From: Micromonosporaceae bacterium
Lineage (GTDB): Bacteria > Actinomycetota > Actinomycetes > Mycobacteriales > Micromonosporaceae
Direction of reading: 5' to 3'
Assembly: GCA_009377645.1 (NCBI GenBank)
Contig: WHTQ01000005.1
Coordinates: 1 to 64,000 of the forward strand
Length of the DNA: 64,000 nt
Part shown: piece by piece, positions 1 through 64,000 of the stretch
Numbering within the stretch: position 1 is the stretch's first letter
Layout of the letters: every line of letters starts with the position of its first letter
Made by a program: the position numbers and the translations under genes
The notes under the pieces: generated by a model
Databases searched by the model: none
Told to the model about the DNA's origin: nothing
Seen by the model: the letters and a program-made list of their open reading frames with translations, nothing else

Positions 1-710
1 CCGAGCGGGAAGAACGCACCCGAGAACAGCAGGAAGAACGGCAGCCCGTACACCATCAGCCGCTGCATCATCAGCTGGGTCGGGTCGGTGGCCCAGCCGG
101 TCTTCAGGATCATCTGCTTGGCGGTCAGGTGGGTGGTGATCATCATCAGCACCACCAGGATGCCGGTGACGATCCGGACCGTCACCATGCTGGTGTCGAG
201 CTCGGCGAACCGCGCGAAGTCGTCGTCGAAGAACCGGCTGGCGATCGGCGCCCCGAACAGCTGCGCCAGCGAGGCGTCGTGGAACTTCTCGTGGGTCCAG
301 GTGTAGAGATCGGTGTTGTCGGTCCGGTTCGGGTTCAGCCGGCGGAGGATCCAGAACAGGCTGATGAACACCGGGATCTGCAGGACCAGCGGCAGGCAGC
401 CCATCAGCGGGTTGGCCTTCTCCCGCTTGTAGAGCTCCATCATCTCCTTCTGGAGCGTCTCCCGGTCGCCCTTGTGCTTCTCCTGCAGCTGTTTGACCTG
501 TGGCTGCACCGCCTGCATCGCCCGCTGCGACTTGATCTGTTTGACGAACAGCGGGAACAGGATGATCCGGACCGTGATCACCAGGAAAATGATGGCGAGG
601 ATCCAGTCCCAGTTGGTCGCGAGCACCTCGCGCTCCCCGAGGAACGACCAGACGTCGTGCCAACGGAGCAGGATCCACGAGATGGCGATGTACAGCCAGT
701 TCAAGCTCAC
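1..710 (-). CDS. yidC: Membrane protein insertase YidC (C-terminal end runs off the window)
   Basis: Minus-strand translation from GTG at 710: [23 protein letters not shown]...[58 protein letters not shown], typical YidC/Oxa1; adjacent to yidD/rnpA/rpmH. Confidence 0.95.
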
Positions 711-1000
711 TGTGCGGCTCCAGTCGCGGCTCTGTGGGCGTGGGGCACCGGGTCGTACCCTCCGGGGTGGAACGGGTGGCAGCGCAGCAGCCGCCACAGC
801 GTGAGGCCGGTGCCGCGCAACGCCCCGTGGCGGCCGATCGCCTCCAGGGCGTAGGTGCTACAGGACGGGTAGAACCGGCAGCGCGCCGGCAGCGCCGGCC
901 CCAGCCACCGACGGTACGCGATGATCGGCCAGGCCAGACACCGGCCACCTAGGCTGGCCGGCTGCGGGATCGGCTCGGGCGTACGCGGGTCGGGACTCAC
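707..1000 (-). CDS. yidD: Membrane protein insertion efficiency factor YidD
   Basis: 97 aa with [45 protein letters not shown] signature; overlaps yidC start. Confidence 0.95.
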
Positions 1001-1359
1001 GCCGCCGCCCCAGTACGCGCGGCGGTGCGCAGCGCGACCGCCAGGTCCTCGGCCAGCTGCGCCGGCCGGGCGTCGGCGGCCGCCGGCAGCGCCCGGACCA
1101 CCAGCTGGCTACCCGGCGGCAGCTCGGCCAGGTGCCCGCGTACCAGATGTCGCAGCCGGCGCCGGACCCGGTTGCGGACTACCGCACCCCCGACCGCCCG
1201 GGAGACCACGAACCCGGCGCGCGGGGGAGCCGGACCGCCGGCCAGCTGGAGGTGGACGACCAGCGTGTGCCGGCCGGAGCGCCGGCCGGCCCGGGTCGCC
1301 GCGGTGAACTCGTCGCGCCGACGCAGCCGATGCGCCCGGTCGAGCATGGTCGCCCCCAT
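997..1359 (-). CDS. rnpA: Ribonuclease P protein component
   Basis: [33 protein letters not shown]...[15 protein letters not shown], RnpA RNR motif; between yidD and rpmH. Confidence 0.95.
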
Positions 1360-1382
1360 CCCGGCCCTGAGTCCCAGCCGGC

Positions 1383-1520
1383 TCAGGCCGACAGGCGGGT
1401 CCGTCCCTTGGCCCGGCGTGCCCGGAGGATGGCCCGGCCGGCCCGGGTGCGCATGCGCAGCCGGAAGCCGTGGGTCTTCTTGCGGCGACGGTTGTTCGGC
1501 TGGAAGGTGCGCTTGCTCAC
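1383..1520 (-). CDS. rpmH: 50S ribosomal protein L34
   Basis: [48 protein letters not shown] at 1518-1520; hidden at the C-terminus of the spurious 693-aa ORF. Confidence 0.97.
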
Positions 1521-1703
1521 GTCAGGCTCTCCGTAGTCAGGGTCCGGCGGGGTGGCCGTGACCGAATGGTCGTCGAACCGTGGTCGTCCCCGGCCAGCTC
1601 CCAAGCCTAGCAACCGGCCGGACGAACGGCGCGTCGCGGTGACGGGGTCCGGCTTCGGCAGGACGGACAGTCGGAGAATAACCGATAAAACCACCCCAAG
1701 CCG

Positions 1704-1928
1704 TGTGGACAGCGGTTGTCTTCCTGTGGACAACACTGTTAGCGTGCGCGTCTGTCGGTCTGTCCGGTAGTGCCGGCTCGTCGCCCGGCAGGCGGAACCG
1801 CCCATGGCGGTCGGTCGTTCGCCACGATGAGCCCACCTGCGCGACCTCCGCGGTCGGCGGTGCTTCGCGACCGCCCGTCCGGGCGCCACGACCGGCTGAT
1901 ACACAGGCTGTGGACAACATGTGGACAA
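1704..1928. promoter_or_regulatory. DnaA-box cluster upstream of dnaA (three TGTGGACAA boxes plus one TGTGGACAG)
   Basis: TGTGGACAG 1704-1712; TGTGGACAA 1725-1733, 1909-1917 and 1920-1928, all in the same orientation. Confidence 0.8.
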
Positions 1929-2027
1929 GCGGCCGTCATGGTCGGCGAGGCGAGGCCGGTTAGCCCTGCGGTGGTGCGGCGGGCACGCCGACCGGGTAGG
2001 GGGGTGGACGACGTGGGGGAGGCTGTC

Positions 2028-3929
2028 ATGGGCGCCGGTGGAGCCGACCTGGCCGGGCTCTGGCAGGACGCGACCGAGGAAATCGCCGACGAGATCGTCT
2101 CCGCCCAGCAGCGCGCCTACCTGCGGGAGACCCAGCTGCGGGCGATCGTCGAGGACACCGCGCTGCTGTCGGTGCCGGACGCGTTCACCCGCGACCAGAT
2201 CGAGACCAAGCTGCGGCCGGCGATCACCGACGCGCTGTCCCGGCGGATGGGCCGGGCGATCCAGGTGGCGGTGACCCTGACCGCCAGCGACCGGCCGGCT
2301 CCACCCGCGTTCACCAGCTTGCCGTTGCCGGTCCCGCCACCGCCGCCCGGGCCACCGGCCTCCCCCCAGCCTGGGTCGGCCCTGGGGCCGTCGGCCTCCC
2401 CGCCGGAGGGCCCGCCCGACCCGCGGTGGCCGGCCGAGGAGCCGGGCCGGTCCTCGGCGGACCCGGCACCGGTGCGGTCCGGGTTGGCGCCGGAGCCCGG
2501 TTCGGAGCCGGCCGGCCGGCTGGTCCGCTCCGGACCGGCCGACGAGCCGGACCAGGCGGCCGCCCGGATGCCCTTCGACCGGACCACACCGGACCGCACC
2601 GCACCGGAGCACACCGCCCCGGACCGCACTGCCCCACACCGGACCGGACCGGACCGCGCCGCCACCGACCACCCGACCACCGACCACCACCCGGCCGACC
2701 ACCACGACCCGGCTGACCAAGGGGGCAACCACGTGCCCGACCACCACGGGCCCGACCGGCCGGCCGAGGGGCGGGCGGACACCCGGGCCGGCATCGGGAT
2801 GGCGGCGACCGACCGGGGCGACCCGAGCGAGAGCGGGCCCGGCCGGAGCGAGCGGTGGGTGGCGCCCGCCGCCCGGCCGGCCGCATCGGCGAGCACCGGG
2901 GGGAACCGGCTCAACCCGAAGTACATGTTCGAGACGTTCGTGATCGGTTCCTCGAACCGGTTCGCCCACGCCGCCGCGGTGGCGGTCGCCGAGTCGCCCG
3001 CGAAGGCGTACAACCCGCTGTTCATCTACGGCAGCTCCGGGTTGGGCAAGACCCACCTGCTGCACGCGATCGGCCACTACGCCTCGCAGCTGGGCAACGC
3101 CCGGGCGATCCGGTACGTCTCGACCGAGGAGTTCACCAACGACTTCATCAACTCGGTCCGCGACGACAAGAGCAACGCGTTCCAGCGCCGCTACCGGGAC
3201 GTGGATGTGCTGCTGATCGACGACATCCAGTTCCTGGAGACCCGCGAGCGGACCCAGGAGGAGTTCTTCCACACCTTCAACACGCTGCACAACACCAACA
3301 AGCAGATCGTGATCACGTCGGACCGGTCCCCGAAGCAGCTCTCCACCCTCGAGGACCGGCTGCGGACCCGGTTCGAGTGGGGGCTGCTGGCCGACATCCA
3401 GCCCCCCGACCTGGAGACCCGGATCGCGATCCTGCAGAAGAAGGCGGCCCAGGAACGGCTGCACGCCCCGGCCGAGGTGCTGGAGTTCATCGCCTCCCGG
3501 ATCTCCAACTCAATCCGGGAGCTGGAGGGGGCGCTGATCCGGGTCACCGCGTTCGCGTCGCTGACCCGCTCCGCGGTGGAGCTGTCGCTGGCCGAGGAGG
3601 TGCTGCGGGACTTCATCCCGGACGGCGCCGAACCGCAGGTCACGGTGGACCAGATCATGGCCTCCACGGCCGACTACTTCGGGGTGAGCCTGGAGGACCT
3701 GCGAGGGCCGTCGCGGTCCCGGGTGCTGGTCAACGCCCGGCAGGTCGCGATGTACCTGTGCCGGGAGCTGACCGAGCTGTCGCTGCCCCGGATCGGGCAG
3801 GCGTTCGGCGGCCGCGACCACACCACCGTGATGCACGCCGAACGCCGGATCCGGCAGCAGATGGCCGAACGGCGGTCGCTGTTCAACCAGATCGCCGAGC
3901 TCACCAACCGGATCAAGCAGACCACCTGA
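2028..3929 (+). CDS. dnaA: Chromosomal replication initiator protein DnaA with long low-complexity domain II
   Basis: Walker [18 protein letters not shown], Walker [12 protein letters not shown], DnaA signature [41 protein letters not shown] 2028 preceded by GGGGGAGG; in-frame GTGs at 2004 and 2013 are alternatives. Confidence 0.96.
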
Positions 3930-4402
3930 CCCGCCGGCCCGCCCGCCGTCCGCCGTCCGGCCCGCCGTACACAGGCTGTGGGTGAAGCCTGCGGAAAACC
4001 GGTGGGGATCCCGGTGGACAACCCGGCCCGGCGGTGGAAAGCCGGGGGACAACCGGATTCACAGGATGTGGCCAACCCTGCGGAAAACCGGTGGGAATCC
4101 GGTGGACGGCCGGGGACAACCGGCACCGCCGCTGCCGGTTGTGGACAGTCCGGCGGTTTCTCCACCGCCCGGTCCACCGGATGCCCACCGGGGTGCGCCG
4201 CCGTGACCTCGGCCGACGCCGGTACTCCACAGCTTCCACACCACCGACGACTATGACGAGATAGATCTTTCCTAAGAGCTAAAACCAATCATCTGGGTGT
4301 GGGTAGCCGGTCCAGCCGGCTGGGACCCGGCCGCGCGGGTCCCAGCTCCGGCTCCTACAGTGCGACAATGGCTAACCGGCAGACACAGGCAGGAGGCCAC
4401 AA
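3930..4402. other. oriC: oriC (dnaA-dnaN intergenic region)
   Basis: Non-coding between dnaA and dnaN; many degenerate DnaA-box-like GGTGGACAACC/TGTGGACAG sequences, an 89-bp-period direct repeat, and an AT-rich stretch at about 4250-4300. Confidence 0.85.
3970..4107. repeat. Two-unit tandem repeat in oriC (about 50 bp conserved, 89-bp period)
   Basis: CACAGGCTGTGGGTGAAGCCTGCGGAAAACCGGTGGGGATCCCGGTGGAC (about 3971) and CACAGGATGTGGCCAACCCTGCGGAAAACCGGTGGGAATCCGGTGGAC (about 4060). Confidence 0.8.
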
Positions 4403-5536
4403 ATGAAGTTTCGGGTGGAACGGGACGCCCTGGCTGACGGAGTCGCCTGGACCGCCAAGGGCCTGCCGGCCCGACCGTCGGTGCCGGTGCTGGCCGGTGT
4501 GCTGCTCCGGGTCACCGACAACGTGCTGCACCTGTCCGGCTTCGACTACCAGGTCTCCAGCGAGGCCGAGGTGCCGGTGCACGCTGACGCCGACGGGGCG
4601 GCGCTGGTCTCCGGGCGGCTGCTGGCCGAGATCACCAAGGCACTGCCGGGCAAGCCGGTAGAGGTGGCCGCGATCGACGCGCACCTGGAGCTGACCTGCG
4701 GCAGCGCTCGGTTCACGTTGCCGACCATGCCGGTCGAGGACTACCCGACCCTGCCCGCCCTGCCGGAGCGCGCCGGCACCGTGGACGCGACCAAGTTCGC
4801 CGCCGCGGTCGCGCAGGTGGCGCTGGCCGCCGGGCGGGACGAGACGCTGCCGATGATGACCGGGGTGCGGCTCGAGCTGAACGGCCCGAGCCTGGCGCTG
4901 CTGGCCACCGACCGCTACCGGCTGGCGGTGCGGGAGATCGAGTGGCAGCCCGACCAGCCGGAGGTGAGCGCCAACGCGCTGGTCCCGGCCCGCACGCTCG
5001 CGGACACCGCCAAGACCCTCGGGCCGCTCGGCGGCGAGCTGGTGATCGCGCTGGCCGCCGGCGCCGCCGAGGGGATGATCGGGTTCGCGGCCGGGGATCG
5101 GCGGACCACCAGCCGGCTGCTGGACGGTGCCAACTATCCGGCCGTACGCAACCTGTTCCCGGCCAGTCACACCGCGCAGGCCCGGGTGCCGGTGGCCGCG
5201 CTGACCGAGGTGGTCCGGCGGGTGTCGCTGGTCGGTGAACGCACCACTCCGGTGCGGCTGGCGTTCAGCGGGGACGGGCTGGTGGTCGAGGCGGGCGGCA
5301 CCGAGGAGGCGCGGGCCAGCGAGGCGACCGAGGCCAGCTTCGACGGCGAGGAGCCGATGACGCTCGCCTTCAACCCGCAGTACCTGCTCGACGGGCTGTC
5401 GGCGCTGTCCGAGCCGACCGCCGTGTTCTCGTTCGTGGAGCCCGGAAAGCCGGCGGTGCTGGCGCCGGCCACGGAGGAAGGCGAGATCGTGCCCGGCTAC
5501 CGTTACCTGATCCAGCCGATCCGGGTCGTGCGCTGA
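4403..5536 (+). CDS. dnaN: DNA polymerase III beta sliding clamp
   Basis: 377 aa, MKFRVERDALADGVAWTAKGLPARPSVPVLAGVLL..., position after oriC. Confidence 0.97.
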   Translation: MKFRVERDALADGVAWTAKGLPARPSVPVLAGVLLRVTDNVLHLSGFDYQVSSEAEVPVHADADGAALVSGRLLAEITKALPGKPVEVAAIDAHLELTCGSARFTLPTMPVEDYPTLPALPERAGTVDATKFAAAVAQVALAAGRDETLPMMTGVRLELNGPSLALLATDRYRLAVREIEWQPDQPEVSANALVPARTLADTAKTLGPLGGELVIALAAGAAEGMIGFAAGDRRTTSRLLDGANYPAVRNLFPASHTAQARVPVAALTEVVRRVSLVGERTTPVRLAFSGDGLVVEAGGTEEARASEATEASFDGEEPMTLAFNPQYLLDGLSALSEPTAVFSFVEPGKPAVLAPATEEGEIVPGYRYLIQPIRVVR

Positions 5537-5554
5537 CCGTACTGGGGGGATCTG

Positions 5555-6424
5555 ATGCAGCTCGGCCTGGTGGGGCTCGGCCGGATGGGCGGCAGCATGC
5601 GGGACCGGCTGCGGGAGGCCGGTCACGAGGTGGTCGGCTACGACCACGACCCGGCGCTGACCGACGTGCCGAGCCTGGCGGCGCTGGCCGGCGCGCTCGC
5701 ACCGCCGCGGGTGGTGTGGCTGATGGTGCCGGCGGCGGTGACCGGGGAGGTGGTCGACGCGCTGGCGGCAGCGCTCGCCTCCGGCGACCTGATCATCGAC
5801 GGCGGTAACTCGCACTACACCCACGACGGCCCGCGGGCGGCGCGGCTGGCCGAGTCGGGGATCGGCTACCTTGACGTCGGCGTCTCCGGCGGGGTGTGGG
5901 GCCGGGAGCAGGGGTACGCGCTGATGGTCGGCGGCGAGGACCGGCAGGTGCAGCGGTGCCGGCCGATCTTCGAGGCGCTCAAGCCGGCCGGTGAGTTCGG
6001 GTTCGTGCACGCCGGCGGGGTCGGCGCCGGCCACTACGCGAAGATGGTCCACAACGGCATCGAGTACGGTCTGATGCAGGCCTATGCCGAGGGGTACGAG
6101 CTGCTGACGCGCTCGACGCTGGTCGAGGACGTGCCCGGGGTGGTCCGGTCGTGGCGGGACGGCTCGGTGGTGCGGTCCTGGCTGCTCGACCTGCTCGACC
6201 GGGCGCTGACTGAGGACCCGGAGCTGGCGTCGCTGCGCGGCTACGTGCAGGACACCGGAGAGGGGCGGTGGACGGTGGCGGAGGCGATCCGGCTCGGGGT
6301 GCCGATGCCGGCGCTGACGGCGGCGCTGTTCGCCCGGTTCTCGTCCCGGGAGGACGACCCGCCGGCCATGCGGGCGGTGGCCGCGCTGCGGGAGCAGTTC
6401 GGCGGCCACGCGGTGCGGCGGTAG
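5555..6424 (+). CDS. gnd: 6-phosphogluconate dehydrogenase (decarboxylating), short form
   Basis: [33 protein letters not shown]...[29 protein letters not shown]. Confidence 0.93.
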
Positions 6425-6434
6425 CGGAGCCGCC

Positions 6435-7556
6435 GTGCACGTACGCCGGCTGGAGCTGGTCGACTTCCGCTCGTACCGGGCGGTCGAGGTCGACTTCGAG
6501 CCGGGCGCGAGCGTGCTGGTCGGCCCGAACGGGATCGGCAAGACCAACCTGGTCGAGGCGCTCGGCTACATCGCCACGCTGGCCAGCCACCGGGTCGCCA
6601 CGGACGCGCCGCTGGTGCGCTCCGGCGCCGGCTCAGCGGTGATCCGGTGTACGGTGATGCACGACGGCCGGGAGCTGCTGGTCGAGCTGGAGTTGGTGCC
6701 CGGCAAGGCGAACCGGGCGCGGCTGGGCCACTCGCCGGTCCGGCGCGCCCGGGAGGTGGTGGGGGCGCTGCGGATGGTGCTGTTCGCCCCCGAAGACATC
6801 GAGCTGGTACGCGGGGACCCGGCGGCCCGGCGCCGCTACCTGGACGATCTGCTGGTCGCCCGCCGGCCGCGGTTCGCGGCGGTGTGCGCCGACTACGACC
6901 GGGTGCTCAAGCAGCGCAACGCGCTGCTGCGCACCGCCCAGCTGGCGCGCCGGTCCGGCGGCGGGGCCGACCTGTCCACACTGGATGTGTGGGACGGGCA
7001 GCTGGCCGGGCACGGGGCGGAGCTGCTGGCCGGCCGGCTGGAGCTGGCCGCCGGGCTGGCACCGCACGTGGCGGCTGGCTACGACGCGGTGGCGGGCGAG
7101 GCGGCCGGGGCGGCGAGCCTGCGCTACCGCTCCTCGCTGCCCGCCGCCGGCGCGGACCGGGACGCGCTCGCGACGGCGCTGGCGGCGGCGCTGGCGCAGG
7201 CCCGCACCGCCGAGGTGGAACGGGGCGTCACGACGGTCGGCCCGCACCGCGACGACCTGGCGCTGACGCTCGGCGAGCTGCCGGCCAAGGGGTACGCGAG
7301 CCACGGCGAGTGCTGGTCGTTCGCGGTCGCGCTGCGGCTGGCCGCGTACCGGCTGCTGCGGGCGGACGGGGTGGAGCCGGTGCTGGTGCTCGACGACGTG
7401 TTCGCGGAGCTGGACACCGGGCGGCGGGACCGGCTGGCGCGCAGCCTCGAGGACGCCACCCAGACCCTGGTGACCTGTGCCGTCGAGGCGGACGTCCCGG
7501 TCGCCCTGCACGGGGCCCGGTTCGAGGTGCGCGACGGTGAGGTGAAGCGTGTCTAG
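6435..7556 (+). CDS. recF: DNA replication/repair protein RecF
   Basis: [46 protein letters not shown] (Walker A), [19 protein letters not shown]. Confidence 0.96.
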
Positions 7557-8187
7557 CGACGCCCGCCCCGAACCGCCCGCCCCGGACCGCCCGCCGGCCG
7601 AGCAGCCGCCGGGCTCCCCTCCCTCCTCGCCGGCGTCCGGGGAGGTGATCCTGCCGCCGGCCCGGACCGGGCCGGAGCTGGCCCGGGCGGTGCTGGACGC
7701 GGCGAACGCCCGCCGTACCGCCGCCGGACGGCGGGGCGGCGGTACCGGCGCCGGCGCGGGCACCCGGGGGTCCACCAGCAAGGCCGGCCGGGCCGCCAGC
7801 CGCCGGGGCTGGACCGGCCCGGGCCCGGACCCGCGCGACCCGCAGCCGCTCGGGGCGGTGCTGGGCAAGCTGGTAAAGAACCGGGGCTGGCAGCGCCCAG
7901 CCGCGGAGGCGGCCGTGTTCGGGCAGTGGGAGAAGGTGGTCGGCGCTGAGGTCGCCGAGCACTGTCGGCCGGTCAAGCTGGAGAACCGGGAGCTGACCAT
8001 CGAGGCGGTCTCGACCGCCTGGGCCACCCAGCTGCGGCTGCTGGCGGGTTCGTTGATCAAGCAGATCGCCTCGGTGGTCGGCCACAACGTGGTTACCACC
8101 CTGCGGATCCACGGCCCGGCCGCGCCGTCCTGGAAGAAGGGCACCCGCCGGGTCCGGGGCCGCGGCCCGCGCGACACCTACGGCTGA
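7549..8187 (+). CDS. DciA family (DUF721) protein
   Basis: [75 protein letters not shown]; between recF and gyrB. Confidence 0.92.
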
Positions 8188-8258
8188 GCGCCCAGGCGCT
8201 GAGCCCGGCTCAGGTTCTGGGGCTGAGCGGGGCTCCCGGCTTGGGGACGGACGAACCC

Positions 8259-8813
8259 CTACGAGTCGGCGTAGACGGCGAAGCCCCGGTCGGCGCAGCG
8301 GCGGTAGAAGCGGGCCAGCACCGCCAGCTCGGAGAGCGGGAACCGCCAGTTCAGCGCGGCACCGTCCTGGTTGCGGAGCTTGCGCAGCCGGGTCTCCAGC
8401 CACCGCAGCTGGGCGTCGGCCAGCCGGCTGTCGGACAGCGCGTCCCGCAGCACCGTGCTCACCGAGTCGAAGCTGACCACGTCGCCGTGGATGGTGTGGT
8501 TGGTGACGAACTGCTCCAGCCCGCCGGCGACCCAGGCGCAGCCGTCCGGGTCGATCACCGGGTCCTCGTCCTCGGCGGCCGCGTCGGTGGCGTAGAGCAC
8601 CCCGTCCAGACCGAGCAGCAGGTCCACCAGGTCGATGTACGCGGTCGCCCGGACCGTCCCGGTGTTAGCGATATGTCCCGCCAGTGCGGCGGTCGGGGCC
8701 GCCACCTCCGGGGCCTCGGCCAGCTCACCGAAGTCCACGAACTCGGCCGGCGCGACCGGATCGTAGAACCTGCCCGTACGCGGCCAGGCCACGGCGACGT
8801 TGTCCAGCCCCAT
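8259..8813 (-). CDS. Hypothetical protein
   Basis: 184-aa ORF MGLDNVAVAWPRTGRFYDPVAPAEFVDFGELAEAPEV... with non-low-complexity composition. Confidence 0.7.
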   Translation of the reverse strand: MGLDNVAVAWPRTGRFYDPVAPAEFVDFGELAEAPEVAAPTAALAGHIANTGTVRATAYIDLVDLLLGLDGVLYATDAAAEDEDPVIDPDGCAWVAGGLEQFVTNHTIHGDVVSFDSVSTVLRDALSDSRLADAQLRWLETRLRKLRNQDGAALNWRFPLSELAVLARFYRRCADRGFAVYADS

Positions 8814-9156
8814 CGGGCGTTTCTCCCTTCCTCGTACGGACGCCCGCCCCGCCCCCCACCGGCGCGTCGACGCCGAGTGAGGCTACGGCACCCAGGCGTT
8901 CCGGCGCGACCCCTGAAGGGTCAGATTTCCGGCCGGCCCGCGTACCGCCGCTCGACGGCCCGTCTGGCGGGCCGGTCCCGGAACCCGGTGGAGGGGATTG
9001 CACGCCCCGAAATTCGGGCGCTGGCGGCCACGCGAGGGGGTGCCGTGCGGAGGTTCTGTCGCCGCCGCACAGTAAGATTGACGTGAGAACGGGCACCCCG
9101 TCGGCGAAGCCACGGGCGGGCATCCGCGGTCGTGCCGGCGGAGGGAGGACAACAGG

Positions 9157-11100
9157 GTGGCAGCTCCGAAGCAGGAGGGTTACACCGCAGGTTCGATCAC
9201 TGTGCTGGAAGGGCTGGAGGCGGTCCGGAAGCGCCCCAGCATGTACATCGGCTCCACCGGTGAGCGGGGGCTGCACCACCTGGTGACGGAGGTGGTCGAC
9301 AACGCGGTGGACGAGGCGCTGGCCGGCTTCTGCGACACCATCGACGTGGTGCTGCTGGCCGACGGCGGGGTGCGGGTGGTAGACAACGGCCGGGGCTTCC
9401 CGGTCGACCTGCACCCGAAGCTGAAGAAGCCGGGGGTGGAGGTGGCGCTGACCGTCCTGCACGCTGGCGGCAAGTTCGACGGCAAGGCCTACCAGGTCTC
9501 CGGCGGGCTGCACGGGGTCGGGGTGTCGGTGGTGAACGCCCTGTCCACCCGGCTGGAGGTGGAGATCCACAAGGACGGCCGGGTCTGGCGCCAGTCCTAC
9601 CGGCAGTCCAAGCCCGGCCCGCTGCAGAAGGGTGAGGCGACCCGCCGGACCGGGTCCGAGGTCGCGTTCTGGCCGGACCCGAAGATCTTCGAGACCACCG
9701 AGTTCTCGTTCGAGACGATCACCCGGCGGCTACAGGAGATGGCGTTCCTGAACCGGGGGCTGACCATCCACGTCCGGGACGACCGGGTGGTCGGCGACGA
9801 CGGCAAGCACCGCGAGGTGACCTACCTCTACAAGGGTGGCATCGCCGACTTCGTCAAGCACCTCAACCAGACCAAGACGCCGATCCACCGGTCGGTGATC
9901 GAGTTCGGGGCCGACGGCGACAACATGTCGCTGGAGATCGCGATGCAGTGGAACGAGTCGTACGGCGAGTCGGTCTACACGTTCGCGAACACCATCAACA
10001 CCCACGAGGGCGGCACCCACGAAGAGGGGTTCCGGGCCGCGCTGACCTCGGTGGTCAACCGGTACGGCGCCGACAAGAAGCTGCTCAAGGGCGACGAGAA
10101 GCTCACCGGCGAGGACGTCCGGGAGGGGCTGGCCGCGATCGTGTCGGTGAAGATGGCGCACCCGCAGTTCGAGGGCCAGACCAAGACCAGGCTCGGCAAC
10201 ACCGACATGCGTAGCTTCGTGCTGAAAACCTGCAACGACTGGCTGGTCGACTGGTTCGACCGGAACCCGGGCGAGGCGAAGACCATCATCACCAAGGCGT
10301 CGCAGGCGTCGCGGGCCCGGATCGCGGCGGCGCAGGCCCGCAAGCTCGCCCGCCGCAAGTCGCTGCTGGAGTCCGGGTCGATGCCCGGGACACTGGCCGA
10401 CTGCCAGTCCACCGACCCGCGCGAGTGCGAGCTGTTCATCGTGGAGGGTGACTCCGCCGGTGGGCCGGCCAAGCAGGGCCGGGATCCGCGGGTGCAGGCG
10501 ATCCTGCCGATCCGCGGGAAGATCCTCAACGTCGAGAAGTCCCGGATCGACAAGATCCTCAAGAACAACGAGGTGCAGGCGATCATCACCGCGTTGGGTA
10601 CGGGCATCCATGACGACTTCGACGTCGCGAAGCTGCGCTATCACCGGGTGATCCTGATGGCCGACGCGGACGTGGACGGGCAGCACATCCAGACCCTGCT
10701 GCTGACCTTGCTGTTCCGGTTCATGCGGCCGCTGCTCGAGCTCGGCCACGTCTACCTCGCGTCCCCGCCGCTCTACAAGATCAAGTGGAACAAGAAGGGC
10801 GACGACGCGCAGTACGCGTACTCCGACCGGGAGCGGGACGGGCTGATCGCGCTGCGCCAGGAGCGCAAGCCGAACGCGAAGCCGGACGACATCCAGCGGT
10901 TCAAGGGTCTCGGTGAGATGAACTACCCGGAGCTGTGGGAGACCACGATGAACCCGGCCACCCGGACCCTGCGCCACGTGACTCTCGACGACGCCGCAAC
11001 CGCGGACGAGCTGTTCAGCGTCCTGATGGGAGAGGACGTCGAGGCCCGCCGCTCGTTCATCCAGCGCAACGCCAAGGACGTGCGGTTCCTTGACATCTAG
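9157..11100 (+). CDS. gyrB: DNA gyrase subunit B
   Basis: [74 protein letters not shown]. Confidence 0.98.
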
Positions 11101-11163
11101 CAGCCCGGCGCCCGCCGCGCCGTCCCCGGCCGGGCGGGGGCCGAGCCATGCCTGTGTTCCTGT

Positions 11164-14100
11164 GTGGAAGGTGAGACAGTGACAGATCCGACAGTTCCCG
11201 CGGACTCCCCGACCGACTCCCCCGCCGACGCGGCGCCGGAGGGGGGCGGCATCGAGGGGGCAACGCCGGAAGACCTGGCGCTGGGGCGGGGCCGCGTCGA
11301 GCCGGTCGGGATCGAGGTCGAGATGCAGCACTCGTACCTCGACTACGCGATGAGCGTGATCGTCAGCCGGGCGCTGCCAGACGTGCGGGACGGCCTCAAA
11401 CCGGTGCACCGTAAGATCCTCTGGGGGATGTTCGACGGCGGCTACCTGCCCGACCGCGGCTACGTGAAGTGCGCCCGGGTGGTCGGTGACGTGATGAGCA
11501 ACTACCACCCGCACGGTGACCTTGCGATCTACGACGCGCTGGTCCGGATGGGACAGCCGTGGTCGTTGCGCTACCCGCTGATCGACGGCAACGGCAACTT
11601 CGGCTCGCCCGGAAATGATCGACAAGCGGCGATGCGCTACTGCCTGTCCGGGGACGCCCTGGTGCGCACCGCTGAAGGCACGCTACGGATCGACGAAATC
11701 GTCCCCGATGCGCGACCGAACTCGGACAACGCCATCGACCTCAAGGTCCACGATCGCAACGGCGACCTGGTACGGGCCAGCAAGCTGTTCCACTCCGGTG
11801 AGCACCCGACGTTGCGGGTGCGTACCCGGGAAGGGTACGAACTGACCGGTACGCACAACCATCCGGTGTTGTGTCTGGTCAACGCCGGAGGCGTGCCAAC
11901 CCTGCGGTGGAAGCTGTTGGACGAAATCAAGTCCGGCGACCGGGTTGTCCTGCAACGGACAGTTCACGACGAGTTCGGGCATCCGATGCTGGAGCACGTC
12001 GAGTCAGCCGTTCTCGCGGGCGCGTTCGTGAGCGAGGGGTTCGTATCGGAGGACCGCGCCGGGTTCAACAACATCGACCAGGACTACTTCGGTCGGGTCC
12101 TCGCCGCGTTCGATCTGGCGGTCGGTGGGCGACGGTACGTCTACCAACGAACGATCGCCTCGGGTAGCGTGCTGTTCGAGTTGGACGTTCAGAACCTCTC
12201 CGCGCTCCGCCGGAGTGTGCTTGGTGAGCTGATCGGAAGCCGGAGTGCGGACAAGTTCGTGCCGACGTTCGTGTGCCGGGGCACACCAGCGGTCAAACGG
12301 GCCTTCCTGCAGTCGCTGTTCGAAGGTGACGGGTCGTCTTCCCTGCTGCCGCGGAACACTATCCAGATCTCGTACTCGACGCGGAGTGACCGGCTCGCCA
12401 GAGAGGTTCAACAGCTGCTGCTGGAGTTCGGCGTGGTTTCCCGGCAGTGTCACTACCAGAACGGTGAGATCAAGGTAGTCGTCACGAACCGGCGGGATGC
12501 CCGGATCTTCGCCCAGTCGATCGGCTTCCTGGGACGCAAGCAGATCAAGCTCGAAGCCGACTTAGCGACCATCCCGTACCGGAGCGTGGCGCTGAGCAAG
12601 GATCACGTACCGCATCTCGCTGAGTTCATCCGGCGGGACGGTGCGGACCAGGTCCGGGATCGCAACTGGCTGCGGCTTCACAACGTCGACCGGATCGAGC
12701 GCTGGGAGTCGCGCCGCCTCGAGATCGCGGCCCATATCACCAATCCCGAGGTGCTGGAGGTGGCGGAACCGCTGGTCGACGGCCGCTTCTACTACGCCGA
12801 GGTGGCATCGGTCAGGGACGCTGGTGTGCAGCCCGTCTACAGCCTCCGGGTCGACTCCGACGACCACGCCTTCGTCACCAACGGGTTCGTCAGCCACAAC
12901 ACGGAGTGCCGGCTGGGCGCGCTGACCATGGGGATGCTGCAGGACATCCGCGAGGGCACGGTCGACTTCGTTCCGAACTACGACGGCCGGTCGGAGGAAC
13001 CGGTGGTGCTGCCGGCCCGGTTCCCGAACCTGCTCGTGAACGGCTCGGAAGGGATCGCGGTCGGGATGGCCACCAAGATCCCGCCGCACAACCTGGGGGA
13101 GATCGCGGCCGCGGTGCAGTGGTGCCTGGCCAACCCGGAGGTCGACGAGGCGACCACGCTCGAGGAGCTGCTGAAGCTGGTCAAGGGACCGGACTTCCCG
13201 ACCTACGGGCTGATCGTTGGCACCACCGCCATCCAGGACGCGTACCGCACCGGCCGCGGCGCGATCCGGATGCGGGCGGTGGTCGACGTGGAGGAGGACC
13301 CGAAGGGCCGCTCGCTGCTGGTCGTGTCCCAGCTCCCGTACCAGGTGAACCCGGACAACCTCGCCCAGCGCACGGCCGAGCTGGTCAAGGAGGGCAAGCT
13401 GGCCGGGATCGCCGACATCCGGGACGAGTCCTCCGGCCGGACCGGGATGCGGATCGTGGTCGTGCTGAAGCGGGACGCCATCCCGAAGGTCGTGCTGAAC
13501 AACCTCTACAAGCACACCCAGCTGCAGGAGACGTTCGGCGCGAACATGCTGGCGCTGGTCGACGGCGTGCCCCGGACTCTGAACCTGGCCCAGTTCATTC
13601 GGCACTACGTGGCGCACCAGATCGAGGTGATCCAGCGTCGCACCGCGTACCGGCTGCGCAAGGCCGAGGAGCGCGCGCACATCCTGCGTGGCTACGTCAA
13701 GGCGCTGGACATGCTGGACGAGGTGATCGCGCTGATCCGGCGCTCGCCCACCGCGGAGGAGGCGCGTACCGGCCTGATCCAGCTGCTGGACGTGGACGAG
13801 ATCCAGGCCACCGCGATCCTGGACCTGCAGCTGCGGCGGCTGGCGGCGCTGGAGCGCCAGAAGATCATCGACGAGCTGGCCGAGATCGAGCTGAAGATCG
13901 CCGACCTGAAGGACATCCTGGCCAAGCCGGAGCGGCAGCGGCAGATCGTGTCGGAGGAGCTGGCCGGGCTGGTCGAGAAGTTCGCCGACGAGCGGCGCAC
14001 GAAGATCGTCCCGTTCGATGGCGAGGTCTCGATGGAGGACCTGATCGCCCGGGAGGACGTGGTCGTGACGATCACCCGGACCGGGTACGCGAAGCGCACC

Positions 14101-14997
14101 CGGTCCGACCTCTACCGGTCCCAGCGGCGCGGCGGGAAGGGGGTGTCCGGAGCGACGCTGCGCCAGGACGACATCGTCAGCCATTTCTTCGTCAGCTCCA
14201 CCCACGACTGGATCCTGTTCTTCACCAACAAGGGGCGGGTCTACCGGGCGAAGGCGTACGAGCTGCCGGAGGCGAGCCGGAGCGCCCGCGGCCAGCACGT
14301 GGCGAACCTGATGGCGTTCCAGCCGGACGAGCAGATCGCCCAGGTGATCAAGATATCGAACTACCAGGTGGCGCCGTACCTGGTGCTCGCCACCCGCAGC
14401 GGGCTGGTGAAGAAGACCGCGCTGGCCGAGTTCGACTCCAGCCGCACCGGCGGAATCATCGCGATCAACCTGCGGGACGGCGACGAGCTGGTCGGCGCGC
14501 AGCTGATCGCACCGGAGGACGACCTGCTGCTGGTGAGCAAGAACGCGCAGGCGATCCGGTTCCCGGCCGAGGACGAGACGCTCCGCCCGATGGGGCGGGC
14601 GACCTCCGGCGTGATCGGCATGCGGTTCGGCGAGGATGATGAGCTGCTGGCCATGGAGGTGGTCCGGGAGGGCATGGATGTGCTGGTGGCGACCGGTGGC
14701 GGGTACGCCAAGCGGACGCCGATCGAGGTCTACCCGGTGCAGGGGCGAGGCGGTAAGGGCGTGCTCACGGCTAAGATCACGGAACGCCGCGGCGAGCTGG
14801 TCGGGGCGGTCGTGATCAACCAGGCGGACGAGCTGTTCGCGATCACCAGCAACGGCGGAGTTATGCGGACTCCGGTGAAGCCGGTGCGAAGAACCCGCGA
14901 TCGGAACACAATGGGGGTCAAGCTGATGAACCTCCCCGAGGGGGTGACCCTCGTGGCCATCACTCGAAACGCGGACGAACCGGACGAACAGGACTAA
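11164..14997 (+). CDS. gyrA: DNA gyrase subunit A, intein-containing precursor
   Basis: 1277 aa. Exteins: [31 protein letters not shown]...[14 protein letters not shown] / [29 protein letters not shown]; interrupted by a 420-aa intein at the Y/T catalytic site. Confidence 0.98.
11641..12900 (+). mobile_element. GyrA intein with DOD/LAGLIDADG homing endonuclease domain
   Basis: Begins [20 protein letters not shown] (block A), [10 protein letters not shown] (block B), LAGAFVSEG and SLFEGDGSS (DOD motifs), ends [37 protein letters not shown] before Thr; exactly 1260 nt in frame. Confidence 0.97.
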
Positions 14998-14998
14998 C

Positions 14999-16240
14999 GT
15001 GATGACGGAGACAACGGCGACCACGGGGACCTCGACCAGTCCGGTCGAGACGGCATCCGCCGAAGACTCAGCCATCCCGGAGGTGGCAGCACCGCCGCCG
15101 GGTCCGCCCGCCGAGGCTGCGGACCCGGACCGGCCGGAGGTGGTCCTCGCCGGCGGTGGCGAGCAGCGGTTGGCGATCCCGGGCGCCGTGGCGACGGAGG
15201 ACACCGCCGACCCCGGAGCCGGTACGGGTGGCGGGTCGGCCGCTCCGGAGAGCTGGCCCGGTCCGGCCGGCGGGGCTCCTGCGCCGGATGCTCCGTCAGC
15301 CCCGTCAGCCCCGTCAGCCCCGTCAGCCCCGTCAGCCCCGTCAGCCCCGTCAGCCCCGTCCGTCCCGGATGGCTGGTCCCGGTCGGATGGCTGGTCCGCT
15401 CTCGCCCTCGCCGGCCGGGTGGCGTCTGCCGGTCGAGCTGAGTCGGCCGAGCAGGAAGGATCGGCCGGACAGTCCGGACAGCCCGCCCCAGCGGGACCGA
15501 CCGAGCCGGTTGAGCGGGCCGAGCGGTCGGGCCCGGCCGGTGGGCCGGCCGAGGCGCGCGGTTACTTCACCTCACGGCCGGCGTTCACCCGGCCACCGGG
15601 GATGGCACCTCCGCCGGACCAGCTCGACCCGGAGGCACCCGCCGGTCCCGAGCCGGATCCGGGCGTGCCGGTGGGGGCACCGTTCAACCTCCCCGACGCG
15701 TACCCGGGCAGCACTGCGGTTTCACCCGCGGCGGCACCTCCCCGGGTGACCGGCCGGGCCACCCCGAGTGCGGTGACCGTCCGCCCGATCGGCGCCACCA
15801 GTGCCGGCATCGCGGTGGGCGCCGCTACGGTGGCCCCGCGGATGCGTCCCCGGCCGGCCGTGACTCCCCGGGGTCCGCGTCGCGCGCGGTTGGGCGTCAA
15901 GCGGATCGATCCGTGGTCGGTGATGAAGTTCTCGTTCGCCGTGTCACTGGTGATGTTCATCGTGATGATCGTGGCGGCCTCGGTGCTCTACCTGGCGCTG
16001 GAGGCGATGGGAGTTTTTGAAAGCGTCAACACCACGATCGCCGACCTGGTCGACGCCGGCGGGGGGGAGAGCGGCGAGACCTTCCGGATCACCGCGCAGG
16101 GCGTGATCGGAGCCTCGGCGGTGCTCGGGGCGCTCAACGTCCTGCTGTTCACGTCCCTGGCCACGCTAGGCGCGTTCATCTACAACGTCTGCGCTGACCT
16201 GGTCGGCGGAGTCGAGGTCACGCTGGCCGAGCGGGACTGA
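14999..16240 (+). CDS. DUF3566 domain transmembrane protein with Ser/Ala/Pro repeats
   Basis: C-terminus RRARLGVKRIDPWSVMKFSFAVSLVMFIVMIVAASVLYLALEAMGVFESVNTTIADLVD...FTSLATLGAFIYNVCADLVGGVEVTLAERD; located after gyrA. Confidence 0.93.
   Translation: MMTETTATTGTSTSPVETASAEDSAIPEVAAPPPGPPAEAADPDRPEVVLAGGGEQRLAIPGAVATEDTADPGAGTGGGSAAPESWPGPAGGAPAPDAPSAPSAPSAPSAPSAPSAPSAPSVPDGWSRSDGWSALALAGRVASAGRAESAEQEGSAGQSGQPAPAGPTEPVERAERSGPAGGPAEARGYFTSRPAFTRPPGMAPPPDQLDPEAPAGPEPDPGVPVGAPFNLPDAYPGSTAVSPAAAPPRVTGRATPSAVTVRPIGATSAGIAVGAATVAPRMRPRPAVTPRGPRRARLGVKRIDPWSVMKFSFAVSLVMFIVMIVAASVLYLALEAMGVFESVNTTIADLVDAGGGESGETFRITAQGVIGASAVLGALNVLLFTSLATLGAFIYNVCADLVGGVEVTLAERD
15292..15362 (+). repeat. 9-bp tandem repeat (cagccccgt) coding (SAP)n
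   Basis: Consecutive near-identical tcagccccg units encoding APSAPSAPSAPSAPSAPSAPS. Confidence 0.95.
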
Positions 16241-16300
16241 CCGGAGCGGCAATCCGGGTTGGGGCGGGTCGGCCGGATGCGGTAACGTTGCTCGGCGCGT

Positions 16301-16374
16301 GGGGCTATAGCTCAGTCGGTTAGAGCGCAGAGCTGATAACTCTGAGGTCGCTGGTTCGATTCCAGCTAGCCCCA
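16301..16374 (+). tRNA. tRNA-Ile (GAT)
   Basis: GGGGCTATAGCTCAGTCGGTTAGAGCGCAGAGCTGATAACTCTGAGGTCGCTGGTTCGATTCCAGCTAGCCCCA cloverleaf. Confidence 0.97.
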
Positions 16375-16401
16375 CTTCCCACGAACCGGGAGGTGCCCTC
16401 C

Positions 16402-16530
16402 ATGTGGAAGAAGCTGCTCATCGTCGCCGGCGCCGTCGGCCTGGCCGCGTTGGTCGCGAAGAAGGTCAAGTCCGCCAACGACGAGCGGGCGCTGTGGCAC
16501 GAGGCCACCACCGCACCCGACCTGCGCTAG
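16402..16530 (+). CDS. DLW-39 family small membrane protein
   Basis: MWKKLLIVAGAVGLAALVAKKVKSANDERALWHEATTAPDLR; 42 aa between tRNA-Ile and tRNA-Ala (below the ORF track cutoff). Confidence 0.85.
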   Translation: MWKKLLIVAGAVGLAALVAKKVKSANDERALWHEATTAPDLR

Positions 16531-16552
16531 CCAGCTCCACCGGCACTCGACC

Positions 16553-16626
16553 GGGGCCGTAGCTCAATCTGGCAGAGCACCGCCTTTGCAAGGCGGGGGT
16601 TAGGGGTTCAAGTCCCCTCGGCTCCA
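16553..16626 (+). tRNA. tRNA-Ala (TGC)
   Basis: GGGGCCGTAGCTCAATCTGGCAGAGCACCGCCTTTGCAAGGCGGGGGTTAGGGGTTCAAGTCCCCTCGGCTCCA followed by CCA. Confidence 0.96.
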
Positions 16627-16777
16627 CCAGCCAAAACGGCTGTGGATCTTAGCGGCTGGTACAGCCATTGGTACAGCCAAGCGTCATCCCGACCCCTTCC
16701 TGAGCGCCCTGTCGATCACGAAGGCAGCCTCCCACGCCCGCGCGGGCAGGACGTGCCCGTACGTGTCGGCGGTCAGC
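16584..16777. repeat. Direct repeat copy A (tRNA-Ala 3' part + arm-like repeats + integrase 3' end)
   Basis: Near-identical to 18619-18799 except for T-stem changes and a 13-bp length difference. Confidence 0.9.
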
Positions 16778-17715
16778 CGGATGGTGGAGTGCCCGAGTAG
16801 CTCCATCACCGTCCGCAGCTCGACGCCATCGTCAAGCAGGAACGTCGCGAAGGCATGTCGAAGATCATGGAGCCGGAGCCAGGAGAGGCCGGCACGGCTC
16901 CGCAACTGCTCGAACGGGCGGTTAACGTTGTGCGGCTCCATCGGAGTCCCGATCACGCTGGCGAACGCGAGGCCCAGGTCATGCCACGCTTCACCGGCCC
17001 GCAACCGCTCCTCGGCCTGGCGCGCCCGCTGTTGCTTGAGCGCGCGTACCGCGAGCTTCGAGAGCGGCAGTGGCCGGGCCGAGCGGTGCGTCTTCGGCGG
17101 AACCGTGGTCAGGCGGCCGTTGACGCGCTGGAGGGTCTGCCGGACGTGGAGCACCTTGCCGTCCAGGTCGATGTCCGCCCAGCGCAATCCGAGCACTTCA
17201 CCGCGGCGTAGACCGGTCGCGAGGACGACCACGTACAGCGGCTCCAGACGGTCACCGGCAATTGCCGATAGCAGAGCCTTCGCCTCTTCATGCGTCAGAG
17301 CCCGCCGCTCGCTGCGCGAAAGACCCGGTGGCTTCGCCGCCTTAGCGACATTGCGTGGTACCAGGTCCATTCGCTCCGCATCGGACAGCGCCACTCGAAG
17401 CACGCCGTGAATCTTGACTATCGTGGCGGGTGCCGCCTTCGCCTTGAGGCTGGTCAGGAAGCGCTGCACCTGCCGCGCCGTCAGCTTGTCGAGCTTGATG
17501 CCGCCCAACGCCGGGATCAAATGTGTGTCGATCACTTCGCGGTATCGGCGAAGGGTCGAGGCTCGCGTCTCGTCGTGCGCCTTGACGTCCTGCAACCACT
17601 CCGTGAGCCAGGCCGCCAGGGTGCGAGGCGGGGCGGTGAGGTCGACACCGAGTCGCAACTGCCGGCGCAGCTCATCGCGCTTACGGATCACCTCCGCTTC
17701 GGTCGTGGCGTACAC
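16684..17715 (-). CDS. Site-specific tyrosine integrase (N-terminus appears degraded or mis-startable)
   Basis: 343 aa; TGLRRGEVLGLRWADIDL (Arg box), LRLHDLRHAFATFLLDDG (HxxR), MELLGHSTIRLTADTYGHVLPA (catalytic Tyr); in-frame homology-like sequence GLWAAAVDLGWVSGKRRRKY upstream of the start. Confidence 0.93.
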   Translation of the reverse strand: MYATTEAEVIRKRDELRRQLRLGVDLTAPPRTLAAWLTEWLQDVKAHDETRASTLRRYREVIDTHLIPALGGIKLDKLTARQVQRFLTSLKAKAAPATIVKIHGVLRVALSDAERMDLVPRNVAKAAKPPGLSRSERRALTHEEAKALLSAIAGDRLEPLYVVVLATGLRRGEVLGLRWADIDLDGKVLHVRQTLQRVNGRLTTVPPKTHRSARPLPLSKLAVRALKQQRARQAEERLRAGEAWHDLGLAFASVIGTPMEPHNVNRPFEQLRSRAGLSWLRLHDLRHAFATFLLDDGVELRTVMELLGHSTIRLTADTYGHVLPARAWEAAFVIDRALRKGSG

Positions 17716-18012
17716 GTACTTCCGGCGCCGCTTCCCGCTTACCCACCCGAGATCGACGGCCGCCGCCCAGAGTCCCGGACGCTGGCCGGGGCGCGGGCGG
17801 CTTCCCGCACCACCATCCGATGGCCCGCATAGACACGATCATGGGGCCGTCGCTGGGCCGTCTCGGGCCGTGGCCGGCCGTCAGATGCCACCCAGCGATG
17901 ACCAGCGTTGACCGTCGATGCCAGATGAAACCGCAGGTCACAGATGTCAGTGGCACGCCGGCAAGGGGTGCGACGGACGAGTCGGCCTGTACGCCGGATC
18001 TGATCTCCGCAT

Positions 18013-18207
18013 TCAGGTGACCGAGCTTGGGGGCGGAACGTCGAGCTGTTTGCAGATGGCGCGTACGGTTCCAGGCCGTATCTCCTGGTGGCGCGGGACC
18101 GAGGACGGCTGTCCGCCTGGCCCTCGCCACTTGGCGTGGTTGCCACCCTCGCCGATGAAGCGGCAGCCATGATCGAGCAGGTGGCGCTCAAGATCGCGGC
18201 GCTTCAC
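18013..18207 (-). CDS. hicA: HicA family toxin
   Basis: MKRRDLERHLLDHGCRFIGEGGNHAKWRGPGGQPSSVPRHQEIRPGTVRAICKQLDVPPP, HicA G-N-H motif; 4-nt overlap with hicB. Confidence 0.9.
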   Translation of the reverse strand: MKRRDLERHLLDHGCRFIGEGGNHAKWRGPGGQPSSVPRHQEIRPGTVRAICKQLDVPPPSSVT

Positions 18208-18434
18208 GCGGCGTAGGTGAGGGTCAAGGAGTCGCTGTCGGCCTGATCGGGCTGGCCGCCGGTGAACGCCTCGTCGGGGGTGAGCACGACCTGGAGGGCA
18301 TCCAGCACGTTCTCCCGCGCCTCCTGGCGGGTACGGCCCTCGCTGATGGCAGCGGGGATCTCGGCGATCTGGGCGGTTACCCAGCCGTCGCCGGCATCCG
18401 TGTACCGGATGGTCAGGCGCACCTGTCCCGTCAT
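18204..18434 (-). CDS. hicB: HicB family antitoxin
   Basis: MTGQVRLTIRYTDAGDGWVTAQIAEIPAAISEGRTRQEARENVLDALQVVL, partial RNase H-like HicB fold sequence. Confidence 0.88.
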   Translation of the reverse strand: MTGQVRLTIRYTDAGDGWVTAQIAEIPAAISEGRTRQEARENVLDALQVVLTPDEAFTGGQPDQADSDSLTLTYAA

Positions 18435-18618
18435 GGCATCCAGGCTACCGCGCGGGTGCGACGGCGTCGCCGAGCCGCATCCAGGCGGTCTCCGCGTGGC
18501 CGGCGGTACAGCCATTGGTACAGCCAAGCCGGCCGGCAGCCGCCCCGTGGCCAGGCACCCGCCGACAGGACGTGTAGGTCAGCGGCCATGGCCGACACCC
18601 ACCGACAGCCGGCGCGAT

Positions 18619-18799
18619 CTTTGCAAGGCGGGGGTTGCGGGTTCAAGTCCCGCCGGCTCCACCAGCCAAAACGGCTGTGGATCTTGGCGGCTGGTACAGC
18701 CATTGGTACAGCCAAGCGTCATCCCGACCCCTTCCTGTCGCGAAGGCAGCCTCCCGCGCCCGCGCGGGCAGGACGTGCCCGTACGTGTCGGCGGTCAGC
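18619..18799. repeat. Direct repeat copy B (att relic + integrase 3' fragment)
   Basis: CTTTGCAAGGCGGGGGTTGCGGGTTCAAGTCCCGCCGGCTCCACCAGCCAAAACGGCTGTGGATCTTGGCGGCTGGTACAGCCATTGGTACAGCCAAGCG... matches 16584-16777. Confidence 0.9.
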
Positions 18800-19383
18800 T
18801 CATCCAGCTCGGCTACCAGCTCGCCGTACCGCTCACCGGCGAGGTCGATGTCGATGCGCCGTTCCAGCGCCGCGAGCCGGCGTTCGAGCAGCCGTGGCGA
18901 CTGGGTCTCCAGCCACGCCGACTGTATTCCGTCGAACGGCGTGCCGCGCCACAGCGAAGCCGCCTCGCACAGCAGCTTCCGCTCGGCGACCGGGTCGGCC
19001 GCCACCGCTGCCGCCTCCAGCAACCGCACGAACCGCACCGCGTCGACCTGGTCGGGCTCGACGGGCAGGCGGTAGCCGGATGGCTCGGTCGCGACCGTCG
19101 CCGCGCCCAACGCGGCACGCAGCCTCGTCACGCACACTTGTACGCCCCGCCGGGTGTCCGCGGGCGGCTCCTCTCCCCATAGCGGGGTGGCGAGCTGGTC
19201 GACCGAGACCACCCGACCCGCCGACATGGCGAGTGCCGCCAGCAGGATCCGCAGCCGGCCGCTGGTCAACGCGGCCGGCCGGGCGCCCATCCGCACCTCG
19301 AACGGCCCGAGCAGGTGCACCTCAAGCTCTGGTGACCCGGCAGCCGCGGCTCCGACCGCCATCGTGCCCCCCGTCGATAACAC
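18643..19383 (-). pseudogene. Truncated SARP (AfsR/BTAD-type) regulator fused in frame to an integrase C-terminal fragment
   Basis: N-part LEVHLLGPFEVRMGARPAALTSGRLRILLAALAMSAGRVVSVDQLATPLWGEEPPADTRRGVQVCVTRLRAALG...(Trans_reg_C/BTAD); C-part LTADTYGHVLPARAREAAF identical in type to the integrase tail. Confidence 0.88.
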
Positions 19384-19457
19384 CCGCTATGGCCCTCCAT
19401 TAAGACGATCATGCCGACGCAGACGGTTGCCAGCCGGGCAGCGGGTAGATTGCGGCG

Positions 19458-20153
19458 GTGACGTGGGAAGGAACCGGGTACGGTGCGGGCGTGGATCGGC
19501 TCGACCAGGACCTCGCCGCGTACTACGACCAGGATGCCGCCGCGCGAGCGGCCCGTGAGCTCGACCCGGAGCGGGTGGCCCGCCGCGCGGAGTTCGTGGC
19601 ACTCCTGCTCGCCGAGGGCCGGCGCACGGTGCTGGAGGTCGGCACCGGCCCGGGGCGAGACGCCGCGGCGTTCATCGCCGCCGGGCTGGCGGTCGCGGGA
19701 GTCGACCTCTCGCGGGAGCACGTACGGCTGGCCCGGCAGGCCGGTGTCGACGCCCACCAGGCGTCGGTGCTCGCGATGCCGTTCCCGCCCCGCTCCTTCG
19801 ACGCCGGCTGGACCATGAGCACCCTGCTCCACGTACCAGACGACCAGTTCGCGGCGGCGCTCGACGCGATCGCCGCCCGGCTGGTCGACGGCGCGCCGCT
19901 CGCGGTCGGGCTGTGGGGCGGGCGGGACCACGAGGGGCGCAGCGACCGGGATACGATCGAGCCGCCGCGCTTCTTCAGCAGCCGTACCCACGAACGGGCG
20001 CGGGCGATGCTCAGCCGGGTCGGCCGGGTGGAGCGCTTCGACACCTGGGCTGGCGCCAGGACCACCGACTGGGAGTACCAGTGGGCGGTGGTCCGGATCG
20101 CCCGACCGCCGGCGCCGCTCACGCCACCCCGGCCGGGCGGAACTGCACGCTGA
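19458..20153 (+). CDS. Class I SAM-dependent methyltransferase
   Basis: RTVLEVGTGPGRDAAAFIAAGLAVAGVDLSREHVRLAR (motif I), FPPRSFDAGWTMSTLLHV. Confidence 0.9.
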   Translation: MTWEGTGYGAGVDRLDQDLAAYYDQDAAARAARELDPERVARRAEFVALLLAEGRRTVLEVGTGPGRDAAAFIAAGLAVAGVDLSREHVRLARQAGVDAHQASVLAMPFPPRSFDAGWTMSTLLHVPDDQFAAALDAIAARLVDGAPLAVGLWGGRDHEGRSDRDTIEPPRFFSSRTHERARAMLSRVGRVERFDTWAGARTTDWEYQWAVVRIARPPAPLTPPRPGGTAR

Positions 20154-20766
20154 CCCGCGGCCCGACCGGCCGGGCGGTCTTCGGGACGGCGTGCTCCCAG
20201 GTGCGCTGGCAGGACCCGCCCATCACCACCAGATCGCCGTGACCGAGCGGGAACCGCAGGCTGGTGCCGCCGCCGCGGGGGCGCAGCAGCAACGGCCGCG
20301 GCGCGCCGAACGAGACGATCGCCACCATCGTGTCCACATGCGCCGATCGCCCGAGCGTGTCGCCGTGCCAGGCGACGCTGTCGCGGCCGTCCCGATACAG
20401 GCACATGCCGGCGGTCAGGAACGGCTCGCCGAGCTCGCCGGCGTAGTGCGCGGTGAGCCGGCGCCGCGCCTCGGCTAGCACCGGGTGGGGCAGCGGCTCG
20501 TCCTCGCCGTACCACCGCAGCAGCCGCGGGACGGCCACCACCCCGTCGTACATCCGGCGGCGCTCGGCGCGCCAGTCAACCTCCGCCAGCAGGGTCGCCA
20601 AGACCGCGTCGGAGCCGCCTACCCAGCCCGGCAGGTGGTCGACCCAGGCGCCCCGGCTCAGCTCGCGGCGCGCCAGCCGCCCGGCCAGCGCCGACAGGCC
20701 GGGGCCGGCCGGCTGGCCGGGTGGGGCCAGCTCCAGCAGGGAGGGCTGGTACGCGCCGGGCGTCAC
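20119..20766 (-). CDS. AlkB-like alpha-ketoglutarate-dependent dioxygenase
   Basis: MCLYRDGRDSVAWHGDTLGRSAHVDTMVAIVSFGAPRPLLLRPRGGGTSLRFPLGHGDLVVMGGSCQRTWEHAVPKTARPVGPRVSVQFRP (HxD...H, R-R pattern). Confidence 0.92.
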   Translation of the reverse strand: MTPGAYQPSLLELAPPGQPAGPGLSALAGRLARRELSRGAWVDHLPGWVGGSDAVLATLLAEVDWRAERRRMYDGVVAVPRLLRWYGEDEPLPHPVLAEARRRLTAHYAGELGEPFLTAGMCLYRDGRDSVAWHGDTLGRSAHVDTMVAIVSFGAPRPLLLRPRGGGTSLRFPLGHGDLVVMGGSCQRTWEHAVPKTARPVGPRVSVQFRPAGVA

Positions 20767-20807
20767 GGCGCCCACTCTACCCGCTCTCTCGTACGCCTGT
20801 GCGGTGC

Positions 20808-21686
20808 TCAGCTGGTCTGGAGCAGCGCGATGCCGGCGACCACGGCGGCGGTGGCGACCAGCCGGCTCACCCGGAACGGTTCCCGGAACACCAGCGTGCC
20901 GATCGCCGCGGCGAACAGCAGGCTGGTTTCCCGCAGCGCCGAGACCAGCGGCAGCGGCGCCCGGCTCTGCGCCCACACCACGATCGCGTACGCGACCAGC
21001 GAGAGCACGCTACCGAGCAGGCCGAGCGGGGCCGACCGGCGGATCGCCCGGCCGAACTCGCGGCCGGACCCGGGGCCGGACCCGCGGCGGGACCCGCGGC
21101 CGGCCAGGGCCACGCTGACCGCCAGCACCAGCCCGCTTTCCAGCAGGAACAGCCACGCGAGGTAGCTCAGCGGCTGCCCGGCCTGCCGCACCCCCACCCC
21201 GTCGACCAGCGTGTACGCGGCGATCACCACCCCGGTCGCCGCGGCGAGCCCGAGCCCGGAGCCGATCCGGGGCCGGCCGCCGCCCCGAGTGAACACCAGC
21301 CCGGTCAGCGCCACCGAGACCACCGCCACGCCGGCGAGCTGGCCACCGGTGAGCCGTTCCCCGAGCACTCCCAGCGAGACCACCGTGACCAGCATCGGCG
21401 GCAGCCCCCGGGCCAGCGGGTAGACCTGGCCGAACTCGCCGTGCCGGTACGCCCGCACCAACAGCAGCAGGTACCCGGTCTGCAGCACCGACGAGCCGGC
21501 GATGAACGGCCAGGCAGCCGGCTCTGGCAGCGGCAGCAGCACCACCCCGACCGCGCCGCCGACCAGCCCGACCACGCCGAACAGGCCGGCGGCCACCCGC
21601 GGATCCGGGATCGCCTTGGCGATCGCGTTCCAGCTGGCGTGCAGGATCGCCGCCCCGAGCAGCGCCCCGAACACGATCGCGGACAT
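20808..21686 (-). CDS. EamA/DMT family transporter
   Basis: About 10 predicted TM segments, MSAIVFGALLGAAILHASWNAIAKAIPDPRVAAGLFGVVGLVGG... Confidence 0.88.
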   Translation of the reverse strand: MSAIVFGALLGAAILHASWNAIAKAIPDPRVAAGLFGVVGLVGGAVGVVLLPLPEPAAWPFIAGSSVLQTGYLLLLVRAYRHGEFGQVYPLARGLPPMLVTVVSLGVLGERLTGGQLAGVAVVSVALTGLVFTRGGGRPRIGSGLGLAAATGVVIAAYTLVDGVGVRQAGQPLSYLAWLFLLESGLVLAVSVALAGRGSRRGSGPGSGREFGRAIRRSAPLGLLGSVLSLVAYAIVVWAQSRAPLPLVSALRETSLLFAAAIGTLVFREPFRVSRLVATAAVVAGIALLQTS

Positions 21687-21727
21687 CGCGGCCGACACTA
21701 CTGCGCGGCGGTGGCAGGATCGGAGAC

Positions 21728-22270
21728 GTGTTAGGAACCCTGAAGACCGAACTGGCCGGAGCGCGGCCGGACCTGCTCGCCCCACCGGTGATCGCCGCAC
21801 TGGCCGCCTGGCCGGACGCCCCGGAGGAGGTGCTGGTCGCCCCGATCGACCCGGAGCTGGCCGACACCGCCGCGTTCTGCCAGGCGTACCAGGTCGGCCT
21901 GGAGATCTCCGCGAACTGCGTGGTGGTGGTGGGCAAGCGGGGCGGCGAGGCGCGGTACGCGGCGTGCGTGGTGCTCGCCACCACCCGGGCGGATGTGAAC
22001 GGGGTGGTCCGCCGGCACCTGGACGTCCGGAAGGCAAGCTTCGCGGTGGCCGATGACGCGGTGGCCCGGACCGGGATGGCCTACGGCGGCATCACCCCGA
22101 TCGGGCTGCCGGCGGACTGGCCGATCCTGGTCGACATCAGGGTGGTGGAGTCGCCGATCGTGGTGGTCGGCTCCGGCGTGCGGCACAGCAAGCTCGCCCT
22201 CCCGGGCCGGTCGCTCGCGACGCTGCCCGGCGCCGAGGTGCTGGCCGGTCTAGCCGGCCCGGCCGGCTAG
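21728..22270 (+). CDS. YbaK/EbsC (aminoacyl-tRNA deacylase) family protein
   Basis: [78 protein letters not shown]. Confidence 0.9.
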
Positions 22271-24018
22271 CTCGGGCGGCGGGGGGCGAGCACGGCCGGG
22301 AGGTCGGCCAGCGGGAGGTCGGCGCGCTCGCTGGAGGCGCGGGTACGCAGCTCCGCGTACCCCTCGGCGAGCCGGCGCCCGAGCACCAGCACCCGCGGGA
22401 CGCCCAGCAGCTCGGCGTCGGTGAACTTGACGCCGGCGGAGACTCCGGGGCGGTCATCGAGCAGCACCCGCAGGCCGGCTCCGGTCAGGGTTTCGGCGAG
22501 CTGCTCGGCGGCGGCCAGCTGGGCGGCGCCGGTGGGGACCAGGTGCACGTCGCACGGGGCGATGGCGGCGGGCCAGACCAGGCCGGCGTCGTCGTGGTGC
22601 TGTTCGGCGACGGCCGCCATCACCCGGGAGATCCCCAGTCCGTAGCAGCCCATGGTGACCCGGATCGGGGCGCCATCCGGGCCCAGCGCGTCCAGCCCGA
22701 ACGCGTCCGCGAACCGCCGCCCGAGCTGGAAGACGTGCCCGACCTCGATCCCGCGCCGGATCTCCAGCGCACCCTGCGAGCAGGCCGGGCACGGGTCGCC
22801 GGCCCGGACGGTGGCCGCCTCGATCGTGCCGTCCGGGGTGAAGTCGCGGCCGCAGACCACCCCGGTGGCGTGCCGGCCCGGCTCGTTGGCGCCGGTCAGC
22901 CAGGCGGTGCCGGGCGCCACCCGCGGGTCTACCAGGTACCGCACCCCAGCCTTGCCGAGCACCTGCGGGCCGAGGTAGCCACGGACCAGCTCCGGCCGGG
23001 CCGGCCAGTCCTCGAACATGGTGACGGTGGCCGGATGCAGCACCGCCCCCAGCCGCTTCAGGTCCACGTCCCGGTCGCCGGGCACCCCGATCACCAGCAG
23101 GTCGGCTTCTGGGGCACCAGGTCCCCGTACCTCCACCGCCACGTTCTTGAGGGTGTCGGCGGCGGTCCAGTCGTCCCGCCCGCCGAGCTCGCGAGCGTTC
23201 GCCATGTCGACCAGGGTCTCGATGGTCGGGGTGTCCGGGGTGTCGTGCACCTGCATTGGCGGCGCGCTGGCCGGGTCGGTCGGCTCCGGGGCCGGTGTGG
23301 TGACCGCTTCGGTGTTCGCCGCGTACCCGCAGGTGGTGCACCCGACGAAGGTGTCCTCCCCGGCGGGCGCCTCGGCCAGGAACTCCTCGCTGCGGGACCC
23401 GCCCATCGCCCCGGACAGCGCCGCCACGGTGGTGTAGGTCAGCTCCAGCCGGTCGAAGATCCGCTGGTACGCGGCGCGGTGCGCGGCGTAGGAGTCCTCC
23501 AGCCCGGCCCCGTCCAGGTCGAACGAGTAGGAGTCCTTCATCAGGAACTCCCGCCCGCGCAGCAGCCCGCCTCGGGGACGGGCCTCGTTGCGGAACTTGG
23601 TCTGGATCTGGTAGAGCGTCACCGGGTAGTCCCGGTAGGAGGAGTAGAGGTCTTTGACCAGGAGGGTGACCATCTCCTCGTGGGTCGGGGCCAGCAGGTG
23701 CTCGGCGCCGCGCCGGTCCTGCAGCCGGAAGATGTCCTCGCCGTATTCGGTCCACCGGCCGGAGGTCTGGTACGGCTCGGCGGGTAGTAGTGCCGGGAAG
23801 TGGACCTCCTGCCCGCCGATCGCGGTCATCTCGGCGCGTACCAGCTCGGCGATCCGGTCCAGCACCAGCTTGCCCAGCGGCAGGAAGGTGTAGCCGCCGG
23901 GGGCGGCCCGTCGGATGTAGCCGGCCCGCACGAGCAGCCGGTGGCTGGGGACCTCGGCGTCGGCCGGGTCTTCGCGCAGGGTCCGCAGGAACAGCGTGGA
24001 CATCCGAAGTAACCGCAT
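22267..24018 (-). CDS. proS: Prolyl-tRNA synthetase, bacterial type with INS editing domain
   Basis: [53 protein letters not shown]...[14 protein letters not shown]...[25 protein letters not shown]. Confidence 0.97.
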
Positions 24019-24089
24019 CAGGCCAGGGTACGGGCGGCGGGCTTGGCCGGTCGAACCGATATGCCGGGGCCTGCACTCGGATTCGAGTG

Positions 24090-24220
24090 CAAAAAAGGTG
24101 CTGGGCCGCGTCCAGCTCCGCCTCCTCCACCCGCAGCTCGTAGCCTCCGCTATGGAGGCGCAGCCGGTGCCCGAGGACTTTCCGCAGCGCCGCCACGTGG
24201 GTGCGCAGGTTGCTGCGTGC
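24090..24220 (-). pseudogene. Relic of a SARP-type regulator (BTAD/Trans_reg_C fragment)
   Basis: Frame fragment [41 protein letters not shown], without the expected start or downstream domains. Confidence 0.7.
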
Positions 24221-24403
24221 CGAGCACGGCGCCGGGGTACGGCCATGTGACCAGCCCCACACTCTGTGTCGTGAACTACGCGCATCACCCGGTTGACCAC
24301 TGCCGCGGCGAGGGTGACGGTCCACGCTGTACACCAGGTGGGCAGCCCGGCACCGGTCACCATCAATGGCAGCACCGCGAAGATCCGTCGCTACTCTGGG
24401 GAC

Positions 24404-25222
24404 GTGGTGCGATGGGGCAGCTTCGTGGCGGTGGGGGACAGCTTCACAGAAGGCCTGGACGACCCGGATCCGGCCAACCCCGGCCGGTTCCGCGGCTGGG
24501 CCGACCTGGTGGCGGCGGCGCTGGCCGGGCAACAACCAGGCTTCGGGTACGCGAACCTGGCGGTCCGGGGCCGGCTGTTCCAGCGGGTGCTGGACGAGCA
24601 GCTGCCGCCGGCGCTGGCGATGGGCGCCGACCTGGTCAGCGTCGCCGCCGGCGGCAACGACGTGCTGCGCCGCCGGTTCGACCCGGACGCCCTAGCGGCC
24701 GGGCTGGAGGCGACGGTCGGGAAGCTGCGCGCCACCGTGGCGGACGTACTGCTGTTCAGGTTCGCCGACGTGACCGCCCGGCTGCCGGGGCGCCGGCTGA
24801 CCAGCCCACGGGCGGCGGTGCTGACCCGGGCGGTGACCGAGACGGCGGCCCGGCACGGCGCGCTGCTGGTCGACGTGGCGGCAGATCGGGAGTTCGAGAA
24901 CCCGGCGCTGTGGAGCGCCGACCGGCTGCATCTGTCCACGGCCGGGCACCACCGGGTGGCCGCGCTCGTGCTCACCGCGCTCGGGGTGGCACCCGACCCG
25001 CGGTGGTGGTCCGCGCCTCCGCGGCCACCGCTCCGGCCCTGGCCCGCGGCCCGGGCGGCGGACCTGGCGTGGGCCGGGCGGCACCTGGCGCCGTGGGTCC
25101 GGCGGCGGCTCACCGGCCGCTCGTCGGGCGACCTGGTGACCGCCAAGCGCCCGAACTTGTCCCCCGTCCACCCGCCGCCGTTACGGGGTGGTGGCGAGGT
25201 TCGCGAGCACCCGCTCGGCTAG
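24404..25222 (+). CDS. SGNH/GDSL hydrolase
   Basis: VVRWGSFVAVGDSFTEGLDDPDPANPGRFRGWADLVAAAL...SVAAGGNDVLRR...DRLHLSTAGHHRVA (GDS, GxND, DxxH). Confidence 0.94.
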   Translation: MVRWGSFVAVGDSFTEGLDDPDPANPGRFRGWADLVAAALAGQQPGFGYANLAVRGRLFQRVLDEQLPPALAMGADLVSVAAGGNDVLRRRFDPDALAAGLEATVGKLRATVADVLLFRFADVTARLPGRRLTSPRAAVLTRAVTETAARHGALLVDVAADREFENPALWSADRLHLSTAGHHRVAALVLTALGVAPDPRWWSAPPRPPLRPWPAARAADLAWAGRHLAPWVRRRLTGRSSGDLVTAKRPNLSPVHPPPLRGGGEVREHPLG

Positions 25223-25957
25223 CGCCCGGTCGCCGGTGATCCGGACCTCGTAGTCGGCCCGGGCCCCGCGCCCGCAGCTGAGTCGGGTGTACGCCTCCCA
25301 GCCCATCGTCAGGTGAGCTAGCGCCGGCTGGCCCGGCGCCACCAGCGAGCCCCGCCCGGTCTGGTCCACAGCCACCGCCACCGCCACGCTCACCTCCCCA
25401 GTGGTGGTCAGCCGGACCGTCGAACCAGGCGGCGCGCCGGCGCTCTTGGCCACGATCCGGGGAAAGGCCGCCACGAACAGGTCCCCTGCGATCGCGGCAC
25501 CGGGACTGGCCAGGTTGCCGGGCCGCCCGACCGCCCGCCGGACATCCTGCTCGTGCACCCAGGCATCGACCACCCGGTTGCGCAGCAACAGATCCAGGGT
25601 GGCTGCCCGACCGGTTGCCAGGTAGGCGGGCTGCTCCGGGTCGATGCCGCCCCGGTCCAGCTCCACCCGGCGCCGCTCGTACACCTCCCGCAGCTCGTCC
25701 ATGATCGCGGCCGGTGTCGCGTCGCGCCGGGCCAGCACCGGCTCCGCCGCCCAGCTGTCGATCCCCTGCTCGGGCAGCGGGTGGCCCTCGATCATCCACC
25801 ACTCCCCGCCGATCAGGTGCGCGTACACGTCCTTGACGGTCCACTTGGGGCACTCGGTGGGCGCGGCCCACTGCGGGTCGGACAGCTGCCGGCCGAGCGA
25901 CAGCATCGACTCGATCGCGTGCCGCCACGCCGCCACAGACCGGTAGACCGAGGACAT
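25181..25957 (-). CDS. Maleylpyruvate isomerase family mycothiol-dependent enzyme (DinB-like)
   Basis: MSSVYRSVAAWRHAIESMLSLGRQLSDPQWAAPTECPKWTVKDVYAHLIGGEW...VVDAWVHEQDVRRAVGRPGN. Confidence 0.88.
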   Translation of the reverse strand: MSSVYRSVAAWRHAIESMLSLGRQLSDPQWAAPTECPKWTVKDVYAHLIGGEWWMIEGHPLPEQGIDSWAAEPVLARRDATPAAIMDELREVYERRRVELDRGGIDPEQPAYLATGRAATLDLLLRNRVVDAWVHEQDVRRAVGRPGNLASPGAAIAGDLFVAAFPRIVAKSAGAPPGSTVRLTTTGEVSVAVAVAVDQTGRGSLVAPGQPALAHLTMGWEAYTRLSCGRGARADYEVRITGDRALAERVLANLATTP

Positions 25958-26014
25958 GCCCGACAGCCTGCCCGGCGGCCGCTCCCCACGCAACCCCCGC
26001 CACGTCCCACCTGA

Positions 26015-26028
26015 TGAACGCTCGTTCA
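26015..26028. promoter_or_regulatory. Candidate TetR operator TGAACGCTCGTTCA
   Basis: Inverted repeat TGAACG-CT-CGTTCA upstream of the TetR gene; shares AACGNNCGTT core with 29012-29023. Confidence 0.7.
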
Positions 26029-26060
26029 GGTCGAGGGTGAGCTGCGGGTACGCTAACCGG

Positions 26061-26663
26061 ATGACGATCGGGACGCCGGCGCGCCGGAGCAGCCGCCGGG
26101 AACAGATCCTGGGGATCGCCGTGCGGCTGTTCGCCGAGCGCGGCTACCACGGCGTGTCCATGGACGACATCGGGTCGGCGGCCGGGGTGACCGGTCCGGC
26201 GCTCTACCACCACTTCGCCGGCAAGGAGTCGATGCTGGTCGCTGCCCTGACCCCGGTCAGCCAGCGCCTGCTGGCCGGTGGCGAGCAGCGGGTGGCCGGG
26301 AGCGCCGGCGACTCGCGGGCCACGCTGGAGTCGCTGGTCGCGTTCCACGTCGAGTTCGCGCTGACCAACCCGGCGGTGATCGCGCTGCACCTGCACGAGC
26401 TGGACCGGCTGCCGGAGGAGCCGCGCCGGGAGATCCGCCGGCTGCAGCGGCAGTACGTGGAGGTGTGGGTGAACGTGCTCGAAGCGGTCCGCCCGGAGCT
26501 GTCCGGCGAGGATGCCCGGGTGCTCGCGCACGCCGCCTTCGGCCTGATGAACTCCACGCCGTTCATCGGCGGCGACGGGGACCGGCCGCGCCGGGCGGCG
26601 CTGCTGCGGGCCTCCGCGCTCGCCGCCTTGCTGGGCGCCAGGACCGCCGGAGGCGGTGCATGA
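26061..26663 (+). CDS. TetR/AcrR family regulator
   Basis: RREQILGIAVRLFAERGYHGVSMDDIGSAAGVTGPALYHHFAGKESML HTH. Confidence 0.94.
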   Translation: MTIGTPARRSSRREQILGIAVRLFAERGYHGVSMDDIGSAAGVTGPALYHHFAGKESMLVAALTPVSQRLLAGGEQRVAGSAGDSRATLESLVAFHVEFALTNPAVIALHLHELDRLPEEPRREIRRLQRQYVEVWVNVLEAVRPELSGEDARVLAHAAFGLMNSTPFIGGDGDRPRRAALLRASALAALLGARTAGGGA

Positions 26664-27997
26664 TCGAGTCGTTGCTGGTCGCCAACCGGGGCGAGATCGC
26701 CCGCCGGATCATCCGGACCGCCCGGCGGTTGGGCGTCCGCACCGTCGCCGTGCACTCCGAGCCGGACGCCGGCCTGCCGTTCGTGGCCGAGGCCGACCAG
26801 GCGGTGCCGCTCACCGGGCCGCACCCGGGGCAGGTCTACCGGGACGTGGACGCGCTGCTGGCCGCCGCCAAGGCGACCGGGGCGCAGGCCGTCCACCCCG
26901 GGTACGGCTTCCTGTCCGAGAATCCCCAGTTCGCGCGTGCCGTCCTGGACCAGGGCCTGACCTGGGTCGGACCGGGACCAGACGCGATCGCGGCGATGGG
27001 CGACAAGATCCGGGCGCGGAACCTGATGGCGGCGGCCGGGGTGCCGGTGGCGCCCGGCAGCACCGAGCCGGTGCCGGACCCGGCGGCGGCGGTCGCGGCC
27101 GCCGCAGAGATCGGATACCCGGTGATGGTCAAGGCCGCCGCCGGTGGCGGCGGGATGGGGATGGCGGTGGCCGCCGACGAGGCCGGGCTGCGCCGGGAGT
27201 ACGAGAAGGTGGGCGGCTTCGCGCAGCGGATGTTCGGCGATCCGGCGATCTTGTTGGAGCGGTTCTTCCCGCGGGTGCGCCACGTGGAGGCGCAGATCCT
27301 GGGGCTGCCGGACGGCCGGGTGCTGGCGTACGGCGAGCGGGAGTGCTCGGTGCAGCGGCGCAACCAGAAGCTGGCCGAGGAGTCGCCGTCCCCGGCGCTC
27401 ACGCCGCAGGCGCGGGCCGGGCTGCTGGCGGCGGCGGTCCGGGCCGGCGAGGCGGTCGGCTACCGCAACGCCGGCACGGTGGAGTTCCTGTTCGCCCCCG
27501 ACACCGGGGAGTTCTTCTTCCTGGAGATGAACACCCGGCTGCAGGTGGAGCACCCGGTGACCGAGGCGGTCTACCAGATCGACCTGGTGGAAGCGCAGCT
27601 GCGGGTGGCCGCCGGTGAGCCGGTGCCGCAGCCGGCACTGGGCGCCCCGGTCGGGCACGCGATCGAGCTGCGGGTCAACGCCGAGGACCCGAAGCGGTTC
27701 CTGCCCGGCCCGGGCACCATCACCAGCTGGGTCGAGCCGACCGGGGACGGGGTCCGGGTGGACGCCGGGTACGCGGCCGGGAACACCGTCACCCCGCACT
27801 ACGACTCGCTGCTGGCGAAGCTGGTGGTGCACGGCGCGGACCGCCCCCAGGCGCTGGCCCGGGCCCGGGCCGCGGTCGCCGGATTCGAGATCGCCGGGCC
27901 CAAGTGCAACCTGCCGTTCTTCGCCGAGCTGCTGGTCGACCCGGGGTTCGTGGCCGGGGACTACGACACCGGCATCGTGGCTGCACTCCGGCGCTGA
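26660..27997 (+). CDS. Acyl-CoA carboxylase biotin carboxylase subunit (no BCCP domain)
   Basis: MIESLLVANRGEIARRIIRTARRLGVRTVAVHSEPDAG...AAAGGGGMGM...FFLEMNTRLQVEHPVTEAV; ends at YDTGIVAALRR with no biotinyl MKM motif. Confidence 0.94.
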   Translation: MIESLLVANRGEIARRIIRTARRLGVRTVAVHSEPDAGLPFVAEADQAVPLTGPHPGQVYRDVDALLAAAKATGAQAVHPGYGFLSENPQFARAVLDQGLTWVGPGPDAIAAMGDKIRARNLMAAAGVPVAPGSTEPVPDPAAAVAAAAEIGYPVMVKAAAGGGGMGMAVAADEAGLRREYEKVGGFAQRMFGDPAILLERFFPRVRHVEAQILGLPDGRVLAYGERECSVQRRNQKLAEESPSPALTPQARAGLLAAAVRAGEAVGYRNAGTVEFLFAPDTGEFFFLEMNTRLQVEHPVTEAVYQIDLVEAQLRVAAGEPVPQPALGAPVGHAIELRVNAEDPKRFLPGPGTITSWVEPTGDGVRVDAGYAAGNTVTPHYDSLLAKLVVHGADRPQALARARAAVAGFEIAGPKCNLPFFAELLVDPGFVAGDYDTGIVAALRR

Positions 27998-28053
27998 TCA
28001 TGAGGTTGGGTACGCTGGATGGTGCCGACCATGTCCCTAGGTTCATGATCGAC
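27992..28053. repeat. Inverted-repeat element (related to that at 51851-51916)
   Basis: GATCATGA ... TCATGATCGACC arms; the left arm overlaps the TGA stop of the upstream gene. Confidence 0.6.
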
Positions 28054-28070
28054 CGGAAGAGGGGGAGCGC

Positions 28071-28973
28071 ATGGGGAGCGTGAGCATCCGCGAGGTCGGC
28101 CCCCGGGACGGGCTGCAGAACGAGGACCCGGTCCCGGTCGAGGCGAAGGTGCGGCTGCTGGACGCGCTCGGCCGCACCGGGGTACGCCGGATCGAGGCGG
28201 TCTCGTTCGTGCACCCACGGGCGATCCCGCAGATGGCGGACGCGGACGAGGTGTGGGACGCGGCCGACAAGGTCGACGGGGTGCGCTACTCGGCGCTGGT
28301 GCCAAACTCGCGCGGGGCGCAGCGGGCGCTGGCGGCCGGGTTCACCGAGGTCGAGGTGGTGGTCTCGGCCAGCGACACCCACAACCGGCGCAACGTCAAC
28401 CGGTCCACGGAGGAGTCGCTGGACGACATCGCCGGGATGATCGGGGAGCTGCACCGGCACGGCGCCACCGCCGAGGTGATCATCTCGACCTCGTTCGGCT
28501 GCCCGTACGAGGGGGACGTGGACCCGGTCCGGGTGGCCGGGATCGTGGACCGGGTGGTGGCCGACGGCGCCGACCGGGTCTCGTTCGGCGACACCACCGG
28601 GATGGCCACCCCGCGCCGGGTCCGGGAGGTGGTCTCGCTGGTCCGGGACCGACAACCGGAGCTGCCGCTGCTGCTGCACTTCCACGACACCCGGGGCACC
28701 GCGCTGGCGAACATCCTGACCGCGCTGGAGCTCGGGGTAACCGAGTTCGACGCGAGCGTGGGTGGCCTCGGCGGCTGCCCGTACGCGCCGGGCGCGACCG
28801 GGAACGTGGCCACCGAGGAGGTGGTGCACATGCTGCACGACATGGGCATCGACACCGGCATCGACCTGGACACGCTGATCGAGGTCGCCGCGCTGGCCCA
28901 GGAGATCGTCGGCCGGGAGCTGCCCTCCGGCGTGCTGCGCGCCGGCCCTCGTACCCGCCTGGTAGCCGGATAG
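28071..28973 (+). CDS. Hydroxymethylglutaryl-CoA lyase
   Basis: VSIREVGPRDGLQNEDPVPVEAKVRLLDALGRTGVRRIEAVSFVHPRAIPQMADADEV...GGLGGCPYAPGATGNVATEEVVHML. Confidence 0.95.
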   Translation: MGSVSIREVGPRDGLQNEDPVPVEAKVRLLDALGRTGVRRIEAVSFVHPRAIPQMADADEVWDAADKVDGVRYSALVPNSRGAQRALAAGFTEVEVVVSASDTHNRRNVNRSTEESLDDIAGMIGELHRHGATAEVIISTSFGCPYEGDVDPVRVAGIVDRVVADGADRVSFGDTTGMATPRRVREVVSLVRDRQPELPLLLHFHDTRGTALANILTALELGVTEFDASVGGLGGCPYAPGATGNVATEEVVHMLHDMGIDTGIDLDTLIEVAALAQEIVGRELPSGVLRAGPRTRLVAG

Positions 28974-29011
28974 CCGGTCGGGCCTACCCACCCGCCGCGA
29001 TGGTGGTAGCC

Positions 29012-29023
29012 TAACGATCGTTA
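29012..29023. promoter_or_regulatory. Candidate TetR operator TAACGATCGTTA
   Basis: Perfect 12-bp palindrome upstream of the carboxyltransferase gene; AACGNNCGTT core shared with 26015-26028. Confidence 0.7.
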
Positions 29024-29052
29024 AGCGATCCGGCTGGCCAGGGGGAGTTGGG

Positions 29053-30582
29053 GTGACGATCGAGGAGCGCGAGCTCGAGAAGCTGCGGGAGCGGGTGCGC
29101 GCGGGCGGCGCCGAGCGCTACCACGCGGCCAACGCGGCCCGTGGCAAGCTGTTCGCCCGCGAGCGGGTGGCCCGGCTGGCGGACGCCGGCTCGTTCGTCG
29201 AGGACGGGGCACTCGCCAACGCGCTGGCGGAGGGCCTGCCGGCCGACGGGGTGGTGACCGGGCAGGCCACCGTCGACGGGCGCCCGGTCTGCCTGATGGC
29301 CAACGACTCCACCGTCAAGGCCGGCTCCTGGGGGGCCCGGACGGTCGAGAAGATCATCCGGATCATCGAGCAGGCGTACGCGACCGGGGTGCCGATGGTC
29401 TACCTGGTCGACTCGGCCGGCGCCCGGATCACCGACCAGGTGGACCTGTTCCCGGGCCGGCGAGGGGCCGGGAAGATCTTCTGGAACCAGGTCCGGGCCT
29501 CCGGGTCGATCCCGCAGGTGTGCGCCCTGTTCGGGCCGAGCGCCGCCGGTGGCGCGTACATCCCGGCGTTCTGCGACGTGGTGGCGATGGTCGACGGCAA
29601 CGCCAGCATGTACCTGGGCTCGGACCGGATGGTCGAGATGGTGACCGGCGAGAAGACCACTCTGGAGGAGATGGGTGGCGCCCGGGTGCACTGCACCGAG
29701 TCCGGGGTCGGGCACTTCCTATGCGCCGACGAGGACGAGGCGCTGGCGGTGGTCGGTCGCTACCTGTCCTACCTGCCGGCGAACTGGACCGGCCAGCCAC
29801 CGGCCGCCACCCCCGCCCCGCCGGAGGAGATCGATCTGGCTTCCTTGATCCCGGAGCGGGATCGGCAGGCCTTCGACGCCCGGCGGTACGTGCGCGGGCT
29901 GGTCGACCGGGGCACCTTCTTCGAGATTCACGAGAAGTGGGCGCGGGAGGTGGCGGTCGGGTTCGCCCGGCTGGACGGCGCGGCGATCGGCGTGGTCGCC
30001 AACAACTCCCTCCACAAGGGAGGTGTCTTGTTCGTGGACTCGGCTGACAAGGTGACCCGGTTCGTGCAGCTGTGCGACGCGTTCAGCCTGCCGCTGCTGT
30101 TCCTCGCCGACGTCCCCGGGTTCATGGTCGGTGCCGCGGTGGAGAAGCAGGGGATCATCCGGCACGGTGCCAAGATGATCAGCGCGATCTCCGAGGCCAC
30201 CGTGCCGAAGATCTGCGTGGTGCTGCGCAAGGCGTACGGCGCCGGGCTGTACGCGATGGCCGGGCCGGGCTTCGAGCCGGACGCGACGCTCGCGCTGCCG
30301 ACCGCGAAGATCGCCGTGATGGGGGCGGAGGCGGCGGTGAACGCGGTCTACGCCAACAAGATCGCCGCTCTGCCCACTGAGGACGAGCGGGCGGCGTTCG
30401 TGGCCGGCAAGCGCCAGGAGTACGAGGCGGACATCGACATCGTCCGGCTGGCCAGCGAGCTGGTGGTCGACGCGGTGGTGCCGCCGCACGAGCTGCGCGG
30501 CGAGCTGGTGCGCCGGTTCGCACTCGCCCGCGGGAAGGACCGCCACTTCTCCCGCCGCCGCCACGGCGTGACGCCCACATAG
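29053..30582 (+). CDS. Acyl-CoA carboxylase carboxyltransferase (beta) subunit
   Basis: RGKLFARERVARLADAGSFVE...DSAGARITDQVDLFPGRRGAGKIFWNQV...FLADVPGFMVGAAVEKQGIIRHGAKMI. Confidence 0.96.
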   Translation: MTIEERELEKLRERVRAGGAERYHAANAARGKLFARERVARLADAGSFVEDGALANALAEGLPADGVVTGQATVDGRPVCLMANDSTVKAGSWGARTVEKIIRIIEQAYATGVPMVYLVDSAGARITDQVDLFPGRRGAGKIFWNQVRASGSIPQVCALFGPSAAGGAYIPAFCDVVAMVDGNASMYLGSDRMVEMVTGEKTTLEEMGGARVHCTESGVGHFLCADEDEALAVVGRYLSYLPANWTGQPPAATPAPPEEIDLASLIPERDRQAFDARRYVRGLVDRGTFFEIHEKWAREVAVGFARLDGAAIGVVANNSLHKGGVLFVDSADKVTRFVQLCDAFSLPLLFLADVPGFMVGAAVEKQGIIRHGAKMISAISEATVPKICVVLRKAYGAGLYAMAGPGFEPDATLALPTAKIAVMGAEAAVNAVYANKIAALPTEDERAAFVAGKRQEYEADIDIVRLASELVVDAVVPPHELRGELVRRFALARGKDRHFSRRRHGVTPT

Positions 30583-30598
30583 GAGAGAGGACCGACCG

Positions 30599-31747
30599 AT
30601 GCGGCTCAATGAGGAGCATCAGGCGCTGCGCGACAGCGTGCGCGACTTCGCCCGGGAGGTGGTCGCGCCGGTGATCGCCACCCACTACGAGGAGCACACC
30701 TTCCCGTACGAGATCGTCCGGCAGATGGGCAAGATGGGCCTGTTCGGCCTGCCGTTCCCGGAGGAGATCGGGGGGATGGGCGGCGACTACCTCGCGCTCT
30801 GCCTGGCGGTGGAGGAGCTGGCCCGGGTCGACTCGTCGGTGGCGGTCACGCTGGAGGCGGCGGTCTCGCTCGGTGCGATGCCGATCTACCGGTTCGGCAC
30901 CGAGGAGCAGCGGCGGCGCTGGCTGCCGAAGCTGGTCACCGGTGAGGCGCTGGCCGGGTTCGGGCTGACCGAGCCGGGCAGCGGGTCGGACGTGGGGGCC
31001 ACCCAGACCCGGGCGGTGCTCGACGCCGACCGAGAGGAGTGGGTGCTGACCGGGTCCAAGGTGTTCATCACCAACTCCGGCACCGACATCACCTCACTGG
31101 TGACGGTGACCGCGGTGACCGGCACCGAGCCGGACGGCTCGAAGGAGATCTCCACCATCGTCGTCCCGTCCGGCACGCCCGGGTTCACGGTCCAGCCCGG
31201 CTACTCGAAGGTGGGCTGGTGCGCCTCGGACACCCACGAGCTGGCCTTCGAGGACTGCCGGGTGCCGGCCGGGAACCTGCTCGGCGAGCGGGGACGCGGA
31301 CTCGCGCAGTTCCTGAGCATCCTGGACGAGGGCCGGGTCGCGATCGCGGCGCTGGCGGTCGGGCTGGCGCAGGGGTGCATCGACGAGTCGCTGCGCTACG
31401 CCCGGCAGCGGCACGCGTTCGGGTCGCCGATCGGCGCCCTCCAGGCGATCCAGTTCAAGGTGGCGGACATGGAGACCCGGGCACACACCGCCCGCCTCGC
31501 GTACCACGACGCGGCGGCCCGGATGCTGGCCGGCGAGCCGTTCAAGCGGCAGGCGGCGATCGCCAAGCTGTACGCGTCGGAGTCGGCGGTGACCAACGCC
31601 CGGGAGGCGACCCAGATCCACGGGGGGTACGGGTTCATGAACGAGTTCCCGGTGGCCAGGTTCTGGCGGGACTCCAAGATCCTCGAGATCGGAGAGGGCA
31701 CTTCCGAGATCCAGCGGCTGGTGATCGCCCGCGACCTCGGCCTGTAG
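30599..31747 (+). CDS. Acyl-CoA dehydrogenase
   Basis: MRLNEEHQALRDSVRDFAREVVAP...GFGLTEPGSGSDVGATQTRAVLD...ATQIHGGYGFMNEFPVARFWRDSKILEIGEGTSEIQRLVIARDL. Confidence 0.97.
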   Translation: MRLNEEHQALRDSVRDFAREVVAPVIATHYEEHTFPYEIVRQMGKMGLFGLPFPEEIGGMGGDYLALCLAVEELARVDSSVAVTLEAAVSLGAMPIYRFGTEEQRRRWLPKLVTGEALAGFGLTEPGSGSDVGATQTRAVLDADREEWVLTGSKVFITNSGTDITSLVTVTAVTGTEPDGSKEISTIVVPSGTPGFTVQPGYSKVGWCASDTHELAFEDCRVPAGNLLGERGRGLAQFLSILDEGRVAIAALAVGLAQGCIDESLRYARQRHAFGSPIGALQAIQFKVADMETRAHTARLAYHDAAARMLAGEPFKRQAAIAKLYASESAVTNAREATQIHGGYGFMNEFPVARFWRDSKILEIGEGTSEIQRLVIARDLGL

Positions 31748-31855
31748 CCCGGGAGATCTGTCCCGAGAACCCGGCCAGTGTCGGGTTTCCGGCACCGTCA
31801 GCTGTCCGACGCATCACTGCACATCAGTGCATCAGCGCCGTACCCTGGCCAAACC

Positions 31856-34390
31856 ATGTCCTCGGACCGAGCTGAAGGGCCAAGCTTCGCCACGCTGCTG
31901 CGCCAGCGGCGGCGGGCGGCCGGGCTCACCCAGGTGGAGTTGGCGCGGCGGGCGGGGCTGGCCGTGCGCACGGTCCGGGACCTGGAGCGGGGACGGACCA
32001 CCCGGCCGCAGCGCACCACCGGGGTGCTGCTGGCTGACGCGCTGGGCCTGACCGGGGAGGAACGGGGCGGGTTCCTGGGGGCGGCCCGGGGTGAGGCATC
32101 GCCGGTGGTGGTGCCTCACCCCGGTGCCGCGACGGCACCGCCCGCCATCTCACCGGCCACCGCCGGGCTGCCCGGTGCCGGCGCCGGCGCCACCCGTCCG
32201 CTGTGGGGCCGGGAGTCGGAGGTGGCGCAGCTGGCAGACCTGCTGGTCGGCCCGGCCGGCGGGGACCCGCTCGCGCTGGTCGGCGTCGGTGGCGTGGGCA
32301 AGACCGCGCTGGCGCTGGCGGTCGCCCGCCGGGTGGCCGGCCGGCTCCCGGCCGGCGCGGCCTGGCTGGTGATCGACCAGCACACCGGAGCGTCCGAGAT
32401 CCGGGCCGCCGCGACCAGCCTGGGTGCCGCCGGTGCCGCAAGCGGCGGGACCGGCCCGGCCGGGGTCGGCGCCGGCGAGCCCGGCACCGGACCGCCGTCG
32501 CTGCTGGTGGTCGACGCGGTCGACCGGGCGCCGGCTGAGGTCCGGGCGGCGCTGGCGCAGTCCCCACCGGAGCTGCGTGTGATCACGACCGGCCGGGCGC
32601 CGCTCGGACTGCCGGGGGAGCGGGTGTGGCCGGTGCCGCCGCTGGAGCTGCCGCCGGCCGGTGCCACCGACCTGGCCGAGGTCGCCGGCTACCCGGCGGC
32701 GGCGCTGTTCCTGGACCGGCTGGCCCGGGTCCGGCCGCAGCCACCCGCCGCCGACGAGGTCCCGGCGCTGGTCGGGCTGGTGCGGCGGCTCGGCGGCCTG
32801 CCGCTGGCGCTGGAGCTGGCGGCCGCGCACGGCCGGCTGCTGCGGCTGCCGGAGATCCTGCAGCGGTACGGGGACCGGGTGCTCGACCTCACCGCCGGTG
32901 GCGACCAGACCCTGCGGGAGGCGGTGGCGGGAAGCTACCGGCTGCTGTCCGAGGCCGAGCAGGGTGCGCTGCGCCGGCTGGCGGTCTTCCGTGATTGGTG
33001 GTCGCTGGAGCTGGCCGAGCAGCTGCTCGGCGAGGGCGGCCGGCCGGTGGTCGATGACCCGTTGCCGGTGCTGGACCGGCTGGTGAGCCTGGGCCTGGTC
33101 CGGGTCCGGGACGCCCGCGAGCACCGGTTCCGGCTGCTGGACGTGGTCCGGGACTTCGCCACCGAGCAGGCCGACCAGCGCGGGGAGCTGATGCCGGCCC
33201 GGCGGGCGCACGCGGTGGTGGTCGCGCGGCTGGTCTCGCGTACCGCCGCGGCGCTGGCCGGGCCGGACCTGCCGGACGCGGCGGTCCGGCTGGACGAGGT
33301 CGGCGGGGAGGTGTGGGCGGCGCTGAACCACGCCGCCAACGACCAGCCGCACACCGCACTGCGGCTAGCGGCGGCGCTGCCGCGGTGGTGGCGGCTGCGG
33401 GGCCGGGATGTGGCCGGGCGGCGCTGGCTGCGGCGGCTGCTGGACGATCCGCGGACCGCCGATGCCGACCCGGCGGTCCGGGCATGGGCGATGCTGGGGG
33501 TGGCCCAGCTGGCGCTCGCGCATGGGGACGGAGCGGCCGAGGAGTCAGCGGCCGCGGCGGCGCTGGCGGAGTTCCGGCGGCTCCGGGACGCCGGTGGCGA
33601 GCTGGCCGCGGGCAGTGTCCTGGGAGCGGTGCTCCGGGCGGCCGGCCGCTACGACGACGCCCGGACGCTGCTGCTGGCGGTGGTCTCGGGGGCCTCCCGG
33701 CACGGCCGGGTGCGGGACGCGGCGGTCGGCCACCTGGGCCTGGCCTGGCACGAGGTCCGGCTCGGAGACCTGCCGGCGGCCCGCCGACGGCTAGCGGTGG
33801 CGGACCGGCTGGCGGCGCGGGCCGGCCAGGCGCGGCTGCGGGTGCTGGCCGCGGTGCAGCTCGCCGAAGTGGCCAGGCTCCAGGGGCGGTACGAGGAGTC
33901 GGTGTCGACCGGTCAGCGCGTGCTGGCCCGGTTGGATGAGCTGGGCGACCCGCGCCACCGGCGGAGGGCGCTGGGAACGCTGGGCCGGGCGCTGGTGCGG
34001 GTGGGCCGGCTCGCCGACGCCGAACGGGTGGTGGCCCGGCTGCGCGGGTCCGAGCCGGTGGCGACCCCGACCCCGGCGGCGGAGGGTGTGTGCGCCGCGA
34101 TCGAGGCCGGGGTGGCGCTCGCCGGCGGCGAGCGGCGGCTGGCGGAGGAGCGGTTCCGGGCCGCCGCTGCGGCGTTCCGTGGTGGCGAGGAGCAGCGGGA
34201 GCTGGTGGAGGCGCTGGTCGAGCTGGCGGCCTGCCTCACCGATCCACCGGACGAGCCGGACCGGGCGGGTCCGCGGCTGGCAGCGGTGCTCGCGGAGCTG
34301 GAGCGGGTGCGCCAGGCGGGCGGGTTCGTCCTGCTGGAGCGGGAACGGGAGATGGTGGCCCGGGCGGCCGGGTGGCTCGGCCCGGAGTAG
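31856..34390 (+). CDS. XRE-HTH / NB-ARC ATPase / TPR-like transcriptional regulator
   Basis: SFATLLRQRRRAAGLTQVELARRAGLAVRTVRDLERGRTTRP (HTH), LVGVGGVGKTALALAVARRVAGRL (P-loop), C-terminal helical repeats. Confidence 0.9.
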   Translation: MSSDRAEGPSFATLLRQRRRAAGLTQVELARRAGLAVRTVRDLERGRTTRPQRTTGVLLADALGLTGEERGGFLGAARGEASPVVVPHPGAATAPPAISPATAGLPGAGAGATRPLWGRESEVAQLADLLVGPAGGDPLALVGVGGVGKTALALAVARRVAGRLPAGAAWLVIDQHTGASEIRAAATSLGAAGAASGGTGPAGVGAGEPGTGPPSLLVVDAVDRAPAEVRAALAQSPPELRVITTGRAPLGLPGERVWPVPPLELPPAGATDLAEVAGYPAAALFLDRLARVRPQPPAADEVPALVGLVRRLGGLPLALELAAAHGRLLRLPEILQRYGDRVLDLTAGGDQTLREAVAGSYRLLSEAEQGALRRLAVFRDWWSLELAEQLLGEGGRPVVDDPLPVLDRLVSLGLVRVRDAREHRFRLLDVVRDFATEQADQRGELMPARRAHAVVVARLVSRTAAALAGPDLPDAAVRLDEVGGEVWAALNHAANDQPHTALRLAAALPRWWRLRGRDVAGRRWLRRLLDDPRTADADPAVRAWAMLGVAQLALAHGDGAAEESAAAAALAEFRRLRDAGGELAAGSVLGAVLRAAGRYDDARTLLLAVVSGASRHGRVRDAAVGHLGLAWHEVRLGDLPAARRRLAVADRLAARAGQARLRVLAAVQLAEVARLQGRYEESVSTGQRVLARLDELGDPRHRRRALGTLGRALVRVGRLADAERVVARLRGSEPVATPTPAAEGVCAAIEAGVALAGGERRLAEERFRAAAAAFRGGEEQRELVEALVELAACLTDPPDEPDRAGPRLAAVLAELERVRQAGGFVLLEREREMVARAAGWLGPE

Positions 34391-34646
34391 CTCGCTCGGC
34401 CTGGCGCGCGGTGATGATCGGCCGGGCCCGCCGAACGGGTGGGGCTGGTGGCGAGCCGGAGCACCTCGGCCCCCCAAGCCCCGTCTCACCACCAGCCCCG
34501 TCTGCCCCCGGGCAGCCACCCCGTCCCCCCGGTCCTCCCCGGTGCGGAAGCCTAACCACCGGGTCTGACCGTTTCGTCGGGATGATCCACAGCGGAGCCG
34601 GTCGGGTGCGGGTTTCTGCCGCCGGTTCTGCCGGTCGGTCCTCCGG

Positions 34647-35195
34647 TCAGGAGCGCCGGATCGCGGCCCGATGGTCCCGGCGCCGGCTGGAGTTGCGGCG
34701 ACCCGGGTCTGCTTCGGCCGGACCCGGCGGTCGGGCGTCCGGGTGCACCTCGTCCCGGATGTCTCGCAGCCGGGTGACGATCAGGTCCAGCTCGTCGCTC
34801 TGGAACCGCCCGGTGAAGTGGCGCTCCAGCAGCGCCAGGTGACCCGGCAGGGCGGCCGCCAGCCGGTTCATCCCGGCGCCGGTCAGGACCGCCCAGGACC
34901 CGCGCCGGTCGCTGGGGCAGGCCTGCCGGCGGACCAGCTGATCCCGCTCCAGCCGGTCCACCACCCGGGTGATGCCGCTGGTGGTGAGCGCGACCTGGCC
35001 GGCCAGCTCGGTCATCCGCAGCCGGTGGTCGGGGGAGCGGGCGAGCCGGATCAGCACCTCGAACTCGACCAGTGAGAGCTGGTGCTCGGCGAGCTGAGCG
35101 GAGAACCGAGCGACCAGCCCGGTGTACGCCTCGGCGAACAGCCCGAATGCGGTGATCCGATCGTCAGAATGCAGCTCCCCAACCACGCCCGCCAT
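34647..35195 (-). CDS. MarR family regulator
   Basis: LSLVEFEVLIRLARSPDHRLRMTELAGQVALTTSGITRVVDRLERDQLVRRQACPSDRRGSWAVLTGAG. Confidence 0.94.
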   Translation of the reverse strand: MAGVVGELHSDDRITAFGLFAEAYTGLVARFSAQLAEHQLSLVEFEVLIRLARSPDHRLRMTELAGQVALTTSGITRVVDRLERDQLVRRQACPSDRRGSWAVLTGAGMNRLAAALPGHLALLERHFTGRFQSDELDLIVTRLRDIRDEVHPDARPPGPAEADPGRRNSSRRRDHRAAIRRS

Positions 35196-35332
35196 AGTAA
35201 CAGTCGTTGTCACACCAACATTTGAATGCTCCACTACTTCTAGCCGGCGGTCGACGCTCAGCGGCCGGCTGGGTACACAGCGCTCAATTCCGTCCGGTTT
35301 GCCCCTAGCCTAACCGCCGCCGGTTCCCTACC

Positions 35333-36844
35333 GTGGACGCCAGTACGTTCAGCAAGCTGGAGGCGGCCATGGGTAAGGAGGTCTCGCCGCTGACCTTCTC
35401 CCGGGAGGACCGGACCCGCTACCGGCTTAAGGTGCGCCGGTGCTTGGACGTGTTCGCGCTGATGCTGGACGCGTTCGGCTTCGACGCCGAGCGCCCGATG
35501 ACCGGGCTGGAGCTGGAGCTCGACCTGGTCGACGCGGACGCCGAGCCGGCCATGCGCAACGCGGAGATCCTGGCCAGCCTGGCGGACCCGACCTTCCAGA
35601 CCGAGCTCGGACAGTTCAACCTGGAGCTGAACGCCCGGCCCCGGCTGATCGCCGGCGACGGGTTCGCTGACTACGAGCGGGATCTGGCCGACAGCCTCGG
35701 CCGGGCCGAGCACCGGGCCCAGAAGGCGGACTGCTCGATCGTCCTGATCGGGATCCTGCCCACCCTCACGCCCGCCCACACGGCGCTGGAGAACCTCTCC
35801 CCCAACCCCCGCTACCGGCTGCTCAACGAGCAGATCGTGGCGGCCCGCGGGGAGGACATATCGCTGGACATCCGGGGGGTGGAGCGGCTGCAGGCGACCA
35901 CCGACTCGATCGGCCCGGAGGCGGCCGGCACCAGCTTCCAGTGCCACCTGCAGGTGGCGCCGGAGGCGTTCGCCAGCTACTGGAACGCATCCCAGGCGAT
36001 CGCTGCGGTGCAGGTGGCGATCGGCGCCAACTCGCCGTACCTGTTCGGCCGGCGGCTGTGGGATGAGACCCGGATCGCCCTGTTCGAGCAGTCCACCGAC
36101 ACCCGGCCGGACGAGCTCAAGGCCCAGGGAGTACGCCCGCGGGCGTGGTTCGGCGAGCGCTGGATCGCCTCGATCTTCGATCTGTTCGAGGAGAACGTGC
36201 GCTACTTCCCGCCGCTGCTGCCGATCTGCGAGGACGAGGACCCGGTGGAGGTGCTCCACGCCGGTGGGGTCCCCCGGCTGGGCGAGCTGCGGCTACACAA
36301 CGGCACCGTCTACCGCTGGAACCGGCCGGTCTACGACGTGATGAACGGCCGGCCGCACCTGCGGGTGGAGAACCGGGTGCTGCCGTCCGGGCCGACCGTC
36401 GTGGACATGCTCGCGAACGCCGCGTTCTACTTCGGACTCGCGCGGGCGCTGGCCGAGGAGGACCGGCCGATCTGGAGCCAGCTGACTTTCTCGGCGGCCG
36501 AGGACAACTTCCACGCCGCGTCCCGGCGCGGGATCGCCGCCACCGTCCACTGGCCACGGTTGGGTGAGCTGCGGGTCACCGACCTGGTGCTGGAGTGGCT
36601 GCTTCCCAAGGCGTACGAGGGGCTGGACCGGTACGACGTGCACGGTGCGGTCCGGGACCGGCTGCTCGGGATCATCGAGCAGCGCTGCCTGGCCGGTCGC
36701 AACGGTGCGGTCTGGCAGGTCGAGGCGGCCGAGGCCGAGCAGCGCAACGGGCTGGACCGGCGGGCGGCGCTGCACGCGATGCTGCAGCGCTACGCGGTCA
36801 ACCAGCGCACCAACCAGCCGGTGCACACCTGGCCGGTCGACTGA
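35333..36844 (+). CDS. Glutamate-cysteine ligase family protein
   Basis: MGKEVSPLTFSREDRTRYRLKVRRCLDVFALML...GLELELDLVDADAEPAMRNAEIL...GQFNLELNARP, actinobacterial GCS2-like; actual start may be the MGKEVS Met (about 35369). Confidence 0.85.
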   Translation: MDASTFSKLEAAMGKEVSPLTFSREDRTRYRLKVRRCLDVFALMLDAFGFDAERPMTGLELELDLVDADAEPAMRNAEILASLADPTFQTELGQFNLELNARPRLIAGDGFADYERDLADSLGRAEHRAQKADCSIVLIGILPTLTPAHTALENLSPNPRYRLLNEQIVAARGEDISLDIRGVERLQATTDSIGPEAAGTSFQCHLQVAPEAFASYWNASQAIAAVQVAIGANSPYLFGRRLWDETRIALFEQSTDTRPDELKAQGVRPRAWFGERWIASIFDLFEENVRYFPPLLPICEDEDPVEVLHAGGVPRLGELRLHNGTVYRWNRPVYDVMNGRPHLRVENRVLPSGPTVVDMLANAAFYFGLARALAEEDRPIWSQLTFSAAEDNFHAASRRGIAATVHWPRLGELRVTDLVLEWLLPKAYEGLDRYDVHGAVRDRLLGIIEQRCLAGRNGAVWQVEAAEAEQRNGLDRRAALHAMLQRYAVNQRTNQPVHTWPVD

Positions 36845-36940
36845 GCGCGGTCCACGCGCGGCGTCCCCAGGTCCCGAGCCCGGGGCCCAGTGCGGGGCGG
36901 ATCGGAGCCCGCCACCGCCCGAGACCGGAATGTTGTGTGG

Positions 36941-37966
36941 TCAGCCGCGCTGGGCGGGGACCCGGGCGGTCATCGGGACCGGCGGTGGGGTGCCGTCGGT
37001 GGGGCGGGCGGCCGGCGGGGCGCTTCGCGCCCGGACCGCGCACGCCAGCAGCGACCCGAGCAGCCCGGCCAGGACCAGGTAGGGCACCACCAGGTGCCGG
37101 GAGATGTCGACCGCCCCGGCGCCGACCAGGTCCGGCTGGGTCAGCAGGTACGCGATCGTGAGCACCAGCGGGCCGGCGGCCCCCGACCCGACCAGCCCGA
37201 CTGGCCGGTCGCCCCGGCGAGCCGCCGGCAGGGCCGCCAGCAGCCCGATCAGCAGGGCGGCTGCGAGCGGCGGCCCGGCGTCGGCCAGCAGGACGCTGCG
37301 GAACCACGGCCCGTCCGCGGTGACGTCCCAGAACCCGAGCGGCACCCGGGCCCGGTCGCGGCCGGACAGGACACCGCCGGTCACCGCGATCACGGCGATC
37401 AACCACAGCCAGGCGGCGGTGGCGAGCAGGTTGGCGGCCACCGCCCGGGCGGCCAGCGCCGCCAACGCCACCAGCAGGCTGACCACCACGCCCAGGGCGG
37501 CGTAGCCGGCGGCCACGGTCTGTGGGGACGGCACGTCGTCGAGCACGGCCACCCGGGCCGGGACCGCGACCAGTGCCACGGTGGCAGAGGCGCCGAGCGC
37601 CGCGGCGGTGGCGAGCACCAGCCGCCACAACCTGGTGGTCACCCGGTCGGCGCGCTCGGTCGGGTCCGTCGGGTCCGCCGGGGACGCCGGGTCCCAACCG
37701 GCCGCCGGGCCGGTGGCGGGACCGGTGGCGGGGCCGCGGCCGGAGAGCCGGTCCGCGACGATGGCGCCGGCGATGGTCGACGTGGCGGCGATCCAGGTTG
37801 CCCAGGTGAGGCTGGTCACCCACCCCTCGGTGGACAGTCGCCCACCGGTGTCCGGCGCGAAGCTGATGACGTCCAGTCCGTAGCCGAGCCCGAGCTGGGC
37901 GGCTCCGACCGCCGCACCGACTCCGATCGCCACGGCGACCGAGCCGCCCCACCCTCGTATGGCCAT
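36941..37966 (-). CDS. Polytopic membrane protein, unknown function
   Basis: MAIRGWGGSVAVAIGVGAAVGAAQLGLGYGLDVISFAP... with multiple hydrophobic segments. Confidence 0.78.
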   Translation of the reverse strand: MAIRGWGGSVAVAIGVGAAVGAAQLGLGYGLDVISFAPDTGGRLSTEGWVTSLTWATWIAATSTIAGAIVADRLSGRGPATGPATGPAAGWDPASPADPTDPTERADRVTTRLWRLVLATAAALGASATVALVAVPARVAVLDDVPSPQTVAAGYAALGVVVSLLVALAALAARAVAANLLATAAWLWLIAVIAVTGGVLSGRDRARVPLGFWDVTADGPWFRSVLLADAGPPLAAALLIGLLAALPAARRGDRPVGLVGSGAAGPLVLTIAYLLTQPDLVGAGAVDISRHLVVPYLVLAGLLGSLLACAVRARSAPPAARPTDGTPPPVPMTARVPAQRG

Positions 37967-38030
37967 GCCGGGCAGCGTAGTGGCCGGCGCCCGGCGGCGC
38001 GACCCACTGCAGCCCGGGTACCGTGTCGCT

Positions 38031-38792
38031 GTGGCGAGCGAGCAGGGTCCCGGGGAACCGCCAGAGCCGGAACCCCCGGCGGATCCGCCAGAGTCCCCGG
38101 AGCCGGTGCCAGGGCCGCCGGTGCCGGTGCCGGTGCCAGGGCCGGAGTCGGAGCCGCCCGATGACCGGACCCAGGAGCTGCCGGCGGACGCGGGCGCCGA
38201 TACCGAAGCCGATGCCACCCGGGCGCTGCCGCCGGACGCCACTCAGGAGCTGCCGGCGGATGCGGCCGCCACCACCCGGGCGGCGACCGAGCCGGCGTGG
38301 GCGGGCCGGGCGCAGGTCCGGCCGCCCGGGCCGCCACTCGGGCCGCCGAGCGACGACGAGTCGGCACCCACCCAGGAGTGGCCGGAGCAGCCGGGTGGTC
38401 GCCGCCGGTGGTGGCTGGCGGTGCTGCTGGGCCTGCTCGGGCTGCTCGTCCTGGGCGTACTGGGCTTCGGGATCTGGCTGATCGCGCAGGCGCTGTCCGA
38501 CGACAACGACCCGGCGCCACCGGCGCCGTCCCGCTCAGCCACTCCCACGCCCACTGCCACCGCCACGGCCGACCCGGCGGAGCCACCGACCCGGCCGGCC
38601 CAGCCACCGCCACCGCAGCAGCCGCCGCCACCACCACCACCACCGCCGCCGGATACCCGGTCGCCGTCGCCACCGCCGCCGCCGACCACGGAGCCCCCGC
38701 CGTCCAGCGAGCCGCCCCCTACCTCCTCACCACCCAGGTCGCTTCCGTCGCGGCCGGTGCCCACGAGCGATGACGGCGAGGCCGGGGCGTAG
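38031..38792 (+). CDS. Single-pass membrane protein with Pro-rich extracytoplasmic tail
   Basis: GTG start; acidic Pro-rich N-part, RRRWWLAVLLGLLGLLVLGVLGFGIWLIAQAL TM, then poly-Pro. Confidence 0.65.
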   Translation: MASEQGPGEPPEPEPPADPPESPEPVPGPPVPVPVPGPESEPPDDRTQELPADAGADTEADATRALPPDATQELPADAAATTRAATEPAWAGRAQVRPPGPPLGPPSDDESAPTQEWPEQPGGRRRWWLAVLLGLLGLLVLGVLGFGIWLIAQALSDDNDPAPPAPSRSATPTPTATATADPAEPPTRPAQPPPPQQPPPPPPPPPPDTRSPSPPPPPTTEPPPSSEPPPTSSPPRSLPSRPVPTSDDGEAGA

Positions 38793-38796
38793 CTGG

Positions 38797-39117
38797 CTAC
38801 CAGAGTCGCCGGCGGCGGCCGACCATGACCAGCCCGCTGATCGACACCGCCAGCCCGGTCGTGCCGGTGTAGATCATCGAGCGGGCGAAGGCGTACGTCC
38901 GGGCCGGGTCCCGAGCGGGAGCGGTGGTGACCCGGTCCGGCCCGGAGGCGGCCGCTGGCCGGTCGGGGACCGCCGGGGCCACGCCCGACAGCAGCGCCCC
39001 GGCCACCACCGCCAGCGCGAACACCGAGACCCCGAGCAACAGCGAGCGGAGGACCGCACCGGGGCGGAACCGGAACCAGCGAGCCGGGCGCCGGCCCCCA
39101 CGAACGTCATCTGGCAT
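38797..39117 (-). CDS. Small two-TM membrane protein
   Basis: MPDDVRGGRRPARWFRFRPGAVLRSLLLGVSVFALAVVAGALLSG...IYTGTTGLAVSISGLVMVGRRRRLW. Confidence 0.7.
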   Translation of the reverse strand: MPDDVRGGRRPARWFRFRPGAVLRSLLLGVSVFALAVVAGALLSGVAPAVPDRPAAASGPDRVTTAPARDPARTYAFARSMIYTGTTGLAVSISGLVMVGRRRRLW

Positions 39118-39224
39118 ACCGCCCCCCGGTGACCGGGGTCCGGCTACGTGCGGGTCGCGACCTGGTGGGTATCCCCGATGATAGTCGGGCCGGGCCGGAC
39201 TGGAGGCGGATTCACCTGTGGCCG

Positions 39225-39536
39225 CTAACCAGGGGCGGGAGCCCCGGGGTCATCGGCCCGGGCGGGCCGGCTCCACGGTGGCGCCGAGACCGTCCGTATC
39301 CCGTCGGTCTGGACGAAGATCGACCGGCGCTTGACCGCGTCGCCGGCGGCGTTCAGCTGGTAGCCGTCGAGCCACACCCAGCCGGTGTAGGTGGGCCAGT
39401 CGTGGACCCGGATCACCCGGAACAGGATCGGGGTGGCGAACTGGACGCTCGCGTCCCGGGTCACCTGCAGCACATCACCCGAACGGGGAACCTGGCCGCC
39501 CGTACCGTGCGGGCCGCCGTTCCGTACCGTGCCCAC
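39225..39536 (-). CDS. Hypothetical protein (start uncertain)
   Basis: PRSGDVLQVTRDASVQFATPILFRVIRVHDWPTYTGWVWLDGYQLNAAGDAVKRRSIFVQTDGIRTV, non-biased composition; GTG at 39536. Confidence 0.65.
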   Translation of the reverse strand: MGTVRNGGPHGTGGQVPRSGDVLQVTRDASVQFATPILFRVIRVHDWPTYTGWVWLDGYQLNAAGDAVKRRSIFVQTDGIRTVSAPPWSRPARADDPGAPAPG

Positions 39537-39562
39537 GTCGCCTCCCGTGCCGCAGTCACCGC

Positions 39563-39588
39563 CGGTTGGCCGCCTGCGCGGCCAACCG
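39563..39588. other. 11-bp-arm hairpin CGGTTGGCCGC-CTGC-GCGGCCAACCG
   Basis: Perfect inverted repeat with 4-nt loop in the divergent intergenic region. Confidence 0.75.
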
Positions 39589-39834
39589 ACGTGTTGCGCG
39601 CGGTGTCTCCCACCGCCGGAGCCGCTGCCGGCGTACGGCGGCGGGGACCTACCGCGGCCGCCCGAGCCGGAGAGAGAACCCTCGATGACGCGGGCTATAC
39701 CTTGCAGCCTGCACCAGATCGCCGGTCGTGGCAAGTGTTCGGTGGGCCGGCGGCAGTCGCGTCCCGGTCGCCGGTGGTTCGTTGTATCGAGCAGAGCAGA
39801 CCATACCGGCAAGGCGGGTAGGCGAGTGAGGACG

Positions 39835-40191
39835 ATGAGCTCAGAGACGCAGCAGCGGTACGGCTCGGAGCTGGCCACCGGGTTCCGGCGGGCCGCGGTG
39901 GAGGCCTCCGAGGGTGACTCGCCCAACGGCACCACGTACCAGCCGCCCACGGAGAAGCCCCGGCTGCCCTCGCTGGACCTGGAGGAGCCGGCCGAGCCGG
40001 ACTTCTCGTCGACCAGCTGGCTGGACACCTCGAGCGGCAACCTGGCCGACCATCCGTTACTGCGCGGGCTGCTGCTGGAGCTGCCCCCGAAGGGCAGCAC
40101 CCCGCCGCCCGGCTGGCTGGACCGCTGGTTCGAGGCGACCCGCTCGATCCTGGAGCTGCTCTACGTCCACGACGGCGCCCTCCGCCGCTGA
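39835..40191 (+). CDS. Hypothetical protein
   Basis: MSSETQQRYGSELATGFRRAAVEASEGDSPNGTTYQPPTEKPRLPSLDLEEPAEPDFSSTSWLDTSSGNLADHPLLRGLLLELPPKGS... Confidence 0.7.
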   Translation: MSSETQQRYGSELATGFRRAAVEASEGDSPNGTTYQPPTEKPRLPSLDLEEPAEPDFSSTSWLDTSSGNLADHPLLRGLLLELPPKGSTPPPGWLDRWFEATRSILELLYVHDGALRR

Positions 40192-40211
40192 CCCGGCTCG
40201 ATTGAAGAGGG

Positions 40212-40244
40212 GACCCCTCCGGGGGTCGCAGCCCCAGCAGGGGC
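40212..40244. terminator. Tandem GC hairpins between convergent genes (candidate bidirectional terminator)
   Basis: GACCCC-TCCG-GGGGTC and GCCCC-AGCA-GGGGC in the 60-bp gap between stops at 40191 and 40252. Confidence 0.6.
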
Positions 40245-40251
40245 GCCCTCC

Positions 40252-41058
40252 TCAGACCGGGAAGCCGGTGAGCCGGCCGGTGGCCGGGGCCGGCGGGCGG
40301 GCCGGCCACAGCCGGGTCTTCTGGGCGGCGAGCCGGGCCAGGTAGGCCGGGTTGAGGAGTAGGTACCGACGCCAGAGCCGGCGGGGCTCCAGGGCGAGGC
40401 GCCAGAGCCATTCCAGGCCGCGCCGTTGCATCCAGGCCGGCGGGGTCCGCAACAGCCCGGCGTGGTAGTCGAACGCCGCGCCGACCGCCAGCAGCGGCGC
40501 GTCCAGCAGCGGCCGCATCGCGTACGCGAAGATCTCCTGGCGTGGGCAGCCCAGCCCGACCAGCACCAGCCGTGCTCCGGAGGCCCGGATCCGGTCGGCG
40601 ATCGCGGTTTCCTCGCCGGGTTGCGCGGCCCGGAACTTGGACGCTTCCCGGCCGGCGATCCGTAGCCCCGGGAACCGCTCCCGCAGGTTCGCCACCAGCC
40701 GGTCCAGGGTCGCCTCGGTGGACCCGTAGAGGTAGACCGGCAGCCCTTCGGCGGCGCACTCGGCCAGCACCCGCAGGGTCAGCGTCGGCCCGTACACCCG
40801 CTCGGCCAACCCGGCCCCGTGCAGCAGGTTCAGCGCCCACCGCACCGGCTGCCCGTCCGGCGTGGCCAGGTCGAACGCGTTCAGCCGGGCGCCGTGCGCC
40901 GGGTCGGCCACGCCGGTCATCACCCCGTGTACGGCCAGCGCGGTCAGCGCCAGCGGGCGGCGGTCCCGGGCGGCGGCCAGCACCCGCTCGGTGGCGGCCT
41001 GGTAGTCGACCACGTCGACCAGCACCCCGAGCACACTCCGCTTGCCAGCGTCAATCAC
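40252..41058 (-). CDS. WecB/TagA/CpsF family glycosyltransferase
   Basis: [96 protein letters not shown]...[16 protein letters not shown]. Confidence 0.95.
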
Positions 41059-42133
41059 TGCCGATCCTCGGCACCCACACGTCGGCGTTCGCCTCGTGGA
41101 TCTCCCGCAGGATCGCCGGCACGTCGTAGCTGTGCCGCCAGTCCGGGTAGTGCGCCTGGAACTTGGCCATGCCGCTGATCCACCACTGGTGGTCGCCGAC
41201 CCGGTGTTGGTCGACGTAGTTGACCTTGGCTGCCCGGCCGGTGATCTGCTCGGCGATCCGGAACGCCTCCAGGTGGGAGGTGTTCGAGAACCGGCCCCCG
41301 CCCAGGTTGTAGACCTCGGCCGTGCGGGGCGCCCGGAAGAACGCTTCGAACGCGGTCAGCACGTCGTGGGAGTGGATCGCGTCCCGGACCATCTTGCCCT
41401 TGTAGCCGTAGAGGTTGTAGGTCCGGCCCTCCATCACGCAGCGCATCAGGTACGCGAGGAAGCCGTGCAGCTCGGCGGCGGAGTGCGCCGGGCCGGTCAG
41501 CGTACCGCAGCGGAAGTTCGCGGTGCGCAGCCCGAAGTAGCGCCCGTACTCCTGCACCATCACGTCGGCGGCCAGCTTCGAGACCCCGAACGGGGAGTGC
41601 AGGCAGCCGTCGACCGACATGTCCTCGGTGATCCCGTCGTGGTACGGGTGGTCGGACGCGATCTCGTACCGGGTCTCCAGCTCCCGCAGTGGCAGCTGGT
41701 TCGGCCGGTCCCCGTACACCTTGTTGGTGGAGCAGTTGATGAACGCCGCCTCCGGGCAGTGCGCTCGGGTGTGCTCCAGGACGTTCACGGTGCCGACCGC
41801 GTTCACGTCGAAGTCGACCAGCGGCTCCTTGGCGGACCAGTCGTGGCTGGGCTGCCCGGCGGTGTGGATCACGACGGCCAGGTCCGCGCCGTACTTCTTG
41901 AAGACCTGCTCCAGCCCGTCCCGGTCCCGGATGTCGGTGTCGAAGTGGGTGTAGCGCTCACCCAGGTCGTTGGTGAGCCGCAGCAGGCTCCAGGCGGTGG
42001 ACCCGTCGTCGCCGAAGAAGTAGCGGCGAAGGTCGTTGTCGATGCCGACCACGTCGAGCCCGAGGCCGGCGAAGTGCCGGGCCGCCTCCGAGCCGATCAA
42101 CCCGGCCGATCCGGTCACCAGCGCAACACTCAC
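41051..42133 (-). CDS. NAD-dependent epimerase/dehydratase (CDP-paratose 2-epimerase-like)
   Basis: [48 protein letters not shown]...[19 protein letters not shown]...[25 protein letters not shown]. Confidence 0.92.
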
Positions 42134-42346
42134 GAGCCTGCTCCAGCCTAGGGGATTCGCGACCCGCGAAGCATACCCGAGCCGCCGCCGCCAGCCCGCT
42201 GGCCACGTACGGTCATGGTCCGAGCAACGCAGCCGGGATCACGGCTATCCCGTCCGGCCGGCGGTACGCCCTACCATTAACGCGAGACTTACGCTGCCCT
42301 TCTAGCACGTGCCCGGGGACCGGCCGCGGCGCGCCTTCCGCTGGGG

Positions 42347-42429
42347 TGGGGAAGGGGGGAGTTGAACCCCCACGCCCTTTCGGGCACACGGACCTGAACC
42401 GTGCGCGTCTGCCATTCCGCCACTTCCCC
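42347..42429 (-). tRNA. tRNA-Leu (CAG)
   Basis: Reverse complement GGGGAAGTGGCGGAATGGCAGACGCGCACGGTTCAGGTCCGTGTGCCCGAAAGGGCGTGGGGGTTCAACTCCCCCTTCCCCA with long variable arm. Confidence 0.95.
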
Positions 42430-42641
42430 GAGCGAAGCGAGGGGAAGACTATCACTCCAGCCCCGGGCTTCGCGAACGCGGCTACCGGGAGAGCTGGACC
42501 CGCCAGTCCCCGGTCAGGTCCCCCTACTCGGGAGACGGAGGGTAGGTCCCGGCGGGTTGTCAGCACGTCCGGGCCGATCGGAGTGTGACCGCGGGTGCGA
42601 GCTACCGATACCATCGACTCCTCGGGAACCGAGGAGGAGCC

Positions 42642-43394
42642 GTGAGTGTGCTGCAGCGCTTCGAGAAGCGACTAGAGGGCCTCGTCGAGGGGGCTTTCGC
42701 GAAGGTGTTCAAGGGGGTTGTCCACCCCGTGGAGATCCTCAACGCGATGCAACGGGAGGCGGAGGCGCACAAGGCGATCTTGGCCGGCGGCCGCACTCTC
42801 GTTCCGAACCGATACGTCATCGACCTGTCGCCGTACGATCACAGCCGGCTCGCGCCGTACGCGGCCGCGCTGGCCCAGGAGCTGGCCCAGTCCCAGGCCG
42901 AGTTCATCGGCGAGCAGGCCTGGACGGTCTACGGCGACGTGATCGTCGAGATCGAGCGGGGGGAGGGGCTGGACACCGGGATGTTCCGGGTCACCGCCGA
43001 GGTGTTCAGCGGTGACCAGCCCCCGGCGCCGGAGCCGCCGCCCGCCTATCCGGGGGGGTACGAGCAGCCGGGGCCACCGATGGGCAGCCCGCCACCGGCG
43101 CCGGGCGGGCACCGGAACGTGCGGCTGGTCTCCGGGGACGGCCGGACCTACCCGCTCGGGATCGGGTCGACCGTGATCGGCCGCGGTGACCAGGCCACGC
43201 TCCGGCTGCCGGACGTCGGGATCTCCCGCCGGCACGCGCGGATCGACTACGACGGCAACCAGGTGGTGCTCACCGATCTGGGCTCCACCAACGGCTCGAT
43301 GGTCAACGGCCAGCGGGTCTCCGCTGTGGCCCTCAACCCCGGCGACATGGTCCAGATCGGCACGACCACGCTGACCTTCCGGGTGGATGGCTAA
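42642..43394 (+). CDS. fhaA: FHA domain protein FhaA (DUF3662 + FHA)
   Basis: VSVLQRFEKRLEGLVEGAFAKVFKGVVHPVEILNAMQREAEAHK; C-terminal FHA IGRGDQATLRLPDVGISRRHARIDYDGNQVVLTDLGSTNGSMVNG. Confidence 0.94.
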   Translation: MSVLQRFEKRLEGLVEGAFAKVFKGVVHPVEILNAMQREAEAHKAILAGGRTLVPNRYVIDLSPYDHSRLAPYAAALAQELAQSQAEFIGEQAWTVYGDVIVEIERGEGLDTGMFRVTAEVFSGDQPPAPEPPPAYPGGYEQPGPPMGSPPPAPGGHRNVRLVSGDGRTYPLGIGSTVIGRGDQATLRLPDVGISRRHARIDYDGNQVVLTDLGSTNGSMVNGQRVSAVALNPGDMVQIGTTTLTFRVDG

Positions 43395-43399
43395 CCGAC

Positions 43400-43885
43400 T
43401 TGGATGAGCTGGTCCTGCAGGTAGCCCGGTTCGGGCTGCTCGTACTGCTGTGGATCTTCGTGTTCACGGTGGTCGGGGTGGTCCGGCGGGACATGTTCGC
43501 CGGCGGGCGGGCCCGCCGGCTGGTGGCCGCGCCCCGGGCCGCCGGGACCCCTGGCCCGGTCGGCCAGGGCTCCGGCAAGCCCCGCCGGGGTCGGGCCGCG
43601 CACCATCTGGTGGTCACCGGCGGGCAGCTGGCCGGGACCCGGTTGACGCTGGGTGAGGCCCAGATCACGATCGGCCGGGCGGAGGACTCGACGCTCGTCA
43701 TCACCGACGACTACGCGTCGGCCCGGCACGCCCGACTGGTCCCCCGCTCGGGACAGTGGTTCATCGAGGATCTAGGCTCCACGAACGGCACGTACCTTGA
43801 CCGTGCCAAGATCAACGGCCCCACCCCCGTACCCATCGGTGTGCCGATCCGGATCGGCCGCACCTCGATAGAACTCCGGCCATGA
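43400..43885 (+). CDS. fhaB: FHA domain protein FhaB/FipA
   Basis: N-terminal TM then ITIGRAEDSTLVITDDYASARHARLVPRSGQWFIEDLGSTNGTYLD. Confidence 0.92.
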   Translation: MDELVLQVARFGLLVLLWIFVFTVVGVVRRDMFAGGRARRLVAAPRAAGTPGPVGQGSGKPRRGRAAHHLVVTGGQLAGTRLTLGEAQITIGRAEDSTLVITDDYASARHARLVPRSGQWFIEDLGSTNGTYLDRAKINGPTPVPIGVPIRIGRTSIELRP

Positions 43886-45345
43886 ATCTCACCCTCCGAT
43901 ACGCGGCCCGCAGCGACCGCGGCCTGGTCCGGGACGGAAATCAGGACTCCGTCTACGCCGGGCCGCGGCTGCTTGCCGTGGCCGACGGCATGGGCGGCAT
44001 GGCCGCCGGTGACGTCGCCAGCAACATCGTCATCGCCGCCATGGCTCCGCTGGACGAGGACGTCCCGGGCGACGCCATCGTGGACGCGCTGCGCGGCAGC
44101 GTGGAGACCGCCAACCAGCAGCTACGGGAGACCGTGGAGGCCAACCCGGAGCTGGAGGGGATGGGCACCACGCTGACCGCGCTGCTGTTCTCCGGCTCCC
44201 GGGCCGGGCTGGCCCACATCGGCGACTCCCGGGCCTACCTGTTGCGCGACGGCGAGCTGACCCAGATAACCAAGGACGACACGTACGTCCAGATGCTGGT
44301 CGACGAGGGCCGGATCAGCCCCGAGGAGGCGGGCAGCCACCCCCAGCGCTCGCTGCTCACCCGGGCGATGGACGGCCGCGACATCGACCCGGAGTACTCG
44401 GTGCGCACGGTGCTGGCCGGGGACCGCTACCTGATCTGCTCGGACGGACTGTCCGGGGTGGTCAGCGAGCAGACCATCGCCGACACGACGCGGGAGTACG
44501 TGGACCCGGAGCTGTGCGTGGAGCGGCTGGTCTCGCTCGCGCTGCGGGGCGGCGGCCCGGACAACGTCACCGTGATCGTGGTCGACGCCAGCGACGAGGA
44601 CATCGTGGAGGCGGCACCGGTGGTCGGCGGTGCCGCGGCCCCGGGGGGCGGTCCGGCGCAGGCCGCCGGGGCGGCGGAGACCGCGGCCGGGCGGGAGTCG
44701 ACCCCGGCCGCCCGCGCCTCCGCCCTGACTCCCCGCCCGCCCACCCCCGAGCCGGCCGCCGAGGTGGCCGCCGACGACGAGGCGGAGCGGCCGCCCCGGC
44801 ACCCGGTCCGCAACGCGGTCCTGCTGTCGGTGCTGTTGGCGCTGCTCGCCGGCGGCCTCTGGTACGGCTGGTCGGTCACCCAGTCCGGCTACTACGTGGG
44901 GGCGACCGACGAAGGCCGGGTGGCGGTGTTCCGGGGGGTGCCCGGCCGGGTCGCCGGGGTGGACCTGTCCAGCCTCCACACCAGCAGCGAGTACGGGGTG
45001 GACGACCTGCGCCAGCACGCCCAGGACCGGGTCCGGAACGGGACGATCCGGGCCGACAACGCCACCGATGCCGAACAGCGGATGTCCGAGCTGCTGGAGG
45101 GCGAGCTGAAGCCGCTCTGCCCCCGGTCGCCGAGCCCCTCCCCGAGCCCGACCGGCACCATCGCCCCGTCCGAGCCCGGCCCCACACCGTCCGGCTCCGG
45201 GGAGCCGGAGCGGGCCCAGCCGGCCTCGCCGGACCCGACCGCCAGCGCCGCCACCGCCCCCGCCCCACCGTCGGCCGGCCAGACCACCCAGCCGGCGCCG
45301 CCGCAGACCGATCCGTTCGACTGTCGGACCGAGCCAGCCGGATGA
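43882..45345 (+). CDS. pstP: PP2C-type Ser/Thr phosphatase PstP
   Basis: YAARSDRGLVRDGNQDSVYAGPRLLAVADGMGGMAAGDVASNIVI...GGPDNVTVIVVDA; C-terminal TM. Confidence 0.95.
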   Translation: MNLTLRYAARSDRGLVRDGNQDSVYAGPRLLAVADGMGGMAAGDVASNIVIAAMAPLDEDVPGDAIVDALRGSVETANQQLRETVEANPELEGMGTTLTALLFSGSRAGLAHIGDSRAYLLRDGELTQITKDDTYVQMLVDEGRISPEEAGSHPQRSLLTRAMDGRDIDPEYSVRTVLAGDRYLICSDGLSGVVSEQTIADTTREYVDPELCVERLVSLALRGGGPDNVTVIVVDASDEDIVEAAPVVGGAAAPGGGPAQAAGAAETAAGRESTPAARASALTPRPPTPEPAAEVAADDEAERPPRHPVRNAVLLSVLLALLAGGLWYGWSVTQSGYYVGATDEGRVAVFRGVPGRVAGVDLSSLHTSSEYGVDDLRQHAQDRVRNGTIRADNATDAEQRMSELLEGELKPLCPRSPSPSPSPTGTIAPSEPGPTPSGSGEPERAQPASPDPTASAATAPAPPSAGQTTQPAPPQTDPFDCRTEPAG

Positions 45346-46799
45346 CCGTGAGCACACCCACCGTGCCCGCCCCGCCCGCGCCCGCGGGTGCGGTCGGGCG
45401 TGGCCGGGGGCACCGCAACCCGCGTACCGCCGAGCTCGGGCTGCTGGTGCTGGCGATGCTGGTGGTGGCCGGGTTCGCGGCGGCGGTGGAGCTGCAGCTG
45501 CTGGAGACCCTGTCCGGCACGTTCTGGGTGCCGGCCGCGGTGCTGGCCGTGCTGTTCCTGGTCGCCCACATCGCGCTGCGGATCCTCGCCCCGTTCGCGG
45601 ACCCGGTGCTGCTGCCGGCGGTGGCGCTGCTGAACGGGGTCGGGGTGGCGTTCCTGCGCCGGCTCGACCTGGCCACCTCCGACCCGACCCAGCTCAGCAC
45701 CCAGGAGCCGGTGTTCAGTGGCGACGGTGGCCGCCAGCTGATCTGGACTCTGGTGGCGGTGGTCGGAGCGGTGGCGGTGCTCGCGGTGGTACGCGACCAC
45801 CGGTCGATCTCCCGGTACGCCTGGACACTCGGGCTGGTCGGGCTGATCCTGATGATCCTGCCCGGGCTGCTGCCGGCCAGCATCTCGGCCAGCGAGTTCG
45901 ACGAGTCCGCCAAGCTGTGGATCCGGATCGGGCCGTTCTCGATCCAGCCCGGCGAGTTCGCGAAGCTGGCGCTGCTGTGCTTCTTCGCGTACTACCTGGT
46001 CCGGAAGCGGGAGGTGCTCTCGCTGGCCGGGAAGCGGCTGCTCGGGCTGGACTTCCCGCGCGGCCGGGACCTGGGCCCGGTGGTGGTGGTCTGGCTGCTG
46101 TCGCTGATGGTCCTGCTGCTGCTGTCCGACCTCGGAATGTCCCTGCTCTACCTGGGCATGTTCGTGGCGATGCTGTATATCGCCACCGAACGGGCGAGCT
46201 GGCTGATCATCGGGGTGCTGCTGTTCAGCGGCGGCACCCTGCTGGCCTACCTGCTCGGCCATGCGGTCGGCGGGCCGTTCGCCAACTTCTCGCAGCGGGT
46301 CGACGTCTGGCTGGACCCGTTCCTGGACCCGTTCGGCTCCAGCCTGCAGCCGCTGCAGGCGCTGCTCGGGCTGGGCACCGGCGGGCTGTTCGGCACCGGC
46401 CCCGGGGCCGGGTCCCCGACCGAGGTGCCGGAGGTCCAGAACGACTTCATCTTCGCCGGGCTGGGCGAGGAGATCGGGCTGTTCGGACTGACCGCGATGC
46501 TGGTGGTGCTGCTGCTGCTGGTGACCCGCGGGATCAAGGCCGGGCTGGCGGTGCGGGACTCGTTCGGCAAGCTGCTCGCCGGCGGGCTGGCGTTCACGCT
46601 CGGGCTGCAGATCTTCGTGATCCTGGGCGGGGTGACCGGGCTGATCCCGCTGACCGGCCTGACCACGCCGTTCATGTCCGCCGGCGGGTCGGCGCTGATG
46701 GCCAACTGGGTGCTGGTGGCGCTGCTGCTGCGGATCTCGGATGCCGCCCGCCGGCCGGCGAACCCGCCGGTCGGGGCGGCCGGAGGTGACCGGCCATGA
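45342..46799 (+). CDS. FtsW/RodA/SpoVE family peptidoglycan glycosyltransferase
   Basis: LWIRIGPFSIQPGEFAKLALLCFFAYYLVRKREVLS...VQNDFIFAGLGEEIGLFG. Confidence 0.95.
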   Translation: MTVSTPTVPAPPAPAGAVGRGRGHRNPRTAELGLLVLAMLVVAGFAAAVELQLLETLSGTFWVPAAVLAVLFLVAHIALRILAPFADPVLLPAVALLNGVGVAFLRRLDLATSDPTQLSTQEPVFSGDGGRQLIWTLVAVVGAVAVLAVVRDHRSISRYAWTLGLVGLILMILPGLLPASISASEFDESAKLWIRIGPFSIQPGEFAKLALLCFFAYYLVRKREVLSLAGKRLLGLDFPRGRDLGPVVVVWLLSLMVLLLLSDLGMSLLYLGMFVAMLYIATERASWLIIGVLLFSGGTLLAYLLGHAVGGPFANFSQRVDVWLDPFLDPFGSSLQPLQALLGLGTGGLFGTGPGAGSPTEVPEVQNDFIFAGLGEEIGLFGLTAMLVVLLLLVTRGIKAGLAVRDSFGKLLAGGLAFTLGLQIFVILGGVTGLIPLTGLTTPFMSAGGSALMANWVLVALLLRISDAARRPANPPVGAAGGDRP

Positions 46800-48289
46800 A
46801 CGCCCCGCTGCGCCGGATCGGGATCCTGGTGATGGTCCTGTTCGGGCTGCTGTTCGCCAACCTCAACTGGGTGCAGGCCTACAAGGCCGACGAGTACCGG
46901 ACCAGCGAGTACAACACCGGCCGGGTGCAGGTCGCCGAGTACCGGCGGGAGCGCGGCCCGATCCTGGTCGGCCGGGACGCGATCGTCGCGGCGGTCAGCG
47001 AGGAGACCGACGGCCGGCTGCGGTTCCGGCGCACCTACCCGGAGGAGGAGCGCTGGGCGCACGTGGTCGGGTACAAGCCGGTCCTGATCGGCCCGGCCGG
47101 GCTGGAGCAGGCCGAGAACGACTTCCTCGCCGGCAACGCGGACCAGTTCTTCGTGGACCGGATCTGGGATCTGTTCGGCGGGCCGTCGGTCGGTGGCACG
47201 ATCCAGACCACGCTGTCCCGGCCGGCCCAGCAGACCGCGTACGAGCTGCTGCGGGACGCGACCGACAAGGGTGCGGTGGTGGCGCTGGACCCGCGCACCG
47301 GGGCGGTCCAGGCGATGGTGTCGGCGCCCAGCTTCGACCCGAACCCGCTCGCCTCGCACGACACCGGGGCCGCCGCGGCGGCGTACGCGGAGCTCTCCGA
47401 GGACGAGGATAAGCCGCTGCTGAACCGGGCGGTCTCGGAGCGGTTCCCGCCCGGTTCGGTGTTCAAGGTGATCGACACGGCGGCCGCGCTGCAGGCCGGG
47501 ATGGGGCCAGACACCGAGCTGGTGGGCGGCGCGGAGTACACCCCGGAGACCGGTGGGCCGATCGGGAACGCGCCCGGGGTGGTCTGCCCGGGCGAGATCA
47601 CGCTGGAGCAGTCGCTGGTCGTGTCCTGCAACACCGCGTTCTCCCGGCTGGCCGCCGAGGAGCTGGGCGCCGCCGCGCTGCAGGAGAGCGCGGCCGGGTT
47701 CGGGTTCGGCGACGACGAGCTGACGGTGGGGCGGCCGGACGGCGGCGGGATCCCGGTGGCGACCAGCGTCACCGGCGACCTGCAGCGCGAGGACGGCCAG
47801 GACGATCCGCCGACGGTCGCGCAGTCGGCGATCGGTCAGGCCAGCGTGGCGATGACCCCGCTGCAGGGGGCGCTGCTGGCGGCCACGGTCGCCAACGGCG
47901 GGGTGCAGATGCAGCCGTACCTGGTCGAGCAGCTGCAGGACGCGGACCTGCGCCCGGTCTACCGGGCGGAGCCTGCGGAGCTGCGCCGGCCGCTGCCGGC
48001 CGAGGCCGCCGAGACGCTGCGGGACATGATGGTCGGGGTGGTGACCGGCGGCACTGGCGGAAACGCCGCGATCTCCGGCGCCGTCGTAGGGGGGAAGACC
48101 GGGACCGCCGAGACCGGCGGCGACGGGGCCGACCACGGGTGGTTCGTCGGGTTCGCGATCGTCGACGGCGAGCCGGTGAGCGCGGTCGCCGTGCTGCTGG
48201 AGAACGCCGGGTCGGGGGGCAGCTCGGAGGCGGCCCGGATCGCCGGCCAGGTCCTGCAGGCGGCGATCGGGGACCAGGGGAGTGGATGA
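46796..48289 (+). CDS. pbpA: Penicillin-binding protein 2 (PbpA-type transpeptidase)
   Basis: AVQAMVSAPSFDPNPLASHD...SERFPPGSVFKVIDTAAALQ (SxxK), SCNTAFSRLA (SxN), GGKTGTAETGG (KTG). Confidence 0.95.
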   Translation: MNAPLRRIGILVMVLFGLLFANLNWVQAYKADEYRTSEYNTGRVQVAEYRRERGPILVGRDAIVAAVSEETDGRLRFRRTYPEEERWAHVVGYKPVLIGPAGLEQAENDFLAGNADQFFVDRIWDLFGGPSVGGTIQTTLSRPAQQTAYELLRDATDKGAVVALDPRTGAVQAMVSAPSFDPNPLASHDTGAAAAAYAELSEDEDKPLLNRAVSERFPPGSVFKVIDTAAALQAGMGPDTELVGGAEYTPETGGPIGNAPGVVCPGEITLEQSLVVSCNTAFSRLAAEELGAAALQESAAGFGFGDDELTVGRPDGGGIPVATSVTGDLQREDGQDDPPTVAQSAIGQASVAMTPLQGALLAATVANGGVQMQPYLVEQLQDADLRPVYRAEPAELRRPLPAEAAETLRDMMVGVVTGGTGGNAAISGAVVGGKTGTAETGGDGADHGWFVGFAIVDGEPVSAVAVLLENAGSGGSSEAARIAGQVLQAAIGDQGSG

Positions 48290-48478
48290 TAGCGATGCGT
48301 TGTGGGCATGGTGGCGAGCCGGTTGCGCCAGCGCCGTTTGACCGCACTGCCGGGGTAGGTCGTTGCAAGGGGCTGCGGATGGTGGTCATTCATGGCGGGG
48401 AGGGTGGCGAGCCGGTTGTGCCAGCGCCGGGTTCCCTTGCCGCTGCAGCAAGTCGTTGCAAGGGGTGGCGGTAGGTGC
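48286..48478. repeat. Two tandem 93-bp repeats between pbpA and pknA
   Basis: GGTGGCGAGCCGGTTGYGCCAGCGCCG at 48310 and 48403, GTCGTTGCAAGGGGYKGCGG at 48359 and 48452 (same internal spacing of 49, period 93). Confidence 0.88.
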
Positions 48479-49686
48479 ACGGGGCTGGAGTCCAGCTCGG
48501 GGGGCGGTACCGGCTCGACGAGCGGATCGGCGGCGGTGGCATGGGCGAGGTGTGGCGCGGCACCGACGAGGTGCTGGGCCGGACCGTCGCGGTGAAGATC
48601 ATGCTGCCGGCGCTGCTGGACGAGCCCGGGTTCGCCGAGCGGTTCCGGGCCGAGGCGCGCACGATGGCCCGGCTCAAGCACCCCGGAGTCGTGAACGTCT
48701 ACGACTACAGCAGCGACGCGTCCGCCGCGTTCCTGGTGATGGAGTACGTCGAGGGCGACCCGCTCTCGCGTACCCTCGGCCGGGTCGGCCGGCTCACCGC
48801 CGCCCGTACCATGGCCCTGATCGCCCAGGCCGCGGATGCGCTGGAGGCGGCGCACGCCGCCGGGGTCGTGCACCGGGACGTGAAGCCGGGCAACCTGATG
48901 GTCCGGGCCAACGGCACCCTGGTGCTGACCGACTTCGGGATCTCCCGTTCCGAGGTGGCCGGGATCACCGGCACCGGCACGGTGCTCGGCACCGCCTCCT
49001 ACCTGTCGCCGGAGCAGGCCGCCGGGCAGGTGGCGACCGCCGCCTCGGACGTGTACGCGCTCGGCGTGGTCGCGTACCAGTGCCTGGCCGGCCGGCGCCC
49101 GTTCGAGGGCGAGAACCCGCTGGAGATCGCGATGAAGCACGTCCGGGAGCCACCGCCGGACCTGCCCGGTGACATCCCCCCGGCGGTACGCGACATCGTG
49201 ATGCGCGCGCTCGCTAAGGACCCGGCGAACCGGTGGCCGTCGTCGGCGGCGCTGTCGGCGGTAGCCCGGCAGGCGGCCGCCACGCTGGGTGCCGGCATGC
49301 CCGCCTCCTCCTCGCTGCCGTCCGGCCCGCCGCCGTCCGTCGCCGGCTCGCCGGTGGCCCCGGTGTCGCCGGTCCCGCCGGTCCCGTCGGGCCCGTCGGG
49401 TCAGCAGACCTACCAGCAGGGGCAGGCGCACGTCCCGACCCAGCCGGTGCGGTACCTTTCGCCGGCCAGCCAGCCCCCGCCGCCGTCGATCGCCACCGGA
49501 CGGCTGGGCTCGGACCGGCCGTCCCCACTGGCCGTAACCGCGGTGATCCTGTTCGCGATCGCGATCGTCGTCTGTGCCGGGCTGGTCGGCTACGTTGTCC
49601 GCCAGCTTGTCGACGGCAACGACCTGCCGGACCTCTTCTCCATGATCACGTATGCTCAACCCATCGAAGGATCGATGTCGACATGA
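48478..49686 (+). CDS. pknA: Ser/Thr protein kinase PknA
   Basis: LGGRYRLDERIGGGGMGEVWRGTDEVLGRTVAVKIM...GVVHRDVKPGNLMVRANGTLVLTDFGISR; C-terminal TM; upstream of pknB. Confidence 0.94.
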   Translation, partial: HGAGVQLGGRYRLDERIGGGGMGEVWRGTDEVLGRTVAVKIMLPALLDEPGFAERFRAEARTMARLKHPGVVNVYDYSSDASAAFLVMEYVEGDPLSRTLGRVGRLTAARTMALIAQAADALEAAHAAGVVHRDVKPGNLMVRANGTLVLTDFGISRSEVAGITGTGTVLGTASYLSPEQAAGQVATAASDVYALGVVAYQCLAGRRPFEGENPLEIAMKHVREPPPDLPGDIPPAVRDIVMRALAKDPANRWPSSAALSAVARQAAATLGAGMPASSSLPSGPPPSVAGSPVAPVSPVPPVPSGPSGQQTYQQGQAHVPTQPVRYLSPASQPPPPSIATGRLGSDRPSPLAVTAVILFAIAIVVCAGLVGYVVRQLVDGNDLPDLFSMITYAQPIEGSMST

Positions 49687-51590
49687 CAGTGCCAGAGCGT
49701 CTGCTCGGTGGCCGGTACGAGCTCGGCGAGCTGCTGGGCTACGGCGGCATGGCCGAGGTGCACCGGGGCCGGGACCTCCGGCTGGGCCGGGAGGTCGCGA
49801 TCAAGATGCTGCGCACCGACCTGGCCCGGGACCACACCTTCCAGATGCGGTTCCGGCGGGAGGCCCAGAACGTGGCCACCCTCAACCACCCGGGGATCGC
49901 CGCGGTCTACGACACCGGCGAGGAGCACGCCGCCACCGGCGAGGCGCTGCCGTACATCGTGATGGAGTTCGTGGCCGGTCATACGTTGAAGGACGTTCTG
50001 GCCGCCGAGGGCCGGCTGCAGCCGCGGCGGGCGCTGGAGATCTCCGCGGACATCTGCGCCGCGCTGGAGTTCAGCCACCGGCACGGGATCATCCACCGGG
50101 ACGTCAAGCCCGGCAACGTGATGGTCACGCCGAACGGCCAGGTGAAGGTGATGGACTTCGGCATCGCCCGGGACCTGGCCAGCGGCGCCACCACGATGAC
50201 CCAGACCTCGGCGGTGATCGGCACCGCGCAGTACCTGTCTCCGGAGCAGGCCCGGGGCGAGGCGGTGGACGCCCGCTCCGACGTGTACGCGACCGGGTGC
50301 GTGCTGTTCGAGCTGCTCTGTGGTCACCCGCCGTTCGTCGGGGACAGCCCGGTGTCGGTGGCCTACCAGCACGTACGCGAGGACCCGCGGGCGCCGTCGC
50401 AGCTGAACCCGGAGGTCCCGCCGGACGTGGACGCGGTGGTGCTGAAGGCGCTGGCCAAGAACCCGGCCAACCGCTACCAGTCGGCCGCCGAGATGCGCGC
50501 CGACCTGCTCCGGGCGGCCGGCGGCCGGCCGGTGCTGGCCACCCCGGTGCTGAGCAACGCGGAGACCGCGCTGCTCGGGCAGCAGGGGGAGCCGGCCCGG
50601 GTCGGCGACCCGGGCCGGCGCCGGGCCTCGACCTGGGTGCTGATCGTGCTCGGGGTGCTCGGGGTGCTGGCGGTGATCGCCCTGATCGTTGGGCTGATCC
50701 TCACCAACCAGGCCCCCCGCCAGGTGGACGTGCCGGAGGTGCTCGGCATGAGCCCGGAGGAGGCGGTCGCCGAGATCGAGGGGGCCGAGCTGACCGCGGA
50801 GGCGGGCGCCCCGGTCGTCGGCGACTGCGAGCGGGAGGAGGGCCAGGTCGAGTCCCAGGACCCGGCCGCGGGCACCGCCCTGGACGTCAACTCCACCGTC
50901 ACCTACTCCGTCTGCGGCGGCCCGGAGCAGGTCGAGGTGCCGCAGATCGTCGGCTCCAACCGCGAGAACGCGGAGTCCCTACTCGAGGATGCCGGGCTGG
51001 TAGGGGAATTCGAGGAGGTGGACGACGAGCGGCCGGAGGGCGAAGTGATCTCGGCGGATCCTTCACCAGGGACCTCGGTGGATGTCGGGAGCACCGTCAC
51101 CGTGCAGGTGTCCCGCGACAACATCCTGCAGGTGCCGGATGTGCGGGGTCAGTCTCAGGACCAGGCGACCGCCACTCTGGAGGCGCGGGGCCTGGTGCCC
51201 AACGTGGTCGAGGCGAGTGGCCCGCCCGAGGACGTCGACCAGGTGGGGACGGTCGCCGCGCAGGACCCGGGGCCGGGTACCGAGGCGCGGGACGGTGACA
51301 CGGTAACGATCGAGGTCTACCCGGCGGGGGCCGACCTGGAGGTGCCGACTCCGACTGTCGACCAGCTGACCCAGACGGTGACGGTCAGCTGGGACAACGG
51401 CATCTACGGCGGGGTGACCATCGACTGGGGCGACGACACCGAGGACACGTCCAATGACTCGGAGGGTGAGGAGCAGCACGAGTACCAGGTTCTGCCGGGT
51501 GAGAGCGAGACGTTCACCATCACCGTCACCGCGACCGACTTCGAGGGCCGCTCCGTCACCCACGAGGTCGAGATCGAGCCCGGCCCGTGA
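49683..51590 (+). CDS. pknB: Ser/Thr protein kinase PknB with three PASTA-like repeats and a PKD-like C-terminal domain
   Basis: LLGGRYELGELLGYGGMAEVHRGRDLRLGREVAIKML...HGIIHRDVKPGNVMV; TM; PASTA repeats VDVPEVLGMSPEEAVAEIE..., VEVPQIVGSNRENAESLLEDAGL..., LQVPDVRGQSQDQATATLEARGL...; then GVTIDWGDDTEDTSNDSEGEEQHEYQ...FTITVTATDFEGRSVTHEVEI. Confidence 0.95.
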   Translation: MTVPERLLGGRYELGELLGYGGMAEVHRGRDLRLGREVAIKMLRTDLARDHTFQMRFRREAQNVATLNHPGIAAVYDTGEEHAATGEALPYIVMEFVAGHTLKDVLAAEGRLQPRRALEISADICAALEFSHRHGIIHRDVKPGNVMVTPNGQVKVMDFGIARDLASGATTMTQTSAVIGTAQYLSPEQARGEAVDARSDVYATGCVLFELLCGHPPFVGDSPVSVAYQHVREDPRAPSQLNPEVPPDVDAVVLKALAKNPANRYQSAAEMRADLLRAAGGRPVLATPVLSNAETALLGQQGEPARVGDPGRRRASTWVLIVLGVLGVLAVIALIVGLILTNQAPRQVDVPEVLGMSPEEAVAEIEGAELTAEAGAPVVGDCEREEGQVESQDPAAGTALDVNSTVTYSVCGGPEQVEVPQIVGSNRENAESLLEDAGLVGEFEEVDDERPEGEVISADPSPGTSVDVGSTVTVQVSRDNILQVPDVRGQSQDQATATLEARGLVPNVVEASGPPEDVDQVGTVAAQDPGPGTEARDGDTVTIEVYPAGADLEVPTPTVDQLTQTVTVSWDNGIYGGVTIDWGDDTEDTSNDSEGEEQHEYQVLPGESETFTITVTATDFEGRSVTHEVEIEPGP

Positions 51591-51637
51591 CCTGATCCCC
51601 CCCGGTCCACCCGGCGGGCGCCTGCTCCGTTATCGGG

Positions 51638-52360
51638 TCACGCGTGGGCGAAGGCGGCCGTCCGGCGGGCCTCCACCTCGGCCGCCAGCGCCGGGGCGCG
51701 CTCCAGCGCCTCGGGCATGCCGCACCGGGCGAGCCAGTTGGCCAGCAGCAGGTGGCCGGCCTCGGTCAGCACCGACTCCGGGTGGAACTGAACCCCCTCG
51801 ACCCGGAGCGTCCGGTGCCGCATCGCCATCACGACCCCGCCCCGGCTGCCGGGTCGATCATGGACTTCCGGGGGCGACACGCCGGCGACACGCCCAGGAA
51901 ACTCCATGATCGACCCAGTTCTGGCGGTGACTTCGATCTCGTCGGGGAGGGTCGACTCGACCACCGCCAGCGAGTGGTAGCGGGTGGCGGTGAACGGGTT
52001 CGGGAGCCCAGACAGGACCCCGGCACCGGAGTGCGTGACGGTCGACGTCTTGCCGTGCAGGAGCTCCGGCGCCTGGGTCACGGTCGCGCCATACGCGGCC
52101 CCGATCGCCTGGTGGCCGAGGCAGACGCCGAGGATCGGGACCGACCCGGCCAGCGCGGAGACCAGCGGCATGCAGATGCCGGCGCGCTCCGGGGTGCTGG
52201 GGCCGGGCGAGAGCAGGATCCCGTCCGCGCCGGACCGGCCGGCCTCGGCGACGGTCAGCGCGTCGTTGCGGCGCACGTCGCAGTCGGCGCCGAGCTGGCC
52301 CAGATACTGCACCAGGTTGTAGACGAACGAGTCGTAGTTGTCGATCACCAGGATGCGCAT
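51638..52360 (-). CDS. Aminodeoxychorismate/anthranilate synthase component II (glutamine amidotransferase)
   Basis: MRILVIDNYDSFVYNLVQYLGQLGADCDVRRND...VPILGVCLGHQAIGAAYGATV...VEGVQFHPESVLTEAGHLLLANWL; carries an in-frame insertion. Confidence 0.95.
   Translation of the reverse strand: MRILVIDNYDSFVYNLVQYLGQLGADCDVRRNDALTVAEAGRSGADGILLSPGPSTPERAGICMPLVSALAGSVPILGVCLGHQAIGAAYGATVTQAPELLHGKTSTVTHSGAGVLSGLPNPFTATRYHSLAVVESTLPDEIEVTARTGSIMEFPGRVAGVSPPEVHDRPGSRGGVVMAMRHRTLRVEGVQFHPESVLTEAGHLLLANWLARCGMPEALERAPALAAEVEARRTAAFAHA
51851..51916. repeat. 66-bp inverted-repeat (REP/MITE-like) element inserted in frame
   Basis: GGGTCGATCATGGACTTCCGGGGGCGACACGCCGGCGACACGCCCAGGAAACTCCATGATCGACCC; 14-bp perfect terminal arms plus inner TTCC/GGAA and GGGCG/CGCCC pairing. 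Confidence 0.85.
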
Positions 52361-52366
52361 GCCGGG

Positions 52367-52678
52367 CTACCCGTCCGTCTCGTAGGGAATGTCGTGCTCG
52401 CCAGGCAGCGGCTCGCCGCTCGGGGCGACCGACTCACCGACGCCCGGGTCGCCCGGGGCGCCCGGGGCGGGACCGGGGGCCGGGTCGCCGCCGGTCGGGG
52501 CGAAGTCGCCGTCCAGCTGGCTGTCGTTCCAGGGCAGCAGCGACTGCTCGACGAACGGGTCCAGCCACGGGAAGACCAGGAACCACAGCAGCGCCACCGC
52601 GACGCCGGCCAGCACCACCGAGCCGGTGATCTTGCCGGGAAGGCCGTACGGCAGGTGCCGCCAGATCCACGCGTACAT
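52367..52678 (-). CDS. Small single-TM actinobacterial membrane protein
   Basis: MYAWIWRHLPYGLPGKITGSVVLAGVAVALLWFLVFPWLDPFVEQSLLPWNDSQLD. Confidence 0.85.
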   Translation of the reverse strand: MYAWIWRHLPYGLPGKITGSVVLAGVAVALLWFLVFPWLDPFVEQSLLPWNDSQLDGDFAPTGGDPAPGPAPGAPGDPGVGESVAPSGEPLPGEHDIPYETDG

Positions 52679-52681
52679 TGC

Positions 52682-53776
52682 CTAGGCTCCTAGCCCACCG
52701 AGTACGGCTGGGCGCCCGTCCGACTGTGGCTGCTGGTCGACCAGCTCGGCGTGCACGATCAACCGCTCGTAGTTGTCCCACTTCGGGTTGCAGGTGGTCA
52801 GCGTCAGCATCGCCTCGCTCGGCTCGACGCCCGGCTGACCGGGCACCGGAGCCACCACCTCCACCGCGTTCGGTTTCACGATGTGGTTGCGGGTGACCCG
52901 GTAGATGAACCAGCTGTCCTGGGTCTCCACGACTACCGTCTCCCCCTCCCCCACCTGGTCCAGGTCCCAGAAGGTGGCCGGGTTCCGGTGACCGGCGACC
53001 GAGAAGTTGCCGACCTGGCCCGGCATGGCGCTGTCCGGGTAGTGGCCGGGCGCGTACCGGATGTCGTCCAGCTCCACCCCCTGGACCACCACCCAGTACT
53101 TCCCGATCCTGGGAACGTAGAGCCGGGCGATCGCGTGGCCCGGAGGCGGGCCGAGCGGCTCCGGGGTGGCCTCGTCGTCCCCGTCCTTCTCCTGGTCCTG
53201 GTCCGGGGACACGGTCGGTGCCGGGGCGGCCCAGTCCTGCGCGAGCTGGCGGTCCAGGTCGTCCTGGTGGGAGGCGATGACCGCCGACTTCCCCCAGACC
53301 TCGTACGCGGCCAGCAGCAGCACGATCACCCCGAGCGTGATCAGCACCTCGCCGGCCCCCCGAACCGTGCTCCGGGTCGCGGTGCCGAGGGTGGTGCGGG
53401 TCAGCGCGGAGTGGACGCTGCGGTAGCCGCCGGTCTTGGTGCGGACCGCCCGCAGCGGCACCACCTGCGCGCCGGGCGGCGGCGCGGGCCGGGGCTGGTC
53501 CGCCTCCGGGTCGGGGGGCGGCGGGGGCGGGACGATGCCCAGCAGGCCGGTCTCGTCCGCCCGCGGGCCGCCCGCGGGCGGCCCGCCCCGTCCGCCCGGC
53601 GGGACGACCGGGATGGTGGCGGTCTGGTCCGGCGAGCTGGCGGGTACGGCCGGCAGCACGGTGGTGGTCGGGTCGATCGCCGGGCTGACCGGCGCGGTCC
53701 GGTCGTTCGCCCACTCCGCGAGATCCTCCGGCGCCCGGTGGCGGCCGTACCGACTCGACTCGGGCGGGGCAGTCAT
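52682..53776 (-). CDS. Class E sortase
   Basis: [86 protein letters not shown]...[22 protein letters not shown] (TLTTCxPxxxxxxRLIV). Confidence 0.95.
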
Positions 53777-54579
53777 CCGGTCACCTGCGCGGAGCGCAGC
53801 GTGCTGGTTCCGTCGAACGCCGGCACGGTGACATCCTCCTCCGCCGTCTCGCGGTAGCCGAGCCCGTACGCATCGGCCGCCTCCCGGAACAGCTGCACCC
53901 CCGGCGCCTCCGCGAGTGCGGTGCTCATGGTCTCCGGGTCCCCGATCGCAACGATGACATACGGGGGTGAGTGCGGACGACCGTGCAACAACAGTACCGG
54001 TCCGACGCAGATCGCTGCACTCGTCGAGAGCACCCGTTCTCCCATGATCGACATGGCCTCGGCGCCGCCGGCCCACAGGGCGTTGATCACCGACTGCAGG
54101 TCCTGCTGGTGGACCAGCAGGTCATCCGGCTCGGCGCCGGGCGGCCGGACCCCGTCCGGTTGCAGGGCGTCGTTGAGGGTGACGGTCACCGCCGGCCCCC
54201 GCAACCCGGTGAAGCCGGCGGCGGCCAGGTAGCTCTCGGCCCGCTCCTGCTCCGCCAGCACCGGCGGGTCGGCGCCGCCCTGTGCGTCGGTGAGTGCCGC
54301 CACCGCCGCCTCCAGCGGGGCGATCTGGGCCTCGGCGGCGGCGACCCGCTCCTCCCGTTCCTCGATAAGGTCGACCAGCTCCAGCCGGCGGTCCTCCCGC
54401 AGCGGGGGCCCGTCGGCGGTGGTCGCGCTGGTGGTGAACAGCAGGCCGGCGGCCACGGCGATCACCGGTACGCCCAGCCACCAGCCCGGCCGGCGGCCGC
54501 CGCGGCGCGGCAGCAGCTCGCGTACCGCCCGCTGGAGCACGTTGCGCCAGGTCGCGTGACCCGAAGCGTATTCGGTCAC
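53773..54579 (-). CDS. DUF881 family protein
   Basis: [93 protein letters not shown]. Confidence 0.93.
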
Positions 54580-54672
54580 CCCTGCCCCTCCGGTCGCCGT
54601 CAGTTAGGCTGTGGTCGGAACCAATTGTTCAGCATCCCATGTACCGCGTCATGGCCCCTCGGGGAGAGCGTC

Positions 54673-54933
54673 GTGCCCAAGTCAACAGTCCGCAAGAAGA
54701 AGGTCTACACGCCCCCGGCCGAGGTCCGGCCGGTCGAGGCTACCCGCCGCAAGCCGAGCCCGTCCTGGCTGCCGGTCAGCGCGGTGGCGCTGATCGTCTT
54801 CGGGATCGCCTGGTTGGTGGTCTTCTACATCACCACCGGCGACTATCCGGTCGCGGCCTGGGGTTACCTGAACCTGGTGGTGGGGTTCGGGGCGATGGTC
54901 GGCTCGCTGGCGATCCTCTCCCGCTGGCGGTGA
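54673..54933 (+). CDS. crgA: Cell division protein CrgA
   Basis: MPKSTVRKKKVYTPPAEVRPV...SWLPVSAVALIVFGIAWLVVFYITTGDYPVAAWGYLNLVVGFGAMVGSLAILSRWR. Confidence 0.95.
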   Translation: MPKSTVRKKKVYTPPAEVRPVEATRRKPSPSWLPVSAVALIVFGIAWLVVFYITTGDYPVAAWGYLNLVVGFGAMVGSLAILSRWR

Positions 54934-54994
54934 CGGACGCAGGCGGGTAACAGCCGCAGGCGTACGCGAAGGCGGCTCGTAAACTACTCCGGTG

Positions 54995-55032
54995 TAGTTA
55001 TCCACAGGAGTTTTCCACAGTGTGGATAACTA
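54995..55032. promoter_or_regulatory. Palindromic DnaA-box triplet
   Basis: TAGTTATCCACAGGAGTTTTCCACAGTGTGGATAACTA: TTATCCACA (54998-55006), TTTTCCACA (55011-55019), inverted TTATCCACA (55021-55029); 12-bp perfect inverted arms. Confidence 0.8.
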
Positions 55033-55069
55033 GCTGATTCCGGACAAGATCGGATAAGAGGGGAGCTTC

Positions 55070-57229
55070 GTGGGCGCCGTCCAGATCGCCACCACGGCCG
55101 TCGCCGCCCTCGTCACCGCCGCCGCCGCCGTCCTCGCGGTCCGGGCGGTCCGGCAGCTGTTCGCGGTGGTCCGGCTGGGCCAGCCCGACCCGACCCGGTC
55201 CGCCGGCTGGTGGGAGCGCACGCTGACCATGCTGCGCGAGACCCTCGGCCACACCCGGATGCTGAAATGGTCGGTGGTCGGGGCCGCCCACTGGTTCGTG
55301 ATGGTCGGGTTCATCCTGCTGGTCACGCTGGTGCTGGCCGCCTACGTGGAGGTGGCCGACCCAACCCGGACCCTCCCGGTGATCGGCTACTGGAGCGGCT
55401 TCGGGCTGGTGACCGAGCTGCTGAGCGTGGCCGGGCTGGCCGGGATCGGGCTGCTGATCGTGGTCCGGCTCCAGAACCTGCCCGGCCGGCGCCGCTGGTC
55501 CCGGTTCGCCGGCTCCACCGCCTGGCAGGCCTACTACGTGGAGTACACGATCGTGGCCGTGCTCGGGCTCGGGCTGCTGCTGCGCGGCACCAAGGCGGCC
55601 GGCGGCGACCTGCCCTACCCGGTCTGGGCCGCCCCGGTCAGCCACGCGCTGGGTGGGCCGATGCCGGCCAGCGGCACGCTGGTCAGCCTGCTCGCGGCCG
55701 GCAAGATCGCGGTCTCGATGGCCTGGGTGATCGTGATCTCGCTGAACCTCACGATGGGCGTGGCCTGGCACCGGTTCACCGCCTTCCCGAACATCTTCTT
55801 CAAGCGCTCCGGTGGCCCGGCGCCGGCACTCGGGGCGCTCCGGCCGATGACCAGCGCCGGGGCGCCGCTCGACTTCGAGCAGGCCGACCCGGAGACCGAC
55901 CAGTTCGGGGTGGCCGCGGTCGAGCAGTTCACCTGGAAGGGGCTGCTGGACTTCACCACCTGCACCGAGTGCGGGCGCTGCCAGGACCAGTGCCCGGCCT
56001 GGAACACCGGCAAGCCGCTCTCGCCCAAGCTGGTCATCCTCAGCCTGCGCGACCACGCGTACGCGAAGGCCCCGTACCTGTTGGCCGGCGGCGGCCAGAC
56101 GCCGGACGGGGAGGAGCGCGGCACGCCGGAGCAGCTGGCCCGGGTGCCGGCCTCGGCGTTGGCCGAGGCGCAGCGGCCGCTGGTCGGGGACGCCGAGGCG
56201 GCCGGGATCATCGACCCGGACGCGCTGTGGGCCTGCACCACCTGCGGCGCGTGCGTGGAGCAGTGCCCGGTCGACATCGAGCACGTCGACCACATTGTGG
56301 ACATCCGTCGGCACCAGGTGATGATCGAGGCCAGCTTCCCGCCGGAGGCCGGTGCGATGCTGCGCAACCTGGAGAGCAAGGGAAACCCCTGGGGCGCGGC
56401 CGCCAGCACCCGCGCCGACTGGACCAACGGGCTGGACTTCGAGGTGCCGCGGGCGGACGGCAGCGCGGCGTTCGACTACCTGTTCTGGGTCGGCTGCGCG
56501 GGGGCGTTCGACGACCGGGCGAAGCGCACCACCCGGGCGGTGGCCACCCTGCTGCACCAGGCCGGGGTCTCGTTCGCGATCCTCGGGGAGGCGGAGACCT
56601 GCACCGGCGACCCGGCCCGCCGGATCGGCGACGAGTTCCGGTTCCAGCTGCAGGCGCAGCGCAACGTCGAGACCCTGGCCGGGGTCTTCGGTGACCGGCC
56701 ACCGGAGCGGCGCCGGATCGTGGTCACCTGCCCGCACTGCCTGAACACCCTTGGCAACGAGTACGGGCAGCTGGGCGGGCACTACGACGTGGTGCACCAC
56801 ACCCAGCTGCTGGCAGAGCTGGTGGCCGACGGCCGGCTGACTCCGGTCCGGCCGGTCGACGGTGGACTGACCTGGCACGACCCCTGCTATCTGGGGCGCC
56901 ACAACCGGGTCTTCGCCCCGCCGCGGGAGCTACTCGGCGCGGTGGCCGGCGAGCACGGGCTGACCGAGATGCCCCGCAACTCGGAGCGGTCGTTCTGCTG
57001 TGGAGCCGGCGGTGCTCGCATGTGGATGGAGGAACGGATCGGGAAGCGGATCAGCACCGAGCGGGCCGAGGAGGCACTGTCCACCGGCGCCGGCACGATC
57101 GCGGTCGGCTGCCCGTTCTGCTCCACAATGCTCAACGACGGCGTGGCGGGCGGGCAGGCGGGTGACGGTGTCGAGGTCGTCGACGTGGCAACGGTCCTGC
57201 TGCGGGCCACTGCAGTGGACAGTACGTAG
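55070..57229 (+). CDS. (Fe-S)-binding oxidoreductase with membrane domain (HdrD/GlpC-like)
   Basis: N-terminal TM region; CTECGRCQDQCP and CTTCGACVEQCP 4Fe-4S motifs; two CCG-type domains (CPHCLNTLGNEYG..., FCCGAGGARMWMEER). Confidence 0.95.
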   Translation: MGAVQIATTAVAALVTAAAAVLAVRAVRQLFAVVRLGQPDPTRSAGWWERTLTMLRETLGHTRMLKWSVVGAAHWFVMVGFILLVTLVLAAYVEVADPTRTLPVIGYWSGFGLVTELLSVAGLAGIGLLIVVRLQNLPGRRRWSRFAGSTAWQAYYVEYTIVAVLGLGLLLRGTKAAGGDLPYPVWAAPVSHALGGPMPASGTLVSLLAAGKIAVSMAWVIVISLNLTMGVAWHRFTAFPNIFFKRSGGPAPALGALRPMTSAGAPLDFEQADPETDQFGVAAVEQFTWKGLLDFTTCTECGRCQDQCPAWNTGKPLSPKLVILSLRDHAYAKAPYLLAGGGQTPDGEERGTPEQLARVPASALAEAQRPLVGDAEAAGIIDPDALWACTTCGACVEQCPVDIEHVDHIVDIRRHQVMIEASFPPEAGAMLRNLESKGNPWGAAASTRADWTNGLDFEVPRADGSAAFDYLFWVGCAGAFDDRAKRTTRAVATLLHQAGVSFAILGEAETCTGDPARRIGDEFRFQLQAQRNVETLAGVFGDRPPERRRIVVTCPHCLNTLGNEYGQLGGHYDVVHHTQLLAELVADGRLTPVRPVDGGLTWHDPCYLGRHNRVFAPPRELLGAVAGEHGLTEMPRNSERSFCCGAGGARMWMEERIGKRISTERAEEALSTGAGTIAVGCPFCSTMLNDGVAGGQAGDGVEVVDVATVLLRATAVDST

Positions 57230-57374
57230 CGTGTGGACCCGGTTACGCTGTCGTGTTGGGGTGTCGGCACTTGACCGCGCTCGGGGACGGAGTCTAGGCT
57301 CGGCAGTCGTTGAGCCGGACGTCGGTTACCCAACCCGGGTGGCCCCGGCCGACACCGCCGAGTCACCGCGACGG

Positions 57375-57512
57375 TATCGGTCTCGGTGAGCCGGGGAACC
57401 GTGCAGCACCCGGGGTGAATCCTCGACGGCGCGGCAGTCCGCGAAGTCGCGGTAGGGCGAACTTCCCGCCCGAACCCGTCAGCTAACCCGGTAGGCGGTC
57501 AGGGAGAAGGGG
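57375..57512 (+). ncRNA. ydaO-yuaA-type cyclic di-AMP riboswitch
   Basis: GAGCCGGGGAACC...CCCGGGGTGAATCC...GGTAGGGCGAACTTCCCGCCCGAACCCGTCAGCTAACCCGGTAGGCGGTCAGGGAGAAG hallmark, directly upstream of an NlpC/P60 gene (boundaries approximate). Confidence 0.92.
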
Positions 57513-57522
57513 TACGGTCCCC

Positions 57523-58557
57523 GTGGCAGATGCCAGGGCGCGCCAGCTCCGGCCCAGCCGGTCTTCCAACCTCCGACAAGCACAGGTGACACGCTACGTT
57601 GTGTCCACTTTACTGTCCGCGGTGATGATGGTGCCGGCTGTGTTCCTGCTCACTCAGCCCGCCCTCGCCCAGGACACCGCCGCCGAGGTCGAGGCCGAGA
57701 TCGACAAGGCCTGGCGCGAGCTGGAGCCGATCATCGAGGAGCACAACGCGGTCCGCGGCAAGCTGAAGGACAAGCGGAAGGCGGCCGAGGAGCTGGCCGA
57801 GAAGATCGAGCCGCTGGAGCTGCGGGTGGACGTGGCCCAGGCCGCCATCACCGACGTCGCCGTCTACAGCTTCAAGGGCGGAAACATGTCCGCCTTCCGG
57901 GCGCTGCTGACCACCGGCTCGCCGCTCGCGCTCACCGACCAGCTGGCGACGCTGGACCAGCTCGCCCGGGCCCAGAGCCTGAAGATAACGAAGGTGCTGG
58001 AGACCAAGGCTGAGTACGAGGCCGAGAAGGCGGAGCTGGACAAGCTGGTCGACGAGCTGGCCACTATGGAGTCGGAGCTGGCCGAGCGCGCCGAGGAGAT
58101 CGACGCCGAGATCGACCGGCTCAAGGACATGCGCGACGAGCTGCTGGAGGAGGAGGCGGTCGCCGACACCGGTAACGGGGGCGACTGCCCGGCCAGCTAC
58201 CCGGGCGGCGGAGCCGAGTCCGCAGTCACCTTCGCCTGTGCCCAGATCGGCAAGCCTTACGGCTGGGGGGAGGCCGGCCCGGGCGCGTACGACTGCTCCG
58301 GTCTGACCATGGCGGCGTGGAACCAGGGTGGGGTGAGCCTCCCCCACAACGCCGCCGAACAGCGGTCCTCCATCCCGTACGTCGAGCGGAGCAACCTGCG
58401 CCCCGGCGATCTGGTCTTCTACTACAGCGACCTGAGCCACGTCGGGATGTACGCCGGCGCGGGCTGGGTTGTCCACGCCTCGAACCCTAGTGACCCGGTG
58501 CACATGGCCCCGATCGACGAGATGCCGATCCACAGCTACGGGCGGCCGGGCGGCTGA
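57523..58557 (+). CDS. NlpC/P60 family peptidoglycan endopeptidase with coiled-coil N-domain
   Basis: IGKPYGWGEAGPGAYDCSGLTMAAWNQGGVSLPHNAAEQ...LRPGDLVFYYSDLSHVGMYAGAGWVVHA (Cys-His catalytic motifs). Confidence 0.95.
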   Translation: MADARARQLRPSRSSNLRQAQVTRYVVSTLLSAVMMVPAVFLLTQPALAQDTAAEVEAEIDKAWRELEPIIEEHNAVRGKLKDKRKAAEELAEKIEPLELRVDVAQAAITDVAVYSFKGGNMSAFRALLTTGSPLALTDQLATLDQLARAQSLKITKVLETKAEYEAEKAELDKLVDELATMESELAERAEEIDAEIDRLKDMRDELLEEEAVADTGNGGDCPASYPGGGAESAVTFACAQIGKPYGWGEAGPGAYDCSGLTMAAWNQGGVSLPHNAAEQRSSIPYVERSNLRPGDLVFYYSDLSHVGMYAGAGWVVHASNPSDPVHMAPIDEMPIHSYGRPGG

Positions 58558-58675
58558 TCCGCCGCGTCTCCGGCCACCGGACCCAAGCTCCCGCCACCCC
58601 CCGGCGGGACCCCCGGGCGCCCGCCGTGCGGTTCCCCGTCGCGCGGTGGGCGCCCCCCGCTGTTCCCGCGCCCGA

Positions 58676-59254
58676 TCAGCGAGTTGGCCAGGTGCGCCAG
58701 TTCTGCCAGGCCCGGCTCGGGGTGGGTCCCCGCTGGCCCTGGTAGCGGGAGCCGTACACGGCCGAGCCGTACGGGTTCTCGGCCGGCGACGAGAGCCGGA
58801 AGATGCACAGCTGCCCGATCCGCATGCCGGGCCACAGCCGGATCGGGAGAGTCGCCACGTTGGACAGTTCCAGGGTCACGTGGCCCGAGAACCCCGGGTC
58901 GATGAACCCGGCGGTCGAGTGGGTCAGCAGACCGAGCCGGCCCAGGCTGGACTTCCCCTCCAGCCGGCCGGCGAGCTGGTCGCCGAGCGTGATCACCTCC
59001 AGCGTCGAGGCGAGCACGAACTCACTCGGATGCAGTACGAACGACTCCCCGTCCGCCACCTCCACCAGCGCGGTGAGGTCGTCCTGCCGTGTGGCCGGAT
59101 CGATGTGCGTGTAGAGGTGGTTGTTGAACACCCGGAACAGCCGGTCCAGCCGCACGTCGATGCTCGAGGGCTGGAGGAGGTCTGGGTCGAGCGGGTCGAG
59201 CTGCAGGTTGCCGGCCTTGATTTCGGCGCCGAGGTCGCGGTCGGAGAGCAGCAT
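58676..59254 (-). CDS. dcd: dCTP deaminase
   Basis: [53 protein letters not shown]...[33 protein letters not shown]. Confidence 0.96.
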
Positions 59255-59331
59255 TCTGGGAGCCTACGACGAGGGCGCGAGCGGCGGTTCGGCGGTTGTG
59301 ATCTAGTACGTGTGTGCTATAGCATGGGCGC

Positions 59332-59877
59332 ATGGCATCCTGGTCCCAGTTCGTCTCGGCCGCACCGCGCCTGGCGGCTCAGGTGCGGGCGTTGCTCGAG
59401 CAGTATGGGCAGGGTCTTGGCTATCTGGCCACGGTTCGCGCGGACGGCGGTCCGCGGGTGCATCCGGTGGCACCGGTGATCACCGACGACGGGCTGTTCT
59501 GCTTCGTCATCCCGTCCCCGAAGCGCCGTGACCTGGAGCGGGATGGGCGATACGCACTGCACTCGTTCCCGCCCGAGCACACCGACGACGAGGCCTACCT
59601 GTCCGGCACCGCGGTGCCGGTCACCGACCCCGGGCGGGTCGCGGAGCTGGCCGCGCGGTTCCGGGCGGCCGGTGCCGGCCAGGCCGACTGGCGGCTGTTC
59701 GAGCTCAGCGTCGAGATCGCGATGGTCGGCCGGACCGGCCCGGCCTACCAGGTGTGGCGGGACCGTCCGGGGCCCGGCGGGCCGAGCGGGAAACCGCGCC
59801 AGGGTCGCTCCGGCAGCGTGCGGCTGATCCTCGACGTGCGGCATCCACGGCCGGACCGGAACGACCCGCCGCCGTGA
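59332..59877 (+). CDS. Pyridoxamine 5'-phosphate oxidase family (FMN-binding split barrel) protein
   Basis: GQGLGYLATVRADGGPRVHPVAPVITDDGLFCFVIPSPKRRDLERDGRYALHSFPPEHTDDEAYLSGTA. Confidence 0.9.
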   Translation: MASWSQFVSAAPRLAAQVRALLEQYGQGLGYLATVRADGGPRVHPVAPVITDDGLFCFVIPSPKRRDLERDGRYALHSFPPEHTDDEAYLSGTAVPVTDPGRVAELAARFRAAGAGQADWRLFELSVEIAMVGRTGPAYQVWRDRPGPGGPSGKPRQGRSGSVRLILDVRHPRPDRNDPPP

Positions 59878-59934
59878 CCCCCGCTCGGGTCGGGCGTGTG
59901 TCGACCTGGTCCGGCAGGTAGAGTGAACCCGCCC

Positions 59935-60005
59935 GCGGGTGTAGTTCAATGGCAGAACATCAGCTTCCCAAGCTGACAGTGAGGGTTCGATTCCCTTCAC
60001 CCGCT
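59935..60005 (+). tRNA. tRNA-Gly (CCC)
   Basis: GCGGGTGTAGTTCAATGGCAGAACATCAGCTTCCCAAGCTGACAGTGAGGGTTCGATTCCCTTCACCCGCT followed by CCA. Confidence 0.95.
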
Positions 60006-60072
60006 CCAACGAGAATCGCCTGGTAGCGGCACTGTGTCCAGGCACGCGCCTCGATAGAGCCCGGCTGCTCCA

Positions 60073-60597
60073 TCATGCGTGGTGCCATTCCTCTGCCATT
60101 GGCGGGGTCGGCTGGCAGGTCTTCGCCTGTTCGGTGGTTTCACGCTGCCACCGGCCCGCTTCAGCCCCGTTCGTCGCGTTGGTGTCGAACGTGGCGATGC
60201 CTAGCTCGGTCCATGCAGCGAGCAGGCGCTGGTCACCGGTGGCGGCCACGACATCCTCATCGTTCAGCTGCTCGGCCGAAGCGCAGTGCACCGCGTCGTA
60301 GCCACGCAACGCAAGCTGGTGTGCCAGCGTAGCGGCCCTGGCCACGACGGGCTCGTCAACCTCGGCCACCTCGACCGCCGACCAGAGCTGGTCCAGCAGC
60401 CGCAGGCTCGCCTGGAGTTTCTGGTCGGTGAGCCGGCCCATCCGCCGCGCCTGCGACAACGCCGCCGCTGTGTCCACGTAGAGCAGCCGGCTGGAGACCA
60501 CCTCGTCGGCGTCGTCCCAGAACCGCCGGCACGCCGGGCTGCTCGGCTCGGCGACCAACAAGGGTACGAACGCGGACATATCCAGGTAGCCGATCAC
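60073..60597 (-). CDS. PIN domain (VapC-like) toxin
   Basis: MIGYLDMSAFVPLLVAEPSSPACRRFWDDADEVVSSRLLYVDTAAALSQARRMGRLT...LRGYDAVHCASAEQL...VAATGDQRLLAAW. Confidence 0.9.
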   Translation of the reverse strand: MIGYLDMSAFVPLLVAEPSSPACRRFWDDADEVVSSRLLYVDTAAALSQARRMGRLTDQKLQASLRLLDQLWSAVEVAEVDEPVVARAATLAHQLALRGYDAVHCASAEQLNDEDVVAATGDQRLLAAWTELGIATFDTNATNGAEAGRWQRETTEQAKTCQPTPPMAEEWHHA

Positions 60598-60848
60598 CGC
60601 CGCTGCTCACTGACCAGATCGCTGACGATCCCGCTCGACCTCACCGGCTCGGGTGGTGGCCGCTTGCGAGCGCGGGCCGCCTGCACCCGCCCCTCTGCCC
60701 GCAGTGTCTCCAGCCTCGTCGGCCGATCGACGGGCACGATCCGTGCGATCGGCCGACCATGATCGGTTACCGTGACCACCCGCCCCGAGCGGACCTCCGC
60801 CAGGTACCGGCTCAGGCTGTCCCGCAGCTCACGTACGCCTACGTCCAT
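60594..60848 (-). CDS. Phd/VapB-like antitoxin
   Basis: MDVGVRELRDSLSRYLAEVRSGRVVTVTDHGRPIARIVPVDRPTRLETLRAEGRV; overlaps toxin start. Confidence 0.9.
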   Translation of the reverse strand: MDVGVRELRDSLSRYLAEVRSGRVVTVTDHGRPIARIVPVDRPTRLETLRAEGRVQAARARKRPPPEPVRSSGIVSDLVSEQRR

Positions 60849-61037
60849 CGCAACCTCCGTAGCCATAACACACGCTCCCATTATAGCCACATCTAACGGC
60901 GCTGCCGGGAGGGTAGTGATCTGACGGGCGGGCGGGGCGCCGATGAGCCGGGTTTGAGATGACTCACATTGACACCGAAGGGCGTTGCGTCGCTAGGCTC
61001 GCGACCGACCTCGTACCCCCCGGAGAGGATCAGACGC

Positions 61038-61691
61038 GTGGCCGGCAGGCACGGACTGCCCCGACGGCTGGGCCGCCGGTTCCGGCCGGCCGGTGTGGTG
61101 GTCGTGACGCTCGCCGTGGTCGCGGTCGGGATCGGGGTCGCGGCGTGGCCGCGGGAGACGCCCCGGGCCCCCGCCGCGGCGGACTCCGGGGTGGCGCCCG
61201 GGGTAGCGCCGACCGGTTCCGCCCACCCGGACCCAGCCGGCGGGCCGGCGACCGGGGCCCCGGACCGGAACGCCGATCGCCCGTCCCGTGGTGGCGACCC
61301 GCGGGCGGACCGGCCGAAGGCCAGCCCGACGCCGATCGAGCCGGAGTCGCCGGCGGCTCCGGAGCCGGATGCCCCGCAGGCCGTACCGGGCGGCGGCGCC
61401 GTAGTGGAGACCGGGGGCTGCCAGGCGTCCTTCTATTGGGAGCCGCAGCCGACCGCCAGCGGCGAGCCCTTCGACCCGGAGGCGATGACCGCCGCCCACC
61501 TGAGCTGGGCGTTCGACACCCGGGTCCGGGTGACCAACCCGGCCACCGGCCAGTCGGTGGTGGTCCGGATCAACGACCGCGGCCCGTACGTCGAGGGCCG
61601 GTGCATCGACCTGTCCCGGGGAGCGTTCCGAGAGATCGCTCAACTGGACGCGGGGGTCGTTACGGTGACCTACGAGGTCCTAGCCGACTGA
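61038..61691 (+). CDS. RlpA-like double-psi beta-barrel protein
   Basis: CQASFYWEPQPTASGEPFDPEAMTAAHLSWAFDTRVRVTNPATGQSVVVRINDRGPYVEGRCIDLSRGAFREIAQLDAGVVTVTYEVL. Confidence 0.93.
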   Translation: MAGRHGLPRRLGRRFRPAGVVVVTLAVVAVGIGVAAWPRETPRAPAAADSGVAPGVAPTGSAHPDPAGGPATGAPDRNADRPSRGGDPRADRPKASPTPIEPESPAAPEPDAPQAVPGGGAVVETGGCQASFYWEPQPTASGEPFDPEAMTAAHLSWAFDTRVRVTNPATGQSVVVRINDRGPYVEGRCIDLSRGAFREIAQLDAGVVTVTYEVLAD

Positions 61692-61781
61692 CTCGATCGT
61701 CCTACCGGCCATTTCCCGCTCGGACGTGGGGTCAACATCGGCCATAACCAGCGGCAGATCAGGCATGCTTTTGCCGGACCC

Positions 61782-62915
61782 ATGAAGCTGCTGCCGTTCC
61801 CGAGGGGCCGCCGCACGCCGAGCCCCGCCGCCCGCGCCGGTATCGGCGCGGCGGCGGTGCTGCTCGCCCTGGTCTCGGTGGTGGAGCTGGCCGACGGCCG
61901 GGACTCGAACTACCTCGGCCTGCTCGCGGCGGCGCCGTTCCTGGCGGCGGTGTTCGCCGGCTGGCGGGTGGTGCTGGGGGTGGGCGCCGCCACCACCGCG
62001 GTGGCGCTCGCGTTCGCCCTGACCGGTCCGGCCATGACCGTCCAGACCTCGGTCAACGTGGCCGGCATCGTGCTGGCGACCGGGATCACCGCCGTACTGG
62101 CGACCGCGCGGCAGCGCCAGGCGGACCGGATCGCCGAGCTGGCCCGGCTCGCCACGGTGGCGCAGCAGGCGGTGCTGCGCCCGATCGGCCCGCAGGTCGG
62201 CACGCTCGCGGTCGCCGGGCGGTACGTCTCGGCCACCGCCGCCGCCGACATCGGCGGAGACCTGTACGAGGCGCTGGACACGCCGTACGGGGTACGGATC
62301 ATCGTCGGCGACGTACGCGGGAAGGGGCTGGACGCGGTCCGGCTGGCCAGCATCGTGCTCGGCTCCTACCGGCACGTCGCGTTCGAGCGCTCCGACCTGC
62401 GGGCGATCGTCACGGACCTGGACCGGGCGGTGGCCCGGTCGGTCGGTGACGAGGACTTCGTCACCGCGGTGCTGGTCGAGGAGCGGGGCGGGACCCTGAC
62501 CATCGTCAACTGTGGCCACCCGTCGCCGCTGCTGCTGCGGCGCGGCTCGGCGATCCCGCTGGATCCGGTCGCCACCGCCCCACCCCTGGGGTTCATGCCG
62601 GTGGTGCAGCCCCGGGTGGAGCGGTTGGAGCCGGCGGACCGGTTGCTGCTGTTCACCGACGGCCTCGGGGAGGCGCGCCGGGAAGGTGAGTTCTTCCCGA
62701 CCGCCGAGCGGGCCTGGGGGCTGCTCGGCCACGGTCGGGTCGCGGACGGGCTGGCGTCGCTGGAGACCGCCCTGGTCGACTGGGTCCGTGGCCGGCTGGA
62801 CGACGACATCGCGATGGTGTTGATGGAGTACACCGGGGCGAACCAGCCGGAGCGGCAGCCGTCCACCCCGAGCTGGGAGTTCGACGTACCGGTCGCGCGC
62901 CAACCGCCCCGGTGA
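61782..62915 (+). CDS. PP2C/SpoIIE family protein phosphatase with N-terminal TM region
   Basis: LAVAGRYVSATAAADIGGDLYEALDTPYGVRIIVGDVRGKGLDAVRLASIVLG...VNCGHPSPLLL...LLLFTDGLGEARREGEFF. Confidence 0.95.
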   Translation: MKLLPFPRGRRTPSPAARAGIGAAAVLLALVSVVELADGRDSNYLGLLAAAPFLAAVFAGWRVVLGVGAATTAVALAFALTGPAMTVQTSVNVAGIVLATGITAVLATARQRQADRIAELARLATVAQQAVLRPIGPQVGTLAVAGRYVSATAAADIGGDLYEALDTPYGVRIIVGDVRGKGLDAVRLASIVLGSYRHVAFERSDLRAIVTDLDRAVARSVGDEDFVTAVLVEERGGTLTIVNCGHPSPLLLRRGSAIPLDPVATAPPLGFMPVVQPRVERLEPADRLLLFTDGLGEARREGEFFPTAERAWGLLGHGRVADGLASLETALVDWVRGRLDDDIAMVLMEYTGANQPERQPSTPSWEFDVPVARQPPR

Positions 62916-62934
62916 CGCCGCCACGCGACGGAGG

Positions 62935-63438
62935 TCAGGTGCCCCGCGCGGTGTGGGTGGCGGTGACCGGCGCGTGCCGCGGGCCGCAGCCGGACCACGG
63001 ACCGTCCAGCTCGTGTACGGTCAGGCCGCAGGTCCGGAGCCCGTCCGAGTCCAGCCCGCCCGCCTCCGGGTCGAGTGTGAACACAAGCTGGGACAGGGTC
63101 GGGTTGTGCCCGATCACGAGCACCCGGGTCACCGGGTCCTCGACCTCCTGCACCAGCTCCAGCAACGAGTCCGGGTCACCCAGGTAGAGCCGCCGCTCGT
63201 AGCGCACCACCGGGGCGGCGTCCGCCGGCAGGCTCGCCGCGACCGCGTGCCAGGTCTGCCGGGTGCGCTTGGCCGGCGAGCAGAGCACCAGCTCCGGCAC
63301 CTGCCGGCCGGCCAGCCAACCGCCGGCCGCGTGGGCGTCGGCCTGGCCGCGGGCGGACAGCGGCCGGTCCTCGTCGGCGACCCCCCGCGGTGCGTCGGCC
63401 TTGGCATGGCGCAGCAGCACCAGACTACGCGCGGTCAT
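62935..63438 (-). CDS. SixA-like histidine phosphatase
   Basis: MTARSLVLLRHAKADAPRGVADEDRPLSARGQADAHAAGGWLAG...LVIGHNPTLSQLVFTL (RHA, GHNP). Confidence 0.94.
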   Translation of the reverse strand: MTARSLVLLRHAKADAPRGVADEDRPLSARGQADAHAAGGWLAGRQVPELVLCSPAKRTRQTWHAVAASLPADAAPVVRYERRLYLGDPDSLLELVQEVEDPVTRVLVIGHNPTLSQLVFTLDPEAGGLDSDGLRTCGLTVHELDGPWSGCGPRHAPVTATHTARGT

Positions 63439-63509
63439 GGGGTCAGCTTGCCTCATCCGGGGCGCCTGCGCAGCCTGGGTGACCTGCTCACCGGGAGCGC
63501 GGTTCCGGC

Positions 63510-64000
63510 TCACCGGGGGCGCGGGATGTGGTTCGGGCTGTCCTCACCGCCCGGCCCGTCGTCGCCACCCGGCGACTGGTGCGCGGTGAGCCAGGCGGTC
63601 AGGGCGGTCTGGTCGTCCGGGTTCACCCCGTCGGCGAGCAGCCGGGTCATGGCGGTCGCCGCCTCCCCCCGCCGTTCGCCGGTGCTGTGCAGCCGGACCA
63701 GCTCTGGAGCCATCATCTCGATCGCCTCGTCGGTCGCGGCCGCGGCGGCCGCCGGCAGGCCGCGCTGGGCGGCCGCCCACGCCGCCCATGCCCGCACCAC
63801 CGGGGGCAGCGCGGCCACGTCGTCATCGTCGAGCACCGCCCGCCGGTGCACCCAGTCCAGCAGGAGCAGCCCGGCCACGGCCGGGCTCCAGCGCAGCGGG
63901 TCGGCGTCCGGCGCGTCCTGCGCGAAGTCCAGGATCAGCCGCACCGCGTACTGCACCGACGCCTCCGCCTCTTCGTCCGAGCGGTCCAGGGTCCGCGCCT
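63510..64000 (-). CDS. Hypothetical protein (N-terminus beyond window)
   Basis: In-frame through window end: ...EASVQYAVRLILDFAQDAPDADPLRWSPAVAGLLLLDWVHRRAVLDDDDVAALPPVVRAWAAWAAAQRGL... Confidence 0.7.
   Translation of the reverse strand, partial: ARTLDRSDEEAEASVQYAVRLILDFAQDAPDADPLRWSPAVAGLLLLDWVHRRAVLDDDDVAALPPVVRAWAAWAAAQRGLPAAAAAATDEAIEMMAPELVRLHSTGERRGEAATAMTRLLADGVNPDDQTALTAWLTAHQSPGGDDGPGGEDSPNHIPRPR

Follow-up and report, generated by a model that had tools for sequence, protein, structure and literature searches.

The question raised by this locus is whether a segment of ca. 2 kb, located between two copies of the 3' half of a tRNA-Ala gene, is a mobile element in its own right or what is left of a larger one. 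The segment lies in a stretch of 64,000 nucleotides (hereafter, the window), and the original prediction, made from the letters of this stretch, had offered both readings: a selfish unit composed of an integrase and a toxin-antitoxin module, or the residue of a larger element of the AICE type. The repeats, the genes between them and the corresponding loci of related genomes were examined in turn.

The tRNA-Ala site and its repeats

The target gene, tRNA-Ala(TGC), was located with ARAGORN at 16553-16629 on the plus strand. It is preceded by a tRNA-Ile gene (16301-16375), and upstream of both lie gyrA and a DUF3566-like gene. The same tRNA-Ala gene was found at the loci of relatives that were read, likewise downstream of gyrA/DUF3566/tRNA-Ile. 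Its 3' half, which starts at 16584 and constitutes the attL core, recurs at 18619, i.e. at a spacing of 2035 bp. When the window was searched with the 29-nt core pattern and up to three mismatches were allowed, these were the only two sites; the expectation from 100 shuffles of the window was none. Outside the tRNA, the alignment of the two copies featured three substitutions and one 13-bp gap. The full repeat (ca. 194 bp) is about four times as long as its tRNA part and continues past the tRNA via arm-type sites, GGTACAGCC, into the 3' end of the integrase gene. The duplication and its 2035-bp offset had been predicted, and ARAGORN, the repeat comparison and the core search agreed with both; position and spacing stood, and the extent was revised to 194 bp for the left copy (16584-16777) and 181 bp for the right copy (18619-18799), arm sites and integrase 3' end included.

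The left arm-type integrase sites, GGTACAGCCATTGGTACAGCC, are found at 16658-16682. They form a repeat family and occupy the same place in related AICEs, and this layout argues for a role of the GGTACAGCCATTGGTACAGCC repeats as arm sites. The right arm-type sites are found at 18505-18529.

The genes between the repeats

The integrase gene, hicB and hicA are all carried on the minus strand. The integrase gene (16684-17784) was identified as that of an AICE tyrosine integrase, as predicted, by its Pfam domains (PF00589, E=1.7e-27; PF14659, E=4.3e-12), and alignment to intact relatives demonstrated that it is truncated at the 5' end. Similarity to the integrases of those relatives starts at codon 17 of 383 and ends at window base 17784. 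No in-frame ATG, GTG or TTG precedes the arm-binding region; the first one is internal, and the longest ORF with a standard start (16684-17715) has an internal GTG as its first codon. In sequence, the catalytic part seems intact. Normal arm-site binding, on the other hand, would not be possible for a protein truncated in this manner. Though 5'-truncated, the integrase gene adjoins an att site in the 3' end of a tRNA gene, as is expected of an AICE. The spacer just past the deletion junction (17785-18012) had no significant homology to intact elements.

The hicA toxin gene (18013-18207, minus strand, 64 aa) encodes a HicA domain (PF07927, E=1.4e-13). The product also matched the HicA of PDB entry 9svk (E=0.0036), and its conserved-histidine region, GGNHAKW, was aligned to GSHYQW of that protein. 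The putative hicB antitoxin gene (18204-18434, minus strand, 76 aa) is located upstream of hicA and overlaps it by 4 nt. The best profile match of its product was a weak, UPF0150-like one (E=0.13), and matches to HicB proteins in the PDB were sub-threshold; a relative with a 79%-identical N-terminus was found in one other genome (G185), at the end of a contig. Of the overlapping hicB-hicA pair that had been predicted, HicA was thus confirmed by its domain, and the gene order (antitoxin before toxin), the overlap with hicA and the G185 relative, taken with the weak profile match, weakly point to HicB. The pair is like the HicBA type II toxin-antitoxin systems in having a small HicA with PF07927, a short HicB and an overlapping antitoxin-toxin order; it is unlike them in that HicB is weakly recognized by profiles and has few close relatives in the family. 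It may still be a working toxin-antitoxin pair. Immediately upstream of the hicB start, the window (18435-18448) and the G185 homologue (L104) have the bases GTAGCCTGGATGCC in common, which could be a conserved promoter or operator.

Relatives of these genes were sought in 355 genomes of the family. At E<=1e-5, the G185 protein was the only other HicB; at E<=1e-6, only five relatives of HicA were found, and no related integrase was present in the 3 kb read around those of other genomes. The pairing of this integrase with hicBA recurred in no other of the 355 genomes. Because G185 holds the sole other HicB and none of the five HicA relatives is accompanied by this integrase in the stretch that was read, int-hicBA is not a recurrent unit; hicBA is therefore best read as leftover cargo, presumably of the ordinary kind carried at the right end of an AICE. 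PADLOC returned no match for the integrase, HicA or HicB. The best HicA relatives in the plasmid search were about 50% identical, the search of viral contigs yielded one weak integrase match and no HicA, and the integrases from the phage and plasmid searches were all distant (<60% identity).

Intact relatives at the same tRNA gene

Twenty regions from the 355 genomes were read. Within one sister genus, about ten genomes had integrases 73-75% identical to that of the window, and more distant ones were found besides; in all 20 regions, tRNA-Ile and tRNA-Ala(TGC) are followed by an integrase gene, be it complete or broken. Five elements are bounded by a second copy of the tRNA 3' end and carry AICE genes (xis, rep and tra): L083 (11.1 kb), L084 (12.5 kb), L088 (10.3 kb), L090 (13.6 kb) and L097 (9.8 kb). 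L083 encodes an integrase of 383 aa, Xis (HTH_17), RepSA (PF20199, E=3.8e-105), an FtsK/SpoIIIE protein, a GntR-UTRA regulator and a NUDIX protein. It also encodes a membrane protein that had no Pfam match and that we presume to be DUF2637-like. The same core is held by L084 (RepSA, PF20199, E=2.3e-99; FtsK/SpoIIIE). The bounded elements are AICEs of the pSAM2 kind.

The ends of the window element were compared with those of the intact ones. In L083, L084, L088 and L090, the right arm site is located 118 bases before the right core. Since spacing and layout are the same in the window, both authentic ends have been kept there. Both ends are homologous to those of intact AICEs at the same site, as would be expected of a remnant, and the interior is deleted relative to them, with the break at 17784; xis, a RepSA-type rep, the DUF2637-type gene and an FtsK/SpoIIIE-type tra are all absent between the window repeats.

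Known AICEs of the pSAM2/RepSA kind (pSAM2, pMR2, pACPL) are matched by the intact same-site relatives, with their xis, RepSA-type rep and FtsK-type tra; the window copy is unlike them in having lost all three along with the start of the integrase gene, so that ends and cargo remain. In pACPL, a 43-nt att segment is located in the 3' end of a tRNA gene, and arm-type repeats are found around the core (PMC3364876).

The right boundary

The sequence beyond the right core was found to resemble the beginning of another element. At 18664-18799 (minus strand), the repeat alignment and a protein search of the genome identified arm sites and an integrase 3' end, with which another element of nearly the same sequence begins; the integrase tail was found independently, at 18730-18807, in the protein search. 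A truncated gene for a SARP/BTAD regulator (18800-19383, minus strand; Pfam, NCBIfam) is fused to it: in the ORF at 18643-19383, the front part of the regulator is in one reading frame with the second integrase tail, and the SARP-type ORF covers positions 1-90 of the 146 in the BTAD profile. The ORF that contains the integrase tail is also the front part of a regulator, so the second copy was deleted into a SARP-type regulator gene, and the right boundary coincides with the left end of this copy. The core copy at 18619-18663 doubles as attR of the first element and attL of the second. The original prediction did not recognize a second element in the right repeat.

A local duplication, rather than a second integration, might have produced the right repeat from the left end, and the near identity of the copies beyond the tRNA is what such an event would leave. 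We consider this improbable: the repeat starts within the att core of the tRNA gene, which integration would predict, a correctly placed right arm immediately precedes it, and the same arrangement was found in another genome (L099). A simple collapse of the assembly was also considered, the genome being a draft of 217 contigs, and is unlikely given that the two repeats are non-identical.

The right tRNA copy (18619-18663, plus strand) differs from the left by two compensatory pair changes in the T-stem, from AGGGG/CCCCT to GCGGG/CCCGC, and base pairing is kept. Paired changes of this kind suggest that the copy formerly belonged to a functional tRNA from another source. The allele was absent from all other genomes among the 355, and no donor was found. 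If one element had simply inserted twice, these changes would not be expected, and they count against the tandem reading offered below.

Origin and mobility of the element

Taken together, the repeat structure, the homology, the end anatomy and the missing genes identify the segment as what is left of an ordinary actinomycete conjugative element that once measured 10-14 kb, a decay product of a kind already known. With high confidence, we regard it as the remnant of a defective, probably immobile AICE that forms part of a tandem accretion, and take hicBA to be the surviving cargo of its right end. The first copy would have undergone a large internal deletion, reaching from codon 16 of the integrase gene to the cargo at the right end, with the loss of the start codon, xis, rep and the DUF2637-type and tra genes. 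What survived would be the left end, the hicB-hicA pair, the authentic right arm and an integrase that lacks its start and part of the arm-binding domain. In the second copy, another deletion would have spared little more than the left end, whose integrase tail is now joined to the SARP-type regulator gene. A point against this account is that no intact AICE with this hicBA was found, and the pair could have entered by another route.

The defective element could perhaps still be mobilized, in trans or in cis, by a related AICE that arrives at this tRNA gene. Both att cores and both pairs of arm sites are conserved, and helper-driven mobilization and accretion of defective AICEs have been discussed for Streptomyces (PMC9513070). 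In this genome, however, a protein search returned no relative of RepSA (the positive controls, G280 and G002, were matched), and the next-best integrase is 29% identical; there is thus no obvious helper. Rescue is accordingly judged possible but rather unlikely, and the remnant is most likely immobile. This alternative is compatible with the preferred reading of a decayed AICE, the sole difference being whether mobility can be rescued.

That integrase and HicBA form a minimal selfish element, mobile by itself, is very improbable: both ends have arm sites, the catalytic part of the integrase is preserved and hicBA are the only other recognizable genes, but the first 16 integrase codons, start included, are missing, xis is absent, the combination does not recur in the 355 genomes and full AICEs with the same ends exist. 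Of the two readings first offered, this one was not borne out. The other, a residue of a larger element, agrees with the intact AICEs of the same integrase clade, tRNA-Ala and end anatomy; a larger intact relative had been named as the finding that would speak against a minimal element, and five of 9.8-13.6 kb, with integrases ~75% identical, are present at this tRNA-Ala.

Reduced elements at the same site

Comparable remnants of 2.2-3.4 kb, with reduced or broken integrases, were found in at least four other genomes: L086 (2.8 kb), L092 (3.4 kb), L098/L099 (one genome, 2.2 kb) and L101 (3.3 kb). Queries from L083 and L084 detected no rep or tra in any of them. As in the window, the right core of L099 is followed by a second integrase remnant; in L046 and L047, integrase tails alone are found behind the tRNA. 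Because the integrase served as the query, remnants without one are under-counted.

In Streptomyces, AICEs and defective AICEs have been documented to accumulate side by side at a single tRNA gene and to decay (PMC9513070), and AICE remnants and tandem AICEs have been described (PMC3218068). The window element is like these in its loss of mobility genes, its tandem position at one tRNA and its preserved direct repeats; it is unlike them in being more reduced (2.0 kb) and without tra. The definition of a DAICE requires traB (PMC9513070), and the element is labelled a remnant rather than a DAICE because tra is missing. A candidate minimal mobile element of integrase and toxin-antitoxin is removed, and a decay series (near-empty site, full AICE, remnants) takes its place, which could be used to ask which cargo outlasts the mobility genes.

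Two further loci come from genomes of the same genus. In G001 (L044), the interval between the tRNA and an EamA-type gene is short and contains no repeat, i.e. the site is near-empty. In G002 (L045, 5216-9089), an integrase-free island of 3.8 kb is located at the same tRNA-Ala, with a PIN-domain gene and, close to the right end, a hicBA pair distinct from that of the window (HicB 43% identical over 51 aa). Toxin-antitoxin cargo at the right end might slow the complete loss of a decaying AICE, such that remnants at tRNA-Ala become enriched for addiction modules; we hold this idea to be doubtful, and the G002 island, a single case, is suggestive of it. The same two loci differ from the window in the neighboring gyrA: a long central stretch (residues about 161-579) of the window ORF (11164-14997, 1277 aa) is missing in L044 and L045, and this stretch looks like an intein.
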